A DNA stretch of 64,000 bases from NCBI GenBank assembly GCA_017464135.1, contig JAFUEB010000004.1, positions 271,049 through 335,048 of the forward strand. Reading direction: 5' to 3'. Shown piece by piece: positions 1 through 64,000 of this stretch. Each line of letters opens with the position of its first letter. Position 1 is the stretch's first letter. Source of the DNA: Candidatus Saccharimonadota bacterium (GTDB taxonomy: Bacteria > Patescibacteriota > Saccharimonadia > Saccharimonadales > Saccharimonadaceae). The notes under the pieces are model-generated. The model made no database searches and was not told the origin of the DNA. It saw only the letters and a list, made by a program, of their open reading frames with translations. The translations under genes were made by a program, and so were the position numbers.

Positions 1-8051: not shown

Positions 8052-8126
8052 GTACAGGCGCCATTTAAACTGCGAGGGCGCCTGTACAGAGGTTTCAAAA
8101 AACGGGCTTTTCTCGGCCCGTTTTTT
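8052..8126. terminator. Hairpin plus bidirectional terminator
   Basis: GTACAGGCGCC (8052-8062) pairs exactly with 8077-8087. Then AAAAAACGGGC (8097-8107) pairs with GCCCGTTTTTT (8116-8126), a symmetric terminator serving the plus-strand surface gene and the minus-strand rpmE. Confidence 0.85.
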
Positions 8127-8133
8127 AGTCTCA

Positions 8134-8460
8134 TTATTTTTTAGCTTCTTTTTTCTCAGCTTCTTTTTTGGCTTTCAAAGCTTTGTTTTCGAGAGCTTTC
8201 TTAAGAGCCTCAGCTTTGGCGGCGCGAGCCTTGAAGCGGTCAACACGACCTTCGGTATCGATAATCTTCTCTTCACCGGTAAAGAATGGGTGAGATTTAG
8301 AAGAAATTTGAACCTTAACTAGTGGGTATTCATTACCATCTTTCCACTTGATGGTCTCTTCGCTCTTCGCAGTAGACTTGGTGAGGAACGAAAAATTCGC
8401 GGCTTCGTCCATGAAGACGACATCACGATAATCTTTAGGATGTAATTCTTTTTTACTCAT
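8134..8460 (-). CDS. rpmE2: 50S ribosomal protein L31 type B
   Basis: 108 residues. The first 80 residues are L31 of the cysteine-free type B ([44 protein letters not shown]); the zinc-binding cysteines of type A are absent. A Lys/Ala/Glu-rich tail of about 30 residues extends beyond the usual end, a common low-complexity extension. Minus-strand TGATATAAT ends 11 nt before the ATG, so the leader is only a few nt long and no Shine-Dalgarno fits. Monocistronic, sharing its terminator with the convergent surface gene. Confidence 0.93.
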
Positions 8461-8542
8461 AACTAGCCCCTATTATATCAGAGAAATAATAAAATGTAAA
8501 GAGAAAGAATAGGCGAGTCCGGAGACTCGCCTATCAAGGTGC

Positions 8543-9184
8543 TTAGAGGATGACGTTCAAATCAGTGACGATCTCGTCAATGAAGCCACGCTCTTTGGCG
8601 TCGGGCGGAAGCAGATAGTATTCAACACGTGCCAGGGCATCATATTCATGCTCTTTCATATTACTGTGATGCAGCACATGCGGTTTGATGACTTCTTTTT
8701 CGACCCGTTCGTCGAATTTGACCCGGTCCTGAACCTTATTGGTGGCACCACCAGCAAAGGAAGTGCCCTCGTGGAGCAGGAAGGTCGCATAGGGGAGCGA
8801 GAAACGTTTGTGGCCAGTAATACCAATGAGAAAAGCCATTGAGCACCACTGACCAAGATTGATCGTGTAGATCGGGGTCTTGCTGAGTTCGATAGTCGCG
8901 ATTATGGGCATACCGTCCGTGATGTCTCCGCCGGGAGAGTTGATGAACAACTTAATCGGTTTACGATCTGAGATTGGAACGTTCATGTCCTCGCGGTTAA
9001 AGTCCAGAATCGCCTGGACAATGTGGGTTGCCGTCGAAGCATGTTCATTTGAGGTCTCTTCATAGCCGAGTGGTTCGATCTCACGGTAGAGATAAAGTCT
9101 CCTTTCTTTCAGATCTTCGAGCATACGATACTCTTCTGCGTTAGTGGTGATTTTCAGCATATCACGCGGGATTTCGAATGACAT
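8543..9184 (-). CDS. ClpP/crotonase-fold serine protease, divergent
   Basis: 213 residues from ATG 9184 (GGAGG 8 nt upstream; the GTG at 9193 overlaps that site). The ClpP fold is clear: FINSPGGDITDGM (80-92), then GQWCSMAFLIG with the candidate nucleophile Ser115, and LPYATFLLHEG with His138. The usual ClpP signatures G-x-A-x-SMG and MIHQP are altered (WCSMA, LLHEG). At the position of the catalytic Asp I align Glu188 (RVEYYLLPPDA). It therefore could be an active divergent protease or a non-catalytic ClpP-like ring partner. No ClpX or ClpC gene is nearby. Monocistronic. Confidence 0.8.
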   Translation of the reverse strand: MSFEIPRDMLKITTNAEEYRMLEDLKERRLYLYREIEPLGYEETSNEHASTATHIVQAILDFNREDMNVPISDRKPIKLFINSPGGDITDGMPIIATIELSKTPIYTINLGQWCSMAFLIGITGHKRFSLPYATFLLHEGTSFAGGATNKVQDRVKFDERVEKEVIKPHVLHHSNMKEHEYDALARVEYYLLPPDAKERGFIDEIVTDLNVIL

Positions 9185-9260
9185 TACTGCCACCTCCTCT
9201 TTTTAAATTGCTCTTATCCGCTGATAGATAAGTGCTTGAGAGAAATCTTAGCAAATTTTG

Positions 9261-9289
9261 TTGCTTTTTTCAAGCATGTGTGTTATAAT
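9261..9289 (+). promoter_or_regulatory. rpsB-tsf promoter
   Basis: TTGCTT (9261-9266), 17-nt spacer, TGTTATAAT (TATAAT 9284-9289). Confidence 0.85.
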
Positions 9290-9316
9290 TCGTTCATTAA
9301 TAAATTTAATGAAACA

Positions 9317-9348
9317 GCTATGGGAGGTTTCCTGAATAAACCCATAGC
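9317..9348 (+). promoter_or_regulatory. Hairpin in the rpsB leader, possible S2 autoregulatory site
   Basis: GCTATGGG (9317-9324) pairs exactly with CCCATAGC (9341-9348); the loop can form a second small AGG/CCT stem. It sits in the roughly 70-nt leader just before the AGGAAAGG ribosome site. Ribosomal protein S2 represses its own mRNA in other bacteria through leader structures; equivalence is inference. Confidence 0.5.
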
Positions 9349-9367
9349 AAAGGAAAGGAAATCATAG

Positions 9368-10054
9368 ATGACTGTGAAAGTCGATATGAAAGCTCTGCTC
9401 GAGTCCGGTGCCCATTTTGGTCACAAAACGAGCCGCTGGCACCCAAAGATGGCGCCATACATCCACAGCAAACGCCAGGATGCACACATTATTAACCTCG
9501 AAAAGACCGTCGATGCCCTCGAAGTCGCTCTTCCTAAGGTGACCGAGATTGTAAAAAACGGCAAGAAGATTCTTTTCGTTGGCACCAAGAAGCAAATGAA
9601 GGAAGCAGTGAAAGAAGCTGCCACTTCAGTTGACATGCCTTATGTCACGGTGCGTTGGGTTGGTGGTACGCTCACGAATGTTGAGACGGTAAATCGCCAA
9701 ATCAAGAAACTTAAAGACTTAGAGCGTCGCATGGCTTCTGGTGAACTCGAGAATCGCTACTCGAAGCTCGAAGTTCAGAGATTCCAAGAAGAGATTGACC
9801 TTTTGAACGAGCGCTATGGTGGCATTAAGGAAATGACCGAGCAACCAGCTGCTATCATCGTCGTCGACGCAATCGAAGACAAGAATGCCATCAAGGAAGC
9901 TAATGGTCTTAAGATTCCTGTATTTGCAATGACCGACACCAACGTCGATCCAACCAATATTGATTACGTCATTCCAATGAACGATGATGCGATCAAGGCA
10001 ACCAAGCTCGTCCTTGGCTACTTCGTTGAAGCTATCAAAGAAGGTAAAAAATAA
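9368..10054 (+). CDS. rpsB: 30S ribosomal protein S2
   Basis: 228 residues, normal length. S2 landmarks: LLESGAHFGHKTSRWHPKMAPYI at 11-33, the LEKTVDALEVALP helix, KQMKEAVKEAA, WVGGTLTN near 98, and PAAIIVVDAIEDKNAIKEA in the C-half. Acts in the small subunit head/platform region. AAAGGAAAGG precedes the ATG. First gene of an rpsB-tsf operon with 17 nt between stop and next start, driven by the promoter at 9261. Confidence 0.98.
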   Translation: MTVKVDMKALLESGAHFGHKTSRWHPKMAPYIHSKRQDAHIINLEKTVDALEVALPKVTEIVKNGKKILFVGTKKQMKEAVKEAATSVDMPYVTVRWVGGTLTNVETVNRQIKKLKDLERRMASGELENRYSKLEVQRFQEEIDLLNERYGGIKEMTEQPAAIIVVDAIEDKNAIKEANGLKIPVFAMTDTNVDPTNIDYVIPMNDDAIKATKLVLGYFVEAIKEGKK

Positions 10055-10071
10055 TTATTTAGGAGGCACAA

Positions 10072-10662
10072 ATGGCTGAAATTTCAGTTGAACAAATCAA
10101 AAAATTAAAAGAGCTTTCCGGCGCTGGTCTGACTGATGCCAAGAAGGCACTCGTTGAAGCTAAGGGCGATTTCGATAAAGCTCTTGAAGCAATGCGTAAA
10201 AAGGGTCTCACCAAGGCCGAGAAGCGTGGTGACCGCGAAACTCGCGAAGGCCTCGTTGAAGCTTACATCCATGACGGCCGCCTCGGCGCAATCGTGGAAG
10301 TAAACTGCGAAACTTCTTTCGTCGCTAAGACTGATGAGTTCAAGACTTTGGCTCACCAACTCGCCATGCAAATTGCTTCAATGAACCCACTTTACGTTTC
10401 GGAAGATGACATCCCAGAAGATGTCCGCAAGGCTAAGATCAAAGAGCTCGAAGCTAACTTCAAAGGCCCAGAAAACATGAAGGATAAAATTCTCGAAGGC
10501 CAAATGAAGAAAGCTTTCGCCGATAAGGTTCTTATGAACCAACCATACATCCTCGATGACACCAAGACGGTAGAGCAATTCATCAAGGAAGCCATTGCAA
10601 AGACGGGTGAGAATATCACTGTTAAGCAATTCAAGCGTATTGAACTTGGTGTAACAGAGTAA
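10072..10662 (+). CDS. tsf: Translation elongation factor Ts (short form)
   Basis: 196 residues, the compact form that lacks part of the second core subdomain found in the 283-residue E. coli protein. The UBA-like N-domain is intact (IKKLKELSGAGLTDAKKALVEAKGD), followed by the conserved EGLVEAYIHDGRLGAIVEVNCETSFVAKTDEFK core that displaces Mg and GDP from EF-Tu. GGAGG is 6 nt before the ATG. Cotranscribed with rpsB. pyrH, which usually sits between tsf and frr, is absent; a large structured element fills the gap. Confidence 0.97.
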   Translation: MAEISVEQIKKLKELSGAGLTDAKKALVEAKGDFDKALEAMRKKGLTKAEKRGDRETREGLVEAYIHDGRLGAIVEVNCETSFVAKTDEFKTLAHQLAMQIASMNPLYVSEDDIPEDVRKAKIKELEANFKGPENMKDKILEGQMKKAFADKVLMNQPYILDDTKTVEQFIKEAIAKTGENITVKQFKRIELGVTE

Positions 10663-10667
10663 TTTAT

Positions 10668-10788
10668 AAGCAACAGAAAAAGTACCATCGAGGACATTTC
10701 GGAGCCTGGCAAGGCGAGAATTAGCGCGCTTCGCCCGTGGCGACGGGCCGAAGCGACGCGTGTCCGAGGTGGTAATTTTTTGTTGCTT
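10668..10788 (+). terminator. Large branched hairpin/terminator between tsf and frr
   Basis: The outer arms 10668-10695 and 10761-10788 are complementary over most of 28 nt, and the right arm holds a TTTTTT run. Inside is a second very stable stem, CGCTTCG-CCCGT with ACGGG-C-CGAAGCG around 10727-10757. The simplest reading is a strong terminator of rpsB-tsf. Its size and the elaborate inner stem are more than termination needs, so an RNA element of its own is possible. Confidence 0.65.
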
Positions 10789-10830
10789 CAATTCTATGTT
10801 ATAATAAGTTCAGTAAAACAAGGAGTTATT

Positions 10831-11376
10831 ATGTTTGATACCAAAGAAGATCGTAAGAAGATGGAGGAGGTCGTCTCACGCTTTCTTGATGAAATGAAGA
10901 AAGTCCGCACCGGGCGTGCTCATCCAGATATGCTTGCTGGCATCAAAGTAGAAGTTTACGGGCAATTCATGCCACTGAATCAAGTTGCCAATGTCACGGC
11001 TGCCGATGCTACGCTTCTCGTAATTACTCCGTTTGATCCGTCCACGATTCAAGCGATTTCGGCCGCGATTCGTGCTGATCAATCACTTGGTCTTAACCCA
11101 GCTGATGATGGTCGCGTGATTCGTGTACCAATTCCAGCTCTCACCGAGGAACGTCGCAAGGAAATTGTAAAGAATGCTTCCCAAAAAGTTGAGCAAGCTA
11201 AGGTCGCTATCCGCAACGTTCGTGAAGACGCCCGCAAAGCCGTGAAGGTTGCCACCGAGATGGGTGAAGATGTAAAGAAACGTGCTGAAAAAGAGATTGA
11301 TGATATCACTAAAGAATTCTCAGACAAGATTGATGCCGAATTCAAGAACAAGTCTGACGAAATCATGAAATTGTAG
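10831..11376 (+). CDS. frr: Ribosome recycling factor
   Basis: 181 residues from ATG 10831, which has AAGGAG 7 nt upstream and TGTTATAAT at 10800-10805; an upstream in-frame start at 10780 lies before the promoter. Family landmarks: RTGRAHPDMLAGIKVEVYG, the PLNQVANV strand, RADQSLGLNPADDGRVIRVPIPALTEERRKEIVK and the long C-terminal helix with RNVREDARK. With EF-G it splits the post-termination ribosome. uppS follows after 7 nt in the same operon. Confidence 0.97.
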   Translation: MFDTKEDRKKMEEVVSRFLDEMKKVRTGRAHPDMLAGIKVEVYGQFMPLNQVANVTAADATLLVITPFDPSTIQAISAAIRADQSLGLNPADDGRVIRVPIPALTEERRKEIVKNASQKVEQAKVAIRNVREDARKAVKVATEMGEDVKKRAEKEIDDITKEFSDKIDAEFKNKSDEIMKL

Positions 11377-11383
11377 GAATACT

Positions 11384-12052
11384 ATGTTAGAACATTTAGG
11401 CGTAATTGCCGACGGTAACCGTCGGTGGGCAAAAGAACGCGGTCTACCAACCATTGAGGGTCACCGCCGGGGTCTCGATTCAATTGAGCAAATGGTGATT
11501 GGCGCCAAAGACGCCGGTATTAAATACATTACTTTTTATGTCTTTAGTACCGAAAACTGGGGCCGCTCGAAAGATGAAGTTAGCTACATAATGAAGCTCG
11601 CCGAGACGAAAATTCCAAAATATGCTGAGAAGTTGAAGAAAAACAACAGCAAGATGATTATCCTCGGCTCCAGAAAAAATGTCCCGCCGAAACTCGCGAG
11701 TTCGATTGAAGAGGCCGAGAAGCTAACTGCTGATTGCACCGGCATTACGGTTTGCTTCTGTTTTAATTACGGCGGCGAGCAGGAAATTGCCGACGCGGCG
11801 ACGATTGCAAACGAAGTCGATAAAGAGATTACGCCAGATACGATTCGGAAGCACCTCTATCATCCGGAAATCCCAAATATCGACATGGTCGTAAGGACGA
11901 GCGGCGAAGAAAGAATCTCCGGATTCATGCTGTGGCGCGCCTCTTATGCGGAATTTTATTTCATCAAGAAATATTTCCCAGAAATGGGCTACGACGACAT
12001 TAAAATAATCTTAGAAGAATACGAAAAACGTAACCGTCGTTTCGGCAAGTAA
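11384..12052 (+). CDS. uppS: Undecaprenyl (isoprenyl) diphosphate synthase
   Basis: 222 residues. Cis-prenyltransferase motifs in order: GVIADGNRRWAKERG with the catalytic Asp at about 10, GHRRG, FYVFSTENWGRS, CFNYGGEQEI, and RTSGEERISGFMLWRASYAEFYF at the C-end. It condenses IPP onto FPP to make the C55 lipid carrier for peptidoglycan and surface glycans, at the membrane face. 7 nt after frr. cdsA and dxr, often next in this cluster, are missing; rseP comes next under its own promoter. Confidence 0.95.
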   Translation: MLEHLGVIADGNRRWAKERGLPTIEGHRRGLDSIEQMVIGAKDAGIKYITFYVFSTENWGRSKDEVSYIMKLAETKIPKYAEKLKKNNSKMIILGSRKNVPPKLASSIEEAEKLTADCTGITVCFCFNYGGEQEIADAATIANEVDKEITPDTIRKHLYHPEIPNIDMVVRTSGEERISGFMLWRASYAEFYFIKKYFPEMGYDDIKIILEEYEKRNRRFGK

Positions 12053-12067
12053 TGCTATAATAGAATT

Positions 12068-13330
12068 ATGGATATTTTTGTAGGCGTAATTGTTGGTCTT
12101 TTAGTATTAATGATTTTAGTTACGCTCCACGAGTTTGGCCATTTTATCATGGCAAGACGAAATGGCGTGAGAGTACTGGAGTTCGGCATTGGCTTTCCAC
12201 CAAAAGCGATTGCGTGGGTCAAAGATCCAAAAACCAAAAAATGGAAACGCCTGCCGAAAAAAGAGTGGGGTAAAGAGCAGGAAGGTTTGATTTTTAGCTT
12301 GAACTGGCTACCGATTGGTGGCTTCTGTCAGATGGATGGGGAATCGGATGCTGAGACCAGAAAGGGGACCTTTGGGAGCGTCAGCTTCTGGAAAAAGACG
12401 AAGATTCTGTTTGGTGGCGTCGCAATGAACTGGCTAACCGGGATTGTGATTTTTACAATTCTCGCTTGGGCTGGGATGCCAGAATTTCTAGATAATCAGT
12501 TTACGATTGCCGACGATACGCGCACCGAATGGGTGCCAATTAGGGTCGCAGTGGTAGCGGAAGGTTCGCCGGCTGATGCGGCCGGATTCAAGACGGGTGA
12601 TTACTTGCTCTCCGTGGATGGTAATGCAGTAAAGTACGCTAGCGATCTAACCAGTTATAACAATACAAAAGCTGGACAGGCTGTGAACTATCAAATAATG
12701 CGTGGTGTAGATGATGATTGTATTAAAAAACCAACTTGCGATAAGGATTCTTGTGAATGTGCCGAGGGTGCTGAGACACTAGAACTAGTTGCAGTGCTAA
12801 ATCCGGAAGGAAGCGACTATCTCCTTGGTGTGTCGATGGAAAGTTCACAAATGATGAGATATTCAACTTGGTCAGCACCACTCGTTGGCGTTGGCTTAAC
12901 GGCCCAAATTACCGCAGAAACCTTCCACGGTATTGGCGATTTGCTCTGGAATCTAGTGCGGGGCGTAGGCTCGCTCTTCAGCTTTGATTCAAATGTGCGC
13001 GAGAGCGGACAGCAAGCAATTTCCGAAGTCGGCGAATCCGTCTCGGGCCCAGTTGGTATCATCGGTGTCTTGTTCCCAGCATTCACTTCGGCTGGTCCGG
13101 CCAATCTTGCCTTCCTCGCCGCTTTAATCTCAATCTCGCTCGCTTGTATGAATGTGCTGCCGATTCCAGCGCTGGATGGTGGTAGATGGCTACTTATTGC
13201 AATTTATCGTTTAAGACACAAGAAACTCACCAAAGAGATTGAAGAGAGAATCGTTTCGCGTGCTTTTATCGTATTGATTCTTTTGATGCTAGTCGTAACC
13301 GTACTTGATATCACGAGGTTCTTCCGATGA
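12068..13330 (+). CDS. rseP: Site-2 protease, M50 family zinc metalloprotease
   Basis: 420 residues. First transmembrane helix carries HEFGHF (about residues 19-24), the HExxH zinc site. A PDZ domain lies at roughly 155-250 (EGSPADAAGFKTGDYLLSVDG) and the last helices carry NVLPIPALDGGRWL, whose Asp is the third zinc ligand. It cleaves membrane-spanning substrates such as anti-sigma factors or signal-peptide remnants. A short cysteine-rich loop (CIKKPTCDKDSCECAEG) is inserted in the PDZ region, which is unusual. TGCTATAAT (12056-12061) ends 6 nt before the ATG, so the mRNA should be leaderless. The CPBP gene overlaps the 3' end by 4 nt. Confidence 0.93.
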   Translation: MDIFVGVIVGLLVLMILVTLHEFGHFIMARRNGVRVLEFGIGFPPKAIAWVKDPKTKKWKRLPKKEWGKEQEGLIFSLNWLPIGGFCQMDGESDAETRKGTFGSVSFWKKTKILFGGVAMNWLTGIVIFTILAWAGMPEFLDNQFTIADDTRTEWVPIRVAVVAEGSPADAAGFKTGDYLLSVDGNAVKYASDLTSYNNTKAGQAVNYQIMRGVDDDCIKKPTCDKDSCECAEGAETLELVAVLNPEGSDYLLGVSMESSQMMRYSTWSAPLVGVGLTAQITAETFHGIGDLLWNLVRGVGSLFSFDSNVRESGQQAISEVGESVSGPVGIIGVLFPAFTSAGPANLAFLAALISISLACMNVLPIPALDGGRWLLIAIYRLRHKKLTKEIEERIVSRAFIVLILLMLVVTVLDITRFFR

Positions 13331-14094
13331 CGAAAAAGCGTGGAGTGGGCGAGCTAATTCTAACCATTGTGGGAATGTGCATCTTTGTGTTTGCTGTCGT
13401 AATTGCAACCCAACTTATCGTTGGTTACATTATGCTGGCACTACTCGGTTCTTCGCGCTTCAATCTGCCAGTCTGGACTTCGGTTTATTCAGCCATAGTT
13501 TATGTTCTGGCATTCATTATTACCGTTTTCGTGCCGCTACTAATCAAGAATAGACGAAAAAAGAAACAGGTTGAAACTCCGGCTGAAATTAGGAAGGAAC
13601 TCGGGCTCGAAGGTCTGCCAACTTGGACGGATGTCGGGCTGGGACCAGTTGGTTTTATTGTGTCGCTACTCCTCGCCGCTCTGCTTGTCTTTATCTTTAG
13701 TAAATTCCCGTGGTTTAATGCAAACCAGGCGCAAGAGTTAAGTTACAGCGTGCTAGCGCCGGGTTTTGATCGGATTCTCGGCTTTCTGACACTCGTCATT
13801 ATTGCGCCAATCGCCGAGGAAATCATCTTCCGCGGTTGGCTTTACGGAAAACTCCGCGAGAAACTAAACGGCCCAATCAGCGAAATCTGGGGAATCATTC
13901 TTTCGTCATTTATCACTTCTTTGTTATTTGGTTTAGTGCATCTCCAATGGAACGTGGGCGTGAATGTCTTCGCGCTTTCGATTGTGCTCTGCGCAATGCG
14001 TGAAATCACTGGGACAATTTACGCTGGCATGCTGACGCACATGATTAAGAACGGCGTTGCCTTTTACCTTATCTATGTTATAGGTGTGGTATAA
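13327..14094 (+). CDS. CPBP-family intramembrane glutamic endopeptidase
   Basis: 255 residues with about seven hydrophobic helices. The conserved motifs are EEIIFRGWLYG (EExxxR), FGLVHLQWN (F-x3-H) and a late H near THMIKNG, the catalytic set of the CAAX/Rce1-like family. These act on prenylated or other membrane substrates, and in bacteria often in bacteriocin immunity or membrane-protein processing. ATGA overlap with the rseP gene makes a two-protease membrane operon. Substrate unknown. Confidence 0.88.
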   Translation: MTKKRGVGELILTIVGMCIFVFAVVIATQLIVGYIMLALLGSSRFNLPVWTSVYSAIVYVLAFIITVFVPLLIKNRRKKKQVETPAEIRKELGLEGLPTWTDVGLGPVGFIVSLLLAALLVFIFSKFPWFNANQAQELSYSVLAPGFDRILGFLTLVIIAPIAEEIIFRGWLYGKLREKLNGPISEIWGIILSSFITSLLFGLVHLQWNVGVNVFALSIVLCAMREITGTIYAGMLTHMIKNGVAFYLIYVIGVV

Positions 14095-14104
14095 TTAATC
14101 TATT

Positions 14105-15322
14105 ATGAGATTATCAAAGACTTTTGTAAAAACTTTAAGGGAAGCACCAAAAGACGAAACCGCTAAAAACGGCGCTTTACTCACGCGTGCAGGCTACATC
14201 CACAAAGAGATGGCTGGCGTTTATGATTTTTTGCCACTCGGCATTCGCGTGATGGAAAACATTAAGAATATCATTCGTGATGAATTAAATAAACTCGGTT
14301 GCGAAGAACTCCAGATGACTGCACTCCAGAACCCAGAACCTTGGGAAAAAACCGGGCGTTTTTCGGATCAAGCCGTTGATATTTGGTTTAAGACGAATCT
14401 CGCTAGTGGCGGCGAACTTGGTCTCGCGCCAACCCACGAAGAGCCAATCGTTAATCTCATGAAGACTTATATCTCTAGTTACAAAGATTTACCGCTTTCT
14501 GTATATCAATTCCAGACGAAGTTCAGGAACGAGCTCCGTGCGAAGTCCGGAATTCTTCGTGGTCGCGAATTCTTAATGAAAGATCTCTACAGCTTCCATA
14601 CTAATGAAGAAGACCTCGATAAGTTTTATGCTGAAGTCGAAGTTGCTTACAAGAAGATTTACGAAAGACTTGGTCTCGGTGAAGATACGTTTGAAACGTT
14701 CGCTTCAGGTGGCATTTTCTCGAAGTACTCGCACGAATTCCAAACCTTCTTACCAGTAGGCGAGGATGATGTTTATTATAATGCGGATAAGTCTGTCGTA
14801 TTAAATAAGGAAGTCCTGAATCCTGAAACTTTGAACGACCTTGGCGTCAAGGAAGAAGAGTTGCAGCAAACAACTGCTGCTGAGGTTGGCAATATCTTTA
14901 AACTCAAGTTTAAATACTCTGAACCACTTGGTCTTAAGTATTCTGATGAGCAGAATTCCCAACAAGTCGTTTACATGGGTTGCTATGGCATTGGCGTGTC
15001 CCGCGTAATGGGCGTAATTGTCGAGAAATATGCTGATGACAAGGGTCTAGTCTGGCCAGAAAGTGTTGCGCCATTTAAGTATCATTTGATTGGTATCGGC
15101 GAGAATGGCATGAAGCGCGCTGAAGAGTTCTATGCTAGCCACCCAGGTGAAGTTTTGTTTGATGATCGCGACCTCCGCCCAGGCGAGAAGTTTGCCGACG
15201 CCGAACTAATGGGTATGCCGTACCGCATTGTGATTTCGGATAAGACTTTGGCTGAGGACTCGGCTGAAGTTACAGATCGTGGAACCGGCGAATCAAGACT
15301 CGTCAAAATCTCTGAATTATAA
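14105..15322 (+). CDS. proS: Prolyl-tRNA synthetase lacking the editing insertion
   Basis: 405 residues against about 570 in E. coli. Class II motifs are present: GVYDFLPLGIRVMENIKNIIRDE (motif 1), THEEPIVNL, FQTKFRNELRAKSGILRGREFLMKDLYSF (motif 2) and MGCYGIGVSRVMGVIVE (motif 3), then a complete anticodon-binding domain. The roughly 180-residue INS domain that hydrolyses Ala-tRNA(Pro) between motifs 2 and 3 is replaced by about 70 residues. Trans-editing by a YbaK/ProX-type protein elsewhere is possible. TGGTATAAT (14090-14095) lies inside the end of the CPBP gene, 9 nt before the ATG. Confidence 0.95.
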   Translation: MRLSKTFVKTLREAPKDETAKNGALLTRAGYIHKEMAGVYDFLPLGIRVMENIKNIIRDELNKLGCEELQMTALQNPEPWEKTGRFSDQAVDIWFKTNLASGGELGLAPTHEEPIVNLMKTYISSYKDLPLSVYQFQTKFRNELRAKSGILRGREFLMKDLYSFHTNEEDLDKFYAEVEVAYKKIYERLGLGEDTFETFASGGIFSKYSHEFQTFLPVGEDDVYYNADKSVVLNKEVLNPETLNDLGVKEEELQQTTAAEVGNIFKLKFKYSEPLGLKYSDEQNSQQVVYMGCYGIGVSRVMGVIVEKYADDKGLVWPESVAPFKYHLIGIGENGMKRAEEFYASHPGEVLFDDRDLRPGEKFADAELMGMPYRIVISDKTLAEDSAEVTDRGTGESRLVKISEL

Positions 15323-15385
15323 TCTTGACTTAATAAGCATTTTCCTGTAAACTCTATAATTGATTAAAGTGGAGTCTCACTAAAG

Positions 15386-15832
15386 ATGATTAAGAAAAGT
15401 ATTAGCATTACTGCTGCCGGAAAAAAAGAACTTGAAGCTGAGCTTAATGAATTAATTAAGAATCGACCTGTAATTGCAGAGAAGATTGCAACCGCTCGTG
15501 CTTTTGGCGACCTTTCCGAAAACGAAGAATACAGCTCTGCACGTAACGAACAAAAAATGGCTGAGACCCGTATTCTCGAAATCCAAGAAATTTTGAAGAG
15601 CGCCAAGATTATTAAGGCGGTGAAACGTGATTCAGCAGCACTTGGTTCAACCGTCGTCCTCGATATGGGCGGTCGCAAAGTGACTTATACCCTAGTTGGT
15701 GCAACTGAAGCGAACCCGCTTGAGGGTAAGATTTCGAACGAATCCCCAATCGGCAAAGCCGTGATGGGTAAAAAAGCCGGTGATTCATTTGACTTTAACG
15801 GCAAGACGGTGAAACTAGAAGAAATCAAATAA
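15386..15832 (+). CDS. greA: Transcription elongation factor GreA
   Basis: 148 residues. N-terminal antiparallel coiled coil with the tip acidic pair in FGDLSENEEYSSARNEQ (about 49-65), followed by the FKBP-like C-domain (GSTVVLDMGGRKVTYTLVG, SPIGKAVMGKKAGDSFDFNGK). It stimulates cleavage of backtracked transcripts in RNA polymerase. Promoter CTCTATAAT at 15352-15360; a leader of about 20 nt carries GTGGAG as ribosome site, unlike its leaderless neighbours. Confidence 0.96.
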   Translation: MIKKSISITAAGKKELEAELNELIKNRPVIAEKIATARAFGDLSENEEYSSARNEQKMAETRILEIQEILKSAKIIKAVKRDSAALGSTVVLDMGGRKVTYTLVGATEANPLEGKISNESPIGKAVMGKKAGDSFDFNGKTVKLEEIK

Positions 15833-15850
15833 TATGCTATAATATATAGT

Positions 15851-17296
15851 ATGTTACTTGAGGACTATCGAAACGAGAGATTAAAAAAATTAGAGGAAAT
15901 TAGAGCGCGGGGCATCGATCCGTACCCAGCGAAGAGTTTTCGTAACGCTAAGATTTCCGAAGTGATAAATCATTTTGAGGAAAAACAAGGTCAGGAAGTG
16001 ACTATAGTTGGTCGCATCGTGGCGATTCGCTCGTTTGGTAAGCTAGTCTTCTTGAAGGTTCGCGATTATTCTGGTGAAGTTCAGATTTTTATGAAGGCCG
16101 AAGACGAAGGCCGTGACGGCTTCTTTGGCGCCAAAGATATTAGGTTACTTGATTTAGGTGATTTTGTGGAAGTCACTGGCAAAGTCGATAAATCTCAGAC
16201 TGGTGAAATTTCGGTATTCTCGAATTATGTGAGGCTTCTAACTAAGTCGCTTCGTCCGCTGCCGGAAAAATTCACCAACAAGGAAGAACGCTATCGTCGT
16301 CGCTATGTTGATATGAATGTAAATCCTGAAGTACGCGAGAGGCTAGTACGCCGTTCGAAATTCTGGCAGGCAACCCGCGATTTTATGAACAAACATGGCT
16401 TTATTGAGATTAACGTGCCAGTATTAGAGCACACCACTGGCGGTGCCGACGCTACGCCATTTGTGACGCATATGAATGCCCTCGACGAGGATTTTTATCT
16501 CCGGATTTCGCACGAGTTGCCATTAAAGCGCCTACTTGGTGGTGGATTTGAAAAGGTCTATGACATTGGTCCGCGCTTCCGTAACGAAGGTGTTGATGAC
16601 GAACACTTGCCAGAACATATCGCTTTTGAAGCTTATGCCGCCTACGAGAATTACGAAGATGGTATTAAATTCTATGAAGAAATGATGAAATATGTCGCGA
16701 TGGAAACTTGGGGAACTTTGAAGTTCCATGTTAACGGTTTTGATATCGATTTAGACCAAGAGTGGCCACGTATCAAATATTCTGATTTACTACGTGAGAA
16801 ATATGACGTTGATGTCTTTAATCCAAATCGTGAGCAACTCATCCAGATTCTAAAAGATAATGGCGTTGAGTCGGATTTTGATATGACTACTCCGCACCTC
16901 ATCGATCACGTTTGGAAACTAATTCGTAAAACTTCCGCTGGTCCGTTCTGGCTAATTGAGGAGCCACTCAGTTTATCGCCACTCGCGAAAAAATCAACCG
17001 AGAATCCACTGGTAACGGAGAGATTCCACCCAGTGATTGCCGGTACCGAAATGGGAAATGGCTTCTCGGAATTGAATGATCCACTAGACCAATTAGAGCG
17101 CTTCAAGGAACAACAAGCTGCTCGTGACGCTGGCGATGAAGAGGCCCAGATGCTTGATATGGACTTTGTTGAAATGCTTGAATACGGTATGCCACCAGCC
17201 TGTGGTTGGGGTAATTCTGAACGCAATTTCTGGTTGCTTGAAGGTGTGCCAGGTCGCGAAGCGGTACCGTTTCCAACACTTCGCAAATCCGAGTGA
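15851..17296 (+). CDS. lysS: Lysyl-tRNA synthetase, class II
   Basis: 481 residues. OB-fold anticodon domain at about 45-140 (VTIVGRIVAIRSFGKLVFLKVRDYSGEVQIF), class II core with RRRYVDM, motif 2 FRNEGVDDEHLPEHIAFEAYAAYENY, and a C-terminal end PPACGWGNSERNFWLLEGVPGREAVPFP. The last segment replaces the standard GLGIGIDRLVML of motif 3; the key Arg is kept (SER for DR) but glycines are lost. TGCTATAAT (15838-15843) ends 7 nt before the ATG: leaderless. uvrB follows. Confidence 0.94.
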   Translation: MLLEDYRNERLKKLEEIRARGIDPYPAKSFRNAKISEVINHFEEKQGQEVTIVGRIVAIRSFGKLVFLKVRDYSGEVQIFMKAEDEGRDGFFGAKDIRLLDLGDFVEVTGKVDKSQTGEISVFSNYVRLLTKSLRPLPEKFTNKEERYRRRYVDMNVNPEVRERLVRRSKFWQATRDFMNKHGFIEINVPVLEHTTGGADATPFVTHMNALDEDFYLRISHELPLKRLLGGGFEKVYDIGPRFRNEGVDDEHLPEHIAFEAYAAYENYEDGIKFYEEMMKYVAMETWGTLKFHVNGFDIDLDQEWPRIKYSDLLREKYDVDVFNPNREQLIQILKDNGVESDFDMTTPHLIDHVWKLIRKTSAGPFWLIEEPLSLSPLAKKSTENPLVTERFHPVIAGTEMGNGFSELNDPLDQLERFKEQQAARDAGDEEAQMLDMDFVEMLEYGMPPACGWGNSERNFWLLEGVPGREAVPFPTLRKSE

Positions 17297-17308
17297 TATA
17301 ATTAGATT

Positions 17309-19303
17309 ATGCCTAAATTTAAGTTAGTATCGAAGTTCCAGCCGACTGGAGATCAGCCGAGTGCAATTAAGCAGCTCACGGATGGGATTGTGGCGGGCGT
17401 GAAAGAACAGACACTCCTAGGCGTGACTGGCTCTGGCAAGACCTTTACGATGGCTAATATTATCCAGAATGTTCAGCGTCCGACTTTGATTTTGGCACAT
17501 AATAAAACGCTTGCTGCACAACTTTATTCGGAATTTCGCGACTTTTTCCCAGAGAACGAAGTCCATTATTTCGTATCTTACTTTGATTATTACCAGCCAG
17601 AAGCCTACATCGCTTCGACGGATACTTACATTGAGAAAGACTCGGCAATTAATGACGAGATTGACCGACTCCGCCACGCCGCAACCGAAGCGCTACTAAC
17701 GCGCCGTGACGTGATTGTGGTGGCGTCAGTTTCTTGTATTTACGGCATTGGCTCACCAGAATACTACGCTGAAATGTCGCTCCCGCTCTGGCAGGAAAAA
17801 GGTGTTTGGATGGACAGCGACAAGAATACTTTAGATCAGGTTGGCTTTATTCGAACTCTGGTAGGGATGCAGTATCACCGCAACGACCTTGCTTTTGAGC
17901 GTGGTAATTTCCGCGTGATGGGCGACACGATTGATTTATATCCGGCCAATGGTGAGTACGCTTACCGTTTTGAATTTGGTTTCGATGCTTTGGAAGACGT
18001 GAAGATTGTCGACCCGCTAACGTTTGAAATTCGCGAAAAACCGGACCATATTCACATTTTCCCAAACACACACTATGCGACGCCAAAAGAGCAACTAGAA
18101 GGCGCTTTAAAGGCCATAGAAGCCGAGTTTAAGGAACGTTTGGCCTATTTCCGCGAACACGAGAAATATCTCGAAGCGGAGCGTTTATCACAGCGCACTA
18201 AATATGATTTGGAGATGCTCCGTGAAACTGGATTCGTGAAGGGAATTGAAAACTATTCTCGGCATCTAGAGGGCCGTAAGGCTGGCGAACCGCCTTCCAC
18301 TTTACTCGATTTCTTCCCGGATGATTTTCTGCTCATCGTGGATGAGTCGCACATGACTTTGCCGCAGGTACGTGGAATGTATAACGGTGACCACGCGCGT
18401 AAACTCACGCTTGTAGACTATGGTTTTAGGTTGCCAAGCGCGCTAGATAACCGTCCACTCACTTATGGTGAGTTTCAGAAGCATGTGAACCAGGCGATTT
18501 ATGTTTCAGCGACGCCGGGTGAATACGAGCTTGAAAACTCGCCGAAGCCAGCTGAACAGGTGATTCGCCCAACTGGCCTGCTTGATCCAGAAATTGAAGT
18601 CCGTAGTAGCGATGGCCAGATTGACGATCTCATGGAAGAGATTGATAAACGTATTGCCAAGGGACAGAGGACACTCATCACGACTTTAACGAAGCGGATG
18701 GCGGAAGATTTGACCGACCACCTCAAAGAACGAGGCGTGAAAACCGCCTACATTCACTCCGATGTGGATACTTTGGAGCGCGGCGACATCCTCCGGGATT
18801 TGCGTGAAGGTGTTTATGATGTGCTGGTCGGTATTAATCTGCTTCGTGAAGGCTTGGATCTTCCGGAGGTGTCGCTCGTCGCGATTCTTGATGCCGACAA
18901 GGAAGGGTTCCTGCGTTCCGAATCGGCCCTTATTCAAACGATTGGTCGCGCTGCGCGTCATGTAGAAGGTAAAGTTATTATGTATGCCAATTTCATTACA
19001 GAAAGCATGGAAAAGGCAATTTCTGAGACTAACCGTCGTCGTGAAATTCAGAAGGAATACAACGAGAAGCATCACATCACACCAACTTCGATCAAAAAGG
19101 ACGTATCGCTCGGACTGAGGGCGATTATCCCGGAGAAACAAGCTGAGAATAAACTCGATATTAAGCGTATTCCGAAAGACGAGCTCCCGAATCTTGTTAA
19201 ACAATTGACTTCCGAAATGCAACTTGCCGCCGCTAACCTTGAATTTGAGCGCGCCGCGCTCATTCGTGACGAGATTAATAAAATCAAAGAATACATCGGC
19301 TAA
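17309..19303 (+). CDS. uvrB: Excinuclease ABC subunit B
   Basis: 664 residues, full length. Walker A GVTGSGKT near residue 36, the damage-probing beta-hairpin region [17 protein letters not shown], the LLIVDESH Walker B, helicase motifs V and VI ([22 protein letters not shown]) and the C-terminal UVR helix pair that docks UvrC. It loads on DNA damage with UvrA and forms the pre-incision complex. TGATATAAT (17297-17302) ends 6 nt before the ATG and overlaps the lysS stop region; leaderless. Confidence 0.98.
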
Positions 19304-19335
19304 AAAACTATTGCGTTTATGCTATAATTACTAGT

Positions 19336-20271
19336 ATGAGTGGGCATGCTGACATTAAAACGCTCGAAAGAATCAACAAGAGGATTCGTTTTTGTGATTA
19401 TTTGTCAGTGGCTCAACTTTATCTACGTGATAATTTTCTTTTGGAACATCGTTTGAAGCATGAAGATATTAAACCGAGATTGCTCGGTCACTGGGGTACT
19501 TGCCACGGTATTAATGTAGCGTACGCAAACCTTCGGAGTTTCTTTAAGGGCAATGCTAATGTTAGTTTTATTTTGGGACCAGGACATGGCTTTCCAGCAC
19601 TTCAAGCTAATTTATTTGTTGATGGTGAACTGGCTAAGGTTGACGAGAAGGCAACGCTTGATTATGATGGACTGGCCTATCTTTGTAAGAAGTTTTCGTG
19701 GCCGGATGGTTTTCCATCCCACGCTAGCCCAATGACGCCAGGTGTGATTACAGAGGGCGGTGAGCTCGGTTATGCACTCGCAAATGCCTATGGCATGGCT
19801 TTAGGGCATCCGGAGAAAACCTTAGCGGTCTTAATTGGTGATGGTGAACTCGAAACCGCTACGGCGCTCGCATCGCTAAATCTCCGCGATTTGCTAACTA
19901 GTGATATTAACGGCCGCGTGCTACCGATTTTACATCTAAATGGCTACAAAATTTCGGCACCATCAATTTATGCTCGCCGATCCGAACGGGAATTAAATGA
20001 ACTCATTCGTGGGTTTGGTTTCACGCCGGTTTGGATTCATGGCGATGAGCCAGAAGAGTTTCAAAATGCGCTCGAAAAAGAAGTTGAATCACCATTTTAT
20101 ATTCTTGAAACCGAAAAGGGTGCTGGTGGCCCGAATCGCTATCACAACGCACACCAAATTCCACTGAAGAAACCAGCAACTGACGAGAAGGAGTTAAAGG
20201 AACTCGAATTCTGGCTCGCATCGTATGGAATACATGAACTGTTTACTAAGGAAGAGGGAATTAAGATATGA
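19336..20271 (+). CDS. xfp (N-half): Phosphoketolase, N-terminal (pyrophosphate-binding) half
   Basis: 311 residues matching only the first domain of D-xylulose-5-phosphate/fructose-6-phosphate phosphoketolase. Landmarks: QLYLRDN (27-33), HWGT (52-55), GPGHG (81-85), SHASPMTPGVITEGGELGYA (128-147), GDGELETATALA (168-179, the TPP-binding GDG region) and LNGYKI (201-206). The protein ends near the domain boundary where the canonical protein of about 800 residues continues. The next gene, overlapping by ATGA, is the missing half, so the enzyme is probably two subunits. It cleaves xylulose-5-P or fructose-6-P with phosphate to acetyl-phosphate. TGCTATAAT ends 7 nt before the ATG: leaderless. Confidence 0.93.
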   Translation: MSGHADIKTLERINKRIRFCDYLSVAQLYLRDNFLLEHRLKHEDIKPRLLGHWGTCHGINVAYANLRSFFKGNANVSFILGPGHGFPALQANLFVDGELAKVDEKATLDYDGLAYLCKKFSWPDGFPSHASPMTPGVITEGGELGYALANAYGMALGHPEKTLAVLIGDGELETATALASLNLRDLLTSDINGRVLPILHLNGYKISAPSIYARRSERELNELIRGFGFTPVWIHGDEPEEFQNALEKEVESPFYILETEKGAGGPNRYHNAHQIPLKKPATDEKELKELEFWLASYGIHELFTKEEGIKI

Positions 20272-21446
20272 ACGCGGTAGATTTTGTCGAATTCCCAGGT
20301 AAAGATTACTATTCACCGGCCGAGCGGATTGGTGATTTGTTGAAGCAACAATTCATTAATAATCCGTACTTCTATTTCTTCTCGCCGGATGAAACCACTT
20401 CGAATCGCTTTGACGCCGTGTTCGAAATTGAAGAACGTGCGTGGGGCGACCTAATCAAAAAGAATTGGGATTTGCCGGAAAGCGACCACGGCCGCATTAT
20501 CGAAATGTTATCTGAAAACGTGTTGTTCTCGGTAATGACCGGGCATCTTGCTAATGGCGAGCAGGCCATGATGGGAAGCTACGAAGCTTTCTTCCCGGTG
20601 ATAACAGCGCAACTTTTGCAACAAATTAAGTTTATTAAACAATCCAAGGCTTGTCCGTGGCGTGAGCCGATGCCGGCTGTAAATCTGCTTTCGACTTCGA
20701 CTTGTTGGCGCCAGGATCATAATGGCTTTACGCACCAATCGCCAGCGCTGATTTCGACATTACTTAGCCATCCGTCTGACCTTTGTAACTGTATTTTCCC
20801 AGTGGACGATGTGGCAGCCGAAGCGGCTTTTCACTTTATGCTCGGTTCAAGAGACGTTGTAAATCTTACAACATTTAATAAGAATCCAAGGCCACGCTAC
20901 ATTGATTCACGCCACGCCAGATACCTGTTTGATAATTCCGGCGCGTCGATATATCGTTTCGCTTCGGATGAAAATCCAGACATTATCCTCACCGCTGCTG
21001 GCGATATCGCTACACACGAAACGCTCGAAGCGATGAAGATCCTCCGCGCCGATATGCCGAAACTCAAAATGCGTTTTGTGGGCATTAATGCGTTGTCTTA
21101 CCGCGCAATTGGTACGACCGACAACAAATTATCGCACGATAAATTCGATGAATTATTCCTCGAGGGAATTCCAATTGTGGCCAACTTCCACGGTTATCCA
21201 GAGACGTTAGAAAACATTCTCGAGAATTATACCGAACGTAGGAGACTACGCGTACACGGCTTTAACGAAGAAGGCTCCACGACGACACCGTTTGAAATGC
21301 TCCGAAAAAACGTGGCTTCAAGATATGATATCGCCTATGATATTGCAGTGGCACTCTGGCAGAACCGCCTAGCAAACAAATACCAAGACATCCTTGATGC
21401 TAATCACGAGCATGCCGTCTTCTTTGGTGAAGATTTGATTAAATAA
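20268..21446 (+). CDS. xfp (C-half): Phosphoketolase, central and C-terminal half
   Basis: 392 residues matching the pyrimidine-binding and C-terminal domains. The catalytic-type glutamate is in GSYEAF (Glu106), and CWRQDHNGFTHQ (146-157) carries the Asn/His pair. The usual HQDPG is changed to HQSPA, a notable active-site drift. C-terminal VHGFNEEGSTTTPFEMLRKN is typical. The start ATG overlaps the stop of the first half by 4 nt, giving coupled translation and likely 1:1 synthesis. Together the halves give 703 residues, shorter than usual. Not a frameshift: each has its own proper start and stop. Confidence 0.93.
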   Translation: MNAVDFVEFPGKDYYSPAERIGDLLKQQFINNPYFYFFSPDETTSNRFDAVFEIEERAWGDLIKKNWDLPESDHGRIIEMLSENVLFSVMTGHLANGEQAMMGSYEAFFPVITAQLLQQIKFIKQSKACPWREPMPAVNLLSTSTCWRQDHNGFTHQSPALISTLLSHPSDLCNCIFPVDDVAAEAAFHFMLGSRDVVNLTTFNKNPRPRYIDSRHARYLFDNSGASIYRFASDENPDIILTAAGDIATHETLEAMKILRADMPKLKMRFVGINALSYRAIGTTDNKLSHDKFDELFLEGIPIVANFHGYPETLENILENYTERRRLRVHGFNEEGSTTTPFEMLRKNVASRYDIAYDIAVALWQNRLANKYQDILDANHEHAVFFGEDLIK

Positions 21447-21471
21447 AAAATTATGTTATTATATCTGTATT

Positions 21472-22161
21472 ATGGAATTATTTATTTTGATTGTAGTACT
21501 CGCGATTCTCGCTGAGACTACCGTTCTTGTATTACGTAAATACAAACCAACTTTTAATAGTAAACGTAAAATCTATGTCGATACGTCGGTACTAATTGAC
21601 GGACGCATTTTAAATATCGCTAGAAGCGGCTTCTTAGATGGCGATTTAATCGTTTTAAAAAGCGTGCTACTCGAAATGCAACTGCTCGCCGATGGTAAAG
21701 ATTCCGATAAGCGCGCAAGAGCGAGAGCTGGCCTTGAAACAGTCGCCGAACTCGAGCGCGTCGTGAATGTAAACACCGAGATCCTAGATAATGGCGGACG
21801 CTACAAAAAAGTCGACGAAGAATTATTAAAAATCGCGAAGGAAACTAAGGGTGCAATTTTAACCCTTGATTATAATTTAATTAAAGTTGCAAAAGCCGAG
21901 AAGATTGAAACTCTAAATGTAAACGAACTTGCGCTCGCACTGAGAAATGAATTCTTGCCGGGCGAGAAAATCAAGATTAAGATCCTGGAAAAAGGTTCTA
22001 ATCGTGGCCAGGGTGTCGGTCATTTAGACGATGGCACGATGGTGGTGGTAGAAAATGCCGCTAACAAAATCGGCAAGGAGATTATCGTAGAATTTGTGAA
22101 ATTCTACGAAACTCCTGCCGGTAAGATGATCTTTGCGAGACCAGTGAATAAGAAGAAGTAA
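21472..22161 (+). CDS. Membrane-anchored PIN-TRAM domain protein (YacL-like)
   Basis: 229 residues. One N-terminal transmembrane helix (1-22), a PIN nuclease domain from IYVDTSVLIDGRI (about 35) with acidic residues D37, E-in-LLEMQ and D-in-LTLDYNL, and a C-terminal TRAM domain (NRGQGVGHLDDGTMVVVENA). Same layout as YacL of Bacillus. PIN domains cleave RNA; TRAM binds RNA. Target unknown. A TATTAT -10 ends 9 nt before the ATG, so the leader is short. Convergent with the PBP gene, 1 nt between stop codons. Confidence 0.9.
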   Translation: MELFILIVVLAILAETTVLVLRKYKPTFNSKRKIYVDTSVLIDGRILNIARSGFLDGDLIVLKSVLLEMQLLADGKDSDKRARARAGLETVAELERVVNVNTEILDNGGRYKKVDEELLKIAKETKGAILTLDYNLIKVAKAEKIETLNVNELALALRNEFLPGEKIKIKILEKGSNRGQGVGHLDDGTMVVVENAANKIGKEIIVEFVKFYETPAGKMIFARPVNKKK

Positions 22162-22162
22162 C

Positions 22163-25150
22163 TTATTCACCGGAACTTTGGTCGATTTGTAAGGTTGCTA
22201 CTGCAGTGTAGCCAACGTTATCGGAGATCATGATTTTGAGTGACTTCTCGGTACCATTCAAGGTGTAGCCGTTAATGACGCCATTTGAAGCCACGGAGAT
22301 TGCATTGTTTTCAACGCCATCCACATAAAGCGTGTAACCGACGATCGCGTTCGAACCGCGACGAATAGTGGCAATGATTTGGTTGCCGGACGTCGAGAGT
22401 GAGACGGAAGGCGGTGTGTAATCGCAGGTGTCACTGACTTCATTATTGTATGGTTCTGGAACGTTGTAGGATTCCTTCTTCGTGATTGGATCCATAACCT
22501 TGTTCACTTCGATACCAATCTTGAAGGCTTCTTGCGTACAAGATGAAGCAAGTTTGTAATTGTAACGGTTAAAGACTAACGTTTCCTTAGTGACACCCGA
22601 GTTCTTACTGGGGTCGTACCAGCTCGGCCAAATATCGTTCTGACCATTGACGGTCAAACGCTTGATGCCGGCTGGCTGTGCGATGGCTTGATTGGCAGCA
22701 TATTTACCTTCTGGAATGTAGACCTCGTTGTGAGCTCTATCCATGTAGCGTTGGACGGCAAATCTAACTGGATCACCGGAACCGACCGCGAAGCCGGAAC
22801 CATCGGCGTTACCGTTCCAAACAAAGGTCGAAAGGGCAGGTGAATAGCTTTCAATGAGGGAGTCCTTCACGGTAGTGGAGCTGGCGGTCGTAGTAGTACC
22901 AGTCTTCGTCGCAGTCCAAACATTTGGAATGAGGAAGCCGGTAGTACTGTTGGCCCAGCGGGCGCCACGGTCGTTTAAGATGCTCGAAACCATGTAGGCG
23001 ACTTGTTCATCAACTACGCGAGTAGCTGGAGAATCAGTCCATTTCTCGATGGTGTCACCGGTCGAATTCTTCACCTCTAGCACGTAGGAAAGTGGTTTGT
23101 AGGAACCACCACGAGCAAGGGAAGCGTAAGCGTTCGCGTGCTCGACCATGTGGACACCACAACCAGAGCCGATGGCGATAGAGAGACCATAGCCACTACG
23201 GTCCTTACAATAGGCTTCGTCGCCAAGGGCATGGGCAACTTTCAAAGAATTGTCGATACCATTAATATATAGGGCTTTTACAGCGGCGATGTTCAAAGAG
23301 TGACCGAGCGAGAAGCGAATCGAAACGTTACCATAGAAGGTGTTCGTTGCGTTCGTCATACAGTTTCTAACGGCGCCGTTACAATAGAGTTTATCGATGT
23401 TTTCATCTTTTAGAATCGTACCTGGGCCATAGTTGATACCATCGCGCTGCATGAAGAGCGGGGCATAGTCGAGAATCGGCTTAATAGATGAACCTGGCTC
23501 GATTAGAGAGTCCGTTGTCACATTCAACTCACCGAAGGCCTTGTTATTGAAGTTGGCGGAGCCGACCATCGCAACGACTTGCGACGTTTCGACATCGATT
23601 GAAACGAGCGCCATGTTGTTGGTGCGGTTCGTAACGGCAGCTTTTTCCATGCCGATGTTTACAGCATCTTGAGCAATGTCTTGGAGACGCCAGTCGAGGG
23701 TGGTAATAATCGTCCAACCACCGGCACGCATCGTAGAGATGCCATATTTCTCTTCAAGTTGTTTCTTTACTTCAAGCACGAAGTGTGGCGCTTTCATATC
23801 CGCATATTGACTAGATTCCGGCTTAATCGTAGCAAGAATGTCAACGGCCTTGGCTTCTTCGGCTTCTTCGGTCGTAATGTAACCAAGTTCGGCCATTACA
23901 TCGAGCGTGTGTTGTTGGCGCCAAATCAATTGATCGTGACCATATTCATTATATGGGTTAAACACGGCCGGGTTGTTTGGAATCGCAGCGAGAAGCGCAC
24001 ATTCAGCCAGAGTCAAATCTTTCACAGACTTGCCGAAGTAAGTACGGGCAGCAGACTCAACACCGTTACGGCGACCACCGTATGGTGATTGGTTGAGATA
24101 CATCGTTAAGATTTCGTCCTTTGAATACATGCGCTCAAGCTCAATGGCAAGGATAAGCTCTTTGATCTTACGCGAAAGACCACCACGGTTGGAGCTCGCG
24201 GCTTCGTCGGCAAAGTAAACCTGCTTAATCAGCTGCTGGGTGAGAGTAGAACCACCTTGCACCTGCTTACCAGTAACCGTCATAAAGAAGGCACGAGTAA
24301 GGCCGACTAGGTCAACGCCGATATGGTTGTAGAAGTTCTTATCCTCGATGGCAACTGTCGCTTGCTTCATGATTTTTGGAATATCTTCACTATCAACCAC
24401 GAGGCGATAGTTTTCGCTACCAGTATCTTTCCAGAGCAATACGCCGTTACGATCGAGATAAGTATTGACCGTTTCAGAAATCGACATTTCATCAAGGCGA
24501 ATTTCATCGAGGTCTTTCTTATAGTAAAGGAATAGACCAGCAATGAAGATAACTAAGAGTAGGAAACAAGTACCAATGAATTTGAGAATGGCTTTTTGGC
24601 CACGCCACGAGAACCACCAACGGAAAACACGCTTCGGGTGTAATCTCGCGAAGAATCTCTTAATTGGTTCCTTAGGTAATGATGCAAGATCCTCTGCCTT
24701 ACGGCGAGCTTCAGCTTCCTTTTTAGCTTTGCGGCGTTCGCGCCACCTAGCAAAAAAGCCCAAACTATTCTTTGGTTTTGACTGCTTCTGCTTTTTAGAT
24801 TTCTTTGCTTTCGCCATCTCCTCGGACACCTTATCTTCTTTAGTTTCTTCCTGAACCTTGGCTTCCTGGGTTTTGGTCTCAGGGGCTTTAACTTCAGGGG
24901 TTTTTGCTACGGCTTTTACGACCGGCTCCTTCGCAACCGGTTTGACAGTCGGCTTCACGTCAGAAACCTTTACTGTAGCTTTTCCTTCAGGCACTTTCGT
25001 GACTTCTTCGTCATTTAAATCATTAATACGAATCTTGACTTTATTCGTATTATCAGCTGTTTTTCTGACGGTTTCGTCTGGCCTTTTTTGATTTGGTGTT
25101 CTAGGCTTGCTAGACGGCAAAATAACGTCCACTCTTTTCTTTTTAGCCAT
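22163..25150 (-). CDS. pbpA/mrcA-like: Class A penicillin-binding protein (transglycosylase/transpeptidase)
   Basis: 995 residues from ATG 25150; an ATG 18 nt further up lies inside the promoter. A long Lys/Pro/Val cytosolic tail (1-180) precedes one transmembrane helix (about 187-212). The GT51 domain has AIEDKNFYNHIGVDLVG and QGGSTLTQQLIKQ. The transpeptidase has SSIKP (SxxK), SLN and KTGTT. C-terminal beta-rich domains end the protein. It polymerises and cross-links peptidoglycan outside the membrane. Minus-strand TACAAT at 25157-25162 ends 6 nt before the ATG: leaderless, and divergent from murJ, the lipid II flippase, a functionally matched pair. Confidence 0.95.
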   Translation of the reverse strand: MAKKKRVDVILPSSKPRTPNQKRPDETVRKTADNTNKVKIRINDLNDEEVTKVPEGKATVKVSDVKPTVKPVAKEPVVKAVAKTPEVKAPETKTQEAKVQEETKEDKVSEEMAKAKKSKKQKQSKPKNSLGFFARWRERRKAKKEAEARRKAEDLASLPKEPIKRFFARLHPKRVFRWWFSWRGQKAILKFIGTCFLLLVIFIAGLFLYYKKDLDEIRLDEMSISETVNTYLDRNGVLLWKDTGSENYRLVVDSEDIPKIMKQATVAIEDKNFYNHIGVDLVGLTRAFFMTVTGKQVQGGSTLTQQLIKQVYFADEAASSNRGGLSRKIKELILAIELERMYSKDEILTMYLNQSPYGGRRNGVESAARTYFGKSVKDLTLAECALLAAIPNNPAVFNPYNEYGHDQLIWRQQHTLDVMAELGYITTEEAEEAKAVDILATIKPESSQYADMKAPHFVLEVKKQLEEKYGISTMRAGGWTIITTLDWRLQDIAQDAVNIGMEKAAVTNRTNNMALVSIDVETSQVVAMVGSANFNNKAFGELNVTTDSLIEPGSSIKPILDYAPLFMQRDGINYGPGTILKDENIDKLYCNGAVRNCMTNATNTFYGNVSIRFSLGHSLNIAAVKALYINGIDNSLKVAHALGDEAYCKDRSGYGLSIAIGSGCGVHMVEHANAYASLARGGSYKPLSYVLEVKNSTGDTIEKWTDSPATRVVDEQVAYMVSSILNDRGARWANSTTGFLIPNVWTATKTGTTTTASSTTVKDSLIESYSPALSTFVWNGNADGSGFAVGSGDPVRFAVQRYMDRAHNEVYIPEGKYAANQAIAQPAGIKRLTVNGQNDIWPSWYDPSKNSGVTKETLVFNRYNYKLASSCTQEAFKIGIEVNKVMDPITKKESYNVPEPYNNEVSDTCDYTPPSVSLSTSGNQIIATIRRGSNAIVGYTLYVDGVENNAISVASNGVINGYTLNGTEKSLKIMISDNVGYTAVATLQIDQSSGE

Positions 25151-25156
25151 ATATTT

Positions 25157-25176
25157 ATTGTAGCACATGTTATAAT
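25157..25176. promoter_or_regulatory. Divergent leaderless promoter pair, PBP / murJ
   Basis: Minus -10 TACAAT (25157-25162) and plus -10 TATAAT (25171-25176, with TGT before it). The two start codons are only 33 nt apart. Each expected -35 (25180-25185 and 25148-25153) overlaps the other gene's start codon, and neither looks like TTGACA. Confidence 0.75.
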
Positions 25177-25183
25177 AATAAAT

Positions 25184-26824
25184 ATGAAAAAGTTCCGTTT
25201 TAAGTCCGTGGTGCAGCTTGCAAATATGAAGATGTCCGTCAAGGCTGCGGCTATCGTTCTGGCCAGTTCCACGCTTATTTCGGCGCTACTTGGTTTGTTC
25301 CGTGATCGTCTTTTGAACTCTTATTATCTAGGTACTTATCCAACCGGTATTGATGCTTACACAGCCGCATTTACGATTCCGGATTTCATGTTTTTTATTC
25401 TGACTTCTGGCGCACTTGCGGTGTCGTTTATTCCAGTCTTTAACCAACGTCTCGCGACTGGTAACAAAAAATCGGCCTGGGAACTTTCCGCCAGTTTAAC
25501 GAATTTACTAGCACTGCTTACACTTACAGCCAGTATTCTAATTATGATTTTTGCCGAGCCACTCATTCGTTATGTCGTGAGCCCAGGGCTTGATGAGTCG
25601 GGCATGATTCTTGCCATTAATATGACACGTGTGATTGCGATTAATCCGTTCCTATTTAGTATTGCGACGGTTCTGACTTCCATTCAGCAGGCGGTCGGTC
25701 GATTCGTGTTTTATGCGTTTGCACCGGCTATATATAATATTGGTATTATCATCGGTATTACTTGGTTCACGGGTGGAATAAATTTGTTCGGCGTGCAGAT
25801 TTTTGAAGGTGGCATTATGGGTGTCGCGCTCGGCGTGATTCTTGGTGCCGTGATGCAGCTCATCGTTTCGTTAATTGGCTTGTTCGGTCTTGGCTTTGAT
25901 TATAATTTCAAAATCAATTGGAAGAATCAGGGTTTTCGCACCATTTTGAAATTACTCCCAGCTCGTTCACTCGACCAGGGAATTGACTATGTGAACGCGA
26001 TCGTAAACACCAACCTTTCGTCTCGCATGGGTGCTGGTGCGGTGCGTTCGTTTAACCAAGCTTCATCACTTCACCAGATGCCAGTGAATTTGATTGGTGT
26101 TGCGATTTCGACCGCTTTCTTCCCGAAGCTAACTGAGGAACTCGGCACGGGTGACGATAATGAATTCTTTAATACGTTTAGAAAAGCGCTTAGGATGATT
26201 ATTTGGATTTCACTACCGGTTGCTGCGATTGCTTTCTTTACGCGTGGCTACGTGGTAAGTTTTATTTCGAACATTGGTAATAACGATAGTAACGGCACGA
26301 TTGCTTCAGTGCTTGGGACGTTATGTATTGCGATTTTTGCGCGTTCGATTTTCCATATTGCCTCGCGTGGATTCTATGCCTACCAGGATACGAAGACACC
26401 GTTTCGCGTTTCGATTGTCGCTATTGGCCTTACGATCCTATTCTCGGTGTGGTTCTATTTCATGGGGCTCGGTGTAGACGGGCTCGGTATGGCGCAGTCA
26501 CTCGGTGCAATCATCGAAATCATCATATTATTATATATATTGCAACGACGCTCAAATAATCGCATTCTAAATAAAGAGTTTTGGAAAGCGACCGCTAAGA
26601 TTGTAATCGCTACAATTATTGCGGGTTGTGCGGCCTTTTCGCTTACGAAATTTATTCCTTTGATGGCAACCGACTCGTCACTCGTAATTACGATTCCGAA
26701 ATTCTTACTGATTTCTGGCACATCGATTCTCGTTTATGGCGCCGCGAGCTTCTTCCTCGATCTTGAAGAAGTAAAACCAATTGTGGCAAGTGTCAAGAAA
26801 ATCCTCTTCAAAAATCTCAAATAG
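25184..26824 (+). CDS. murJ: Lipid II flippase MurJ (MviN family)
   Basis: 546 residues from ATG 25184; frames upstream belong to the divergent gene. About fourteen hydrophobic segments, MOP superfamily. MviN landmarks: SKSxxx-like AAAIVLASSTLISALLGLFRDRLLNSYYLG at the N-end, GTYPTGIDAYTAAFTIPDFMF, the SFIPVFNQRLATGNKKSAWELS loop and ISTAFFPKLTEELG. It flips lipid-linked peptidoglycan precursor to the outside. TGTTATAAT ends 7 nt before the ATG: leaderless. Confidence 0.95.
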   Translation: MKKFRFKSVVQLANMKMSVKAAAIVLASSTLISALLGLFRDRLLNSYYLGTYPTGIDAYTAAFTIPDFMFFILTSGALAVSFIPVFNQRLATGNKKSAWELSASLTNLLALLTLTASILIMIFAEPLIRYVVSPGLDESGMILAINMTRVIAINPFLFSIATVLTSIQQAVGRFVFYAFAPAIYNIGIIIGITWFTGGINLFGVQIFEGGIMGVALGVILGAVMQLIVSLIGLFGLGFDYNFKINWKNQGFRTILKLLPARSLDQGIDYVNAIVNTNLSSRMGAGAVRSFNQASSLHQMPVNLIGVAISTAFFPKLTEELGTGDDNEFFNTFRKALRMIIWISLPVAAIAFFTRGYVVSFISNIGNNDSNGTIASVLGTLCIAIFARSIFHIASRGFYAYQDTKTPFRVSIVAIGLTILFSVWFYFMGLGVDGLGMAQSLGAIIEIIILLYILQRRSNNRILNKEFWKATAKIVIATIIAGCAAFSLTKFIPLMATDSSLVITIPKFLLISGTSILVYGAASFFLDLEEVKPIVASVKKILFKNLK

Positions 26825-26840
26825 TGCTATAATTTAAGAT

Positions 26841-27128
26841 ATGGAAGTTAACTGCGAGACCATCAAGCATTTGGCACAGTTGTCTAATTTTTCGATGAGC
26901 GACAAGCAAGCCGAAAAGCTGACTGGTGATTTAAAAAACATTATTAACTATATTTCTGAACTCGACAAACTCGATACGGACGGAATTGAACCAACTTATC
27001 AAGTTTTTGAAATGGAGAATGTCTGGCGTGATGACGAGATTCTGCCTCAAGATGCTGACCGTGAACAATTACTCGCATTAACCAAAGAAGAAAAAGATCA
27101 TCAAATTAAAGTGCCAAAGGTGTTGTAA
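26841..27128 (+). CDS. gatC: Asp-tRNA(Asn)/Glu-tRNA(Gln) amidotransferase subunit C
   Basis: 95 residues, usual length; IKHLAQLSNFSMSD, then LKNIINYISELDKLDTDGIEPTYQV as in the family. It wraps GatA and stabilises the complex that amidates misacylated tRNA, which implies no glutaminyl-tRNA synthetase is needed. TGCTATAAT (26828-26833) ends 7 nt before the ATG: leaderless head of a five-gene operon (gatC, gatA, HEPN-like, gatB, COG2426), each gene overlapping the next by 1-4 nt. Confidence 0.94.
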   Translation: MEVNCETIKHLAQLSNFSMSDKQAEKLTGDLKNIINYISELDKLDTDGIEPTYQVFEMENVWRDDEILPQDADREQLLALTKEEKDHQIKVPKVL

Positions 27129-28498
27129 TGAAAACTGCGAATAAAACTGTCACTGCAACTAAACTTGTAAAAGATGCGCTTGAGAAAGCCAAGCATTTTA
27201 AAGAATACAATATCTTTAACTATCTCAATGAAGAAGGTGCCCTAAAGAAAGCTGCCGAAATCGACGAAAGAATTGCACGTGGTGAAAAGGTCGGAAAACT
27301 TGCTGGTGTGCCATTTGCAATTAAGGATAATTACTTGAGCCCAGAAGGCGAGACAACTGCTTCAGCTCATATCCTAGAGGGTTTCACTTCACCAATCACT
27401 GCAACTTGCGTCGAAAAACTCTTGGCAGAAGACGCGATTTTAATTGGTCGCACCAATCTCGACGCTTTCGCACATGGTTCATCGACTGAGAACTCTTATT
27501 ATGGCCCGACTTTGAACGCTTACGACAAAGAGCGCGTCGCTGGTGGTTCGTCCGGTGGCTCCGCCGTAGCCGTAGCACTGGATATTGTGGAATTTGCGAC
27601 CGGTTCCGATACTGGTGGCTCAATTCGTCAGCCAGCTTCGTTCAACGGCGTTTATGGTCTGAAACCAACTTATGGCGCCGTTTCACGTTATGGCGTCGTA
27701 GCGATGGCCTCTTCGACCGACTGTATGGGCTTCTTTACGAAGACTCCAGAAGACATGGATCTTCTCATGTCGATTGCGACAGGCCAGGATCCAAAGGACA
27801 TGACTTCGCTCCCGGATTTCTATGAGAAATCCGAAGTGAAAAAGGTGAAGAAGATTGGTGTGGTTAAAGATTTTGATAATGACTCGGTAAATGTTGAAAT
27901 TCGTGACGCTTTGAAGAAAAAGACCGAAGATTTGAAGAAAAAAGGTTACGAGATTGTCGAACTCGATATGCCGACCTTAAAATACGCACTCGCTGCCTAT
28001 TATATTATTGTGCCAGCCGAAGTAGCTTCGAACTTGTCGCGTTATGATGGCGTGCGCTATGGTTTTCGTTCGGAGAATTCCAAGGATCTCGAATCGCTTT
28101 ATGAAAATACGCGTGATGAAGGCTTTATGCCAGAAAACAAGCGCCGTATTATGATTGGTAACTTCGTTTTGTCGTCTGGTTTTTACGATGCTTATTTCTT
28201 GAAGGCCGCGAAAGCCAGAACTCTCATTGTAAAGGAATATGAAGATGCCTTTAATAAATGTGACTTTATGCTGACGCCAGTTTCACCAAACTACGCCTTC
28301 AAATTAGGTGAAAAAGTAAATGATCCAATTGCAATGTATCTCGAAGATTTGATGAGCGTGTCACTCAACCTTGCTGGTGTACCGGGTCTTGCGGTGCCAG
28401 TAGGGAAAACTAAATCTGGTTTACCGATTGGTTTGCAATTAGTTGGGCCAAGGCGGAGCGATAAAGCCTTAATTGAATTTGCAAAGGAGCTTAAATAA
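27128..28498 (+). CDS. gatA: Asp-tRNA(Asn)/Glu-tRNA(Gln) amidotransferase subunit A
   Basis: 456 residues. Amidase-signature catalytic triad: Lys in PFAIKDN (about 68), cis-Ser in the GGSSGGSAVAVA loop and nucleophile Ser in TGSDTGGSIRQPASF. It releases ammonia from glutamine or asparagine for GatB. C-terminal LAGVPGLAVPVG is standard. TAATG overlap with gatC and again with the next gene. Confidence 0.97.
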   Translation: MKTANKTVTATKLVKDALEKAKHFKEYNIFNYLNEEGALKKAAEIDERIARGEKVGKLAGVPFAIKDNYLSPEGETTASAHILEGFTSPITATCVEKLLAEDAILIGRTNLDAFAHGSSTENSYYGPTLNAYDKERVAGGSSGGSAVAVALDIVEFATGSDTGGSIRQPASFNGVYGLKPTYGAVSRYGVVAMASSTDCMGFFTKTPEDMDLLMSIATGQDPKDMTSLPDFYEKSEVKKVKKIGVVKDFDNDSVNVEIRDALKKKTEDLKKKGYEIVELDMPTLKYALAAYYIIVPAEVASNLSRYDGVRYGFRSENSKDLESLYENTRDEGFMPENKRRIMIGNFVLSSGFYDAYFLKAAKARTLIVKEYEDAFNKCDFMLTPVSPNYAFKLGEKVNDPIAMYLEDLMSVSLNLAGVPGLAVPVGKTKSGLPIGLQLVGPRRSDKALIEFAKELK

Positions 28499-28917
28499 TG
28501 GATGGTGGGGTCGTTACATTTGTTATTGCCATATTAATTATTGGTGTGTTTTTATTTATCGCTTTTGGTTTAACTGGCAAGCGTGGACACAAATTCGATA
28601 TGCGCGAATACCAAGCTAGATTTCTGGCGATTGAAAACAAATTGAATCGCGAGAATCCAGCCACTTTTGAGACGACGATTATCAATTGTGATAAATTGCT
28701 TGATCGTGCCCTAATTGAAATGGGCATTCCAGGCAAAACGATGGGTGACCGGTTGAAGCGTTGTGGCACGAAGTTCAATAATCTCGATGCCGTCTGGCGT
28801 GCGCACAAAATGCGCAATATGATTGCCCACGAGAGCGATTTCGAGTTAACCTACAAGCAAGCCCAAAACGCAGTCGAAGTTTATAAGCAAGCATTAAAAG
28901 ACTTAGGAGCTATCTAA
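28498..28917 (+). CDS. Membrane-anchored HEPN-like protein inside the gatCAB operon
   Basis: 139 residues. Residues 5-25 are one transmembrane helix; the rest is an all-helical cytosolic domain. Residues 106-111 read RNMIAH, fitting the R-x4-6-H motif of HEPN ribonucleases, in the last-but-one helix as in that superfamily, with KLLDRALIEMG upstream as a typical HEPN helix. The ATG overlaps the gatA stop by 1 nt and the gatB ATG overlaps this stop by 1 nt, so it is fully embedded. Catalytic activity is not certain because many HEPN-like domains only bind. A role at tRNA amidation or tRNA/RNA turnover at the membrane is inference. Confidence 0.75.
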   Translation: MDGGVVTFVIAILIIGVFLFIAFGLTGKRGHKFDMREYQARFLAIENKLNRENPATFETTIINCDKLLDRALIEMGIPGKTMGDRLKRCGTKFNNLDAVWRAHKMRNMIAHESDFELTYKQAQNAVEVYKQALKDLGAI

Positions 28918-30329
28918 TGAAATACTATCCTACCATCGGCATTGAATGCCACGTACAGCTTTCTACTAAAACCAAATTGTTTTCCGAAGTCGACAACGAC
29001 GCGCGTGGAAAAGAGCCAAACTCTTGCGTGTCGCCAGTTTGCTACGCACTGCCGGGCATGCTCCCAAGACTGAACGGGGAAGCAATTAAATACGCCATCC
29101 GTGCCGGTCGCGCAATGAATTGTGAAATAAACGCCCAGTCACGTTTTGATCGCAAGCATTATTTCTATCCAGATTCACCAAAAGGTTACCAGATTACGCA
29201 GTTTTATCATCCGATTATTGGTGCCGGCTATGTAGAACTACCATCCGGGACCAAGATTCGCATTGAGCACGCTCACCTTGAAGGCGATGCCGGCAAGCTT
29301 ACCCATTTTGACAATTATTCACTCGTGGATTTAAATCGCGTTGATACGCCACTGATTGAAATCGTGTCGATGCCGGACATTCACTCCGCAAAGGACGCAC
29401 ACGATTATTGTAAAGAGCTTTGGCGCCTGATGCGTTATGCGAAGGTAACTTATGGTGATCTTTACAACGGCAATATGCGTTTTGACGTGAACGTTTCGCT
29501 CGCACCGGAGGGCTCCGACAAACTCGGTACGCGTGCTGAGGTGAAGAATTTGAACTCATTCCGTTCCGTAGAGAGAGCCGTGGAATACGAGATTGCTCGC
29601 CAGACCAAGATTCTCGAAGCCGGCGAAAAGGTCGTCCAGGAAACCCGCGGTTGGAGCGATGCAACTGGTAAAACCACCGGTCAGCGTTCAAAGGAAGAGG
29701 CGAAGGATTATCGCTACATGCCAGAACCGGATTTGCCACCGATTAATTTGTCGAGGCAATTCATCAATGACGAGTCGGCAAAACTTTCAATGATGCCATC
29801 CGATTACCGCGAAAAGTTCGGTCAGACTATTCCAACTGATATTCTCGAGATTTTGCTCGATTATCCGGAACTCATGGAGACGATGAACGGCATTGATGAG
29901 AAGCACGTCACGATGATTGCAAATTTGTTTACGTCGGTTTTGCTTGCAGAAGAGAAGTCCGCGGAATACCTCAATGATTTGCCGGATACTAAGAAACTTA
30001 ATGACCTCGCCGAAATGAACGAGAAGAAGGAACTTAGTTCAACAGCGACTAAGGAAGTATTCTTAAGTCTGTTCGATCCACAAATGAAAGGTCGTGATAC
30101 GAAGACGATTGCAAAGGAACTCGGACTAATTCAGGAAAACGACCTCGGTGCGCTCGAGGCGATTGTCGATGCGGTACTAAAGAAACCAGAAACGAAAAAA
30201 GCGCAAGATGATTTTAGAAACGGGGAAGAAAAAGTAATTGGATTCTTGGTGGGCCAGGTGATGAAAGAGTCGAAAGGTAAAGCCAACCCATCAGCAGTGC
30301 AACAAATTCTGCGGGATAAGCTGAAGTGA
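28917..30329 (+). CDS. gatB: Asp-tRNA(Asn)/Glu-tRNA(Gln) amidotransferase subunit B
   Basis: 470 residues. PTIGIECHVQLSTKTKLFSEV at the start, DRKHYFYPDSPKGYQITQFYHPI, EHAHLEGDAGKLTH and DLNRVDTPLIEIVS place the kinase-like tRNA-amidation core; the C-terminal YqeY-like tail ends VGQVMKESKGKANPSAVQQILRDKL. It phosphorylates and amidates the misacylated tRNA. Usual length. The next gene's GTG overlaps its TGA. Confidence 0.97.
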   Translation: MKYYPTIGIECHVQLSTKTKLFSEVDNDARGKEPNSCVSPVCYALPGMLPRLNGEAIKYAIRAGRAMNCEINAQSRFDRKHYFYPDSPKGYQITQFYHPIIGAGYVELPSGTKIRIEHAHLEGDAGKLTHFDNYSLVDLNRVDTPLIEIVSMPDIHSAKDAHDYCKELWRLMRYAKVTYGDLYNGNMRFDVNVSLAPEGSDKLGTRAEVKNLNSFRSVERAVEYEIARQTKILEAGEKVVQETRGWSDATGKTTGQRSKEEAKDYRYMPEPDLPPINLSRQFINDESAKLSMMPSDYREKFGQTIPTDILEILLDYPELMETMNGIDEKHVTMIANLFTSVLLAEEKSAEYLNDLPDTKKLNDLAEMNEKKELSSTATKEVFLSLFDPQMKGRDTKTIAKELGLIQENDLGALEAIVDAVLKKPETKKAQDDFRNGEEKVIGFLVGQVMKESKGKANPSAVQQILRDKLK

Positions 30330-30781
30330 TTGAAGCGATTTTAACGACCTTTTTCGTAGCGATGGTGCCGGTAATTGAACTACGTGGCGCTTTACCAATC
30401 GGCGTTGGTATGGGTTTACCACCACTTGCCGCGGCTGCGATTGCAATCATCGGTAATCTGGTGCCAATCCCATTTATTCTGATTTTGCTCCAAAAAATCT
30501 TCGATTTTATGCGCGATAAGAAGCATACCAAGAAACTGGTCGCTTGGCTCGAGAAAAAGGCCGATAAGAACCGCGCTAAAATTGATAAATACGGTTGGCT
30601 GGGACTTATTCTACTCGTAGCGATTCCGCTGCCGGGCACCGGAGCATGGACCGGTGCTCTCGTCGCAAGTTGTTTTAAGATGCGCAAAAAACCTGCGATG
30701 CTCGCTATTACCGCCGGTGTATTCATTGCGGGAATTATTGTATTGCTCATTACCTATGGCGTCACTAATTTAGTGAGTTAG
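30326..30781 (+). CDS. COG2426 / Sm_multidrug_ex family membrane protein
   Basis: 151 residues from a GTG overlapping the gatB stop. Four to five hydrophobic helices; family landmarks VIELRGALPIGVGMGL, IIGNLVPIPFILILL and LVAIPLPGTGAWTGALVA. Annotated elsewhere as small multidrug export, but the transported substrate is not established. Last gene of the gatCAB operon, followed by a long hairpin. Confidence 0.88.
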   Translation: MIEAILTTFFVAMVPVIELRGALPIGVGMGLPPLAAAAIAIIGNLVPIPFILILLQKIFDFMRDKKHTKKLVAWLEKKADKNRAKIDKYGWLGLILLVAIPLPGTGAWTGALVASCFKMRKKPAMLAITAGVFIAGIIVLLITYGVTNLVS

Positions 30782-30850
30782 AATACAAAAAGTTCATTTG
30801 TTCGACAATTCGGAAAGTCTCACAAATGAATCTTTTTGTATTCTTTCTAA
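30781..30850 (+). terminator. Long hairpin ending the gatCAB operon
   Basis: 30781-30801 pairs with 30822-30843 over about 21 bp with one small bulge; the right arm and tail are T-rich (CTTTTTGTATTCTTTC). The stem starts exactly at the stop codon region of the last gene. Confidence 0.7.
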
Positions 30851-30856
30851 AAACTC

Positions 30857-30885
30857 TTGACGCCGTAAGAAATATGCGATATAAT
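30857..30885 (+). promoter_or_regulatory. Sigma-70 promoter of the 30.9-31.6 kb transcript
   Basis: TTGACG (30857-30862), 17-nt spacer, TATAAT (30880-30885). One of the few promoters here with a good -35 and no TGn element. Confidence 0.85.
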
Positions 30886-30891
30886 GTTTTG

Positions 30892-31575
30892 CACGGATGG
30901 TGGCTACGGCTTCCATCCTCTATTTGTTCTTACGGCTCTTCCGTAAGAGCCGTAATTTAAAATACAGGGCTTCGCAAATGCGAAAATCTTACCCAAGAGA
31001 GGAGGGGACACCTTTGGTAAGAATCGGATTTCTCGTTTTTCCATACCAGCTTAGTCTGGTCACTGATGCGACTATAACCCTTGATAAAGGCAATGAAAAT
31101 GTCGTTCCTGCTGCTTCAATTTCGCAGTGTGCAGATCGGAAGCGTAATACGGCGCGGTTTTATTATCGGAAGGTGGAACCTCAGTAGATTTAGGGGTAAT
31201 TTTACCCCTAGTGGTTTAACCACCAAATTTCCTCCAAAATTACCGCCTCTACTTATCCTATAATCATCTACACTCCTTTTCGAATTGAAGATAATGCACC
31301 CATTTTTAAATCCTTTCTCAATAGTTGGTTGTAGTTCACTCCTATGTACCTCCATTTAATGGGGTGTGATTAAACAAATCCTAGGGAGTGGTTCACCCAA
31401 GCGAGATTGCATCGCACCCCGTAGCTACATCGTTTTGGTCATCGTTTAGTCTCCTTTCTGTGTAGTGGTCAGCGAATGTTCTGTTGTACATCCATCTAAA
31501 GTGCCGAGTCTAACTCGGACAACGGAGGTTTAACCTCCAACTCCCAGCACCCCAGTGCACTGCACTGGGGTTTTT
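30892..31575 (+). ncRNA. Structured RNA upstream of fusA, about 680 nt
   Basis: Promoter at 30857-30885 and terminator at 31550-31575 define one unit. It is crowded with perfect stems: GGATGG/CCATCC, an 11-bp hairpin TTACGGCTCTT/AAGAGCCGTAA (about 30930-30956), TTCGCA/TGCGAA, TCTTACC/GGTAAGA, ACCAG/CTGGT, a 20-nt palindrome at 31191-31210, GTGGTT/AACCAC at 31211-31223, CCGAGT/ACTCGG at 31504-31518 and GGAGGTT/AACCTCC at 31524-31538. Several unpaired stretches contain CCTCC or ACTCC, complementary to Shine-Dalgarno sites. A 96-codon frame opens at ATG 30897, but the stems run through it and it matches no family. It may be an independent ncRNA or a long fusA leader. Confidence 0.55.
31550..31575 (+). 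terminator. Intrinsic terminator
   Basis: CCCCAGTGC-ACT-GCACTGGGG followed by TTTTT; separates the structured RNA from the fusA promoter region. Confidence 0.9.
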
Positions 31576-31704
31576 CAATAAGTATTTCTGATTTTGCTTT
31601 ATTTTTTTTGAGATATGTGTTAAAATCTTCACATAAATTGTCTCTTGTTTTTGAGTGTGGTAACTTAGCAAGAACGAAAAAGTAATTAATAATAAAAGGA
31701 GCAT

Positions 31705-33804
31705 ATGGCTACTGAGATTAAAGACCTCGCAAAGCTACGCAATATTGGTATTATTGCGCATATCGATGCAGGTAAAACCACTACCTCCGAAGCGATTCTT
31801 TATCGTACCGGACTTAAACACAAAATCGACCTCGTAAAAGGTGACACTGGCGGCGCAACGACCGACTGGATGGAGCAGGAAAAAGAGCGTGGCATCACGA
31901 TTACTTCTGCAGCCGTTACGACCTATTGGAAAGGTCACAAAATTAATATTATCGATACCCCGGGTCACATCGACTTTACTGCTGAAGTGGAGCGTTCACT
32001 TCGTGTGCTCGATGGTGCCGTCGTGGTATTCGATGGTAAGATGGGCGTAGAAGCTCAGTCTGAAACCGTGTGGCGCCAGGCTACCAAGTATGGCATTCCA
32101 CGTATTTGTTTCGTAAACAAGATTAACCAAATCGGTGGTGATTTCTACAAATCGCTCGATTCGATTCACAAGCGTCTTTCTAAGAACGCTGTGGCAATCC
32201 ACCTCCCAATTGGTTTTGAAAAAGACATTTGTGGTGTGGTTGACCTCATCGACATGAAGGCTTACACCTACAAAGATTACGCTGATCATGAGCTCACCGT
32301 TGGTGAAATTCCAGCCGACATGGTTGAAAAAGCTAAGAATGCTCGTTCAATACTCGTGGAAGAAGCCGTCCAAGCTGATGAAGCTTTGATGGACAAGTAC
32401 TTTAACCAAGGTGAAGATGCAATTACCGAAATCGAACTTAAAGCCGCTCTTCGTAAGCGTGTGCTTGAGGGCGATTTCTTCCTCGTTACTGGTGGTGATG
32501 GCCGTGGCGTGATTGTCGAGAAGGTTCTTGACCTCATGACCGACTATCTCCCAAGCCCACTTGATCGTGACCAAGGCCAAACTGTTGGTACCGATCCAAA
32601 GACTGGTGACCAAATCGTTCGCAAGGCTTCTGACAACGAGCCACTTACCGCACTCGCATTTAAGATTGCTACCGACCCATTCGTTGGTAAACTCATTTTC
32701 GTCCGCGTTTATGCAGGCGTACTTAAATCTGGTTCTTATATTCTTAATGCTACGACCGGCAACAAGGAGCGTGTTGGTCGCGTAGTTCGCATGTTTGCTG
32801 ATAAGCGTGAGGAAATTTCTGAAATTACGGCTGGCGATATTGCCGCTGTAGTTGGACTTAAGGAATGTACGACTGGTACAACTCTTTGTGACCCAGCCCA
32901 TCCAATTCATCTTGAATCAATCGACTTCCCAGATCCACCGGTATCAATCGCCGTGGAGCCAAAGACCAAAGCCGACCAGGAAAAGATGGGTATCGGTCTT
33001 GCGAAGATGGCTGAAGAAGATCCAACCTTCCGCGTGCACACCGATGAAGAAACCGGCCAAACCATTATTTCTGGTATGGGCGAGCTTCACCTTGAAATCA
33101 TCATCGATCGTTTGAAGCGTGAGCACGGCGTTGAAGCTAACACGGGTGCTCCACAAGTAGCTTACCGTGAAACTATTCGTGGCACTGCTGAAGCCCAAGG
33201 TAAGCACATCAAGCAGTCCGGTGGTCGTGGTCAGTATGGTGACGTATGGATTAAGTTTGAACCAAATGAACCAGGCAAGGGATTTGAGTTCATCGATATG
33301 ATTAAAGGTGGCGTGGTTCCACAAGAATACCGCAAGCCAGTTCAAAAAGGTGTCGAAGACACCCTCGCTGGTGGCGTGATTGCCGGTTACCCAGTCGTCG
33401 ACGTGAAAGCTACCCTCTATGATGGTTCTTACCACGATGTCGACTCATCCGAACTTGCCTTCACCCTCGCCGGTGCGCTTGCAACTCGCGAAGGTATCAA
33501 GAAAGCCAACCCAGTGCTTCTTGAGCCAGTTATGAAGATGGAAATCACGACTCCGGAAGAATTCATGGGCGACGTGATTGGCGATATCAACTCTCGCCGT
33601 GGCCGCATCGATGAGATGGAAGATTTGAATGGTGGCGCTAAGCTCATCAAGGCTTTCTGTCCACTCGCCAACCTCTTTGGTTATACTGGCGATCTTCGTG
33701 GTATGACCCAAGGCCGCGCAGCTTCATCGATGGAGCTCTTCGCTTATGAGGAAGTACCACCAAACGTAGCACAGGAAATCATCGAGAAGAGAAACTCGAA
33801 ATAA
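31705..33804 (+). CDS. fusA: Translation elongation factor G
   Basis: 699 residues, full length. G1 [10 protein letters not shown]2/switch I with [12 protein letters not shown]3 DTPGHIDF, G4 NKIN (rather than NKMD) and domain IV with [15 protein letters not shown]. It drives translocation and, with RRF, recycling. AAAGGAG 6 nt before ATG. It stands alone here, not in an rpsL-rpsG-fusA-tuf operon. A convergent terminator at 33814-33837 follows. Confidence 0.98.
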
Positions 33805-33813
33805 GCCAAGAAA

Positions 33814-33840
33814 AATCCCCGGATAAAACCGGGGATTATT
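33814..33840. terminator. Bidirectional terminator, fusA / hypothetical gene
   Basis: AATCCCCGG-ATAAAA-CCGGGGATT with A and T flanks. It overlaps the stop codon of the minus-strand gene. Confidence 0.9.
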
Positions 33841-34246
33841 TTGTGCCATATTCTTTTTTAATTTTTTCAAGAGCGTCGCTAAATTCAGACATTTCTTTCC
33901 AGTTTTTGTAACCGAGTTTTTCGGAAATAATCTGGAATGAGGCGTCTAATTCCGAGCAGATTTGGTCGATTGTATCACAGAGTGCCACAAATGATTGGCT
34001 GACTTCTGGCATAACACCGTCTATAGTATAGGCGGATTTATACATCGCGCTCGCCGCAAGCAGCGTAAATAGATTAATATTCGCAATTGCGAGCTGGTCA
34101 TATGCTTCATTTTCGAAGAATGGCCCCATCAGTACTCCAAACGATAGCTCTTTTTCTCCAGATTCATTTTCTATTACTTGGAAGATTTTGTCGACATCTC
34201 TGTTTTCAAAAGAGAAAATGTCATCCAAGCTATCATTTTGCTTCAA
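33836..34246 (-). CDS. Hypothetical protein, 136 residues
   Basis: No family recognised. Acidic and largely helical, no signal peptide or clear membrane helix; the middle (NINLFTLLAASAMYKSAYTIDG) is moderately hydrophobic. The start is TTG at 34246, supported by a strong AAGGAGGTG about 10 nt upstream; the nearby ATG is out of frame. Single gene, divergent from the coiled-coil gene. Confidence 0.7.
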   Translation of the reverse strand: MKQNDSLDDIFSFENRDVDKIFQVIENESGEKELSFGVLMGPFFENEAYDQLAIANINLFTLLAASAMYKSAYTIDGVMPEVSQSFVALCDTIDQICSELDASFQIISEKLGYKNWKEMSEFSDALEKIKKEYGTK

Positions 34247-34331
34247 CGATTCTTCACCTCCTTAATGTACTAACTGTCTGGCACAATTTGTGTTATTATA
34301 ACATGAAATGTCGTATTTTTCAATATCTATA

Positions 34332-34360
34332 TTGACTTTTTAAAGCGTTTATGCTATAAT
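34332..34360 (+). promoter_or_regulatory. Promoter of the coiled-coil gene
   Basis: TTGACT (34332-34337), 17-nt spacer, TGCTATAAT (TATAAT 34355-34360). Confidence 0.88.
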
Positions 34361-34385
34361 ATACAGTATAGTACCTTAACATAGG

Positions 34386-34438
34386 GGTTTAGATTGCGGA
34401 AGAGAGCTAGAAACTAGCTTTGTTCTGCAATCTAAACC
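34386..34438 (+). promoter_or_regulatory. Long leader hairpin
   Basis: GGTTTAGATTGC (34386-34397) pairs exactly with 34427-34438, with an inner AGCTAG/CTAGCT stem. It starts about 20 nt after the transcription start in a 165-nt leader and may stabilise the mRNA or regulate translation. Confidence 0.6.
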
Positions 34439-34531
34439 TTGATACGATGATAAAGAGGGGTGCACACCTTTTAGTCTGAGATTTGGATTTAAGATTGCAA
34501 AAATTTTATTATCCGAAAGGAACTATCTGTT

Positions 34532-35689
34532 ATGAACAGAACCTCAAAAAAATGTACCCCTGGCGAGAATCTCATGTCCGTGATTCACAGCGTCAAATTC
34601 CCCAATGCTAGGAACGTAGTTCCTCCTGCAATTCTGCAGTGCAACTACAACCAGGCGCTCGCGCTCATCAGCGATACTCTCAAAAATGAGCCCGGTGCCG
34701 CTAGCGACGTCCAGCGGTTCTTCACTATCAACACCGAACACGCCTCCAAGAAAGAACTGGCTAAAGCAAGGAATATCGACACGCAAGAGTATTATCCTAT
34801 GTTTAATAAGTGGATGAGGGCTCTTGCCAAGCGTTATTCTGAGTTCAAAAAACTCACCGCTAGCCAGGAAGAGTTGGAGGCCCATGGAAAGAAAGCCGAT
34901 GAACTCGAGGACGAGTTCAGAAAGTACAAGGAAGCTGCCGAGAAGGAAAAAGCCGAGCTTAGAGAAAAACTCGGAAATGTCCAGAAGACAGTCCTTGAAC
35001 AGGACGAAGAACTGGAGAAGAAGGATGCTGAGATCAAGAAACTCACGGCCGCTGTAACCAATGTAGGCGACAATCTTGCTAAAACCAAGAAACTGTTGGC
35101 TGCAGCCACTTCTGAAATCGAAAGACTGAAGAAGGAAGCCAAAACTCAAGCCGCCGAACTCAGAGAGTCGGTGCGTGAAAGCATGAAGAAGAATCTTCAT
35201 GACCTGAGAGTGGAGAAAAAGGATCTCGTTGCCACCCTTAAGCAGTGCAACGAAGAAATTGCCCGTCTCCATGAAGAGATATCCAAACTTGAGCAAAAGC
35301 TTGCGGGAAAGGATGCTGAGTACGCTGAGCTGATTGCCAAAAAGGATGCTGAAATTTCTGAGATCGGAATCCGGCTTATCCAAGCAGAGTATCGTCTGAC
35401 GCCCTATAAAGAGGCGTACGAGAACCTGGTCAGAATCCGCGCTATCGTTACTGATGGCAAGAGAGCGGAAAATGCGACCGAGGCTATCAGTGACGCTATC
35501 CATGATAACTTCTATGGCTTGTTCAGAGAAGAAATCAAGAACGCGCTGATCCGGATTGCTATCGATTCCTTGGATAAGCTCCTCAAGACACCGAGGGCTA
35601 CTCTAGTCAAAATGAAAGTAGGTGAAAAAAATGTAATCGAAATCGAAGAGATTCTTGCCAAATATCATCTGCATTTAAGCGCTGCTTAA
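34532..35689 (+). CDS. Long coiled-coil protein of unknown function
   Basis: 385 residues. Globular N-part (1-105, with FFTINTEHASKKELAKARNIDTQEYYPMF), then about 190 residues of heptad-rich charged coiled coil (110-300), then a helical C-domain. No signal peptide or membrane segment: cytosolic. Codon use is smoother and more C-rich than some neighbours. AAAGGAAC about 9 nt before the ATG. A strong promoter and long structured leader suggest an abundant, perhaps structural or scaffolding protein. It sits between fusA and tuf, where ribosomal genes would normally be. SMC/KfrA-like similarity is only through the coil. Confidence 0.75.
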   Translation: MNRTSKKCTPGENLMSVIHSVKFPNARNVVPPAILQCNYNQALALISDTLKNEPGAASDVQRFFTINTEHASKKELAKARNIDTQEYYPMFNKWMRALAKRYSEFKKLTASQEELEAHGKKADELEDEFRKYKEAAEKEKAELREKLGNVQKTVLEQDEELEKKDAEIKKLTAAVTNVGDNLAKTKKLLAAATSEIERLKKEAKTQAAELRESVRESMKKNLHDLRVEKKDLVATLKQCNEEIARLHEEISKLEQKLAGKDAEYAELIAKKDAEISEIGIRLIQAEYRLTPYKEAYENLVRIRAIVTDGKRAENATEAISDAIHDNFYGLFREEIKNALIRIAIDSLDKLLKTPRATLVKMKVGEKNVIEIEEILAKYHLHLSAA

Positions 35690-35710
35690 CTGCAAGAATC
35701 ATCGTATTTC

Positions 35711-35743
35711 GGGGCCTCGGCAGAAATTCTGCCGGGGCCTTTT
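35711..35743 (+). terminator. Intrinsic terminator
   Basis: GGCC-CGGCAGAA / TTCTGCCG-GGCC stem with CTTTT, after the coiled-coil gene. Confidence 0.85.
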
Positions 35744-35823
35744 AAATTGTCTTAAAATTGAAAAAATAACCGCTTTTTACCCTTTACAATTCTCTAAAAA
35801 TAGTCTAAAATAATACTGTAGAG

Positions 35824-35855
35824 GTTTGGAGCTGGTTTTTATTAGCGCTCCAAAC
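35824..35855 (+). promoter_or_regulatory. Hairpin in the tuf leader
   Basis: GTTTGGAGC (35824-35832) pairs exactly with 35847-35855, between the TAAAAT -10 and the AAAAGGAG ribosome site. Confidence 0.55.
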
Positions 35856-35880
35856 ATTAATTAATATAAAAGGAGAATGA

Positions 35881-37065
35881 ATGGCAAATTTTGACCGTTC
35901 CAAGCCGCATATCAATGTCGGCACCATGGGTCACGTCGACCATGGTAAAACCACTTTAACTGCTGCGATTACGACCGTCCTCGCAAAGAGACTTCCATCG
36001 GACGTAAACAAACCAGTCGCTTATGATCAAATCGATAACGCTCCAGAAGAGAAAGCTCGTGGTATCACCATCGCTACCTCTCACCAGGAGTATGAGTCTG
36101 AAAAGCGCCACTACGCACACGTAGACATGCCAGGCCACGCAGACTACATTAAGAACATGATTACTGGTGCTGCACAGGTTGATGGTGCTATCCTCGTAGT
36201 TGCTGCGAACGATGGTCCACTTCCACAGACCCGCGAGCACGTACTTCTCGCTCACCAGGTGAACGTTCCAAAAATCATCGTCTTCCTCAACAAGATGGAC
36301 CTCGCTGATCCAGAACTCGTTGAGCTCGTTGAAATGGATGTTCGTGAGCTTCTTAACAAGTACGGCTTCGATGGCGATAACGCTCCAATCATCAAGGGTT
36401 CTGCTACTAAGGCTCTCGAAGGTGATAAGGAAGCTGAAGATGCTATCATGGAACTCGTCCATGCTATGGATGAATACTTTGATATCCCAGAACACGATCT
36501 CGACAAACCATTCCTCATGCCAATCGAGGATGTCTTCTCAATTAAGGGCCGTGGTACTGTAGCTACTGGTCGTATTGAGCAAGGCGTTGTCAAGCTCAAT
36601 GACGAAGTTGAAATCGTTGGTCTTCGTGACACTCAGAAATCAGTTGTAACTGGTATCGAAGCTTTCCACAAGACTCTCGATCAAGGTCAAGCTGGCGATA
36701 ACGCTGGTCTTCTCCTTCGTGGTATTGAGCGTGATCAAATTGAGCGTGGCCAAGTGATTGCAAAGCCAGGTTCAATTACCCCACATACTGAATTCGAGGC
36801 ACAAGTTTACATCCTTAAGAAAGAGGAAGGTGGTCGCCACACTCCATTTTCAAAGGGTTACAAGCCACAATTCTACTTCCGTACTACGGATGTTACTGGT
36901 GAAGTTGAACTCCCAGCTGACAAGGAAATTGTCATGCCAGGCGATCAGGTAACCTTCAACGTCAAACTTCTTGCTCCAGTCGCTATGAACAATAACGACC
37001 GCTTCGCTATCCGCGAAGGTGGCAAGACCGTCGGTTCTGGTGTTATCACCAAGGTTATCAAATAA
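35881..37065 (+). CDS. tuf: Translation elongation factor Tu
   Basis: 394 residues, standard. GHVDHGKTT (G1), [13 protein letters not shown] (G2), DMPGHADY (G3), NKMD (G4). Carries aminoacyl-tRNA to the ribosome; partner of the short EF-Ts encoded at 10072. Own promoter, structured leader and terminator (37081-37106): a single-gene unit. Confidence 0.99.
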
Positions 37066-37080
37066 TCTAAACCGGATTCA

Positions 37081-37106
37081 AAATCCCTCGCGAAAGCGGG
37101 GGATTT
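37081..37106 (+). terminator. tuf terminator
   Basis: AAATCCC-CGC-GAAA-GCG-GGGATTTTT. Confidence 0.88.
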
Positions 37107-37139
37107 TTGTTATAATGATTATAACTAATAGGAGTTATT

Positions 37140-38789
37140 ATGGCAGAAGAGAAGCCAACTAAAAAACCAGATAAGAAGCCTGAGGAAGAGGTAAAGGCTG
37201 AAAAGCCGGCCGAAACTCCAAAGGAAGAGAAAAAAGAAAACAAACCAGCCAAGAAAAGGAAATCGAAAAAAGGCCTCATTTTTGGCATTATCTTCGGTTT
37301 AATTGCAATTGTAGCGGTGGTTCTACTCGTAATCTTTATTCCAAAAGGCGGCGGCGGTGCAGACGATCCGTCCAAAGCACTTAGCTATTCAACTGCCTTT
37401 GCAATCCAAGACGATGGTAAATACACGCTCTGGAATAAAGACGGCAACAAAGTCAGCGAGGAAGAATATGATTACATTTCAAGTTTTATTGCTGGCTACG
37501 CTTACGCTAGAAAAGACAACCAGGTCGGTATCATAAGAGATAATGGTAGCGTATCGGTAGAATTTGGTCGTTATGGCGAGCTTACCCAAAGAGGTGGTTT
37601 GTATCTTGCAAAAGATGGCAATACTAAGAAGAGTTTCATTCTTACTGGCGATGGCAGACAGATACTTGAAGGCGACAACATCAGCCTTCGCACAAGTTAC
37701 TCATCGAGCGCCTTCGCCTTAGCCGAAACGCCAGAGAAAATCTACGCTTTCGGTCCTGATGGTAAGACCCTCGCCGAGATGGAAGTGAAAGAAGATGCTA
37801 ACTCAGCTAGACTCGACAGTTCAAACGACTTTGGTGCCGTTTATTACAATGGTAGAAATGTCGTATTTGATGTCCGCAGTGGCAATGTGATTGCTGATTT
37901 CGAAGGCGATCGCTACTCAATTGACGAAGTGTCTGACGACCGCTCAATGGTAATCATCAAAAATACCGAGGAATCCAAGAATTACAAATTACTTATGAAT
38001 GGAAACACTCATGAGTTAACCGATGCTAAGTATTATTCAATCACGACGCTTAACCATGTGATTGGTTACGACAACTATTCCGAGCTTCAATTACTCGACA
38101 ACGAATATAAGGTTTTGAAGAAAGTCAGCACCTATATTGCCCTTAAGGACTCCTATAACTACGCTGCCGAAGCGAGTGGGGGCAAAGCCGAGATTTATCG
38201 CAACGGTGAAGTCATCAAAACCTTTGAAGATGATGCAGACGTGGTTAGCGGTGTAATGTACGAAAACTACTATGCAATCCGCAATGATGACAAATATAAA
38301 TTCTACAATCTCGACGGTTCTGAAGCCTTCGGCGGCAAGGAATATGAGAGCATCAACTCTTTGTTTGATCGCCACCACCACGCTTCCGTAGCTGAAGAAG
38401 AGGAAAAGAATTATCTCATCGACGCTAGTGGTAATCGCATTGGCGACGGCGAAACCACCTATCGTAGCATCGCAGTTAGTAGAGGTGGCTATGAGGTTGC
38501 TAACTCCGATGGTGATTACAGCATTCTCGATAAAAATGGCAAACCACTCGAAGATACTAAATGGTACTCGTCGGTTGGCTATCGCACCAACCCAGTCGGC
38601 CATAATATTTGGACTGGCAAGAATGACTACTCTGATTTCGATGTAATTGATGTCGACAACCACAAAGTCTTGCTTTCACACGCCAATATTCAATCTTTCT
38701 ACGCTAATTACTTCACCGTGAAGAATAGCGATAGCAAGCTTGAATATTACACTTACGAAGGTAAACTCTTCTTTACCGCAACTAAGTAG
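37140..38789 (+). CDS. Membrane-anchored WG-repeat-like surface protein
   Basis: 549 residues. A Lys/Glu/Pro-rich cytosolic tail (1-44), one transmembrane helix (45-68), a GGGG hinge, then an ectodomain of roughly ten repeats of about 45 residues with patterns such as KYTLWNKDGNKVSEEEYDYISSF, KYKFYNLDGSEAFGGKEYESI and DYSILDKNGKPL. These resemble WG repeats (W/Y-x-D-x-x-G-x) expected to fold as a beta-propeller. It likely binds ligands or partners at the surface. GGAG before the ATG. It separates tuf from rpsJ and has its own promoter and terminator (38797-38826). Confidence 0.82.
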   Translation: MAEEKPTKKPDKKPEEEVKAEKPAETPKEEKKENKPAKKRKSKKGLIFGIIFGLIAIVAVVLLVIFIPKGGGGADDPSKALSYSTAFAIQDDGKYTLWNKDGNKVSEEEYDYISSFIAGYAYARKDNQVGIIRDNGSVSVEFGRYGELTQRGGLYLAKDGNTKKSFILTGDGRQILEGDNISLRTSYSSSAFALAETPEKIYAFGPDGKTLAEMEVKEDANSARLDSSNDFGAVYYNGRNVVFDVRSGNVIADFEGDRYSIDEVSDDRSMVIIKNTEESKNYKLLMNGNTHELTDAKYYSITTLNHVIGYDNYSELQLLDNEYKVLKKVSTYIALKDSYNYAAEASGGKAEIYRNGEVIKTFEDDADVVSGVMYENYYAIRNDDKYKFYNLDGSEAFGGKEYESINSLFDRHHHASVAEEEEKNYLIDASGNRIGDGETTYRSIAVSRGGYEVANSDGDYSILDKNGKPLEDTKWYSSVGYRTNPVGHNIWTGKNDYSDFDVIDVDNHKVLLSHANIQSFYANYFTVKNSDSKLEYYTYEGKLFFTATK

Positions 38790-38796
38790 CATAACG

Positions 38797-38826
38797 AAAA
38801 TCCCCCTTGAAAAGGGGGATTTTTTG
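38797..38826 (+). terminator. Intrinsic terminator
   Basis: ATCCCCC-TTGAAAA-GGGGGAT followed by TTTTT. Confidence 0.9.
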
Positions 38827-38878
38827 ACTTTTTATTTTGAGTGTGGTATAATTCACTCACATTAAAATTAATTATCAA

Positions 38879-38913
38879 GTCTGAAAAACTCCATTCTTTC
38901 GAGGTTATCAGAC
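38879..38913 (+). promoter_or_regulatory. Hairpin in the rpsJ leader
   Basis: GTCTGA (38879-38884) pairs with TCAGAC (38908-38913) in an 80-nt leader that starts from TGGTATAAT near 38850. Candidate autoregulatory or stabilising element. Confidence 0.45.
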
Positions 38914-38929
38914 AAGAAAGGTCAAACAC

Positions 38930-39256
38930 ATGGCAGAAACCAAGAAAGACGAAGGCTTAACTATTCGCATTCGTCTTAAAGCCTATGATCACCGCGTGAT
39001 CGATCAGAGCGCACGCCAAATCGTGGATACCGCGATTCGTACTGGCGCTAAAATCAGCGGTCCGATCCCTCTACCAACCAAGCGTAGCACTTTCACGGTC
39101 GTGAAGTCCCCACATGTTTACAAGACCGGTGGTGAAGCTTTCGAAATGAAAGTTCACAAGCGCTTAATCGACATCTCGAACGCTAACCCAAAGACGATTG
39201 AGAGCCTTCAAAACCTCTCACTCCCAGCTGGCGTTGACGCAGAAATTAAGATGTAA
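38930..39256 (+). CDS. rpsJ: 30S ribosomal protein S10
   Basis: 108 residues. [64 protein letters not shown] is S10 throughout. Ribosome head protein and NusE antitermination partner. Here it is monocistronic with a terminator 5 nt downstream; the S10 operon genes (rplC, rplD and so on) do not follow. Confidence 0.98.
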
Positions 39257-39260
39257 TGAA

Positions 39261-39288
39261 AAATCCCCCTTGAGTAGGGGGATTTTTG
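39261..39288. terminator. Bidirectional terminator, rpsJ / manC
   Basis: AAATCCCCC-TTGAGTA-GGGGGATTT with T-run on the plus side and TTTTC on the minus side. Confidence 0.88.
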
Positions 39289-39303
39289 ATGGTTCTAGGT
39301 TTT

Positions 39304-40491
39304 TCAAGTCTTACGTGCTTTTGCCATTTGCTGAGAAACGACGGCTTCGAGGTTGCCATCGGCGTTCCGATGGACATAAACGGCGTAGTTTTGCACGCCG
39401 ACGAAGCCGACCACGATTTCATCCGAAACATTCGAACGAAGCACGGTGTTGTTGCGAGCTCCCATCGAGAAGTCGTCCGTGAGGATTTCTTCGTGCACGA
39501 GGTAATCCTCGGCGAGGAGCTTGATCTTCTGGCTATCGGAGAGTTTCGCGACCACCACAATTGGGCGCTCATTGATGCTGGTAAAGAGTACCGCATCATC
39601 TTCGGCACCGCTGACGCGGAGTTCAAAACCTTCGATAGCGTAAAGCAGACTGCGATGACAATCCGTCCGCTCGAAAGTGCCCCCGCCAATCGTGGCGTTT
39701 TTGGTATTGGGGCTTTTCCGGCTGATATCGTAGAGCGACTTCAGAGTCCCGCAGTCATGCCACTCGAAGTAGCCGACGGCGACCTGTAAATCACCTAGCA
39801 TTTCCATCATTTTATTGGTAGAGATGCCACGATACCGCTTGTTTTCAAAGATACTGTTTACGACATCAGCGCGCCAGACATTGATGCCGGTGTTGCAGGC
39901 AGAATTGCCTTGGCGCATGATTTCGTCCGCCTTTTTCTTGTCCGGTTTCTCGACGAAGCCGGTAACAGGGAAACAAGCGGAGTTGGTCTCTTCGTAAATC
40001 GCGTGACCACAGCCCATCGCGGTCACGATGTCGTTGACTTTAACGCCAACAATCACCGAATTACCGTTTTTGGCACCAGCCACGGCCGATTCAATCGCCG
40101 CCTTAAACTCAAAGTCCGGGACCAGATACTGATCGGCCGGAGTATTGATAATAATGGCGGCGGGGTCGAGCTTGTAGATTTCGCTAGTTGCTTTTATCAT
40201 GGAGCCGGCGTAACCAAGTTGCGGGCTCAGCTGCAGGATATTCTGGGACAGAATGCCTCTTGGCAGGCACTGCTTTTTTGCGAGCTCGGTTTGGCTGTCC
40301 GAAGTGGTAATTACGACAATATTAGTGGGTTTGACTCCGAGAAAGGTGAAGTTGTCCACCACCGCTTGAATGAAGGTATTACGCTCATCCAATTGGCAGA
40401 ACTGCTTGGGGCAGTCCGGGTGACTAATTGGGAAGAGGCGAGTGCCTTTTCCGCCAGCAATAATCGCTGTCCAGAGATGTTCAGTTTCCAT
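39304..40491 (-). CDS. manC: Mannose-1-phosphate guanylyltransferase
   Basis: 395 residues. Nucleotidyltransferase signature AIIAGGKGTRLFPISHPDCPKQF (about 9-31), NTPADQYL metal site, FVEKPDKKKADE, and NTGINVWRADVV. Makes GDP-mannose from GTP and mannose-1-P for glycans or glycolipids such as those the GT4 gene at 54215 could use. The isomerase half of bifunctional ManC is only partly represented; the C-terminal 120 residues form a cupin-like fold without clear isomerase histidines, so transferase only is likely. AGGAGGT precedes ATG 40491. Confidence 0.9.
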   Translation of the reverse strand: METEHLWTAIIAGGKGTRLFPISHPDCPKQFCQLDERNTFIQAVVDNFTFLGVKPTNIVVITTSDSQTELAKKQCLPRGILSQNILQLSPQLGYAGSMIKATSEIYKLDPAAIIINTPADQYLVPDFEFKAAIESAVAGAKNGNSVIVGVKVNDIVTAMGCGHAIYEETNSACFPVTGFVEKPDKKKADEIMRQGNSACNTGINVWRADVVNSIFENKRYRGISTNKMMEMLGDLQVAVGYFEWHDCGTLKSLYDISRKSPNTKNATIGGGTFERTDCHRSLLYAIEGFELRVSGAEDDAVLFTSINERPIVVVAKLSDSQKIKLLAEDYLVHEEILTDDFSMGARNNTVLRSNVSDEIVVGFVGVQNYAVYVHRNADGNLEAVVSQQMAKARKT

Positions 40492-40524
40492 GATAGTGAC
40501 CTCCTAGATTTTAATGTGCATAAA

Positions 40525-40581
40525 AATATACCAAAAACGGTATATGTTTGCTATTATAGCATAGATTGACTAAAATGTCAA
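40525..40581 (-). promoter_or_regulatory. Consensus manC promoter with overlapping palindrome
   Basis: TTGACA (40576-40581), 17-nt spacer, TGCTATAAT (TATAAT 40553-40558) on the minus strand. About 10 nt past the start lies ATATACC-N6-GGTATAT (40527-40546), an inverted repeat placed like an operator or an early leader hairpin. Confidence 0.75.
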
Positions 40582-40633
40582 TGCTTATCAGCCGAAATCG
40601 GCATTTTTATGCGTTCTATGGTATAATTGTTGC

Positions 40634-41905
40634 ATGACTGCTAGCAAGTTAAAAAAGCGTCTATATTTCTCTGTTGCGAAATATTTTCGGTTTTTTGCTA
40701 ATCGAGCTTTTAAGCGCTGGAACCCACGCGTAATTGCTGTCACTGGTTCGGCAGGTAAAACTACCATGCTAAACCTCTTGGAGCACGAAATGGGCAAACA
40801 CGCGCACTTCTCCCATGATGCCAACTCGGCATTCGGGATTTCTTTTGATGTGTTGGGACTAAAAGGGGTTCGCGGGTCGAAAATCCGCTGGATCTGGCTT
40901 TTAATTGCGGCGCCACTGCGTGGGCTGTTTTATCGCCACAAAGAGCCATTTTATGTGGTCGAGATTGATGGCGAGCGCCCACATGAAGCGGAATTTCTCG
41001 CCGAATGGTTGAAGCCAGAAGTGACAATCTGGGTATCGATTGGGCTTTCGCACGCGATTCAGTTTGAAAAAGTCGTCGCAGAAGGGAAATTTGGCTCGCT
41101 TTCGGAGGCAATCACGGCGGAATTTGCCAATCTGCCGCTCAATACTTCAAAACGGGTTTATATTGATGCTGACTCGAAACTGATGGTAGAAGCAACCGTG
41201 GGCATTAAGGCGAAGGTGATTCCAATCAAGAAGTCTAACCTCAAGAAATACGTGGTTTACCCAGATTCGACCGACTTTACCTACGGCGACACGACTTTCC
41301 ATTTTAACCATCCGGAGCCGAAGGATATTTCCTTTAATCTGTTTGTTTTGCAGGATTTGATGAAATATTTGAAGTCACCATTTAATCCGGACTTCTCAGA
41401 ACTAAAGGTGGCACCTGGTCGCAGCTCGTACTTTGAAGGTAAGAAGGGTATCCAGATTGTAGACAGCAGTTACAACGCCCATATGATTTCGATGACTTCG
41501 ATTCTTGATATGGCAAAGAGAATGCACGCGGAACGCAAATGGCTGATTATTGGCGATATCGTGGACCAGGGGTCAATTGAGGGCGAAGAGCACGAAAAAC
41601 TCGCAAAATTGATTGCCGATGTGAAGCCAGACTTAGTAATTCTAGTGGGGCACCGCACGAAGAAATATACGGCACCAAAGCTTAAGGAACTTGGCGTTTC
41701 GGCAGTTGCGACGACCGATCCGAGGAAGGCACTTGCCTACATCGAGAAGCATATTACTGGCAAGGAAACGCTGATTTTTAAGGGTAGCCACTATCTTGAA
41801 TGGATTATTGAGAAATTATTAGCCAATCCGAAGGACGCGGCAAAACTCTGTCGCAGAGAAAAAGCTGCTGTCCAAAGGCGTAAAAGTTGGGGGTTAGACT
41901 CATGA
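40634..41905 (+). CDS. MurF-like Mur ligase without the N-terminal UDP-sugar domain
   Basis: 423 residues. The P-loop GSAGKTT is at 38-44, whereas in MurF it follows an N-domain of about 100 residues that binds UDP-MurNAc-peptide; that domain is missing. The middle keeps VEIDGERPHEAEFL and VSIGLSHAIQFE, and the C-domain keeps VDSSYNAHMISM and the GDIVDQGSIEGEEHEKLA loop of MurF. It should activate a carboxylate with ATP and couple an amine, but on a different acceptor or with a separate acceptor subunit. TGGTATAAT (40622-40627) ends 6 nt before ATG: leaderless head of a five-gene overlapping operon. Confidence 0.85.
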   Translation: MTASKLKKRLYFSVAKYFRFFANRAFKRWNPRVIAVTGSAGKTTMLNLLEHEMGKHAHFSHDANSAFGISFDVLGLKGVRGSKIRWIWLLIAAPLRGLFYRHKEPFYVVEIDGERPHEAEFLAEWLKPEVTIWVSIGLSHAIQFEKVVAEGKFGSLSEAITAEFANLPLNTSKRVYIDADSKLMVEATVGIKAKVIPIKKSNLKKYVVYPDSTDFTYGDTTFHFNHPEPKDISFNLFVLQDLMKYLKSPFNPDFSELKVAPGRSSYFEGKKGIQIVDSSYNAHMISMTSILDMAKRMHAERKWLIIGDIVDQGSIEGEEHEKLAKLIADVKPDLVILVGHRTKKYTAPKLKELGVSAVATTDPRKALAYIEKHITGKETLIFKGSHYLEWIIEKLLANPKDAAKLCRREKAAVQRRKSWGLDS

Positions 41906-42588
41906 GCAAGCCAGAATTATACATCATCCACGGCTGGACGTACACGGTAGAGCCTTGGAAAAGAACTCTGGAACTACTCAAAGAGGCTGGTATTAAGGTG
42001 ACGATGCTCCATGTACCGGGTCTCACGGAGCCGAGCGATAAGGTATTTACGATTGAAGACTACGTGAAATGGGCTGACCAAATGATTCCGAATGGCGCAA
42101 TCGCGCTCGGACACTCGAATGGTGGCAGAATTCTCTTAAATCTCTCAATCAAGAAACCAGGGAAGCTAAAGGATCTGATTTTGCTCGATTCGGCCGGAGT
42201 GTTTGAAATGACCAAGAAGAAGAAAGCCGTAGCGGCACTCGCGAAGATTGGCAAGCCGTTTAAGAAGATTAAATTCATCGATAAGGCATTCCACCGCGCG
42301 ACTGGGACGACCGATTATTCGAAAGCGCCGGAGAATATGAAGAAGACGCTCGCGAACATGCTCGAATCCGACAAAAATCTGAAATTTGAGGACGTGAAGG
42401 TGAAAACCTACATTTTATGGGGTCAAAAAGACACTGTCACGCCACCGCGCCACGCTGAGATAATGCACGCTGAAATTGCTGATTCGGAGCTTAAAACATA
42501 CGCTAATTGGACGCACGCGCCGTATATTTCGCATCCGGACGATTTAGCCCGGGCGTTAATTGTATTAATGTCGAGGTTAGAACAGTGA
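41902..42588 (+). CDS. Alpha/beta hydrolase
   Basis: 228 residues from ATG 41902, overlapping the upstream stop as ATGA. YIIHGWTYTVEPWKRTLELL oxyanion region, GHSNGG nucleophile elbow (Ser about 74), LLDSAGVF, then Asp in LWGQKDTVTPP and His in ANWTHAPY. No signal peptide, so it works inside the cell. The family spans esterases, thioesterases and amidases; substrate unknown. Its place between a Mur-type ligase and an aminotransferase suggests a role in building or trimming an activated amino compound, by inference. Confidence 0.88.
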   Translation: MSKPELYIIHGWTYTVEPWKRTLELLKEAGIKVTMLHVPGLTEPSDKVFTIEDYVKWADQMIPNGAIALGHSNGGRILLNLSIKKPGKLKDLILLDSAGVFEMTKKKKAVAALAKIGKPFKKIKFIDKAFHRATGTTDYSKAPENMKKTLANMLESDKNLKFEDVKVKTYILWGQKDTVTPPRHAEIMHAEIADSELKTYANWTHAPYISHPDDLARALIVLMSRLEQ

Positions 42589-43658
42589 AACATCATTATT
42601 TGGGTTTAGCGGCGAGGAAAAAGGGGGCATGGAGGCAACTGTTCGTTCACGGTTCAAAATACGATTTAAATCATTTAAAGATTTATTTGCAAGAACGCTA
42701 TCAGGGTGAAACTATGCTGACCAAGAACGGGCGCTCGGCGCTCGCACTCGCACTTAAAGGCTACTTTGAGAAGGGCGACAAAGTCATTGTAAATGGCTTT
42801 ACTTGCTATGCTGTATATGAGGCGGTAAAGGCCGCGGGGCTTACACCAGTGTTTGCCGACATTACGAAGGAAGATTTGAATTTCTCGGTGGAAACGATTA
42901 GCAAGGTTGCCGAGGGCGCAAAGGGAATTATTATTCAAAATACGCTCGGGAATCCCGTGGATATCGAGGCGATTGAAGCTTTTGCGAAAGAGAAGAATCT
43001 CTTAATTGTCGAGGATTTGGCGCACTGTGTCGGGATTAATTATAGGGACGGGCGCGAAGCCGGTACAGTGGGAATTGCGACCGCTTTGTCATTTGGTAAA
43101 GATAAATCGATTGATACGATTACCGGTGGTGCCGTGATATTTAGGGCGCCAAGAAAGCACGAAATTAAAGCGCCGGCAAAAGCTCCGGCTAGATCCGATA
43201 ATTTCCGGGCGAGATTCTATCCGATGGCGGGCGCGATGTGTCGTGGGCTCTCTTATGTACACCTCGGTGGCGCGATGATGAAATTGTTCTTGAAGCTTCA
43301 CATGGTGGAGAAGTCGGCCGATAATAAGTTAGATCTCTCGGTTAAACCAGCGAAATTTGAAGCGAAACTCGCGCTCGAGCAGATTAAAACCTTGAAAAAC
43401 GAGAAGCCGCTTCGCGAATTTTATCTCGTGAGAAGTCGCGACGAAGTCTTAAAGAAACTGAAGAAGGCCGGATACTATTTCGACGGATTTTGGTACGAGA
43501 AGCCGATTTCGCCGGCGAGGTATTATAATAAAGTGCATTTTCCAGAGAGCGACTGCCCGGTGGCGGTGATGGTCGCCAGCGCGATTATTAACTTTCCAAC
43601 CCATTATGATAAAAAGGAGCTAGAAAGAGCTAAAGAAATTGTAAAGGAGTATTTATGA
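42585..43658 (+). CDS. DegT/DnrJ/EryC1-type PLP aminotransferase
   Basis: 357 residues from GTG 42585 (GTGA overlap with the hydrolase stop). PLP fold type I: VNGFTCYAVYEAVKAAG, IIIQNTLGNPVD, Asp144 in VEDLAHCVG and the Schiff-base Lys174 in SFGKDKSIDTITGGAV. These enzymes aminate keto-sugars or related ketones. The GEGG after the lysine is changed to TGG. FemX follows with ATGA overlap. The product may be the amine used by the neighbouring ligases; inference. Confidence 0.87.
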   Translation: MKHHYLGLAARKKGAWRQLFVHGSKYDLNHLKIYLQERYQGETMLTKNGRSALALALKGYFEKGDKVIVNGFTCYAVYEAVKAAGLTPVFADITKEDLNFSVETISKVAEGAKGIIIQNTLGNPVDIEAIEAFAKEKNLLIVEDLAHCVGINYRDGREAGTVGIATALSFGKDKSIDTITGGAVIFRAPRKHEIKAPAKAPARSDNFRARFYPMAGAMCRGLSYVHLGGAMMKLFLKLHMVEKSADNKLDLSVKPAKFEAKLALEQIKTLKNEKPLREFYLVRSRDEVLKKLKKAGYYFDGFWYEKPISPARYYNKVHFPESDCPVAVMVASAIINFPTHYDKKELERAKEIVKEYL

Positions 43659-44629
43659 ACTTTGACGAAGTCGTAAAAAAATACCCAGAAGCCAACTTTT
43701 TGCAATCGCTGGAGTATGGTAAGATGAATGAACTCCTTCACGATAAGGTGATTGTTTCTGATTTTAATGGACTAGGGCACGCGCTTATGATTGTCCGAAA
43801 TGCAAAGCGTGGACGCTACCTCGAAATCCCGTGTGGGCCACTCACGGATTGGACAAACAAGAAGACGATTAGGGCAGTATTTGACGAGATTACTAGGATT
43901 GGTAAGGCCGAAAAATGCGTATTTGTGCGCGTGCGTCCGCAACTAAATGGCAACGAAAAAAATCTAAAACTCCTCGAAACACTAGGGCTTAAGAAATCTC
44001 CAATGCATCTTGCGGCTGAACATACAGTGATGCTAGATCTTAGAAAATCCGAGGATGAACTACTCGCTGATATGCGTCGCCAAACTCGTTATGAGGTGCG
44101 CCGTGCTGATAAGCTCGGCATAAAGGTCGAAAAAGATGATTCGGAGGCATTATTTAAAGAATTCCATAAAGTGCAGGCCGAAACGGCAAAGCGCCAAGGA
44201 TTTGTGCCACCAAATCTCAATACTTTACTCGCTGAAAGAGAAGCGTTTAAGGGCAACATCGTGATTTACGTGGCAAAAACCGAAGAAGGTAAGCCGATCG
44301 CCTATGGCATGTTTATTAAGGGTGGCAAGGAAGGTGACTACTACGAAGCGGCTTCGACTGATCTAAACCGCAAGCTTCCAGGCGCATACGCTTTACTCTG
44401 GCAGGCTGCGAAAGATTTGAAGGCGGAAGGCTACGAACGGTTTAACCTCTGGGGAATTGCTCCGCCAAACCAGCCGAATCACCGCTACGCCGGCGTTACA
44501 ACCTTCAAGACCGGCTTTGGTGGCGAAGTGATTGAGTACGTGCCGGCACACGACTTAGTCTTATCGAAAATAGGATACTTAAAAGATTATATGGTGGAAG
44601 CAATTCGCAAGAAAAAGAGGCATTTATGA
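43655..44629 (+). CDS. FemX/FemAB-type aminoacyltransferase, copy 1
   Basis: 324 residues, twin GNAT domains of the FemABX family: NFLQSLEYGKMN at the start, YLEIPCGPLTDW, VRVRPQL, HTVMLDLRKSEDELLADMRRQTRYEVRRADKLGI and YYEAASTDLNRKLPGAYALLWQAAKDLK. Fem proteins move amino acids from aminoacyl-tRNA to the peptidoglycan stem lysine. The coiled-coil arm of S. aureus FemA is absent, as in Weissella FemX. ATGA overlaps on both sides. Confidence 0.92.
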   Translation: MNFDEVVKKYPEANFLQSLEYGKMNELLHDKVIVSDFNGLGHALMIVRNAKRGRYLEIPCGPLTDWTNKKTIRAVFDEITRIGKAEKCVFVRVRPQLNGNEKNLKLLETLGLKKSPMHLAAEHTVMLDLRKSEDELLADMRRQTRYEVRRADKLGIKVEKDDSEALFKEFHKVQAETAKRQGFVPPNLNTLLAEREAFKGNIVIYVAKTEEGKPIAYGMFIKGGKEGDYYEAASTDLNRKLPGAYALLWQAAKDLKAEGYERFNLWGIAPPNQPNHRYAGVTTFKTGFGGEVIEYVPAHDLVLSKIGYLKDYMVEAIRKKKRHL

Positions 44630-45645
44630 TTAGGGTAGAAACAGCAGTAAATCGAGAAATTTGGGACGAATTTATTAAATCCCACGAAGAGTCGAATTTC
44701 TTACAGTCCTTCGATTTTTACGAATTCCATCTTGCGCGTGGGAAAAAGGTGGTTCGGCGTCTATTTTATGTAGATGACGAGATCAAGGCGGCTTATGCTG
44801 GCGTCGTGGAAACCGCGAAGCGCGGGACTTACATGGCGATTGCCGGTGGTCCGATTATGGATTTCAAGAATAAAACACTGGTGAAGGCGGTATTTGACGA
44901 TATTAAAACTGAGGGGAAAAACCTCGGTTGTGCGTTTGTCCGCGTCCGTCCACAACTACCACTTTCCGATAAGTCTTTGAAGCTCATGAAGGATTTAAGC
45001 TTGAAAAAAGCGCCAATGTATCTCTCAGTAGAGTATGCTGGCGTACTCGATTTAAGAAAGAGCGAAGAAGAGATGCTCGCGAATGCATCACAAGGCTTTA
45101 GAAGGAAACTCCGCAAGGCCGAAAAAGCCGGAATCACAGTGGAAACTTCCACCGACCCAAAGATTGTGAAGACTTTTTACGAACTCGAAGTGAAGCACGC
45201 AAAACGTCAGGGTTTTGTGGCATTTTCGGAAAGTTTCCTCACGAAGCAATTCGAAGCTTTTTCTAAAAATGACGAAGTCATTATGTATACTGCAAAGAAA
45301 GATGGCGAGATTTTAGCCCAGAATTTCATGATTTTTTACGGACCAGAAGCGAGCTACCATTACGGCGTATCGTCGGATCTTGGTACGAAGTATTCCGCAG
45401 CGCCGCTCCTACACGTGGAAGCGATGCGCGAAGCTAGAAGGCGCGGCATGATTCGCTACAATTTGTGGGGAATTGTGGGGCTCGAAGAAAAATCCCATCG
45501 TTTTTACGGCGTATCAGAGTTTAAGCGTTCATTCGGTTGCGATGAGCTAAAATACACCCCGGCGCACGACCTAGTTTTGAAGCCAGCCAAATACCAACTT
45601 ACGAAACTCGTCGAGTCGACCAGGAAACGCATTCGCCACGTCTAA
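44626..45645 (+). CDS. FemX/FemAB-type aminoacyltransferase, copy 2
   Basis: 339 residues, paralogue of the preceding gene with the same landmarks (NFLQSFDFYEFH, GGPIMDF, VRVRPQLPLSDKSLKLMKDL, GVLDLRKSEEEMLANASQGFRRKLRKAEKAGI, YHYGVSSDLGTKYSAAPLLHVEAM, CDELKYTPAHDLVLKP tail). Two tandem copies suggest two successive additions, as FemA and FemB do. Last gene of the operon; the next promoter lies at about 45700. Confidence 0.92.
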   Translation: MIRVETAVNREIWDEFIKSHEESNFLQSFDFYEFHLARGKKVVRRLFYVDDEIKAAYAGVVETAKRGTYMAIAGGPIMDFKNKTLVKAVFDDIKTEGKNLGCAFVRVRPQLPLSDKSLKLMKDLSLKKAPMYLSVEYAGVLDLRKSEEEMLANASQGFRRKLRKAEKAGITVETSTDPKIVKTFYELEVKHAKRQGFVAFSESFLTKQFEAFSKNDEVIMYTAKKDGEILAQNFMIFYGPEASYHYGVSSDLGTKYSAAPLLHVEAMREARRRGMIRYNLWGIVGLEEKSHRFYGVSEFKRSFGCDELKYTPAHDLVLKPAKYQLTKLVESTRKRIRHV

Positions 45646-45717
45646 AAAATCATGGTCATTTAGTATTATTTTTGGTGTTTTTTATGCTATAATAAGCATA
45701 AGTAATAAAGGATTTTT

Positions 45718-46368
45718 ATGGCACATATTAACCGAAGATTTATCGATAAGCATTGGCTGGTCTTCATTGTTCGTGGTGGTCTAGCTGGCCTTTTTGGGTT
45801 CTTTGCTTTGTTTAGCAACTTAAACAACTGGGAATCCATCATTGCAATTATTAGCGTATTCTTGCTCGCAATGGGTATTATCGATTCGGTTGGTGCGCTT
45901 TATAGTTCTACGAAAAAGCATGGCTGGGTGAACTCCGTGATTGATGCACTCGTCGATGTGGTCGCGGCACTTGCGCTATTATTCTTCGCCCGCGATAATT
46001 TGGTCGCCTGCTTAATTATTGTTGCTGCCTATACCTTTGCATCTGGTATCATCGATATCTTACATAGCTTCCTTTCTACGGTCGATCCAACCGATCGTTT
46101 TATCCGTGCACTCGTCGGTGCGCTTGGCGCCGTGATGGGCTTTGTGATTCTGAACGCTGGCGATTTCGAAACCAGCACCTTTATTCGCTTCTTCGGTGCA
46201 TACATGCTGATTGTTGGCATTTCGAGCTTGATTTACGGTGCACACAACCGTGCTCAGAACATTGAAGACAAGATTGCTAGAAAAGAAGCTCGCGTTAAAA
46301 AAGTTGTCAAAAAATCCGCTAAAAAAGTTGTCGCAAAAAAAGCCGTTAAATCTGTTAAGAAGCACTAA
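45718..46368 (+). CDS. DUF308/HdeD-like membrane protein with Lys-rich tail
   Basis: 216 residues with six short hydrophobic helices in pairs, each pair followed by G-x-x-D/S as in DUF308 (GGLAGLFGFFAL, LLAMGIIDSVGAL, FASGIIDILHSF, LMLIVGISSLIYG pattern). The C-terminal 45 residues are almost only Lys, Ala and Val (KKVVKKSAKKV), a possible nucleic-acid or surface-charge tail. AAAGGA before ATG; TGCTATAAT at about 45702. Confidence 0.82.
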   Translation: MAHINRRFIDKHWLVFIVRGGLAGLFGFFALFSNLNNWESIIAIISVFLLAMGIIDSVGALYSSTKKHGWVNSVIDALVDVVAALALLFFARDNLVACLIIVAAYTFASGIIDILHSFLSTVDPTDRFIRALVGALGAVMGFVILNAGDFETSTFIRFFGAYMLIVGISSLIYGAHNRAQNIEDKIARKEARVKKVVKKSAKKVVAKKAVKSVKKH

Positions 46369-46410
46369 ATTAAGCATTTTTATGTTATAATAAATGCTTA
46401 AGGAGGACGA

Positions 46411-47283
46411 ATGTCTGTCAAAAAGGCAATTATTACTGATGCTGGCTTTGCGAGCCGGTATCTACCTATCACTAAAACAATTCCAAAAGCAATGATACCA
46501 ATGGGCGCAAAGCCTGTCATGCAGCTCTGCGTAGAGGAATGTGCCGAGGCCGGGATTGAGGAAATCGTGATTGTGGCGACCCCAAATACGATGGGACGCC
46601 AGATTTATGATGACTATTTCCACAATTCATCCGAAAACGTGAAAGCTTTGCTCGAAAAACAGGGCAAAATGGAACGTTTCGAACCAGTCGAAAAAGTACT
46701 GCATCTACCGAAAATTACTGTAATTGAGCAGGATGCCAGTTTGCCATATGGTAATGGCTCGCCGATTCTTTCTGCTAAGCAGTTCGTCGAAAACGAGGAA
46801 GCCTTCGTGGTGCTTTATTCAGATGATTTAATCTTTGGTGAAGGTGATGTTAAAACTCTGATTGAAACTTATGAGCAAAACAAAAATGCCAAAGCCGTAA
46901 TTGCCGCTCAAGAAATGCCGGAAGAAGTTTGGAATAAGTACGGCATGATTGCCTTAAAAGAAAACGGTACTTTGTCCCATATCGTTGAAAAACCAAAAAC
47001 TCCTGATTTGTCACCAAGCAATTTGACTTCCTATGGTCGTTATCTATTAACCCCAGAAGTCTTTGACTATCTCGTTCCAACCAACACTGGGCTTGATGGT
47101 GAGCTTTGGACGGTGGATGCAATTACGAAACTCGCCGAGGTTGGCGATGTAGTGGTTGCCAGAAGCAAAGGCAAATGGATTACGACTGGTGATCCAAAGA
47201 ATTATTTCTTAGCACATCTTGAATATTCGCTCAAATATTCAGACTATGGTGATGCCGTACGAAAATTCGTCGCTGAAAACTAA
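46411..47283 (+). CDS. galU-like: UTP-glucose-1-phosphate uridylyltransferase family, altered nucleotide loop
   Basis: 290 residues with GalU order: the N-terminal loop, KAMIPMGAKPVMQLCVEECAEAGIEEIVIV, LPYGNGSPILSAKQFV, LYSDDLIFG, IVEKPK and GRYLLTPEVFDYL. The strict G-x-G-T-R of the NTP loop is DAGFASRYLPITK, losing two glycines, so activity or nucleotide choice may differ. UDP-glucose would feed glycans and glycolipids. AGGAGG before the ATG, TGTTATAAT near 46383. Confidence 0.88.
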   Translation: MSVKKAIITDAGFASRYLPITKTIPKAMIPMGAKPVMQLCVEECAEAGIEEIVIVATPNTMGRQIYDDYFHNSSENVKALLEKQGKMERFEPVEKVLHLPKITVIEQDASLPYGNGSPILSAKQFVENEEAFVVLYSDDLIFGEGDVKTLIETYEQNKNAKAVIAAQEMPEEVWNKYGMIALKENGTLSHIVEKPKTPDLSPSNLTSYGRYLLTPEVFDYLVPTNTGLDGELWTVDAITKLAEVGDVVVARSKGKWITTGDPKNYFLAHLEYSLKYSDYGDAVRKFVAEN

Positions 47284-47311
47284 TGTGTTATAATTTAGAA
47301 AAGGAGAGTTT

Positions 47312-47611
47312 ATGAATATAGCGGAGTGGATTATTGTAGTAATACTAAGTGTTACTCTATTTATCTTCCTCATCGTAGGAATCATATTAATGCTAAAAGT
47401 CTTTGGCCTAGTGGACGAAGCGAAGAAGATGATCGCAAAGGGCCAAGATATTGCCGACAATGCGAACGGCGTCGTGTCCAATGTAAAGGGTATGACTTCG
47501 ATTGGAGGCGCAGTGGAGAAGTTGGTGGACAAGTACATTAATCAAAAGTTAAAAGATGAGCCGAAGAAGGAGAAAAAAGAAGATGGCGAAGGAAAAGACG
47601 GAAAAAAGTAG
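47312..47611 (+). CDS. Small membrane protein with charged tail
   Basis: 99 residues. One transmembrane helix (5-30), an amphipathic stretch (VDEAKKMIAKGQDIADNANGVVSNVKGM) resembling DUF948/YtxH-neighbour proteins, then Lys/Glu/Asp/Gly tail. AAAGGAGAG before ATG. TGTTATAAT lies at 47287-47292 in the short gap after galU. Its last 29 nt overlap the next gene. Function unknown. Confidence 0.72.
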   Translation: MNIAEWIIVVILSVTLFIFLIVGIILMLKVFGLVDEAKKMIAKGQDIADNANGVVSNVKGMTSIGGAVEKLVDKYINQKLKDEPKKEKKEDGEGKDGKK

Positions 47612-47846
47612 CAGTGGTGCAGGAAAGTTTTTCCTCGGAGCTGCCCTTGGTGCAATTGCTGGTGCAGTAGCTGGCAAATTCATTCATGACAAAGTTAAAG
47701 AAGCTGAAAAAGAATGCGCTCCAGATGGTGAGTGCGAGTGCGGCCCTGATTGCGATTGCGATGGTTGCAAGTGCGAAAAAGAGCCAAAAGAAGCTGACAA
47801 AAAAGAAGAAAAAGTCGAAAAAGCTGAGAAGAAAAAGAAAGCTTAG
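47583..47846 (+). CDS. YtxH-like small protein with a cysteine cluster
   Basis: 87 residues from ATG 47583. A Gly/Ala-rich hydrophobic helix (FFLGAALGAIAGAVAGKFIHDKVKEAEKE) as in YtxH-like proteins is followed by seven cysteines in about 20 residues with spacing C-x6-C-x-C-x3-C-x-C-x2-C-x-C, rich in Asp, Glu and Gly, and then a Lys/Glu tail. The cluster looks like a metal-binding site at the membrane. GGAG of the upstream gene end serves as ribosome site. dnaE begins 6 nt after its stop. Confidence 0.75.
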   Translation: MAKEKTEKSSSGAGKFFLGAALGAIAGAVAGKFIHDKVKEAEKECAPDGECECGPDCDCDGCKCEKEPKEADKKEEKVEKAEKKKKA

Positions 47847-47852
47847 TTCTAC

Positions 47853-50800
47853 ATGGAACTGAAGCCGAGCGATTTCGTGCATCTGCACAACCACACCCAT
47901 TACTCTTTACTAGATGGGTTAACTAAGATACCTGAATTAGTTGACTTCGTAAAGAATGACGGGATGGAAGCAGTTGCGGTGACCGATCATGGTACCATGA
48001 GCGGCTTAGTTGAGCTCTATAAATGTTGTAACGATGCCGGGATTAAGCCACTACTTGGTCTCGAATCATATGTAGCGGCCCGCAAAATGACCGACCGTGA
48101 CCCAGCGCACGATAAGCAAAGGTTTCACATTACTTTAATTGCGATGAATAATAAGGGTTTTGAAAACCTTTGTCGCATCATGAGTAATGCTGAAGAATAT
48201 GGTAAGTATTACAAACCGCGCACCGATCACGATGAGCTCGAAAAATATAACGAGGGAATCATCTGTCTATCTGGTTGTATGGGCTCCGAGATTTCGGAAG
48301 CGATTCGCGCTGGCGACGATAAACGAGCGATCGAATTAATTAAGTGGTATAAGGGTGTTTTTGGCGACCGCTTCTATCTTGAAATGCAAGATCACGGTCA
48401 TCCGAAGTCCAGTACGCATTCCGAAGAACAGAAACGCGTAAATGATTGGCACATGGCACATGCGAAGGAGCTCGGGATTCCTCTAGTCGTGACTTGCGAC
48501 GCGCACTATTTGAAAAAAGAAGATCAAGATGCGCACGAAGTTTTACTTTGTATTGGTACGGCAGCCAATCTATCCGACCAAAATCGCATGACTTTACGCG
48601 ATTACGATTTGCATGTGATTCCGGCGAGAGAAATCATCGACCACTGGAAGGATACTTGCCCAGAAGCCGTGCTAAACACCAAGAAGATTGCCGACCGCTG
48701 CAATGTGGATTTGCAACTTGGCCGCATCTTGATTCCGAAATTTCCAGTACCGGACGGCGAAGACGAGAAGACTTATCTTGATAAACTCGTGTTCCAAGGT
48801 TTGACTTACCGTTATGCTGGAAAGAAACTCGAAGAGACGACGAAGCTTACCGTACCGGAATGTCGTAAATTACTTGAAGAAGCCGACAAGGAACGAGACG
48901 ACCTACATAAAGTTTTGCCACGCATCGATTATGAGCTATCCGTGGTAGATAAAATGGGCTACAACGGCTATTTCTTAATCGTGCAGGACTTCATCAACTG
49001 GGGCAAAAGCCAACGCATTGTGTATGGCCCAGGACGTGGCTCGGCAGCCGGTTCGATTCTCGCTTATGCGCTCCGTATTACGGAACTTGATCCATTAAGG
49101 TACGATCTGCTTTTTGAAAGATTTTTGAATCCAGACCGTATTTCAATGCCAGATATCGATACCGATATCCAGGATACTCGGCGTGACGAGGTGATTGAAT
49201 ATTGTACACGTAAATACGGCGAGGGCAGAGTATCAAATATCGCAACCTTTGGTAAGATGATGGCGAAAAACGCCGTGCGCGATGTGGCACGTGTGCTCGA
49301 AGTACCATACGCCGAAGCCGACCGGATTGCAAAAATGGTACCGGATCCAGTGATGGGGCATCATGTGAAGCTCGCTGACGCAATTAAAGATGTGCCGGAT
49401 TTGAAACATGAATATGAAACCAACCCGACCGCGAAGGAAGTGATTGATTTTGCCTCTAGGCTCGAGGGGACGATTAGAAACCACGGCGTGCACGCTTGTG
49501 GCGTGATTATTGCACCAGATGATTTAGTGAAGTTCTTGCCACTCGAAGTCTCGGCAAAAGGCCCGATTGCCGCACAGTTCCCAATGGGCCAGGTTGAGGA
49601 ACTTGGGCTCCTTAAAATGGACTTTCTTGGACTTTCAAACTTGTCCGTGATTAATAACGCGCTTCGTATGATTCGCAAAGTCTATCATGACGATATCAAT
49701 CTATCCGCCCTGCCACTTGACGATGAAAAGACTTACGAACTCTTGCAGCGAGCAGAAACGACTGGTGTCTTCCAGCTAGAATCGGCCGGCATGAAGCGTT
49801 ATCTCAAAGATTTGAAGGCATCTACCTTTGAAGATATTATCGCTATGGTGGCGCTTTATCGTCCGGGCCCGATGCAGTTTATCGATTCATTCATTAAACG
49901 TAAACACGGCGAAGAGCCAATTACTTATCTTCATCCGGGGCTCGAGAATTCACTGAAGAATACTTATGGCATTATGATTTACCAGGAACAGTTCATGCAG
50001 ATTTCAAAGGAATGGTGTGGCTTTACCGGTGGCCAGGCGGATACGCTCCGTAAAGCTGTAGGTAAGAAAAAAGTCGACCTCATGAAGAAGGTGAAGCCGG
50101 AATTTATCAAGGGTGCCATCGAAATTGGTGGCGCAACCGAAGAAATTGCCGAGAAATTCTGGAGCCAGCTCCTCGACTTCGCAAACTACTGTTTTAACAA
50201 GTCTCACGCCGCGTGTTACGCCTTGATTGCTTATTGGACGGCATATTTAAAGGCGCACTATCCGGATGCCTTTATGGCGGCTCTAATGACGTCAGACATG
50301 CGTTGGACGGATCGTCTCGCAATTGAAATTGCCGAATGTAAACGCATGGGGCTGAAGGTACTCGGGCCGGACATCAACCAGTCTTATGGTGATTTCGGTA
50401 TCGTGGGTGGCGAAAAAACCATTCGCTTTGGGCTGTCTGGTATTAAGAGTATGGGTAAAGCGCTCGTTGAAGATGTCGTGATTCCAGAGCGCGATAAGAA
50501 TGGCCCGTTTAAATCGGTTTGCGATTTCGCGAAGCGCGTAGATTCAACCAAGTTTAATAAGAAATCTTGGGAAGCGGCGATTAAGACTGGTGCGTTTGAC
50601 CGGTTTGCTTCGCGTTCGGATTTACTATTTAACCTTGAAGCGATTCAAGCATATGGCGCAAAGTGCCAAAAGGATGTGGGTTCCGGGCAAACTGATTTGT
50701 TTGCAATGATGGGTGATGTGGGAGCGATTCCGGAAGTGGAGATTAAACCTTCACCAACCCAATTCTCGGACAAGGAACAGCTCTTGTGGGAGCGCGATTT

Positions 50801-51563
50801 GATGGGACTTTATCTCTCGGCTCATCCACTCGATAAATACGATGTTTATTTCGATGAACAAACCCATCCGTATGATTTAATTACGCCAGAGAATAACAAT
50901 AAGATTGTGACGATTGGTGGTATTATCACGAATGTCCGCACGATTCTTACGAAAAAAGGCGACAAGATGGCATTTATTAAGATGGAGAACAAGTCGGCAG
51001 AAACTGAATTCATTGTGTTCCCAAGTGTATTCCAAGAATGTGGCGCGAAACTTGTGGTGGATAATGTAGTACGCGTGACCGGCAAGATTAATGCAACGGA
51101 TAAAGATGGCAATGTAACTTCCGATGCGAAAGTCACGGCGGATGCGGTTGAACTAATCTCGGATGAAATGCTTGAAGCGTATCAACCGACTGGTACGAAA
51201 CTCGCAGCGCCGGTGATGGCGGCGGGCGGTAAGAAGCGCTATGGCAAGTCTTCCGCGGAAAAGGTTTACGGACCAAAGAAAGACTCAGCGCCAGCTGAAC
51301 CGCCACGCATTATTACGACACCACCAAAAGATCCACTGAAAGAACGTTTGTATATTTTGATTGAAGATCCAGAGAATACGGAAATCCTTTCGGGAATTAG
51401 AAGGTTAGCAGGTATTCATCTTGGCATGCAAGATGTTGTACTTGTAATGAAGGATGGCGAAACTAAGCGTCCGCTCAAAATGCCGTTTAGAGTTGAAATT
51501 AATGATGAACTTTTGAAAGAATTAAAAGAACTTGTCGGCGAAGAAAAGGTCAAAGTTAAATAA
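47853..51563 (+). CDS. dnaE: DNA polymerase III subunit alpha
   Basis: 1236 residues, slightly long for DnaE1. PHP domain at the start (FVHLHNHTHYSLLDG, VTDHGTMSG), polymerase core with YGPGRGSAAGS, the catalytic acidic motif PDIDTDIQDTRRDE, SHAACYALIAYWTAYLKAHYP, tandem HhH and an OB fold (VTIGGIITNVRTILTKKGDKMAFI). Main replicative polymerase. No Shine-Dalgarno or -10 sits directly before ATG 47853, so it depends on coupling to the upstream small gene. Confidence 0.98.
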   Translation: MELKPSDFVHLHNHTHYSLLDGLTKIPELVDFVKNDGMEAVAVTDHGTMSGLVELYKCCNDAGIKPLLGLESYVAARKMTDRDPAHDKQRFHITLIAMNNKGFENLCRIMSNAEEYGKYYKPRTDHDELEKYNEGIICLSGCMGSEISEAIRAGDDKRAIELIKWYKGVFGDRFYLEMQDHGHPKSSTHSEEQKRVNDWHMAHAKELGIPLVVTCDAHYLKKEDQDAHEVLLCIGTAANLSDQNRMTLRDYDLHVIPAREIIDHWKDTCPEAVLNTKKIADRCNVDLQLGRILIPKFPVPDGEDEKTYLDKLVFQGLTYRYAGKKLEETTKLTVPECRKLLEEADKERDDLHKVLPRIDYELSVVDKMGYNGYFLIVQDFINWGKSQRIVYGPGRGSAAGSILAYALRITELDPLRYDLLFERFLNPDRISMPDIDTDIQDTRRDEVIEYCTRKYGEGRVSNIATFGKMMAKNAVRDVARVLEVPYAEADRIAKMVPDPVMGHHVKLADAIKDVPDLKHEYETNPTAKEVIDFASRLEGTIRNHGVHACGVIIAPDDLVKFLPLEVSAKGPIAAQFPMGQVEELGLLKMDFLGLSNLSVINNALRMIRKVYHDDINLSALPLDDEKTYELLQRAETTGVFQLESAGMKRYLKDLKASTFEDIIAMVALYRPGPMQFIDSFIKRKHGEEPITYLHPGLENSLKNTYGIMIYQEQFMQISKEWCGFTGGQADTLRKAVGKKKVDLMKKVKPEFIKGAIEIGGATEEIAEKFWSQLLDFANYCFNKSHAACYALIAYWTAYLKAHYPDAFMAALMTSDMRWTDRLAIEIAECKRMGLKVLGPDINQSYGDFGIVGGEKTIRFGLSGIKSMGKALVEDVVIPERDKNGPFKSVCDFAKRVDSTKFNKKSWEAAIKTGAFDRFASRSDLLFNLEAIQAYGAKCQKDVGSGQTDLFAMMGDVGAIPEVEIKPSPTQFSDKEQLLWERDLMGLYLSAHPLDKYDVYFDEQTHPYDLITPENNNKIVTIGGIITNVRTILTKKGDKMAFIKMENKSAETEFIVFPSVFQECGAKLVVDNVVRVTGKINATDKDGNVTSDAKVTADAVELISDEMLEAYQPTGTKLAAPVMAAGGKKRYGKSSAEKVYGPKKDSAPAEPPRIITTPPKDPLKERLYILIEDPENTEILSGIRRLAGIHLGMQDVVLVMKDGETKRPLKMPFRVEINDELLKELKELVGEEKVKVK

Positions 51564-51601
51564 AGAGGTGGGTTGCCCCCTTATGATATAATATATATGA
51601 T

Positions 51602-52018
51602 ATGGGAAAGCAGAAAAAACCAGATTTAGTGACGGTGAACCGCAGAGCGCATTATGATTATCAGCTCGGCGATGAGCTTGTTGCTGGGATGGTTTTAACG
51701 GGCCCAGAAGTCAGATTAATTCGTGACCACCATGTGCAACTAAAAGGTTCATTCGTGACGATTCGAAATGATGAACTATGGCTGAACAATTTGACACTTG
51801 GTGCGGATACGGCGAGGAACATCAAACTTCTCGCCACACGTAAACAAATCGCCAGTCTCGCCCGTGAAAAAGTGGCGGGCTCGACGATTGTGCCGGTCAA
51901 ATTACTTGGTGGCGACCGCCATATTAAACTCGTGATTGCGGTAGGTAAAGGTAAGAAGAAATACGATAAACGCGAAACGATTAAGAAACGTGATTTTGAA
52001 CGCGGGAGGTACGCATGA
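51602..52018 (+). CDS. smpB: SsrA-binding protein
   Basis: 138 residues. VNRRAHYDYQLGDELVAGMVLTGPEVRLIRDHHVQLKGSFV, LLATRKQIASL, GGDRHIKLVIAVGKGKKKYDKRETIKKRDFERG: the OB-fold and the KKxxDKR tail of SmpB. Partner of tmRNA in rescuing stalled ribosomes; the tmRNA gene is not in the window. TGATATAAT (51587-51592) ends 9 nt before ATG. xthA overlaps by ATGA. Confidence 0.95.
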   Translation: MGKQKKPDLVTVNRRAHYDYQLGDELVAGMVLTGPEVRLIRDHHVQLKGSFVTIRNDELWLNNLTLGADTARNIKLLATRKQIASLAREKVAGSTIVPVKLLGGDRHIKLVIAVGKGKKKYDKRETIKKRDFERGRYA

Positions 52019-52797
52019 AAATCTATTCTTGGAATGTGAATGGACTCCGCTCAGTGCTAAATAAGGGCGCATTTCAGGCGATGATTAAATCAGAAGCGCC
52101 GGATATTATTTGTTTGCAAGAAACGAAGGCCAAACAAGGTCAAGCGGAAGTCGATTTACCGGAATACGAAGAGCTTTGGAATTCAGCGGAGCGCGCTGGC
52201 TATTCTGGTACTGCCATCTTTACGAAACTAAAACCATTGTCTGTCAAAAATGTTTTACCAACTGAGATTAATATGACGGATGAATTTGGAAATCCTTTAA
52301 CAGAAGGTCGCGTTTTAACCGCCGAATTTGAAAACTTCTATCTCGTAAATGTCTATACGCCAAATTCGAAAAATGAACTAGAAAGGCTGTCACTCCGTGA
52401 GAAAAAATGGGATCCGGAATTTTTAAATTATCTGAAGGAACTCGAGAAAACTAAACCCGTTGTGACGTGTGGCGATTTTAATGCTGCGCACGAAGAAATC
52501 GATATTGCGCGCCCAAAAACCAACCATCATTCCGCTGGTTTTACGGATGAAGAAAGACAGGGAATTACGAATTTGATTAGCGCCGGTTTTATTGATACGT
52601 TCAGAAGCTTGCATCCGGATGAAGTTCGCTATACTTGGTGGAGCCACTGGGGTCACGCGCGCGAGAATAACGTCGGTTGGCGGATTGATTATTTCTTTGT
52701 TTCGAGCGCACTGAAAAGCAATTTGAAGTCGGCCAATATTCACGAAGAGTTAATGGGCTCGGACCACTGCCCAATTAGTATTGAATTGGAGTTTTAA
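52015..52797 (+). CDS. xthA: Exodeoxyribonuclease III (AP endonuclease)
   Basis: 260 residues. IYSWNVNGLRSVL, ICLQETKAKQGQ (metal Glu), VNVYTPNS, CGDFNAAHEEIDIARP, RIDYFFVSSALK and GSDHCPI (catalytic Asp-His) are the exonuclease III signatures. Cuts abasic sites. Overlaps smpB by 4 nt and the next gene by 1 nt. Confidence 0.97.
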   Translation: MKIYSWNVNGLRSVLNKGAFQAMIKSEAPDIICLQETKAKQGQAEVDLPEYEELWNSAERAGYSGTAIFTKLKPLSVKNVLPTEINMTDEFGNPLTEGRVLTAEFENFYLVNVYTPNSKNELERLSLREKKWDPEFLNYLKELEKTKPVVTCGDFNAAHEEIDIARPKTNHHSAGFTDEERQGITNLISAGFIDTFRSLHPDEVRYTWWSHWGHARENNVGWRIDYFFVSSALKSNLKSANIHEELMGSDHCPISIELEF

Positions 52798-53570
52798 TGG
52801 ACTACATGCATAAATTTAATGAGAATCCGTTCCAGGATCTTTATTGGAATCTCGGCGAGCAAACAAAGGAAACGATTAATTTAATTGGTGGCAACTCGCA
52901 GAACTTCCGCATGAGTGTAAAAATAGCCGAATACATGACGAGCAAATACCATGTTAACGTAAAGGTAGTTTTGCCGGACGCTCTGAAGGGAAAACTCCCA
53001 CCATTCGATAATATAATATATATGCCATCTACGGATTCTGGTTCGTTTGACAATTCAGACCAATTCAAGGAACTGATTTCGGCCGCGGATTACAATTTAT
53101 TGATTGGCGAGTTCTCGAAAAATTCCATTACCGAAAAGGCAATTGCGAGCGCTTGTGATTCGAAAGGTAAAATCGTAATTACGCGTGACACAGTGGATTT
53201 ACTCGCCGGTTTTAAGCCTGAAAAGTCATTAATGAATGAGAACCTAATCGTATTCAGTTCGATGCCGCAACTCCAAAAGTTACTCCGTGCAGTTTACTAT
53301 CCAAAGGTGTTACTTTTGACCCAGTCTTTGATGCAAGTATCAGAGATTTTGCACAAATTTACGCTGAGTTTTCCAGTTGCAGTTATTACGCTCCATGATG
53401 GCCAAATTTTGGTTTCGAAGAATGGACTTACCCATATCATTCCGCTTAGTAAAACTGGCTACAGCCCACTTACAATTTGGAATGGGGAATTAGCCGCGAA
53501 GATTACCGTGATGAATCTTTTCAATCCGGATAATGTCCTAAATGCTACAACGGCGGCCTTATTTAGTTGA
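52797..53570 (+). CDS. Ribokinase-fold protein, degenerate NAD(P)HX dehydratase-like
   Basis: 257 residues. The order GGNSQNFRMSVKIAEY, a Rossmann-like strand set, KIVITRDTVDLLAG and LTIWNGELAAKITVMNLF recalls the ADP-dependent NAD(P)H-hydrate dehydratase (NnrD) family. The GxGD catalytic segment near the C-end is not recognisable (NGEL), so it may be inactive or have changed function. Starts at an ATG sharing one nt with the xthA stop. Its 3' end overlaps the convergent gene by 12 nt. Confidence 0.6.
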   Translation: MDYMHKFNENPFQDLYWNLGEQTKETINLIGGNSQNFRMSVKIAEYMTSKYHVNVKVVLPDALKGKLPPFDNIIYMPSTDSGSFDNSDQFKELISAADYNLLIGEFSKNSITEKAIASACDSKGKIVITRDTVDLLAGFKPEKSLMNENLIVFSSMPQLQKLLRAVYYPKVLLLTQSLMQVSEILHKFTLSFPVAVITLHDGQILVSKNGLTHIIPLSKTGYSPLTIWNGELAAKITVMNLFNPDNVLNATTAALFS

Positions 53571-54218
53571 TTTGTTTTTCTTTGATAGTTTCTTTTCGAT
53601 GTCGACAGCGTCGCGGGAAATGTTGTGACGGCGTTGCGCTAAGAAAATCCAAAGCGCGAGACAAATCGCACAGGCAATGACCGTAATGGTGATTTTAACT
53701 TCGAGTGGCCAGGACGAATCGTAAAGCGTGACTGTGGTTGCAGCGAAGATTAAAGCTAGGTAAATATTGCGTCGTGTTAAGATAATGGTTTTTGCAAGAT
53801 CGAAGTTTTTGACCATTAGAGAGTTCTTAGTAGCAGTATCTGGGTGGCCGAGAAACTTGCCGTAAATAATAAAATCTAGCATAGTGGCGAGAACGGAATA
53901 AACGATACCGACCGAAAGACCAAGTGCGAGATTAATTTTGTTTAGGAAGAAGAGACAAAGACCACCGGCGAGCATGATATCGGCCGCCATATCGTAGACG
54001 GCAGCGTATTTACGATACTTCGGGGCTTTACCTTTTGGAAATGGCCATTTCGAGGCGCAAGTTCCGTCAAAGGCGTCCGTTAGCTCGCCAATTACAAAGA
54101 GCGAGAAGGCAATACAATTTAGGTCTTTGGAATCGTTTGGAATTACAGCAATTACAATTAAAATAATCGCGAGAATAATCCTGGTGAAGGTCAGAATGTC
54201 GGCGAGATATTTTTTCAT
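53559..54218 (-). CDS. CDP-alcohol phosphatidyltransferase family protein
   Basis: 219 residues with five to six transmembrane helices. The family motif D-x2-D-G-x2-A-R-x8-G-x3-D-x3-D appears as TDAFDGTCASKWPFPKG with a later YDMAADI; the Arg is replaced by Ser and the spacing is longer. It would join a CDP-linked lipid and an alcohol to make a phospholipid headgroup. Overlaps the upstream glycosyltransferase by ATGA and the convergent gene by 12 nt. Confidence 0.8.
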   Translation of the reverse strand: MKKYLADILTFTRIILAIILIVIAVIPNDSKDLNCIAFSLFVIGELTDAFDGTCASKWPFPKGKAPKYRKYAAVYDMAADIMLAGGLCLFFLNKINLALGLSVGIVYSVLATMLDFIIYGKFLGHPDTATKNSLMVKNFDLAKTIILTRRNIYLALIFAATTVTLYDSSWPLEVKITITVIACAICLALWIFLAQRRHNISRDAVDIEKKLSKKNKSTK

Positions 54219-55459
54219 TTCCTTAACTCCTTAAAAATAGTTTCTAGTTGATCAATTTTATGCTTAATATCGAGTTCATCACGGTTTTTAATGAGAATTT
54301 CGCTCATTTTGGCGATACGTTCTGGATGCTCTAATAAATCATTGAGCGCCTTCGCCATTTCTTCTGGCGATGGACCGCCTGCGAGAACGTAACTATCCTT
54401 CGGTAGAATTTCTTCCATGTCTTTATCGACAAAGAACGACGGAATGCCAGCGGCTTCGGCTTCAATTAAAGTCATGCCAAAAGTATCGTAGTTATAAGAA
54501 ACTAAAACATCAAGGTGGGCTTTACTCATAGTTTTCCAAATCTCATCAAAGGGTTTTGGACCGTAAAATTTAACTTTGAGGTGATGTGCCTTCACGTACT
54601 TTTTGGCGCGCTCTAAATCTGGGCCAGGGCCATAGGCATCGAGGAAATAATTGGTCTTTTGATATTTAGTTTGCAAAATATCAAGCGCTTCGAGAAAGGC
54701 CATTGGTCTCTTTTCGCCGGAAATCCGAGAATGCCAAATAATGTTTAAAGTTTCGCCTGGATTTAGACTTCTTGGCTTCACATTAACCTTCACTTTTTCG
54801 GAAGATAAACCGTGATGAAGTGCAATGATCTTTTTCGTGACACCATAGTGCATGAGTTTCTTTTTGAAATGCTCGGACGGAGTAATGATGATGTTTGCGT
54901 AGTTCGCGTGGTTTACCATCATGGTCCACATTTTGGATTTAGCGATACTAGTTGCTAAGTAATTATCACGAGTGACCTTTTTTGCGTGCGGTAGGTACCA
55001 GGAATGAAAACGATTTAGGTTTCTTGCCACAAAAGTACGAAGGCCTTTTGGAATCAGATTTTCTTCGCCCATGTCTTCACGACCGTGCATCACTTGCACG
55101 GCTGGAATATGAAGTTTTTTCGCAAGTCTAAGTCCGGCAATGGAGCAACCAGCCTCGTAATGAACGTAAAAAATATCATAATCTTTAATTTCAGGATGAT
55201 TTTTTAAGAGCCAACGTTCCACGATTTTTGGGCGACGCGCAATCGGTGTCGCGCCAAGGCCAAAATGCTTGCAACTTGGCACCGGAAAAATGTTTTTCTT
55301 GGCGAGTTCGGCGATTTCGGTGTCAGTATGTGGATAAGCACTCGAAAAAACTTCTACGGTGTGGCCACGTTTTTCGAGTTCGGCTTTTTCGATGTTAATG
55401 ACGGAGACAATGCCGCCGGTAAGATCAAGGTAGCAATCAGAAAAAATCGCAATTTTCAT
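54215..55459 (-). CDS. GT4-family glycosyltransferase
   Basis: 414 residues, GT-B fold. N-domain IAIFSDCYLDLTGGIVSVINIEKAELEKRGHTVEVFSS, YVHYEAGCSIAGLRLAKKLHIPAVQVMHG; C-domain IWHSRISGEKRPMAFLEAL, DAYGPGPDLERAKKYV, and the E-x7-E motif as TFGMTLIEAEAAGIPSF. Closest in style to monoglycosyl-diacylglycerol synthases. With the CDP-alcohol transferase it forms a two-gene envelope lipid operon. A TATGAT -10 (55466-55471) ends 6 nt before the ATG: leaderless. Confidence 0.9.
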   Translation of the reverse strand: MKIAIFSDCYLDLTGGIVSVINIEKAELEKRGHTVEVFSSAYPHTDTEIAELAKKNIFPVPSCKHFGLGATPIARRPKIVERWLLKNHPEIKDYDIFYVHYEAGCSIAGLRLAKKLHIPAVQVMHGREDMGEENLIPKGLRTFVARNLNRFHSWYLPHAKKVTRDNYLATSIAKSKMWTMMVNHANYANIIITPSEHFKKKLMHYGVTKKIIALHHGLSSEKVKVNVKPRSLNPGETLNIIWHSRISGEKRPMAFLEALDILQTKYQKTNYFLDAYGPGPDLERAKKYVKAHHLKVKFYGPKPFDEIWKTMSKAHLDVLVSYNYDTFGMTLIEAEAAGIPSFFVDKDMEEILPKDSYVLAGGPSPEEMAKALNDLLEHPERIAKMSEILIKNRDELDIKHKIDQLETIFKELRK

Positions 55460-55465
55460 AGTTTT

Positions 55466-55488
55466 ATCATATCACATCTTGGTATAAT
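55466..55488. promoter_or_regulatory. Divergent leaderless promoter pair, GT4 / ydcF
   Basis: Minus -10 TATGAT (55466-55471, TGA before it) and plus -10 TATAAT (55483-55488, TGG before it). Start codons are 35 nt apart. Both -35 positions read AGTTTT and directly abut the opposite start codon. Confidence 0.7.
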
Positions 55489-55494
55489 AGTTTT

Positions 55495-56136
55495 ATGAAC
55501 GCGCGAATTCTAGCCGATGCGAAAATCATTTATGATTATCTTTCTGGACACATTCAGCCGACCGAAAAAGCGGATTTTTTGTTGGTGCTGGGTAGCCACG
55601 ATTTGATGGTGCCGGTCTTAGCATCCGAATTATTTACCGAAAAAATGGCGCCACTCATCGTTTGTAGCGGTGGGTTTGGCAAAATCACGCGTGAAATTTG
55701 GAATGAAGAAGAGGGTAAAGTTTTTGCGAAAAAATGCATTGAAATGGGCGTGCCAAAGGAAAAGATTTTGATTGAGAAAAATGCCACGAATACGGGCGAG
55801 AATTTTACTCTGACGAGAGCCTTACTTGAAAAAGAGGGAATCAAAGTCAATTCCGGAATTATCATTTGTAAGCCATACATGGCGAAGCGTGCACTCGCCA
55901 CGGCAAGAAAACAATGGCCGGAAGTGGAGTGGCGCGTCGCAGTGAAAAAGATTCCGCTCGAAGAATACATTTCGGACGAAGATCTGGAGCGCGAGATTAA
56001 TGTGATGGTCGGTGATATGCAGAGAATGAAAACCTATGCCGAAGCCGGCTTCCAAGTTCCTGTCGATATTCCGGATGATGTTTGGGATGCGTATAAAAGG
56101 CTGGTAAGAGCTGGATATACTGAATACGTACAATAA
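55495..56136 (+). CDS. ydcF-like: YdcF/DUF218-like protein
   Basis: 213 residues. LLVLGSHDLMVPVLASELF, LIVCSGGFGKITREIW, EGKVFAKKCIEMGVPKEKILIEKNATNTGENF and IIICKPYMAKRALATARKQWP are DUF218 signatures (SGG, E-x-A-x-N-T-x-E-N). No membrane segment, like E. coli YdcF, which binds S-adenosylmethionine. Function unsettled. TATAAT ends 6 nt before the ATG: leaderless. Confidence 0.88.
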   Translation: MNARILADAKIIYDYLSGHIQPTEKADFLLVLGSHDLMVPVLASELFTEKMAPLIVCSGGFGKITREIWNEEEGKVFAKKCIEMGVPKEKILIEKNATNTGENFTLTRALLEKEGIKVNSGIIICKPYMAKRALATARKQWPEVEWRVAVKKIPLEEYISDEDLEREINVMVGDMQRMKTYAEAGFQVPVDIPDDVWDAYKRLVRAGYTEYVQ

Positions 56137-56137
56137 A

Positions 56138-56164
56138 AAAGACGACCAACTGGTCGTTTTTTTG
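56138..56164. terminator. Bidirectional terminator, ydcF / tRNA-Leu
   Basis: ACGACCA-AC-TGGTCGT between AAAAAAG and TTTTTTT. Confidence 0.9.
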
Positions 56165-56213
56165 GTGGGCGGGAAGGGAAGAAGGATGTCGCTTCGCTCC
56201 ATTCGAACCCTTG

Positions 56214-56300
56214 TGGTGGGCGAGGGGGGAATCGAACCCCCACGGTATTACTACCACCAGATTTTGAGTCTAGCGCGTCTACCAGTTCCGCCACTCGCCC
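56214..56300 (-). tRNA. tRNA-Leu (anticodon CAA)
   Basis: 87 nt including encoded CCA (56214-56216). Acceptor GGGCGAG/CTCGCCC, D-arm GGCGGAACTGGTAGACGC, anticodon stem CUAGA/UCUGG with loop CUCAAAA (anticodon CAA, reads UUG), a class II long variable arm GGUGGUAGUAAUACC and T-arm GGGGGTTCGATTCCCCC. A TGTTAAAAT -10 (56310-56315) precedes it on the minus strand. Confidence 0.97.
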
Positions 56301-56348
56301 TTAGTGATTATTTTAACACATTTTGGGTATTTATGCTATAATTTTACT

Positions 56349-57488
56349 ATGAATCCAGATACCGGTGGGCAGTCTTCGAGTGACCTCAGCAGGCAAGCAG
56401 CTGCACAACTCGCCAGAAAGAAAGTTTTGGCGGCTTATACTGCGCAGGCCCAGAAAAAAGCCGAGGAAGCCAATGCTTTAAAGGCGCAGCCGGGTCAACA
56501 TTTGAAGGACCAACCGGTTCCACAAAAAATTAATTCTGAATCTTGGAAAAAATATCACTCCGCTTGGCAAGACTATTATCAGAAGTATTACAGCCAGTAC
56601 TATTCAAACGCCGCGCGTGACTATATCGCAAAAGAAAAGCTTCGCGAGGCCCGTGATAAAGCCGAAGAAGAAGAGATTTTGTCTAAAAGCAAGGCGAGCG
56701 AAAAAGATAGCAGCCTTCGCATTAAGATCCGTAAGAAAGCAACCGAAAATGCGAAAAAAACACGTCGCATGCGCAAGTTTATCCCATTATTTGCTGGTCT
56801 CACCGTTGCGCTCGTGATTTTGTTCTTACAATACAACCGTCTGATTTTTGCGCCAATTATGGCCTATATGTCGCCAGGGAACGTACCCGCTTCGGAAATC
56901 GAAGCACTTGACCCAACGATTACGCAAACCGTTTCGGCCGATCCAAGGTTGATTATCCCTAAGCTAAATGTGGATGTGCCAGTACGTTATAATGTGCCAC
57001 TTTCTGGCATTATGCAGGCGATGAATAATGGCGTGGCTCACTATCGTATTGCTGGTGCGAGTGCCTATCCAGGCGAAATTGGTAACTTCATCTTGACTGG
57101 CCACTCCGCGGGCGATGTTTATAGCTCGAACCCATATAAATACATTTTCTCCGGCCTTGAAAGACTTGAAGACGGTGATTTGATTTATGTAAATTACAAT
57201 TCCGTGCGTTACACTTACCGTGTAACTAAAAAGGAAGTGGTTGAGCCGACTAATGTAGCGGCGCTCGTGGTACAAACCGATAAGCCACTCATTACACTCG
57301 TCACTTGTACACCACTTGGTACTTCGAGATATCGTTTACTCGTGACCGGTGAGCAGATTTCGCCAAGCTACGAAGGTGCCAGCCAAGGATCCGGTCAAGA
57401 TATCCCAGCTATCGACGAGAGCACGGCACTGCCATCCAACGAACCATCCTTCTTTGAAGGATTGTGGAATTGGTTTACTGGACAATAA
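56349..57488 (+). CDS. srt: Sortase
   Basis: 379 residues from ATG 56349. A long Gln/Lys/Ala-rich cytosolic region (1-150) with SWKKYHSAWQDYYQKYYSQYYS, one transmembrane helix (about 155-175), then the sortase barrel: PKLNVDVPVRYN, NFILTGHSAGDVYSS with catalytic His, TLVTCTPLGTSRYRLLV with catalytic Cys (TLxTC) and Arg. Joins sorting-signal proteins to the wall or to each other; the VPDTG protein at 7123 is a candidate substrate. The 150-residue cytosolic extension is unusual. TGCTATAAT ends 6 nt before the ATG: leaderless. Confidence 0.93.
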   Translation: MNPDTGGQSSSDLSRQAAAQLARKKVLAAYTAQAQKKAEEANALKAQPGQHLKDQPVPQKINSESWKKYHSAWQDYYQKYYSQYYSNAARDYIAKEKLREARDKAEEEEILSKSKASEKDSSLRIKIRKKATENAKKTRRMRKFIPLFAGLTVALVILFLQYNRLIFAPIMAYMSPGNVPASEIEALDPTITQTVSADPRLIIPKLNVDVPVRYNVPLSGIMQAMNNGVAHYRIAGASAYPGEIGNFILTGHSAGDVYSSNPYKYIFSGLERLEDGDLIYVNYNSVRYTYRVTKKEVVEPTNVAALVVQTDKPLITLVTCTPLGTSRYRLLVTGEQISPSYEGASQGSGQDIPAIDESTALPSNEPSFFEGLWNWFTGQ

Positions 57489-58874
57489 TTATCTAGGAAT
57501 TAACCATTCACGCACTAAACCATTATTGTTGAAGTAATACATCCAACGATTATTGGTAATGGTGACTGGGAAATGCGCAGAAACGTTCGTAGAAATTGAA
57601 CGGCGGTTTAAACCATCATAATCGTAGACAATGAGCTCGTTATTCTTAACAGTGTAAATCATATAGTTTGTGATCCAACCGAATTTTTCAGATTCTGGCG
57701 ACCATTCTTTGAGCGCCAAAGCCTCCATATCAAAGGTAGCAAGTTGGTTGCCATTTCTTAAGAAGATGAAATCACCATCATGGCCGATTTTGTAGTAGTT
57801 CGGAGCAAAACTAAGATCGACGCGGGCGACTTCGGTGAGATCGTCTTTTTTGTAGACAATCACTTCGAGATCGCGAATCACAGTAATGTATTTGTCCTCA
57901 TAAAACTTGCTAAGGAGGAGCGTGGCTGGGGCCTCGAGTTCTTCGATTGGCGTGGCTTTTTCGTCGCCGAGTTTTAAGAGATTAATCTTTTCTTCCGTAG
58001 AATAAATGATTTCGTTGTCGTAATAATCGTAATGGATGACGCCGCTTGCTAAAATCGCGGAGATTTGGCGCGATTCGACATCAACTTTATGGAGGTTGCC
58101 ATTACGCATCGCAAGTAGGTTCGATGCAGAGCTATCAAGAATGCGAACATCTTCGAAATTTGAAGCAAATTCGCGCGTGAGATTCACGCTTTTTGTGGCA
58201 TTACGAACATTTAACAGCACCCATTCGATATTCTCGCCATTTTTAACTTTAAAAAGAATGTGTTCGTTGGCATTATCCCATTCGGTAGCCAAGATTTCAC
58301 CTGTAAACAAGCCTGACGTGGCACCAGTAGCGAGGCTAACGCTAGAAAAGGCTTTCGAAATATCAACCGAAATTGGTTTGATTGTAGTGCTATCCAGATT
58401 AATTAACGTCCAATTGGTAGTCTTGTTGATTAAAAGAATTAAGTTGCGATTCGGCGAAACGGTCGCAAAAGTCGTGCCAGTGGCATCGTAAACATCTTCT
58501 TTTTCGCGCTCTTGTCTAAACAAATACGGATAATTCAAACGATAAAGTAGGCCTTCGCGAATCGTAACGGTCTTAGTCCAGGTGTCATAACCTTCTTTGG
58601 ATAGCAAAACAGTGTGTTCGCCACTACTCAAAATCTTACTGGAATTTGTGTGTTGAAAACGAAGTAATTCGTCGTCAATTGTGATATTTAAACCGGTCGG
58701 GATGGAATTGATTTGAAGCATGCCTTGACGTTCAACTTTGAGATCGCCATTAATCCAATAACCGGATACCACAAAACCGAGAACCACCACCATACTTACA
58801 ACGGCCAGAAACATAACAAATTCAGAAACAATGATGCGAAGGCTCTGACGCTTGGCGCGCTTTTCGTAATCCAT
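57489..58874 (-). CDS. Membrane-anchored PEGA-domain protein with propeller-like ectodomain
   Basis: 461 residues from ATG 58874. One transmembrane helix (about 12-40), then a PEGA domain (MLQINSIPTGLNITIDDELLRFQHTNSS, LSKEGYDTWTKTVTIREG; 52-110), then about 340 residues of short repeated strands (FATVSPNRNLILLINKTTNWTLINLD, ILFKVKNGENIEWVLLNV, YMIYTVKNNELIVYDYDGLNRR) that look like a beta-propeller. Outside-facing; PEGA domains bind surface layers or glycans. TGGTATAAT ends 6 nt before the ATG: leaderless. Convergent with the sortase gene, stop codons adjacent. Confidence 0.86.
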   Translation of the reverse strand: MDYEKRAKRQSLRIIVSEFVMFLAVVSMVVVLGFVVSGYWINGDLKVERQGMLQINSIPTGLNITIDDELLRFQHTNSSKILSSGEHTVLLSKEGYDTWTKTVTIREGLLYRLNYPYLFRQEREKEDVYDATGTTFATVSPNRNLILLINKTTNWTLINLDSTTIKPISVDISKAFSSVSLATGATSGLFTGEILATEWDNANEHILFKVKNGENIEWVLLNVRNATKSVNLTREFASNFEDVRILDSSASNLLAMRNGNLHKVDVESRQISAILASGVIHYDYYDNEIIYSTEEKINLLKLGDEKATPIEELEAPATLLLSKFYEDKYITVIRDLEVIVYKKDDLTEVARVDLSFAPNYYKIGHDGDFIFLRNGNQLATFDMEALALKEWSPESEKFGWITNYMIYTVKNNELIVYDYDGLNRRSISTNVSAHFPVTITNNRWMYYFNNNGLVREWLIPR

Positions 58875-58968
58875 GTATATATTATACCATAAACAAAATT
58901 TCGTTTTTAGCACTTGCAATTTGCATAATTGTTATGTATGATTATTTTAGGAACTTAAGCGAGGTATT

Positions 58969-60018
58969 ATGACCAACTCAAACCAACAATCAAGTGCGGC
59001 ATCAGCATCTAGGAAACCTAGAGCTTCTACCACGATTGACCGAAAAAGAGTTGCCCGCCCGGTGAGAGATGGTTCGATTATTTCAAGAACTTCAGAGATG
59101 GTGGTAAATCGTTCTTCGAGCCAGCCACAGGCAAGGCAGATCTCCGTCAAGCAAACAAGCCAGACTCAGTCGAGTCGACCACAATACAGTCAAGAAGCCC
59201 AGATGAGCCAACAGCAGATGCAGCAATCACAGCAAAAGCAACAATCACAGACTCAGCAGCAGATGCAGACTCAACAAATGCAATCCCAGCAGATGCAGAA
59301 ATCACAGGCCGAGATGACTCAACAGCAACAAATGCAAGCTCGCAGGATGCAGGTTGAACAAATTCAGCAGCAAAGACAGCGTCATTTGATGCAGATTGCG
59401 ACCCAGAGAATGCAACAAAGAATGGCCGCTAAGAAAGAGCAGCCAGTAGTACAAAAGGAAACTGCTCAGCAAATGAAAGAGACTGCGATTGAAAAAGCAC
59501 TCTCAACGGCTTCTAGAACTAGAAAACAAGAAAGAGAATCAGTCAGAATTCATTTTGGCTTTAAGCGAGTACTTCTCGCAATGGCTTGTGCCGCCGTTTG
59601 TGTGTTCGCAATCGTTTATTTCGTAAATCTAAACGCGCCAAACATTTCACTTAAAGTGGCCGCTATGCAATCTGGTATTGAGGCTACGTATCCAACATTC
59701 GTACCACGCGAATACAGCATCTCCAACATCACTTCCGAAGACGGAAAAGTTACTATGGTCTTTAAACATAGTGAAGACGAAGCAAAGGGCTTTATTTTGG
59801 TTGAAGAAAAATCTTCTTGGGATTCCAATGCCTTGCTCAATAACTTTGTGCGTTATGAATATGGTGATGATTATACTTCCGTGCGCGAGCAAGGCCTTAC
59901 GATTTACATCAGCTCGTCGGATGCAGCTTGGGTGAATGGTGGAATTGTTTACAAGATCAAAGCTCCAGTTAATACATTGACCAAAAAACAGATTAAGTCA
60001 ATTGCTGTGTCACTCTAA
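58969..60018 (+). CDS. Gln/Met-rich membrane protein with DUF4367-like ectodomain
   Basis: 349 residues. Residues 1-55 are Ser/Arg/Lys-rich, 56-165 are almost only Gln, Met, Ser and Lys (repeats of QMQ, QQM), 195-222 is one transmembrane helix (RVLLAMACAAVCVFAIVYFV) and the outer part has the DUF4367-like pattern YPTFVPREYSISNITSEDGKVTMVF and SSDAAWVNGGIVYKIKAP. So the low-complexity, prion-like segment is cytosolic. Function unknown; DUF4367 proteins often sense or hold surface factors. GCGAGGT before the ATG gives a weak ribosome site. Confidence 0.82.
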   Translation: MTNSNQQSSAASASRKPRASTTIDRKRVARPVRDGSIISRTSEMVVNRSSSQPQARQISVKQTSQTQSSRPQYSQEAQMSQQQMQQSQQKQQSQTQQQMQTQQMQSQQMQKSQAEMTQQQQMQARRMQVEQIQQQRQRHLMQIATQRMQQRMAAKKEQPVVQKETAQQMKETAIEKALSTASRTRKQERESVRIHFGFKRVLLAMACAAVCVFAIVYFVNLNAPNISLKVAAMQSGIEATYPTFVPREYSISNITSEDGKVTMVFKHSEDEAKGFILVEEKSSWDSNALLNNFVRYEYGDDYTSVREQGLTIYISSSDAAWVNGGIVYKIKAPVNTLTKKQIKSIAVSL

Positions 60019-60036
60019 AAGTGATATAATATATCT

Positions 60037-61479
60037 ATGGAAAAAGCTACTACTCGTTTTGCACCCAGCCCAACTGGCTATATTCATATTGGTAATGTTC
60101 GCTCAGCGATTTACCCTTATCTCGTCGCTCGCCAGTCCGGCGGGAAGATGATTTTGAGAATTGAAGATACCGACCGCGAGCGTTATGTGGAAGGTGCAAC
60201 CGAGCTCATCGAAGATACTTTGAAGTGGCTTGGGCTTGATTGGGATGAAGGCCCAATCGTAGGAGGTCCAAGTGAGCCCTATTTCCAGAGTGAGCGCCTC
60301 GATATCTACATGAAATGGGTTCAGAAACTCCTAGATTCTGGCCGTGCTTATGCCGATCCAACACCAGCCGAGAAGATTGATGAATATCGTAAGAAATGTG
60401 AGCAAGAAAAAGTGCCATTTCTTTACCGTAATTTCCGTCCGGAAAACCCACCAAAGTGGGAACCAGGTATGCCGATTCGTTTCAAAACTGAACCAAAGGA
60501 ATACAGTTGGACAGACGCCGTAATGGGCGACATGCACACCGGACCGGAAGTTCTCGATGATATTATTCTGATTAAAAAAGATGGTTATCCGACTTATAAT
60601 TTCGCGCACATTGTGGATGATGCCGAAATGGGCGTGACGCACGTGATGCGTGGCGTGGAATATCTTTCAAGTACGCCGAATTATTTAGCACTTTACGAAG
60701 CGTTCGGTTTGGAGCGTCCAGTACTCGTATCGCTGCCACATATTCTCGCGCCAACGGGGAACAAAAAGCTCGGTAAACGCGACGGCGCGAAGTCGGCGAC
60801 GGAATACCGTGATGATGGCGTGCTGCCAGAAGCGATGCTAAACTACCTTGCCTGCCTGGGTTGGAATGACGGCACGGAACAAGAAATCTACACAAAGGAA
60901 GAACTGATTAAAAACTTTTCGCTCGACCGCATCCAGAATTCTGGTGCGCGCTATGATGAAACAAAATTACTCTGGATGAACGGCCAGTGGATTCGTCGCA
61001 TCTTTGATGAACAGGGCGCAAGAGCTTTATATGACCGCACGACCCACTTCTGGCCAGCCGAAGCCGAGGAATTCCCGGAAGAATACCGCGTAAAAGTACT
61101 CTCGATTATTTATGACCGTTTGAAAGTTTTGTCTGATCTAAAAACCATGACGACTTATTTCTTCAAGGATCCGGAAGTTGGTGTGAAGATGATTGTCGAG
61201 AACAAATTCCTTAAAAAAATGTCCGAAGCGGAACTCGAAGATTTATTAAAGACTTCGATTCGTGAACTCACGGCACTTGAAGATTGGAATGCGGATAGTT
61301 TGCAAGAAGTACTAAACAACTTGCTCGAAAAGACCGGCAAAAAACCAGCCGAACTCTTCTCGCTGATTAGAATTGCTTTATCGTTTGCACCATTTAGCCC
61401 AGCACTCAACCTCACGCTTGATACGCTCGGCCGCGAGACTTCACTTGCTCGCCTCAACCGTGCCGCGGCGGCGATTTAG
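60037..61479 (+). CDS. gltX: Glutamyl-tRNA synthetase
   Basis: 480 residues. RFAPSPTGYIHIGNVRSAI (HIGN replaces HIGH), ILRIEDTDRERYVEGA, YNFAHIVDDAEMGVTHVMRG, KLGKRDG (KMSKS-like) and an all-helical C-terminal anticodon domain. With GatCAB in the same window it probably charges both tRNA-Glu and tRNA-Gln (non-discriminating), by inference. TGATATAAT (60025-60030) ends 6 nt before the ATG: leaderless. The tRNA-Glu(CUC) gene is 1.4 kb downstream. Confidence 0.96.
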   Translation: MEKATTRFAPSPTGYIHIGNVRSAIYPYLVARQSGGKMILRIEDTDRERYVEGATELIEDTLKWLGLDWDEGPIVGGPSEPYFQSERLDIYMKWVQKLLDSGRAYADPTPAEKIDEYRKKCEQEKVPFLYRNFRPENPPKWEPGMPIRFKTEPKEYSWTDAVMGDMHTGPEVLDDIILIKKDGYPTYNFAHIVDDAEMGVTHVMRGVEYLSSTPNYLALYEAFGLERPVLVSLPHILAPTGNKKLGKRDGAKSATEYRDDGVLPEAMLNYLACLGWNDGTEQEIYTKEELIKNFSLDRIQNSGARYDETKLLWMNGQWIRRIFDEQGARALYDRTTHFWPAEAEEFPEEYRVKVLSIIYDRLKVLSDLKTMTTYFFKDPEVGVKMIVENKFLKKMSEAELEDLLKTSIRELTALEDWNADSLQEVLNNLLEKTGKKPAELFSLIRIALSFAPFSPALNLTLDTLGRETSLARLNRAAAAI

Positions 61480-61524
61480 ATTCGCTCTTGAAGCATAAGC
61501 TTGATATGTGCTAAAATGAAGTTA

Positions 61525-62727
61525 ATGGCTAAGGATAAGTCTGATATTGTTCTTGATACCGACAAACCATCGAAGACCTGGGTGGTCCTTTTGGTTTGCG
61601 GAATCTTTGGCATCTTAGGTGGCATCGCCTGTGCCGTCGTGTCATTTTTACTTCCGTCCGAGACTTTAGCCGAAATTGAATTTCCGACTATCCCTTCATC
61701 ATCAACGAGCGAAAAGATTTATAGCGATTTGACTGGGTTAGAATTAGCAAGTAAAGCCGAGAAAAATACCCCGACTTTTTGTATTCAGACACCAAATGGC
61801 ACTGATGGTGCACGTCCACAGGCGTCACTCGATAAAGCTGGTGTGATTTTTGAAGCGATTGCCGAAGCCGGCATTACAAGGTTTGCCGCGATTTACCAGA
61901 ATCCAGGCGCCAGCGTGATTGGGCCGATTCGTTCGCTCCGTCTTTACTATTTGCAATGGGATACACCGTTTGATTGTACGATTGTGCACGCCGGTGGTGC
62001 GGATGATGCGCTCGCTGCGGTTCGTAATGGTGGCTACAAGGATTTGACCGAAAGTAATACCTATATGTATCGTGGACAGTCTGGCACTAGGCGTTGGAAC
62101 AATCTCTTTACGAGCGGTACATTACTCACGCAGTTTGCGAGCGATTATGGCTATACGACGTCGTCCGTGAATGGTTTCGCCAGAATGACCCCAGAAGAGT
62201 CCGATAAGGCCCGTGTGGACGAAACCGTGGCCGAAAAACTCGTGATCTATAAGCCAGCCGTTGCGAATACTTCTGAAGTAAAACCAAAGGCGGCTAATAT
62301 CGTGATTCGCTTCGGCGCACTCCCAACCTACAACGTGGTCTACGCTTACAACAAAGAGACGAATAAATATGCCCGTACTTATGAAAATAATAATATCAAC
62401 GAGATATTGACCTGCCCAGAAGGTGATAATGGCAAGGTGGATCCGGAGAAAATCTGCCAAAAAACCGCCGGCCTCACCCCATCCGTGGTGGTAGCGATGG
62501 TTGTGGAAGAGCATAAGGCGGCTGATAATTATCACGAAGATATCACGGCGATTGGTTCTGGCGAGGCTTACATCTTCCAGAATGGTACTGTGATTAAAGG
62601 TGGTTGGAGCAAGCCAACGGTGACCGACCAAATCAAATTCAACGATGCAAATGGTAGAGAAGTAAAACTCGCCCCTGGGCAAACGATTATTGAAGCTGTC
62701 CCAACCTACGGTGCTATTGAATATTAG
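61525..62727 (+). CDS. yerB-like: DUF3048 (YerB-like) membrane-anchored protein
   Basis: 400 residues from ATG 61525. Earlier in-frame starts at 61501 and 61516 overlap the -10 TAAAAT (61512-61517); 7 nt separate that box from ATG 61525. Cytosolic acidic tail, one transmembrane helix (about 19-42), then DUF3048: RPQASLDKAGVIFEAIAEAGITRFAAIYQ, VIGPIRSLRLYYLQWDTPFDCTIVHAGG, and a second domain with RFGALPTYNVVYAYNKETNKYAR. No lipobox as in YerB. Extracellular; function unknown. Confidence 0.88.
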   Translation: MAKDKSDIVLDTDKPSKTWVVLLVCGIFGILGGIACAVVSFLLPSETLAEIEFPTIPSSSTSEKIYSDLTGLELASKAEKNTPTFCIQTPNGTDGARPQASLDKAGVIFEAIAEAGITRFAAIYQNPGASVIGPIRSLRLYYLQWDTPFDCTIVHAGGADDALAAVRNGGYKDLTESNTYMYRGQSGTRRWNNLFTSGTLLTQFASDYGYTTSSVNGFARMTPEESDKARVDETVAEKLVIYKPAVANTSEVKPKAANIVIRFGALPTYNVVYAYNKETNKYARTYENNNINEILTCPEGDNGKVDPEKICQKTAGLTPSVVVAMVVEEHKAADNYHEDITAIGSGEAYIFQNGTVIKGGWSKPTVTDQIKFNDANGREVKLAPGQTIIEAVPTYGAIEY

Positions 62728-62753
62728 AGAAAAATGTGCTATGATAATGACAC

Positions 62754-62816
62754 GGTTCCGTAGGCCTTCGGCCTTCGAAACCATAATGGTTCCGTAGGCC
62801 TTCGGCCTTCGAAACC
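62754..62816 (+). repeat. Two direct copies of a 29-bp hairpin repeat
   Basis: 62754-62782 and 62788-62816 are identical 29-mers separated by ATAAT. Each begins with GGTTCCG, the exact 5' heptamer of the tRNA downstream, and each can fold on itself (GGTT-CG-AGGCC against GGCCT-CG-AACC, two mismatches). Transcription should start just before copy 1, so both would be in the tRNA precursor. Confidence 0.85.
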
Positions 62817-62825
62817 TCGTCGCTT

Positions 62826-62855
62826 ACTAAAAGAAAAATAAATTTTTCTTTTAGT
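62826..62855 (+). repeat. Perfect 30-bp palindrome before tRNA-Glu
   Basis: ACTAAAAGAAAAAT pairs exactly with ATTTTTCTTTTAGT around a 2-nt centre. AT-only stem; it may be a terminator-like or processing hairpin 10 nt before the tRNA. Confidence 0.8.
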
Positions 62856-62864
62856 TCGCTCCTC

Positions 62865-62941
62865 GGTTCCGTCGTCTAGTGGTCTAGGACGTCTGGTTCT
62901 CATCCAGAAAATCGCGGGTTCGACTCCCGCCGGAATCACCA
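62865..62941 (+). tRNA. tRNA-Glu (anticodon CUC)
   Basis: 77 nt with encoded CCA (62939-62941). Acceptor GGTTCCG/CGGAATC, D-arm GTCTAGTGGTCTAGGAC, anticodon stem UCUGG/CCAGA with loop UUCUCAU (anticodon CUC, reads GAG), T-arm GCGGGTTCGACTCCCGC. Followed by a terminator at 62954-62980. Confidence 0.97.
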
Positions 62942-62953
62942 AGATTTCGAATT

Positions 62954-62980
62954 AAAAAGACAACGAAAGTTGTCTTTTTT
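62954..62980 (+). terminator. tRNA-Glu terminator
   Basis: AAAAAGACAAC-GAAA-GTTGTCTTTTTT. Confidence 0.93.
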
Positions 62981-63073
62981 GAGAAATCGCAGGTGATTCC
63001 TAGCGTGCGAAGCACGCGTCTATCACCAAGTTCGCTCGCCGAAGGCGAATAGCTCACCCGAATGGGTGAGCTA

Positions 63074-63090
63074 ACTCCCCGCCGGAATCA
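63074..63090 (+). repeat. Partial copy of the tRNA-Glu 3' end
   Basis: ACTCCCCGCCGGAATCA repeats tRNA bases 62923-62938 with one extra C, 151 nt downstream in the same orientation. This is the arrangement of an attachment-site duplication after tRNA-targeted integration, or a tRNA decay remnant. Confidence 0.6.
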
Positions 63091-63224
63091 ACATTAAACG
63101 TGGATTTATTGAGGAGGTCGAAAACAGCGACAAAAATAGGAAGTGCATAAAATCGTATCGCGTGTTAGAATCGGCAAATATGTGGCTGAGTAGTCTTCCG
63201 AAAAAGACTGATTGAAAATGAGAC

Positions 63225-64000
63225 TTAATTTATTCTACGAAGCTCTTTAATGGTATCGTGATTGGCTTTCAAAACAATTACCAGCGTTGCGCAAATAGTT
63301 GAAACAAGAATAATGCCAGCTATTACAATTGGGACAAAGATAGTCGGCGAGCCAATATCCATGGAATATGTTGAAGGAGTATGGAATAACCCGTTCATAA
63401 CGCTAGATATTTTATCACCAGCTATTAGCTGGGCTAAAAACGGAATAGCGATGCCGATTATGCCAGTTAATACCCCAACACTAAAAGAATATATTAGCGT
63501 ATATACAAGGTAAATCTGCAGGATATTTCCTTTAGTGTAACCAATAGCTGTAAATATAGCATTTTCAGTTCGAGAGTCGGAGAGTATTCTGCCGATTGTC
63601 GTCATCAGAATAATAGCGCAAAGAAAAGTCACAACAATAAGGACAAAGCTGATGATCATTTTTGTCTTATCAAATATATCTGATACCAGAATTGCACTAT
63701 TGCTTGATTCTGTTAGGACGAATGGTTTATCGATTTGGCAAATAACACTATCACAATTATAATTATCCAGAAATTCTTTAGCTTGGTTTGCCGTGTTGAA
63801 TTCAAAAATAAATGTGTCTTTGTTATACATATAACTATTTAAATCTTTTTCAGCGGTAAAAAATTCTTTCACTAATTCTTTTTGTTTGTCCGTTATTCTT
63901 TCATATGGAATAATTACACCTTCTGGGAGTCCACTGCTCGCTATGCTTCGTATGAGATCAGAAATGTTACTGTGGGTATCCGAGAATACTCTGTTGGGGA
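63225..64000 (-). CDS. FtsX-like ABC transporter permease, C-terminal part (runs off right edge)
   Basis: Open on the minus strand from the right edge to the stop at 63225, at least 258 residues; the GTG at 63872 is internal. An extracytoplasmic segment (DKPFVLTESSNSAILVSDIFDKT) is followed by four-helix FtsX topology: one helix (MIISFVLIVVTFLCAIILMTT), the cytosolic GRILSDSRTENAIFTAIGYTKGNILQIYLVYTL coupling loop, a helix, and a last helix before KANHDTIKELRRIN. Such permeases belong to MacB or LolE-type exporters; the ATPase is probably outside the window. It lies beyond the tRNA-Glu repeat and is more AT-rich than the core genes, so it may be in an accessory block. Confidence 0.85.
   Translation of the reverse strand, partial: PNRVFSDTHSNISDLIRSIASSGLPEGVIIPYERITDKQKELVKEFFTAEKDLNSYMYNKDTFIFEFNTANQAKEFLDNYNCDSVICQIDKPFVLTESSNSAILVSDIFDKTKMIISFVLIVVTFLCAIILMTTIGRILSDSRTENAIFTAIGYTKGNILQIYLVYTLIYSFSVGVLTGIIGIAIPFLAQLIAGDKISSVMNGLFHTPSTYSMDIGSPTIFVPIVIAGIILVSTICATLVIVLKANHDTIKELRRIN

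Follow-up and report, generated by a model that had tools for sequence, protein, structure and literature searches.

A conserved five-gene operon in Saccharibacteria that probably stands in for the MurF and Ddl step of peptidoglycan precursor synthesis

Ddl accompanies MurF in most walled bacteria, and its product D-Ala-D-Ala is targeted by vancomycin and mimicked by beta-lactams. Alternative stem termini are known from the van gene clusters, and the staphylococcal FemABX enzymes act on lipid II. Mur-type ligases without the uridine-binding N-terminal domain have also been described, such as MurT/GatD, which amidates lipid I and lipid II and not UDP-linked precursors (PMC6085368). Here, we compare with these systems an operon of five plus-strand open reading frames, M-H-P-F1-F2, located in a 64,000-nucleotide stretch of DNA (the window) from Saccharibacteria, which are tiny parasitic bacteria. 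No account of this operon was found in the open-access papers searched on Saccharibacteria or Patescibacteria dealing with MurF, FemX or D-Ala-D-Ala, which agrees with an earlier note on the window that knew of no described pathway with this gene set.

The operon begins with M (40634-41905), a MurF-type ligase of 423 amino acids (aa) that contains a Mur_ligase_C domain, followed by the alpha/beta hydrolase H (41902-42588, 228 aa, ATG start), the DegT-type PLP enzyme P (42585-43658, 357 aa, GTG start) and two FemAB-family transferases of FemX size, F1 (43655-44629, 324 aa) and F2 (44626-45645, 339 aa). Each gene overlaps the next by 4 nt, as the earlier note had stated, and the gene order is intact in 21 of 21 same-genus loci inspected, with the identity of M falling to approximately 55%; such conservation is far beyond chance. 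Cassettes outside the genus vary, P and F1 being absent from some of them, and M, H and F2 are the most constant members. In the genus, manC-like and galU-like genes are found close to the operon. A putative promoter-like site on the plus strand (40598..40627; TCGGCA, 18-nt spacer, extended -10 TATAAT) matches 10 of 12 consensus positions. Its -35 element is weak, and its -10 box (40622-40627) stops 6 nt short of the M start codon (ATG), a leaderless layout. Because the region contains 12 comparable sites and shuffled sequence a mean of 8.1 (sd 2.8), the shared leaderless promoter proposed previously is plausible but not proven.

By sequence and fold, M is nearest to MurF. The best match of its AlphaFold2 model (pLDDT 91.3) is Thermotoga MurF (3zl8; Z 31.8, rmsd 2.7, 344 aligned), with which it shares the central and C-terminal fold, and M also carries an intact P-loop (TGSAGKTT, residues 37-44) and the conserved His and GR motifs of MurF. 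The model aligns to 3zl8 only from residue 62 of the 3zl8 chain onward, and in many M orthologues just 42-50 residues separate the upstream stop from the P-loop. The N-terminal UDP-MurNAc-peptide-binding domain is thus truly absent, as had been proposed, and the possibility that it is concealed within M was rejected on the basis of the model and the orthologue lengths. In one genome (L193), a 140-aa membrane protein resembling the N-terminal part of the transmembrane MurF (TM-MurF) is encoded upstream of M. Because the MurE proteins of this order and its other soluble MurF clade likewise lack the domain, its loss is not a distinguishing trait of M. The earlier note had implied a contrast between M and a "real" MurF, and this was not supported: the near-complete genomes of the genus have no separate MurF, their Mur ligases comprising only MurC, MurD, MurE, a 248-aa fragment and M, which is the sole MurF homologue there. 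In addition, M differs from other MurF proteins in that Ser278 (codon 41465-41467; 26 of 26 sequences) replaces an Asp that clades F and T, like E. coli MurF, have at the matching position. The conserved Asp has an ATP-ribose binding role in Mpl (PMC3060825), and M departs from this superfamily trait. The score of M against TIGR01143 (MurF) is 98.9 bits, below the curated cut-off of 288.6, which is reached in 0 of 60 genomes of this order. M is a member of a third, monophyletic MurF clade of the order.

The domain assignments made previously for the four remaining genes were all borne out. H possesses a GHSNGG elbow and catalytic-type residues Ser72-Asp177-His205 that are invariant in 13 sequences, and it is homologous from end to end to the hydrolase of a Ddl-linked hydrolase-(TM-MurF)-Ddl module. 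P has the fold and the PLP lysine of the DegT/DnrJ/EryC1/StrS aminotransferases (Lys174, codon 43104-43106, invariant in 24 sequences), and its best fold matches, with Z values of 29-30, include nucleotide-sugar aminotransferases such as GDP-perosamine synthase (Z 29.6); however, it falls below every curated DegT subfamily cut-off, stands in a cell-wall precursor context and is missing from some cassettes. F1 and F2 exceed the gathering score of the FemAB Pfam domain (125 and 133 bits versus 24) and are as long as Weissella FemX, but score below the cut-off of NCBIfam FemX (32 and 67 bits versus 500) and, unlike described FemX/FemABX proteins, occur in combination with a ligase of MurF type and a PLP enzyme. 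Their profile matches comprise FemX, FemA and a lipid II:glycine glycyltransferase. They may carry out aminoacyl-tRNA-dependent transfer to a peptidoglycan precursor.

The distribution of the cassette was examined in 148 genomes of the order, namely 147 chosen at a completeness of at least 90% and the window's own genome (72%). Cassette-type M and Ddl were found to be largely mutually exclusive: Ddl is absent from 20 of the 22 genomes with M (20 without and 2 with Ddl) and from only 10 of the 126 genomes without M (10 and 116, respectively; Fisher p 2e-15, with ancestry ignored). In one genome (G061), M and a true Ddl occur together, and LeuS directly adjoins M. MurF is intact in the four inspected among the ten genomes that lack both M and Ddl; the existence of these ten indicates that loss of Ddl, or failure to recover it in assemblies, does not depend on the cassette. 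Weak PF07478 matches in the genus were considered as a hidden Ddl and rejected: the match that recurs lies in an ATP-grasp protein of 302 aa, read as RimK-like, and since similar matches are present in Ddl-containing genomes (G049, G059 and G038), they do not represent a Ddl substitute specific to genomes with M.

On comparison of loci, the cassette was found where relatives hold Ddl or MurF-Ddl, with P, F1 and F2 occupying the position where Ddl stood. Exchanges are visible within genera: in g32, G122, G146 and G177 contain M and lack Ddl, whereas G142 and G148 contain Ddl and lack M, and in g38 the same exchange is seen between G159 and G166. In G159, an SPFH gene and an amylase gene enclose the cassette, and in G166 their orthologues (61% and 73% identical) are found on either side of RarA-Ddl. 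In families f31 and f37, M-H-P-F2 abuts LeuS, a site at which other families have a MurF-like gene, often together with Ddl. An older MurF survives beside M in two genomes, with its catalytic motifs eroded in both: EHM has become EYI and DDTYN has become DDTYT in G159, and, as read from the translation of the LeuS-locus gene in G092, GKTS has become GKAS and DDTYNSSP has become DNTSRSTA. The corresponding motifs are intact in the four inspected genomes that have neither M nor Ddl.

Together, these observations suggest that the operon is probably a replacement module for the MurF and Ddl step, by which the stem peptide would be finished without Ddl. The earlier note had placed the target in the peptidoglycan bridge or another surface polymer; this is narrowed by the exclusion of Ddl, the exchanges at a shared locus and the relic MurF genes, which suggest that MurF and Ddl are replaced by the block and, accordingly, that the stem peptide is the likely site of action. 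MurC, MurD and MurE would build the tripeptide, and M would activate its terminal carboxylate with ATP and couple it to an amine of non-Ddl origin. H, a companion that also occurs in Ddl-linked MurF modules, would process or edit the substrate of M. F2 (with F1 in this family) may draw on aminoacyl-tRNA, and P on PLP chemistry, for making or extending the amine used in place of D-Ala-D-Ala; alternatively, F1, F2 and P might supply the new stem with bridge residues. Given their absence from some cassettes, P and F1 are not essential to the step. We would put forward only tentatively the more specific scheme, in which the terminal unit is made, in place of Ddl, by a FemX-type tRNA-dependent transferase (together with the PLP enzyme in most lineages), the dedicated MurF clade M installs this unit, which is not Ddl-made D-Ala-D-Ala, and the patchily distributed block has spread between families, possibly horizontally. 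By analogy, and with no claim of membership, the module recalls the van clusters in that it would alter a stem terminus normally made by Ddl; it differs from them in having no Ddl-type ATP-grasp ligase.

The product should remain a substrate for penicillin-binding proteins (D,D-transpeptidases), which are retained with their KTG and SxN motifs in genomes with M. L,D-transpeptidases are mostly absent, and L,D-transpeptidation was rejected as the cause of Ddl loss, YkuD being missing from most genomes with M. PBP2 was also examined for changes that might indicate an altered donor, and the alignment contains no column separating genomes with M from those with Ddl, which suits an unaltered D-Ala-D-Ala-like donor. 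This result favors the main rival explanation, that M is a divergent MurF adding D-Ala-D-Ala from the host or medium, so that scavenging makes Ddl dispensable and F1, F2, P and H serve cross-bridges or decorations. The ten genomes without both M and Ddl, four of them with MurF seen to be intact, are consistent with it, as is alanine racemase, which is uninformative as a discriminator, being rare across the whole order (16 of 148 genomes), and suggests that D-Ala itself is probably imported. In addition, TM7x was reported to depend on its host for UDP-GlcNAc (PMC10768705). However, scavenging leaves unexplained both the decay of the resident MurF beside M and the position of the cassette exactly at the Ddl or MurF-Ddl site, and we regard it as a rather doubtful account.

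It is considerably less likely that M acts on a lipid-linked precursor like MurT and that the operon equips lipid II with a side chain that is amidated or bridged instead of changing the stem terminus. Such a role would fit the missing N-domain that M shares with MurT/GatD and the action of staphylococcal FemABX enzymes on lipid II, but no GatD partner is encoded among the five genes, M is closer to MurF than to MurT in sequence and fold, MurE of the same genomes has lost its N-domain as well, so that this loss is no pointer to lipid II, and the MurF step would stay unfilled in the genus. A non-peptidoglycan amino-sugar or surface polymer, for which P would transaminate a nucleotide sugar and M with F1/F2 would attach amino acids, is highly improbable: the fold of P and the nearby manC-like and galU-like genes speak for it, yet the substrate cannot be read from a fold, P is absent from several cassettes, manC and galU do not adjoin the cassettes of other lineages, and cassette position and Ddl exclusion point to the stem peptide.

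If the module does replace both MurF and Ddl while D,D-transpeptidases are kept, either the precursor of these parasitic bacteria would end differently or the host would feed a step of their wall synthesis. Either outcome would bear on the host dependence of Saccharibacteria and is accessible to muropeptide analysis.

The five-gene operon occupies 40634-45645 on the forward strand, each neighboring pair sharing 4 nt as the earlier note had described, and encodes a Mur ligase (M), an alpha/beta hydrolase (H), a DegT-type PLP enzyme (P) and two FemAB-family proteins of FemX size (F1 and F2). As to the leaderless promoter claimed for it, a -10 box ending 6 nt 5′ of the M ATG suits, but does not prove, a leaderless transcript. 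On the reverse strand, a perfect sigma-70 consensus promoter (TTGACA-17-TATAAT, 40553-40581) serves a divergent manC-like gene (39304-40491). The window's genome (0.67 Mb) is 72% complete; absence claims are based on near-complete relatives. Among named genomes, the closest to it are Candidatus Saccharibacteria MAGs, some from ruminant gut and some from other sources.

The order M-H-P-F1-F2 is constant across the 21 same-genus loci inspected. P is present twice in four of these genomes (L051, L067, L068 and L069), the first copy bearing a long charged C-terminal tail where it could be read. Beyond the genus, cassettes are patchily distributed and sometimes reduced, to M-H-F1-F2 in genus g32, M-H-P-F2 in families f9, f31 and f37, and M-H-F2 in family f20. 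M, H and F2 make up the core; F1 is confined to the window's family among inspected loci, except for a weak match within a long ORF of G078. The M of G152 (L196:2247-3671) is longer, at 474 aa, and its match to the window's M falls in two pieces. Genus g32 also has weakly MurF-like proteins of 315-318 aa (L187:8069-9025, L188:6905-7855, L189:6646-7593), flanked by hdeD-like and ParA-like genes.

A profile of 26 M proteins matched only MurF among solved structures. The AlphaFold2 model of M (pLDDT 91.3) aligned to Thermotoga MurF only from MurF residue 62 onward (Z 31.8, rmsd 2.7, 344 aligned residues), so the UDP-MurNAc-peptide-binding domain is, as the earlier note held, missing rather than disguised. 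The contrast drawn there with real MurF is not supported, because MurE and the soluble MurF-like proteins linked to Ddl (D-Ala-D-Ala ligase) in this order, the Saccharimonadales, also have few residues ahead of the P-loop, and the loss is thus not peculiar to M. MurC of the order has at least 125 residues there, and MurD sequences possess an N-terminal region. In the genus and its relatives, MurE leaves no room for a UDP-binding N-domain (L100:931-2199, L103:949-2199, L104:946-2358); MurC retains it. As Mur ligases, near-complete genus genomes yielded only MurC, MurD, MurE, a 248-aa MurE-like fragment and M, with no separate MurF; M is their sole MurF homologue and is the MurF of cassette-bearing lineages. 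The TIGR01143 cut-off was reached by none of the examined genomes of the order. A Mur-ligase central-domain protein in the genus (248-271 aa; P-loop GTTGKV; L100:219-965, L109:1372-2118, L115:1327-2139) lacks a C-terminal domain and adjoins MurE convergently where both were read (L100 and L104).

The co-occurrence of M and Ddl was tallied over 148 Saccharimonadales genomes, of which 147 had been selected for completeness of at least 90% and the other, 72% complete, is the window's own. M passed its threshold (E ≤ 1e-30) in 22 of them, and 118 had Ddl (PF07478, E ≤ 1e-12). Ddl was absent from 20 genomes with M and present in two, and it was absent from 10 without M and present in 116 (Fisher p = 2e-15, a value without ancestry correction). 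Of the two overlaps, G061 has a true Ddl, and LeuS directly adjoins its M at the place expected for H; the Ddl match of G169 is weak (62 bits).

A maximum-likelihood tree of 44 proteins split cleanly into M, the cassette proteins; F, soluble proteins often next to LeuS and a Ddl of ~300 aa; and T, membrane-anchored proteins within a hydrolase-T-Ddl module. D277-S278 occurs in 26/26 M proteins at the place of DD in F, T and E. coli MurF, and to our knowledge the second Asp is invariant throughout the Mur family (MurD D317). In a motif-based alignment, it lines up with an Asp described as ATP-ribose-binding in Mpl (PMC3060825). Upstream of the cassette M in G169, a 140-aa membrane protein (L193:9697-10119) resembles the N-terminal part of the membrane-anchored MurF, arranged as though split off from it. 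H matches the hydrolase of the hydrolase-T-Ddl module over its full length (hhalign probability 100) and therefore goes with MurF modules in general. The novel element where Ddl would otherwise stand is F2, in most cases accompanied by P and, in the window's family, also by F1. Lys174 of P is invariant, in agreement with the earlier assignment, and its fold is of the nucleotide-sugar aminotransferase type (best Z 29.6), which does not indicate the substrate since many top matches tie.

The cassette would finish the stem peptide with no need of Ddl. In the preferred mechanism, F2, together with P and F1 in cassettes that have them, would provide or extend an amine, M would join this amine to UDP-MurNAc-tripeptide, and H would edit or process. 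The strongest rival is that D-Ala-D-Ala is scavenged from the host and still added by M, which is favored by the genomes that have neither M nor Ddl and by unchanged penicillin-binding proteins, but sits poorly with replacement in place and with decay of the older MurF. The swap of Ddl for the cassette is also seen within genera g32 and g38; in the latter, G166 reads amylase-RarA-Ddl-SPFH and G159 reads SPFH-[M-H-P-F1-F2]-378 aa-amylase, the two SPFH proteins sharing 61% identity and the two amylases 73%. The cassette adjoins LeuS in f31 and f37, a position held in other families by a MurF-like gene that is often accompanied by Ddl. The F gene persists in two genomes with M, eroded in both: in G159 the conserved His is gone (EHM to EYI), as is the conserved Asn (DDTYN to DDTYT), and G092, at the LeuS locus, shows GKTS to GKAS and DDTYNSSP to DNTSRSTA. 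Four genomes that have neither M nor Ddl (G104, G156, G179 and G041) keep an intact F gene. This overall pattern argues that the MurF step was taken over by M.

Alanine racemase is rare (16/148 genomes), and D-Ala is thus probably imported in most genomes of the order. The window genome's sole PF00905 transpeptidase match (G000:C2:293913-294659) lies in a 1001-aa reverse-strand ORF (22163-25168), probably a class A penicillin-binding protein. Among the open-access papers searched, one survey suggested from van-like genes that the D-Ala termini of CPR bacteria may be altered (PMC8651080), a proposal that differs from the cassette reading. D,D-transpeptidases (TRANSPEPTIDASES) were kept in 60/60 genomes of a first set, only 10 of which had L,D-transpeptidases; PBP2 retained KTG and SxN in genomes with M, and no PBP2 column separating these from genomes with Ddl was found. 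Therefore, the proposed new stem end must remain usable by ordinary penicillin-binding proteins.
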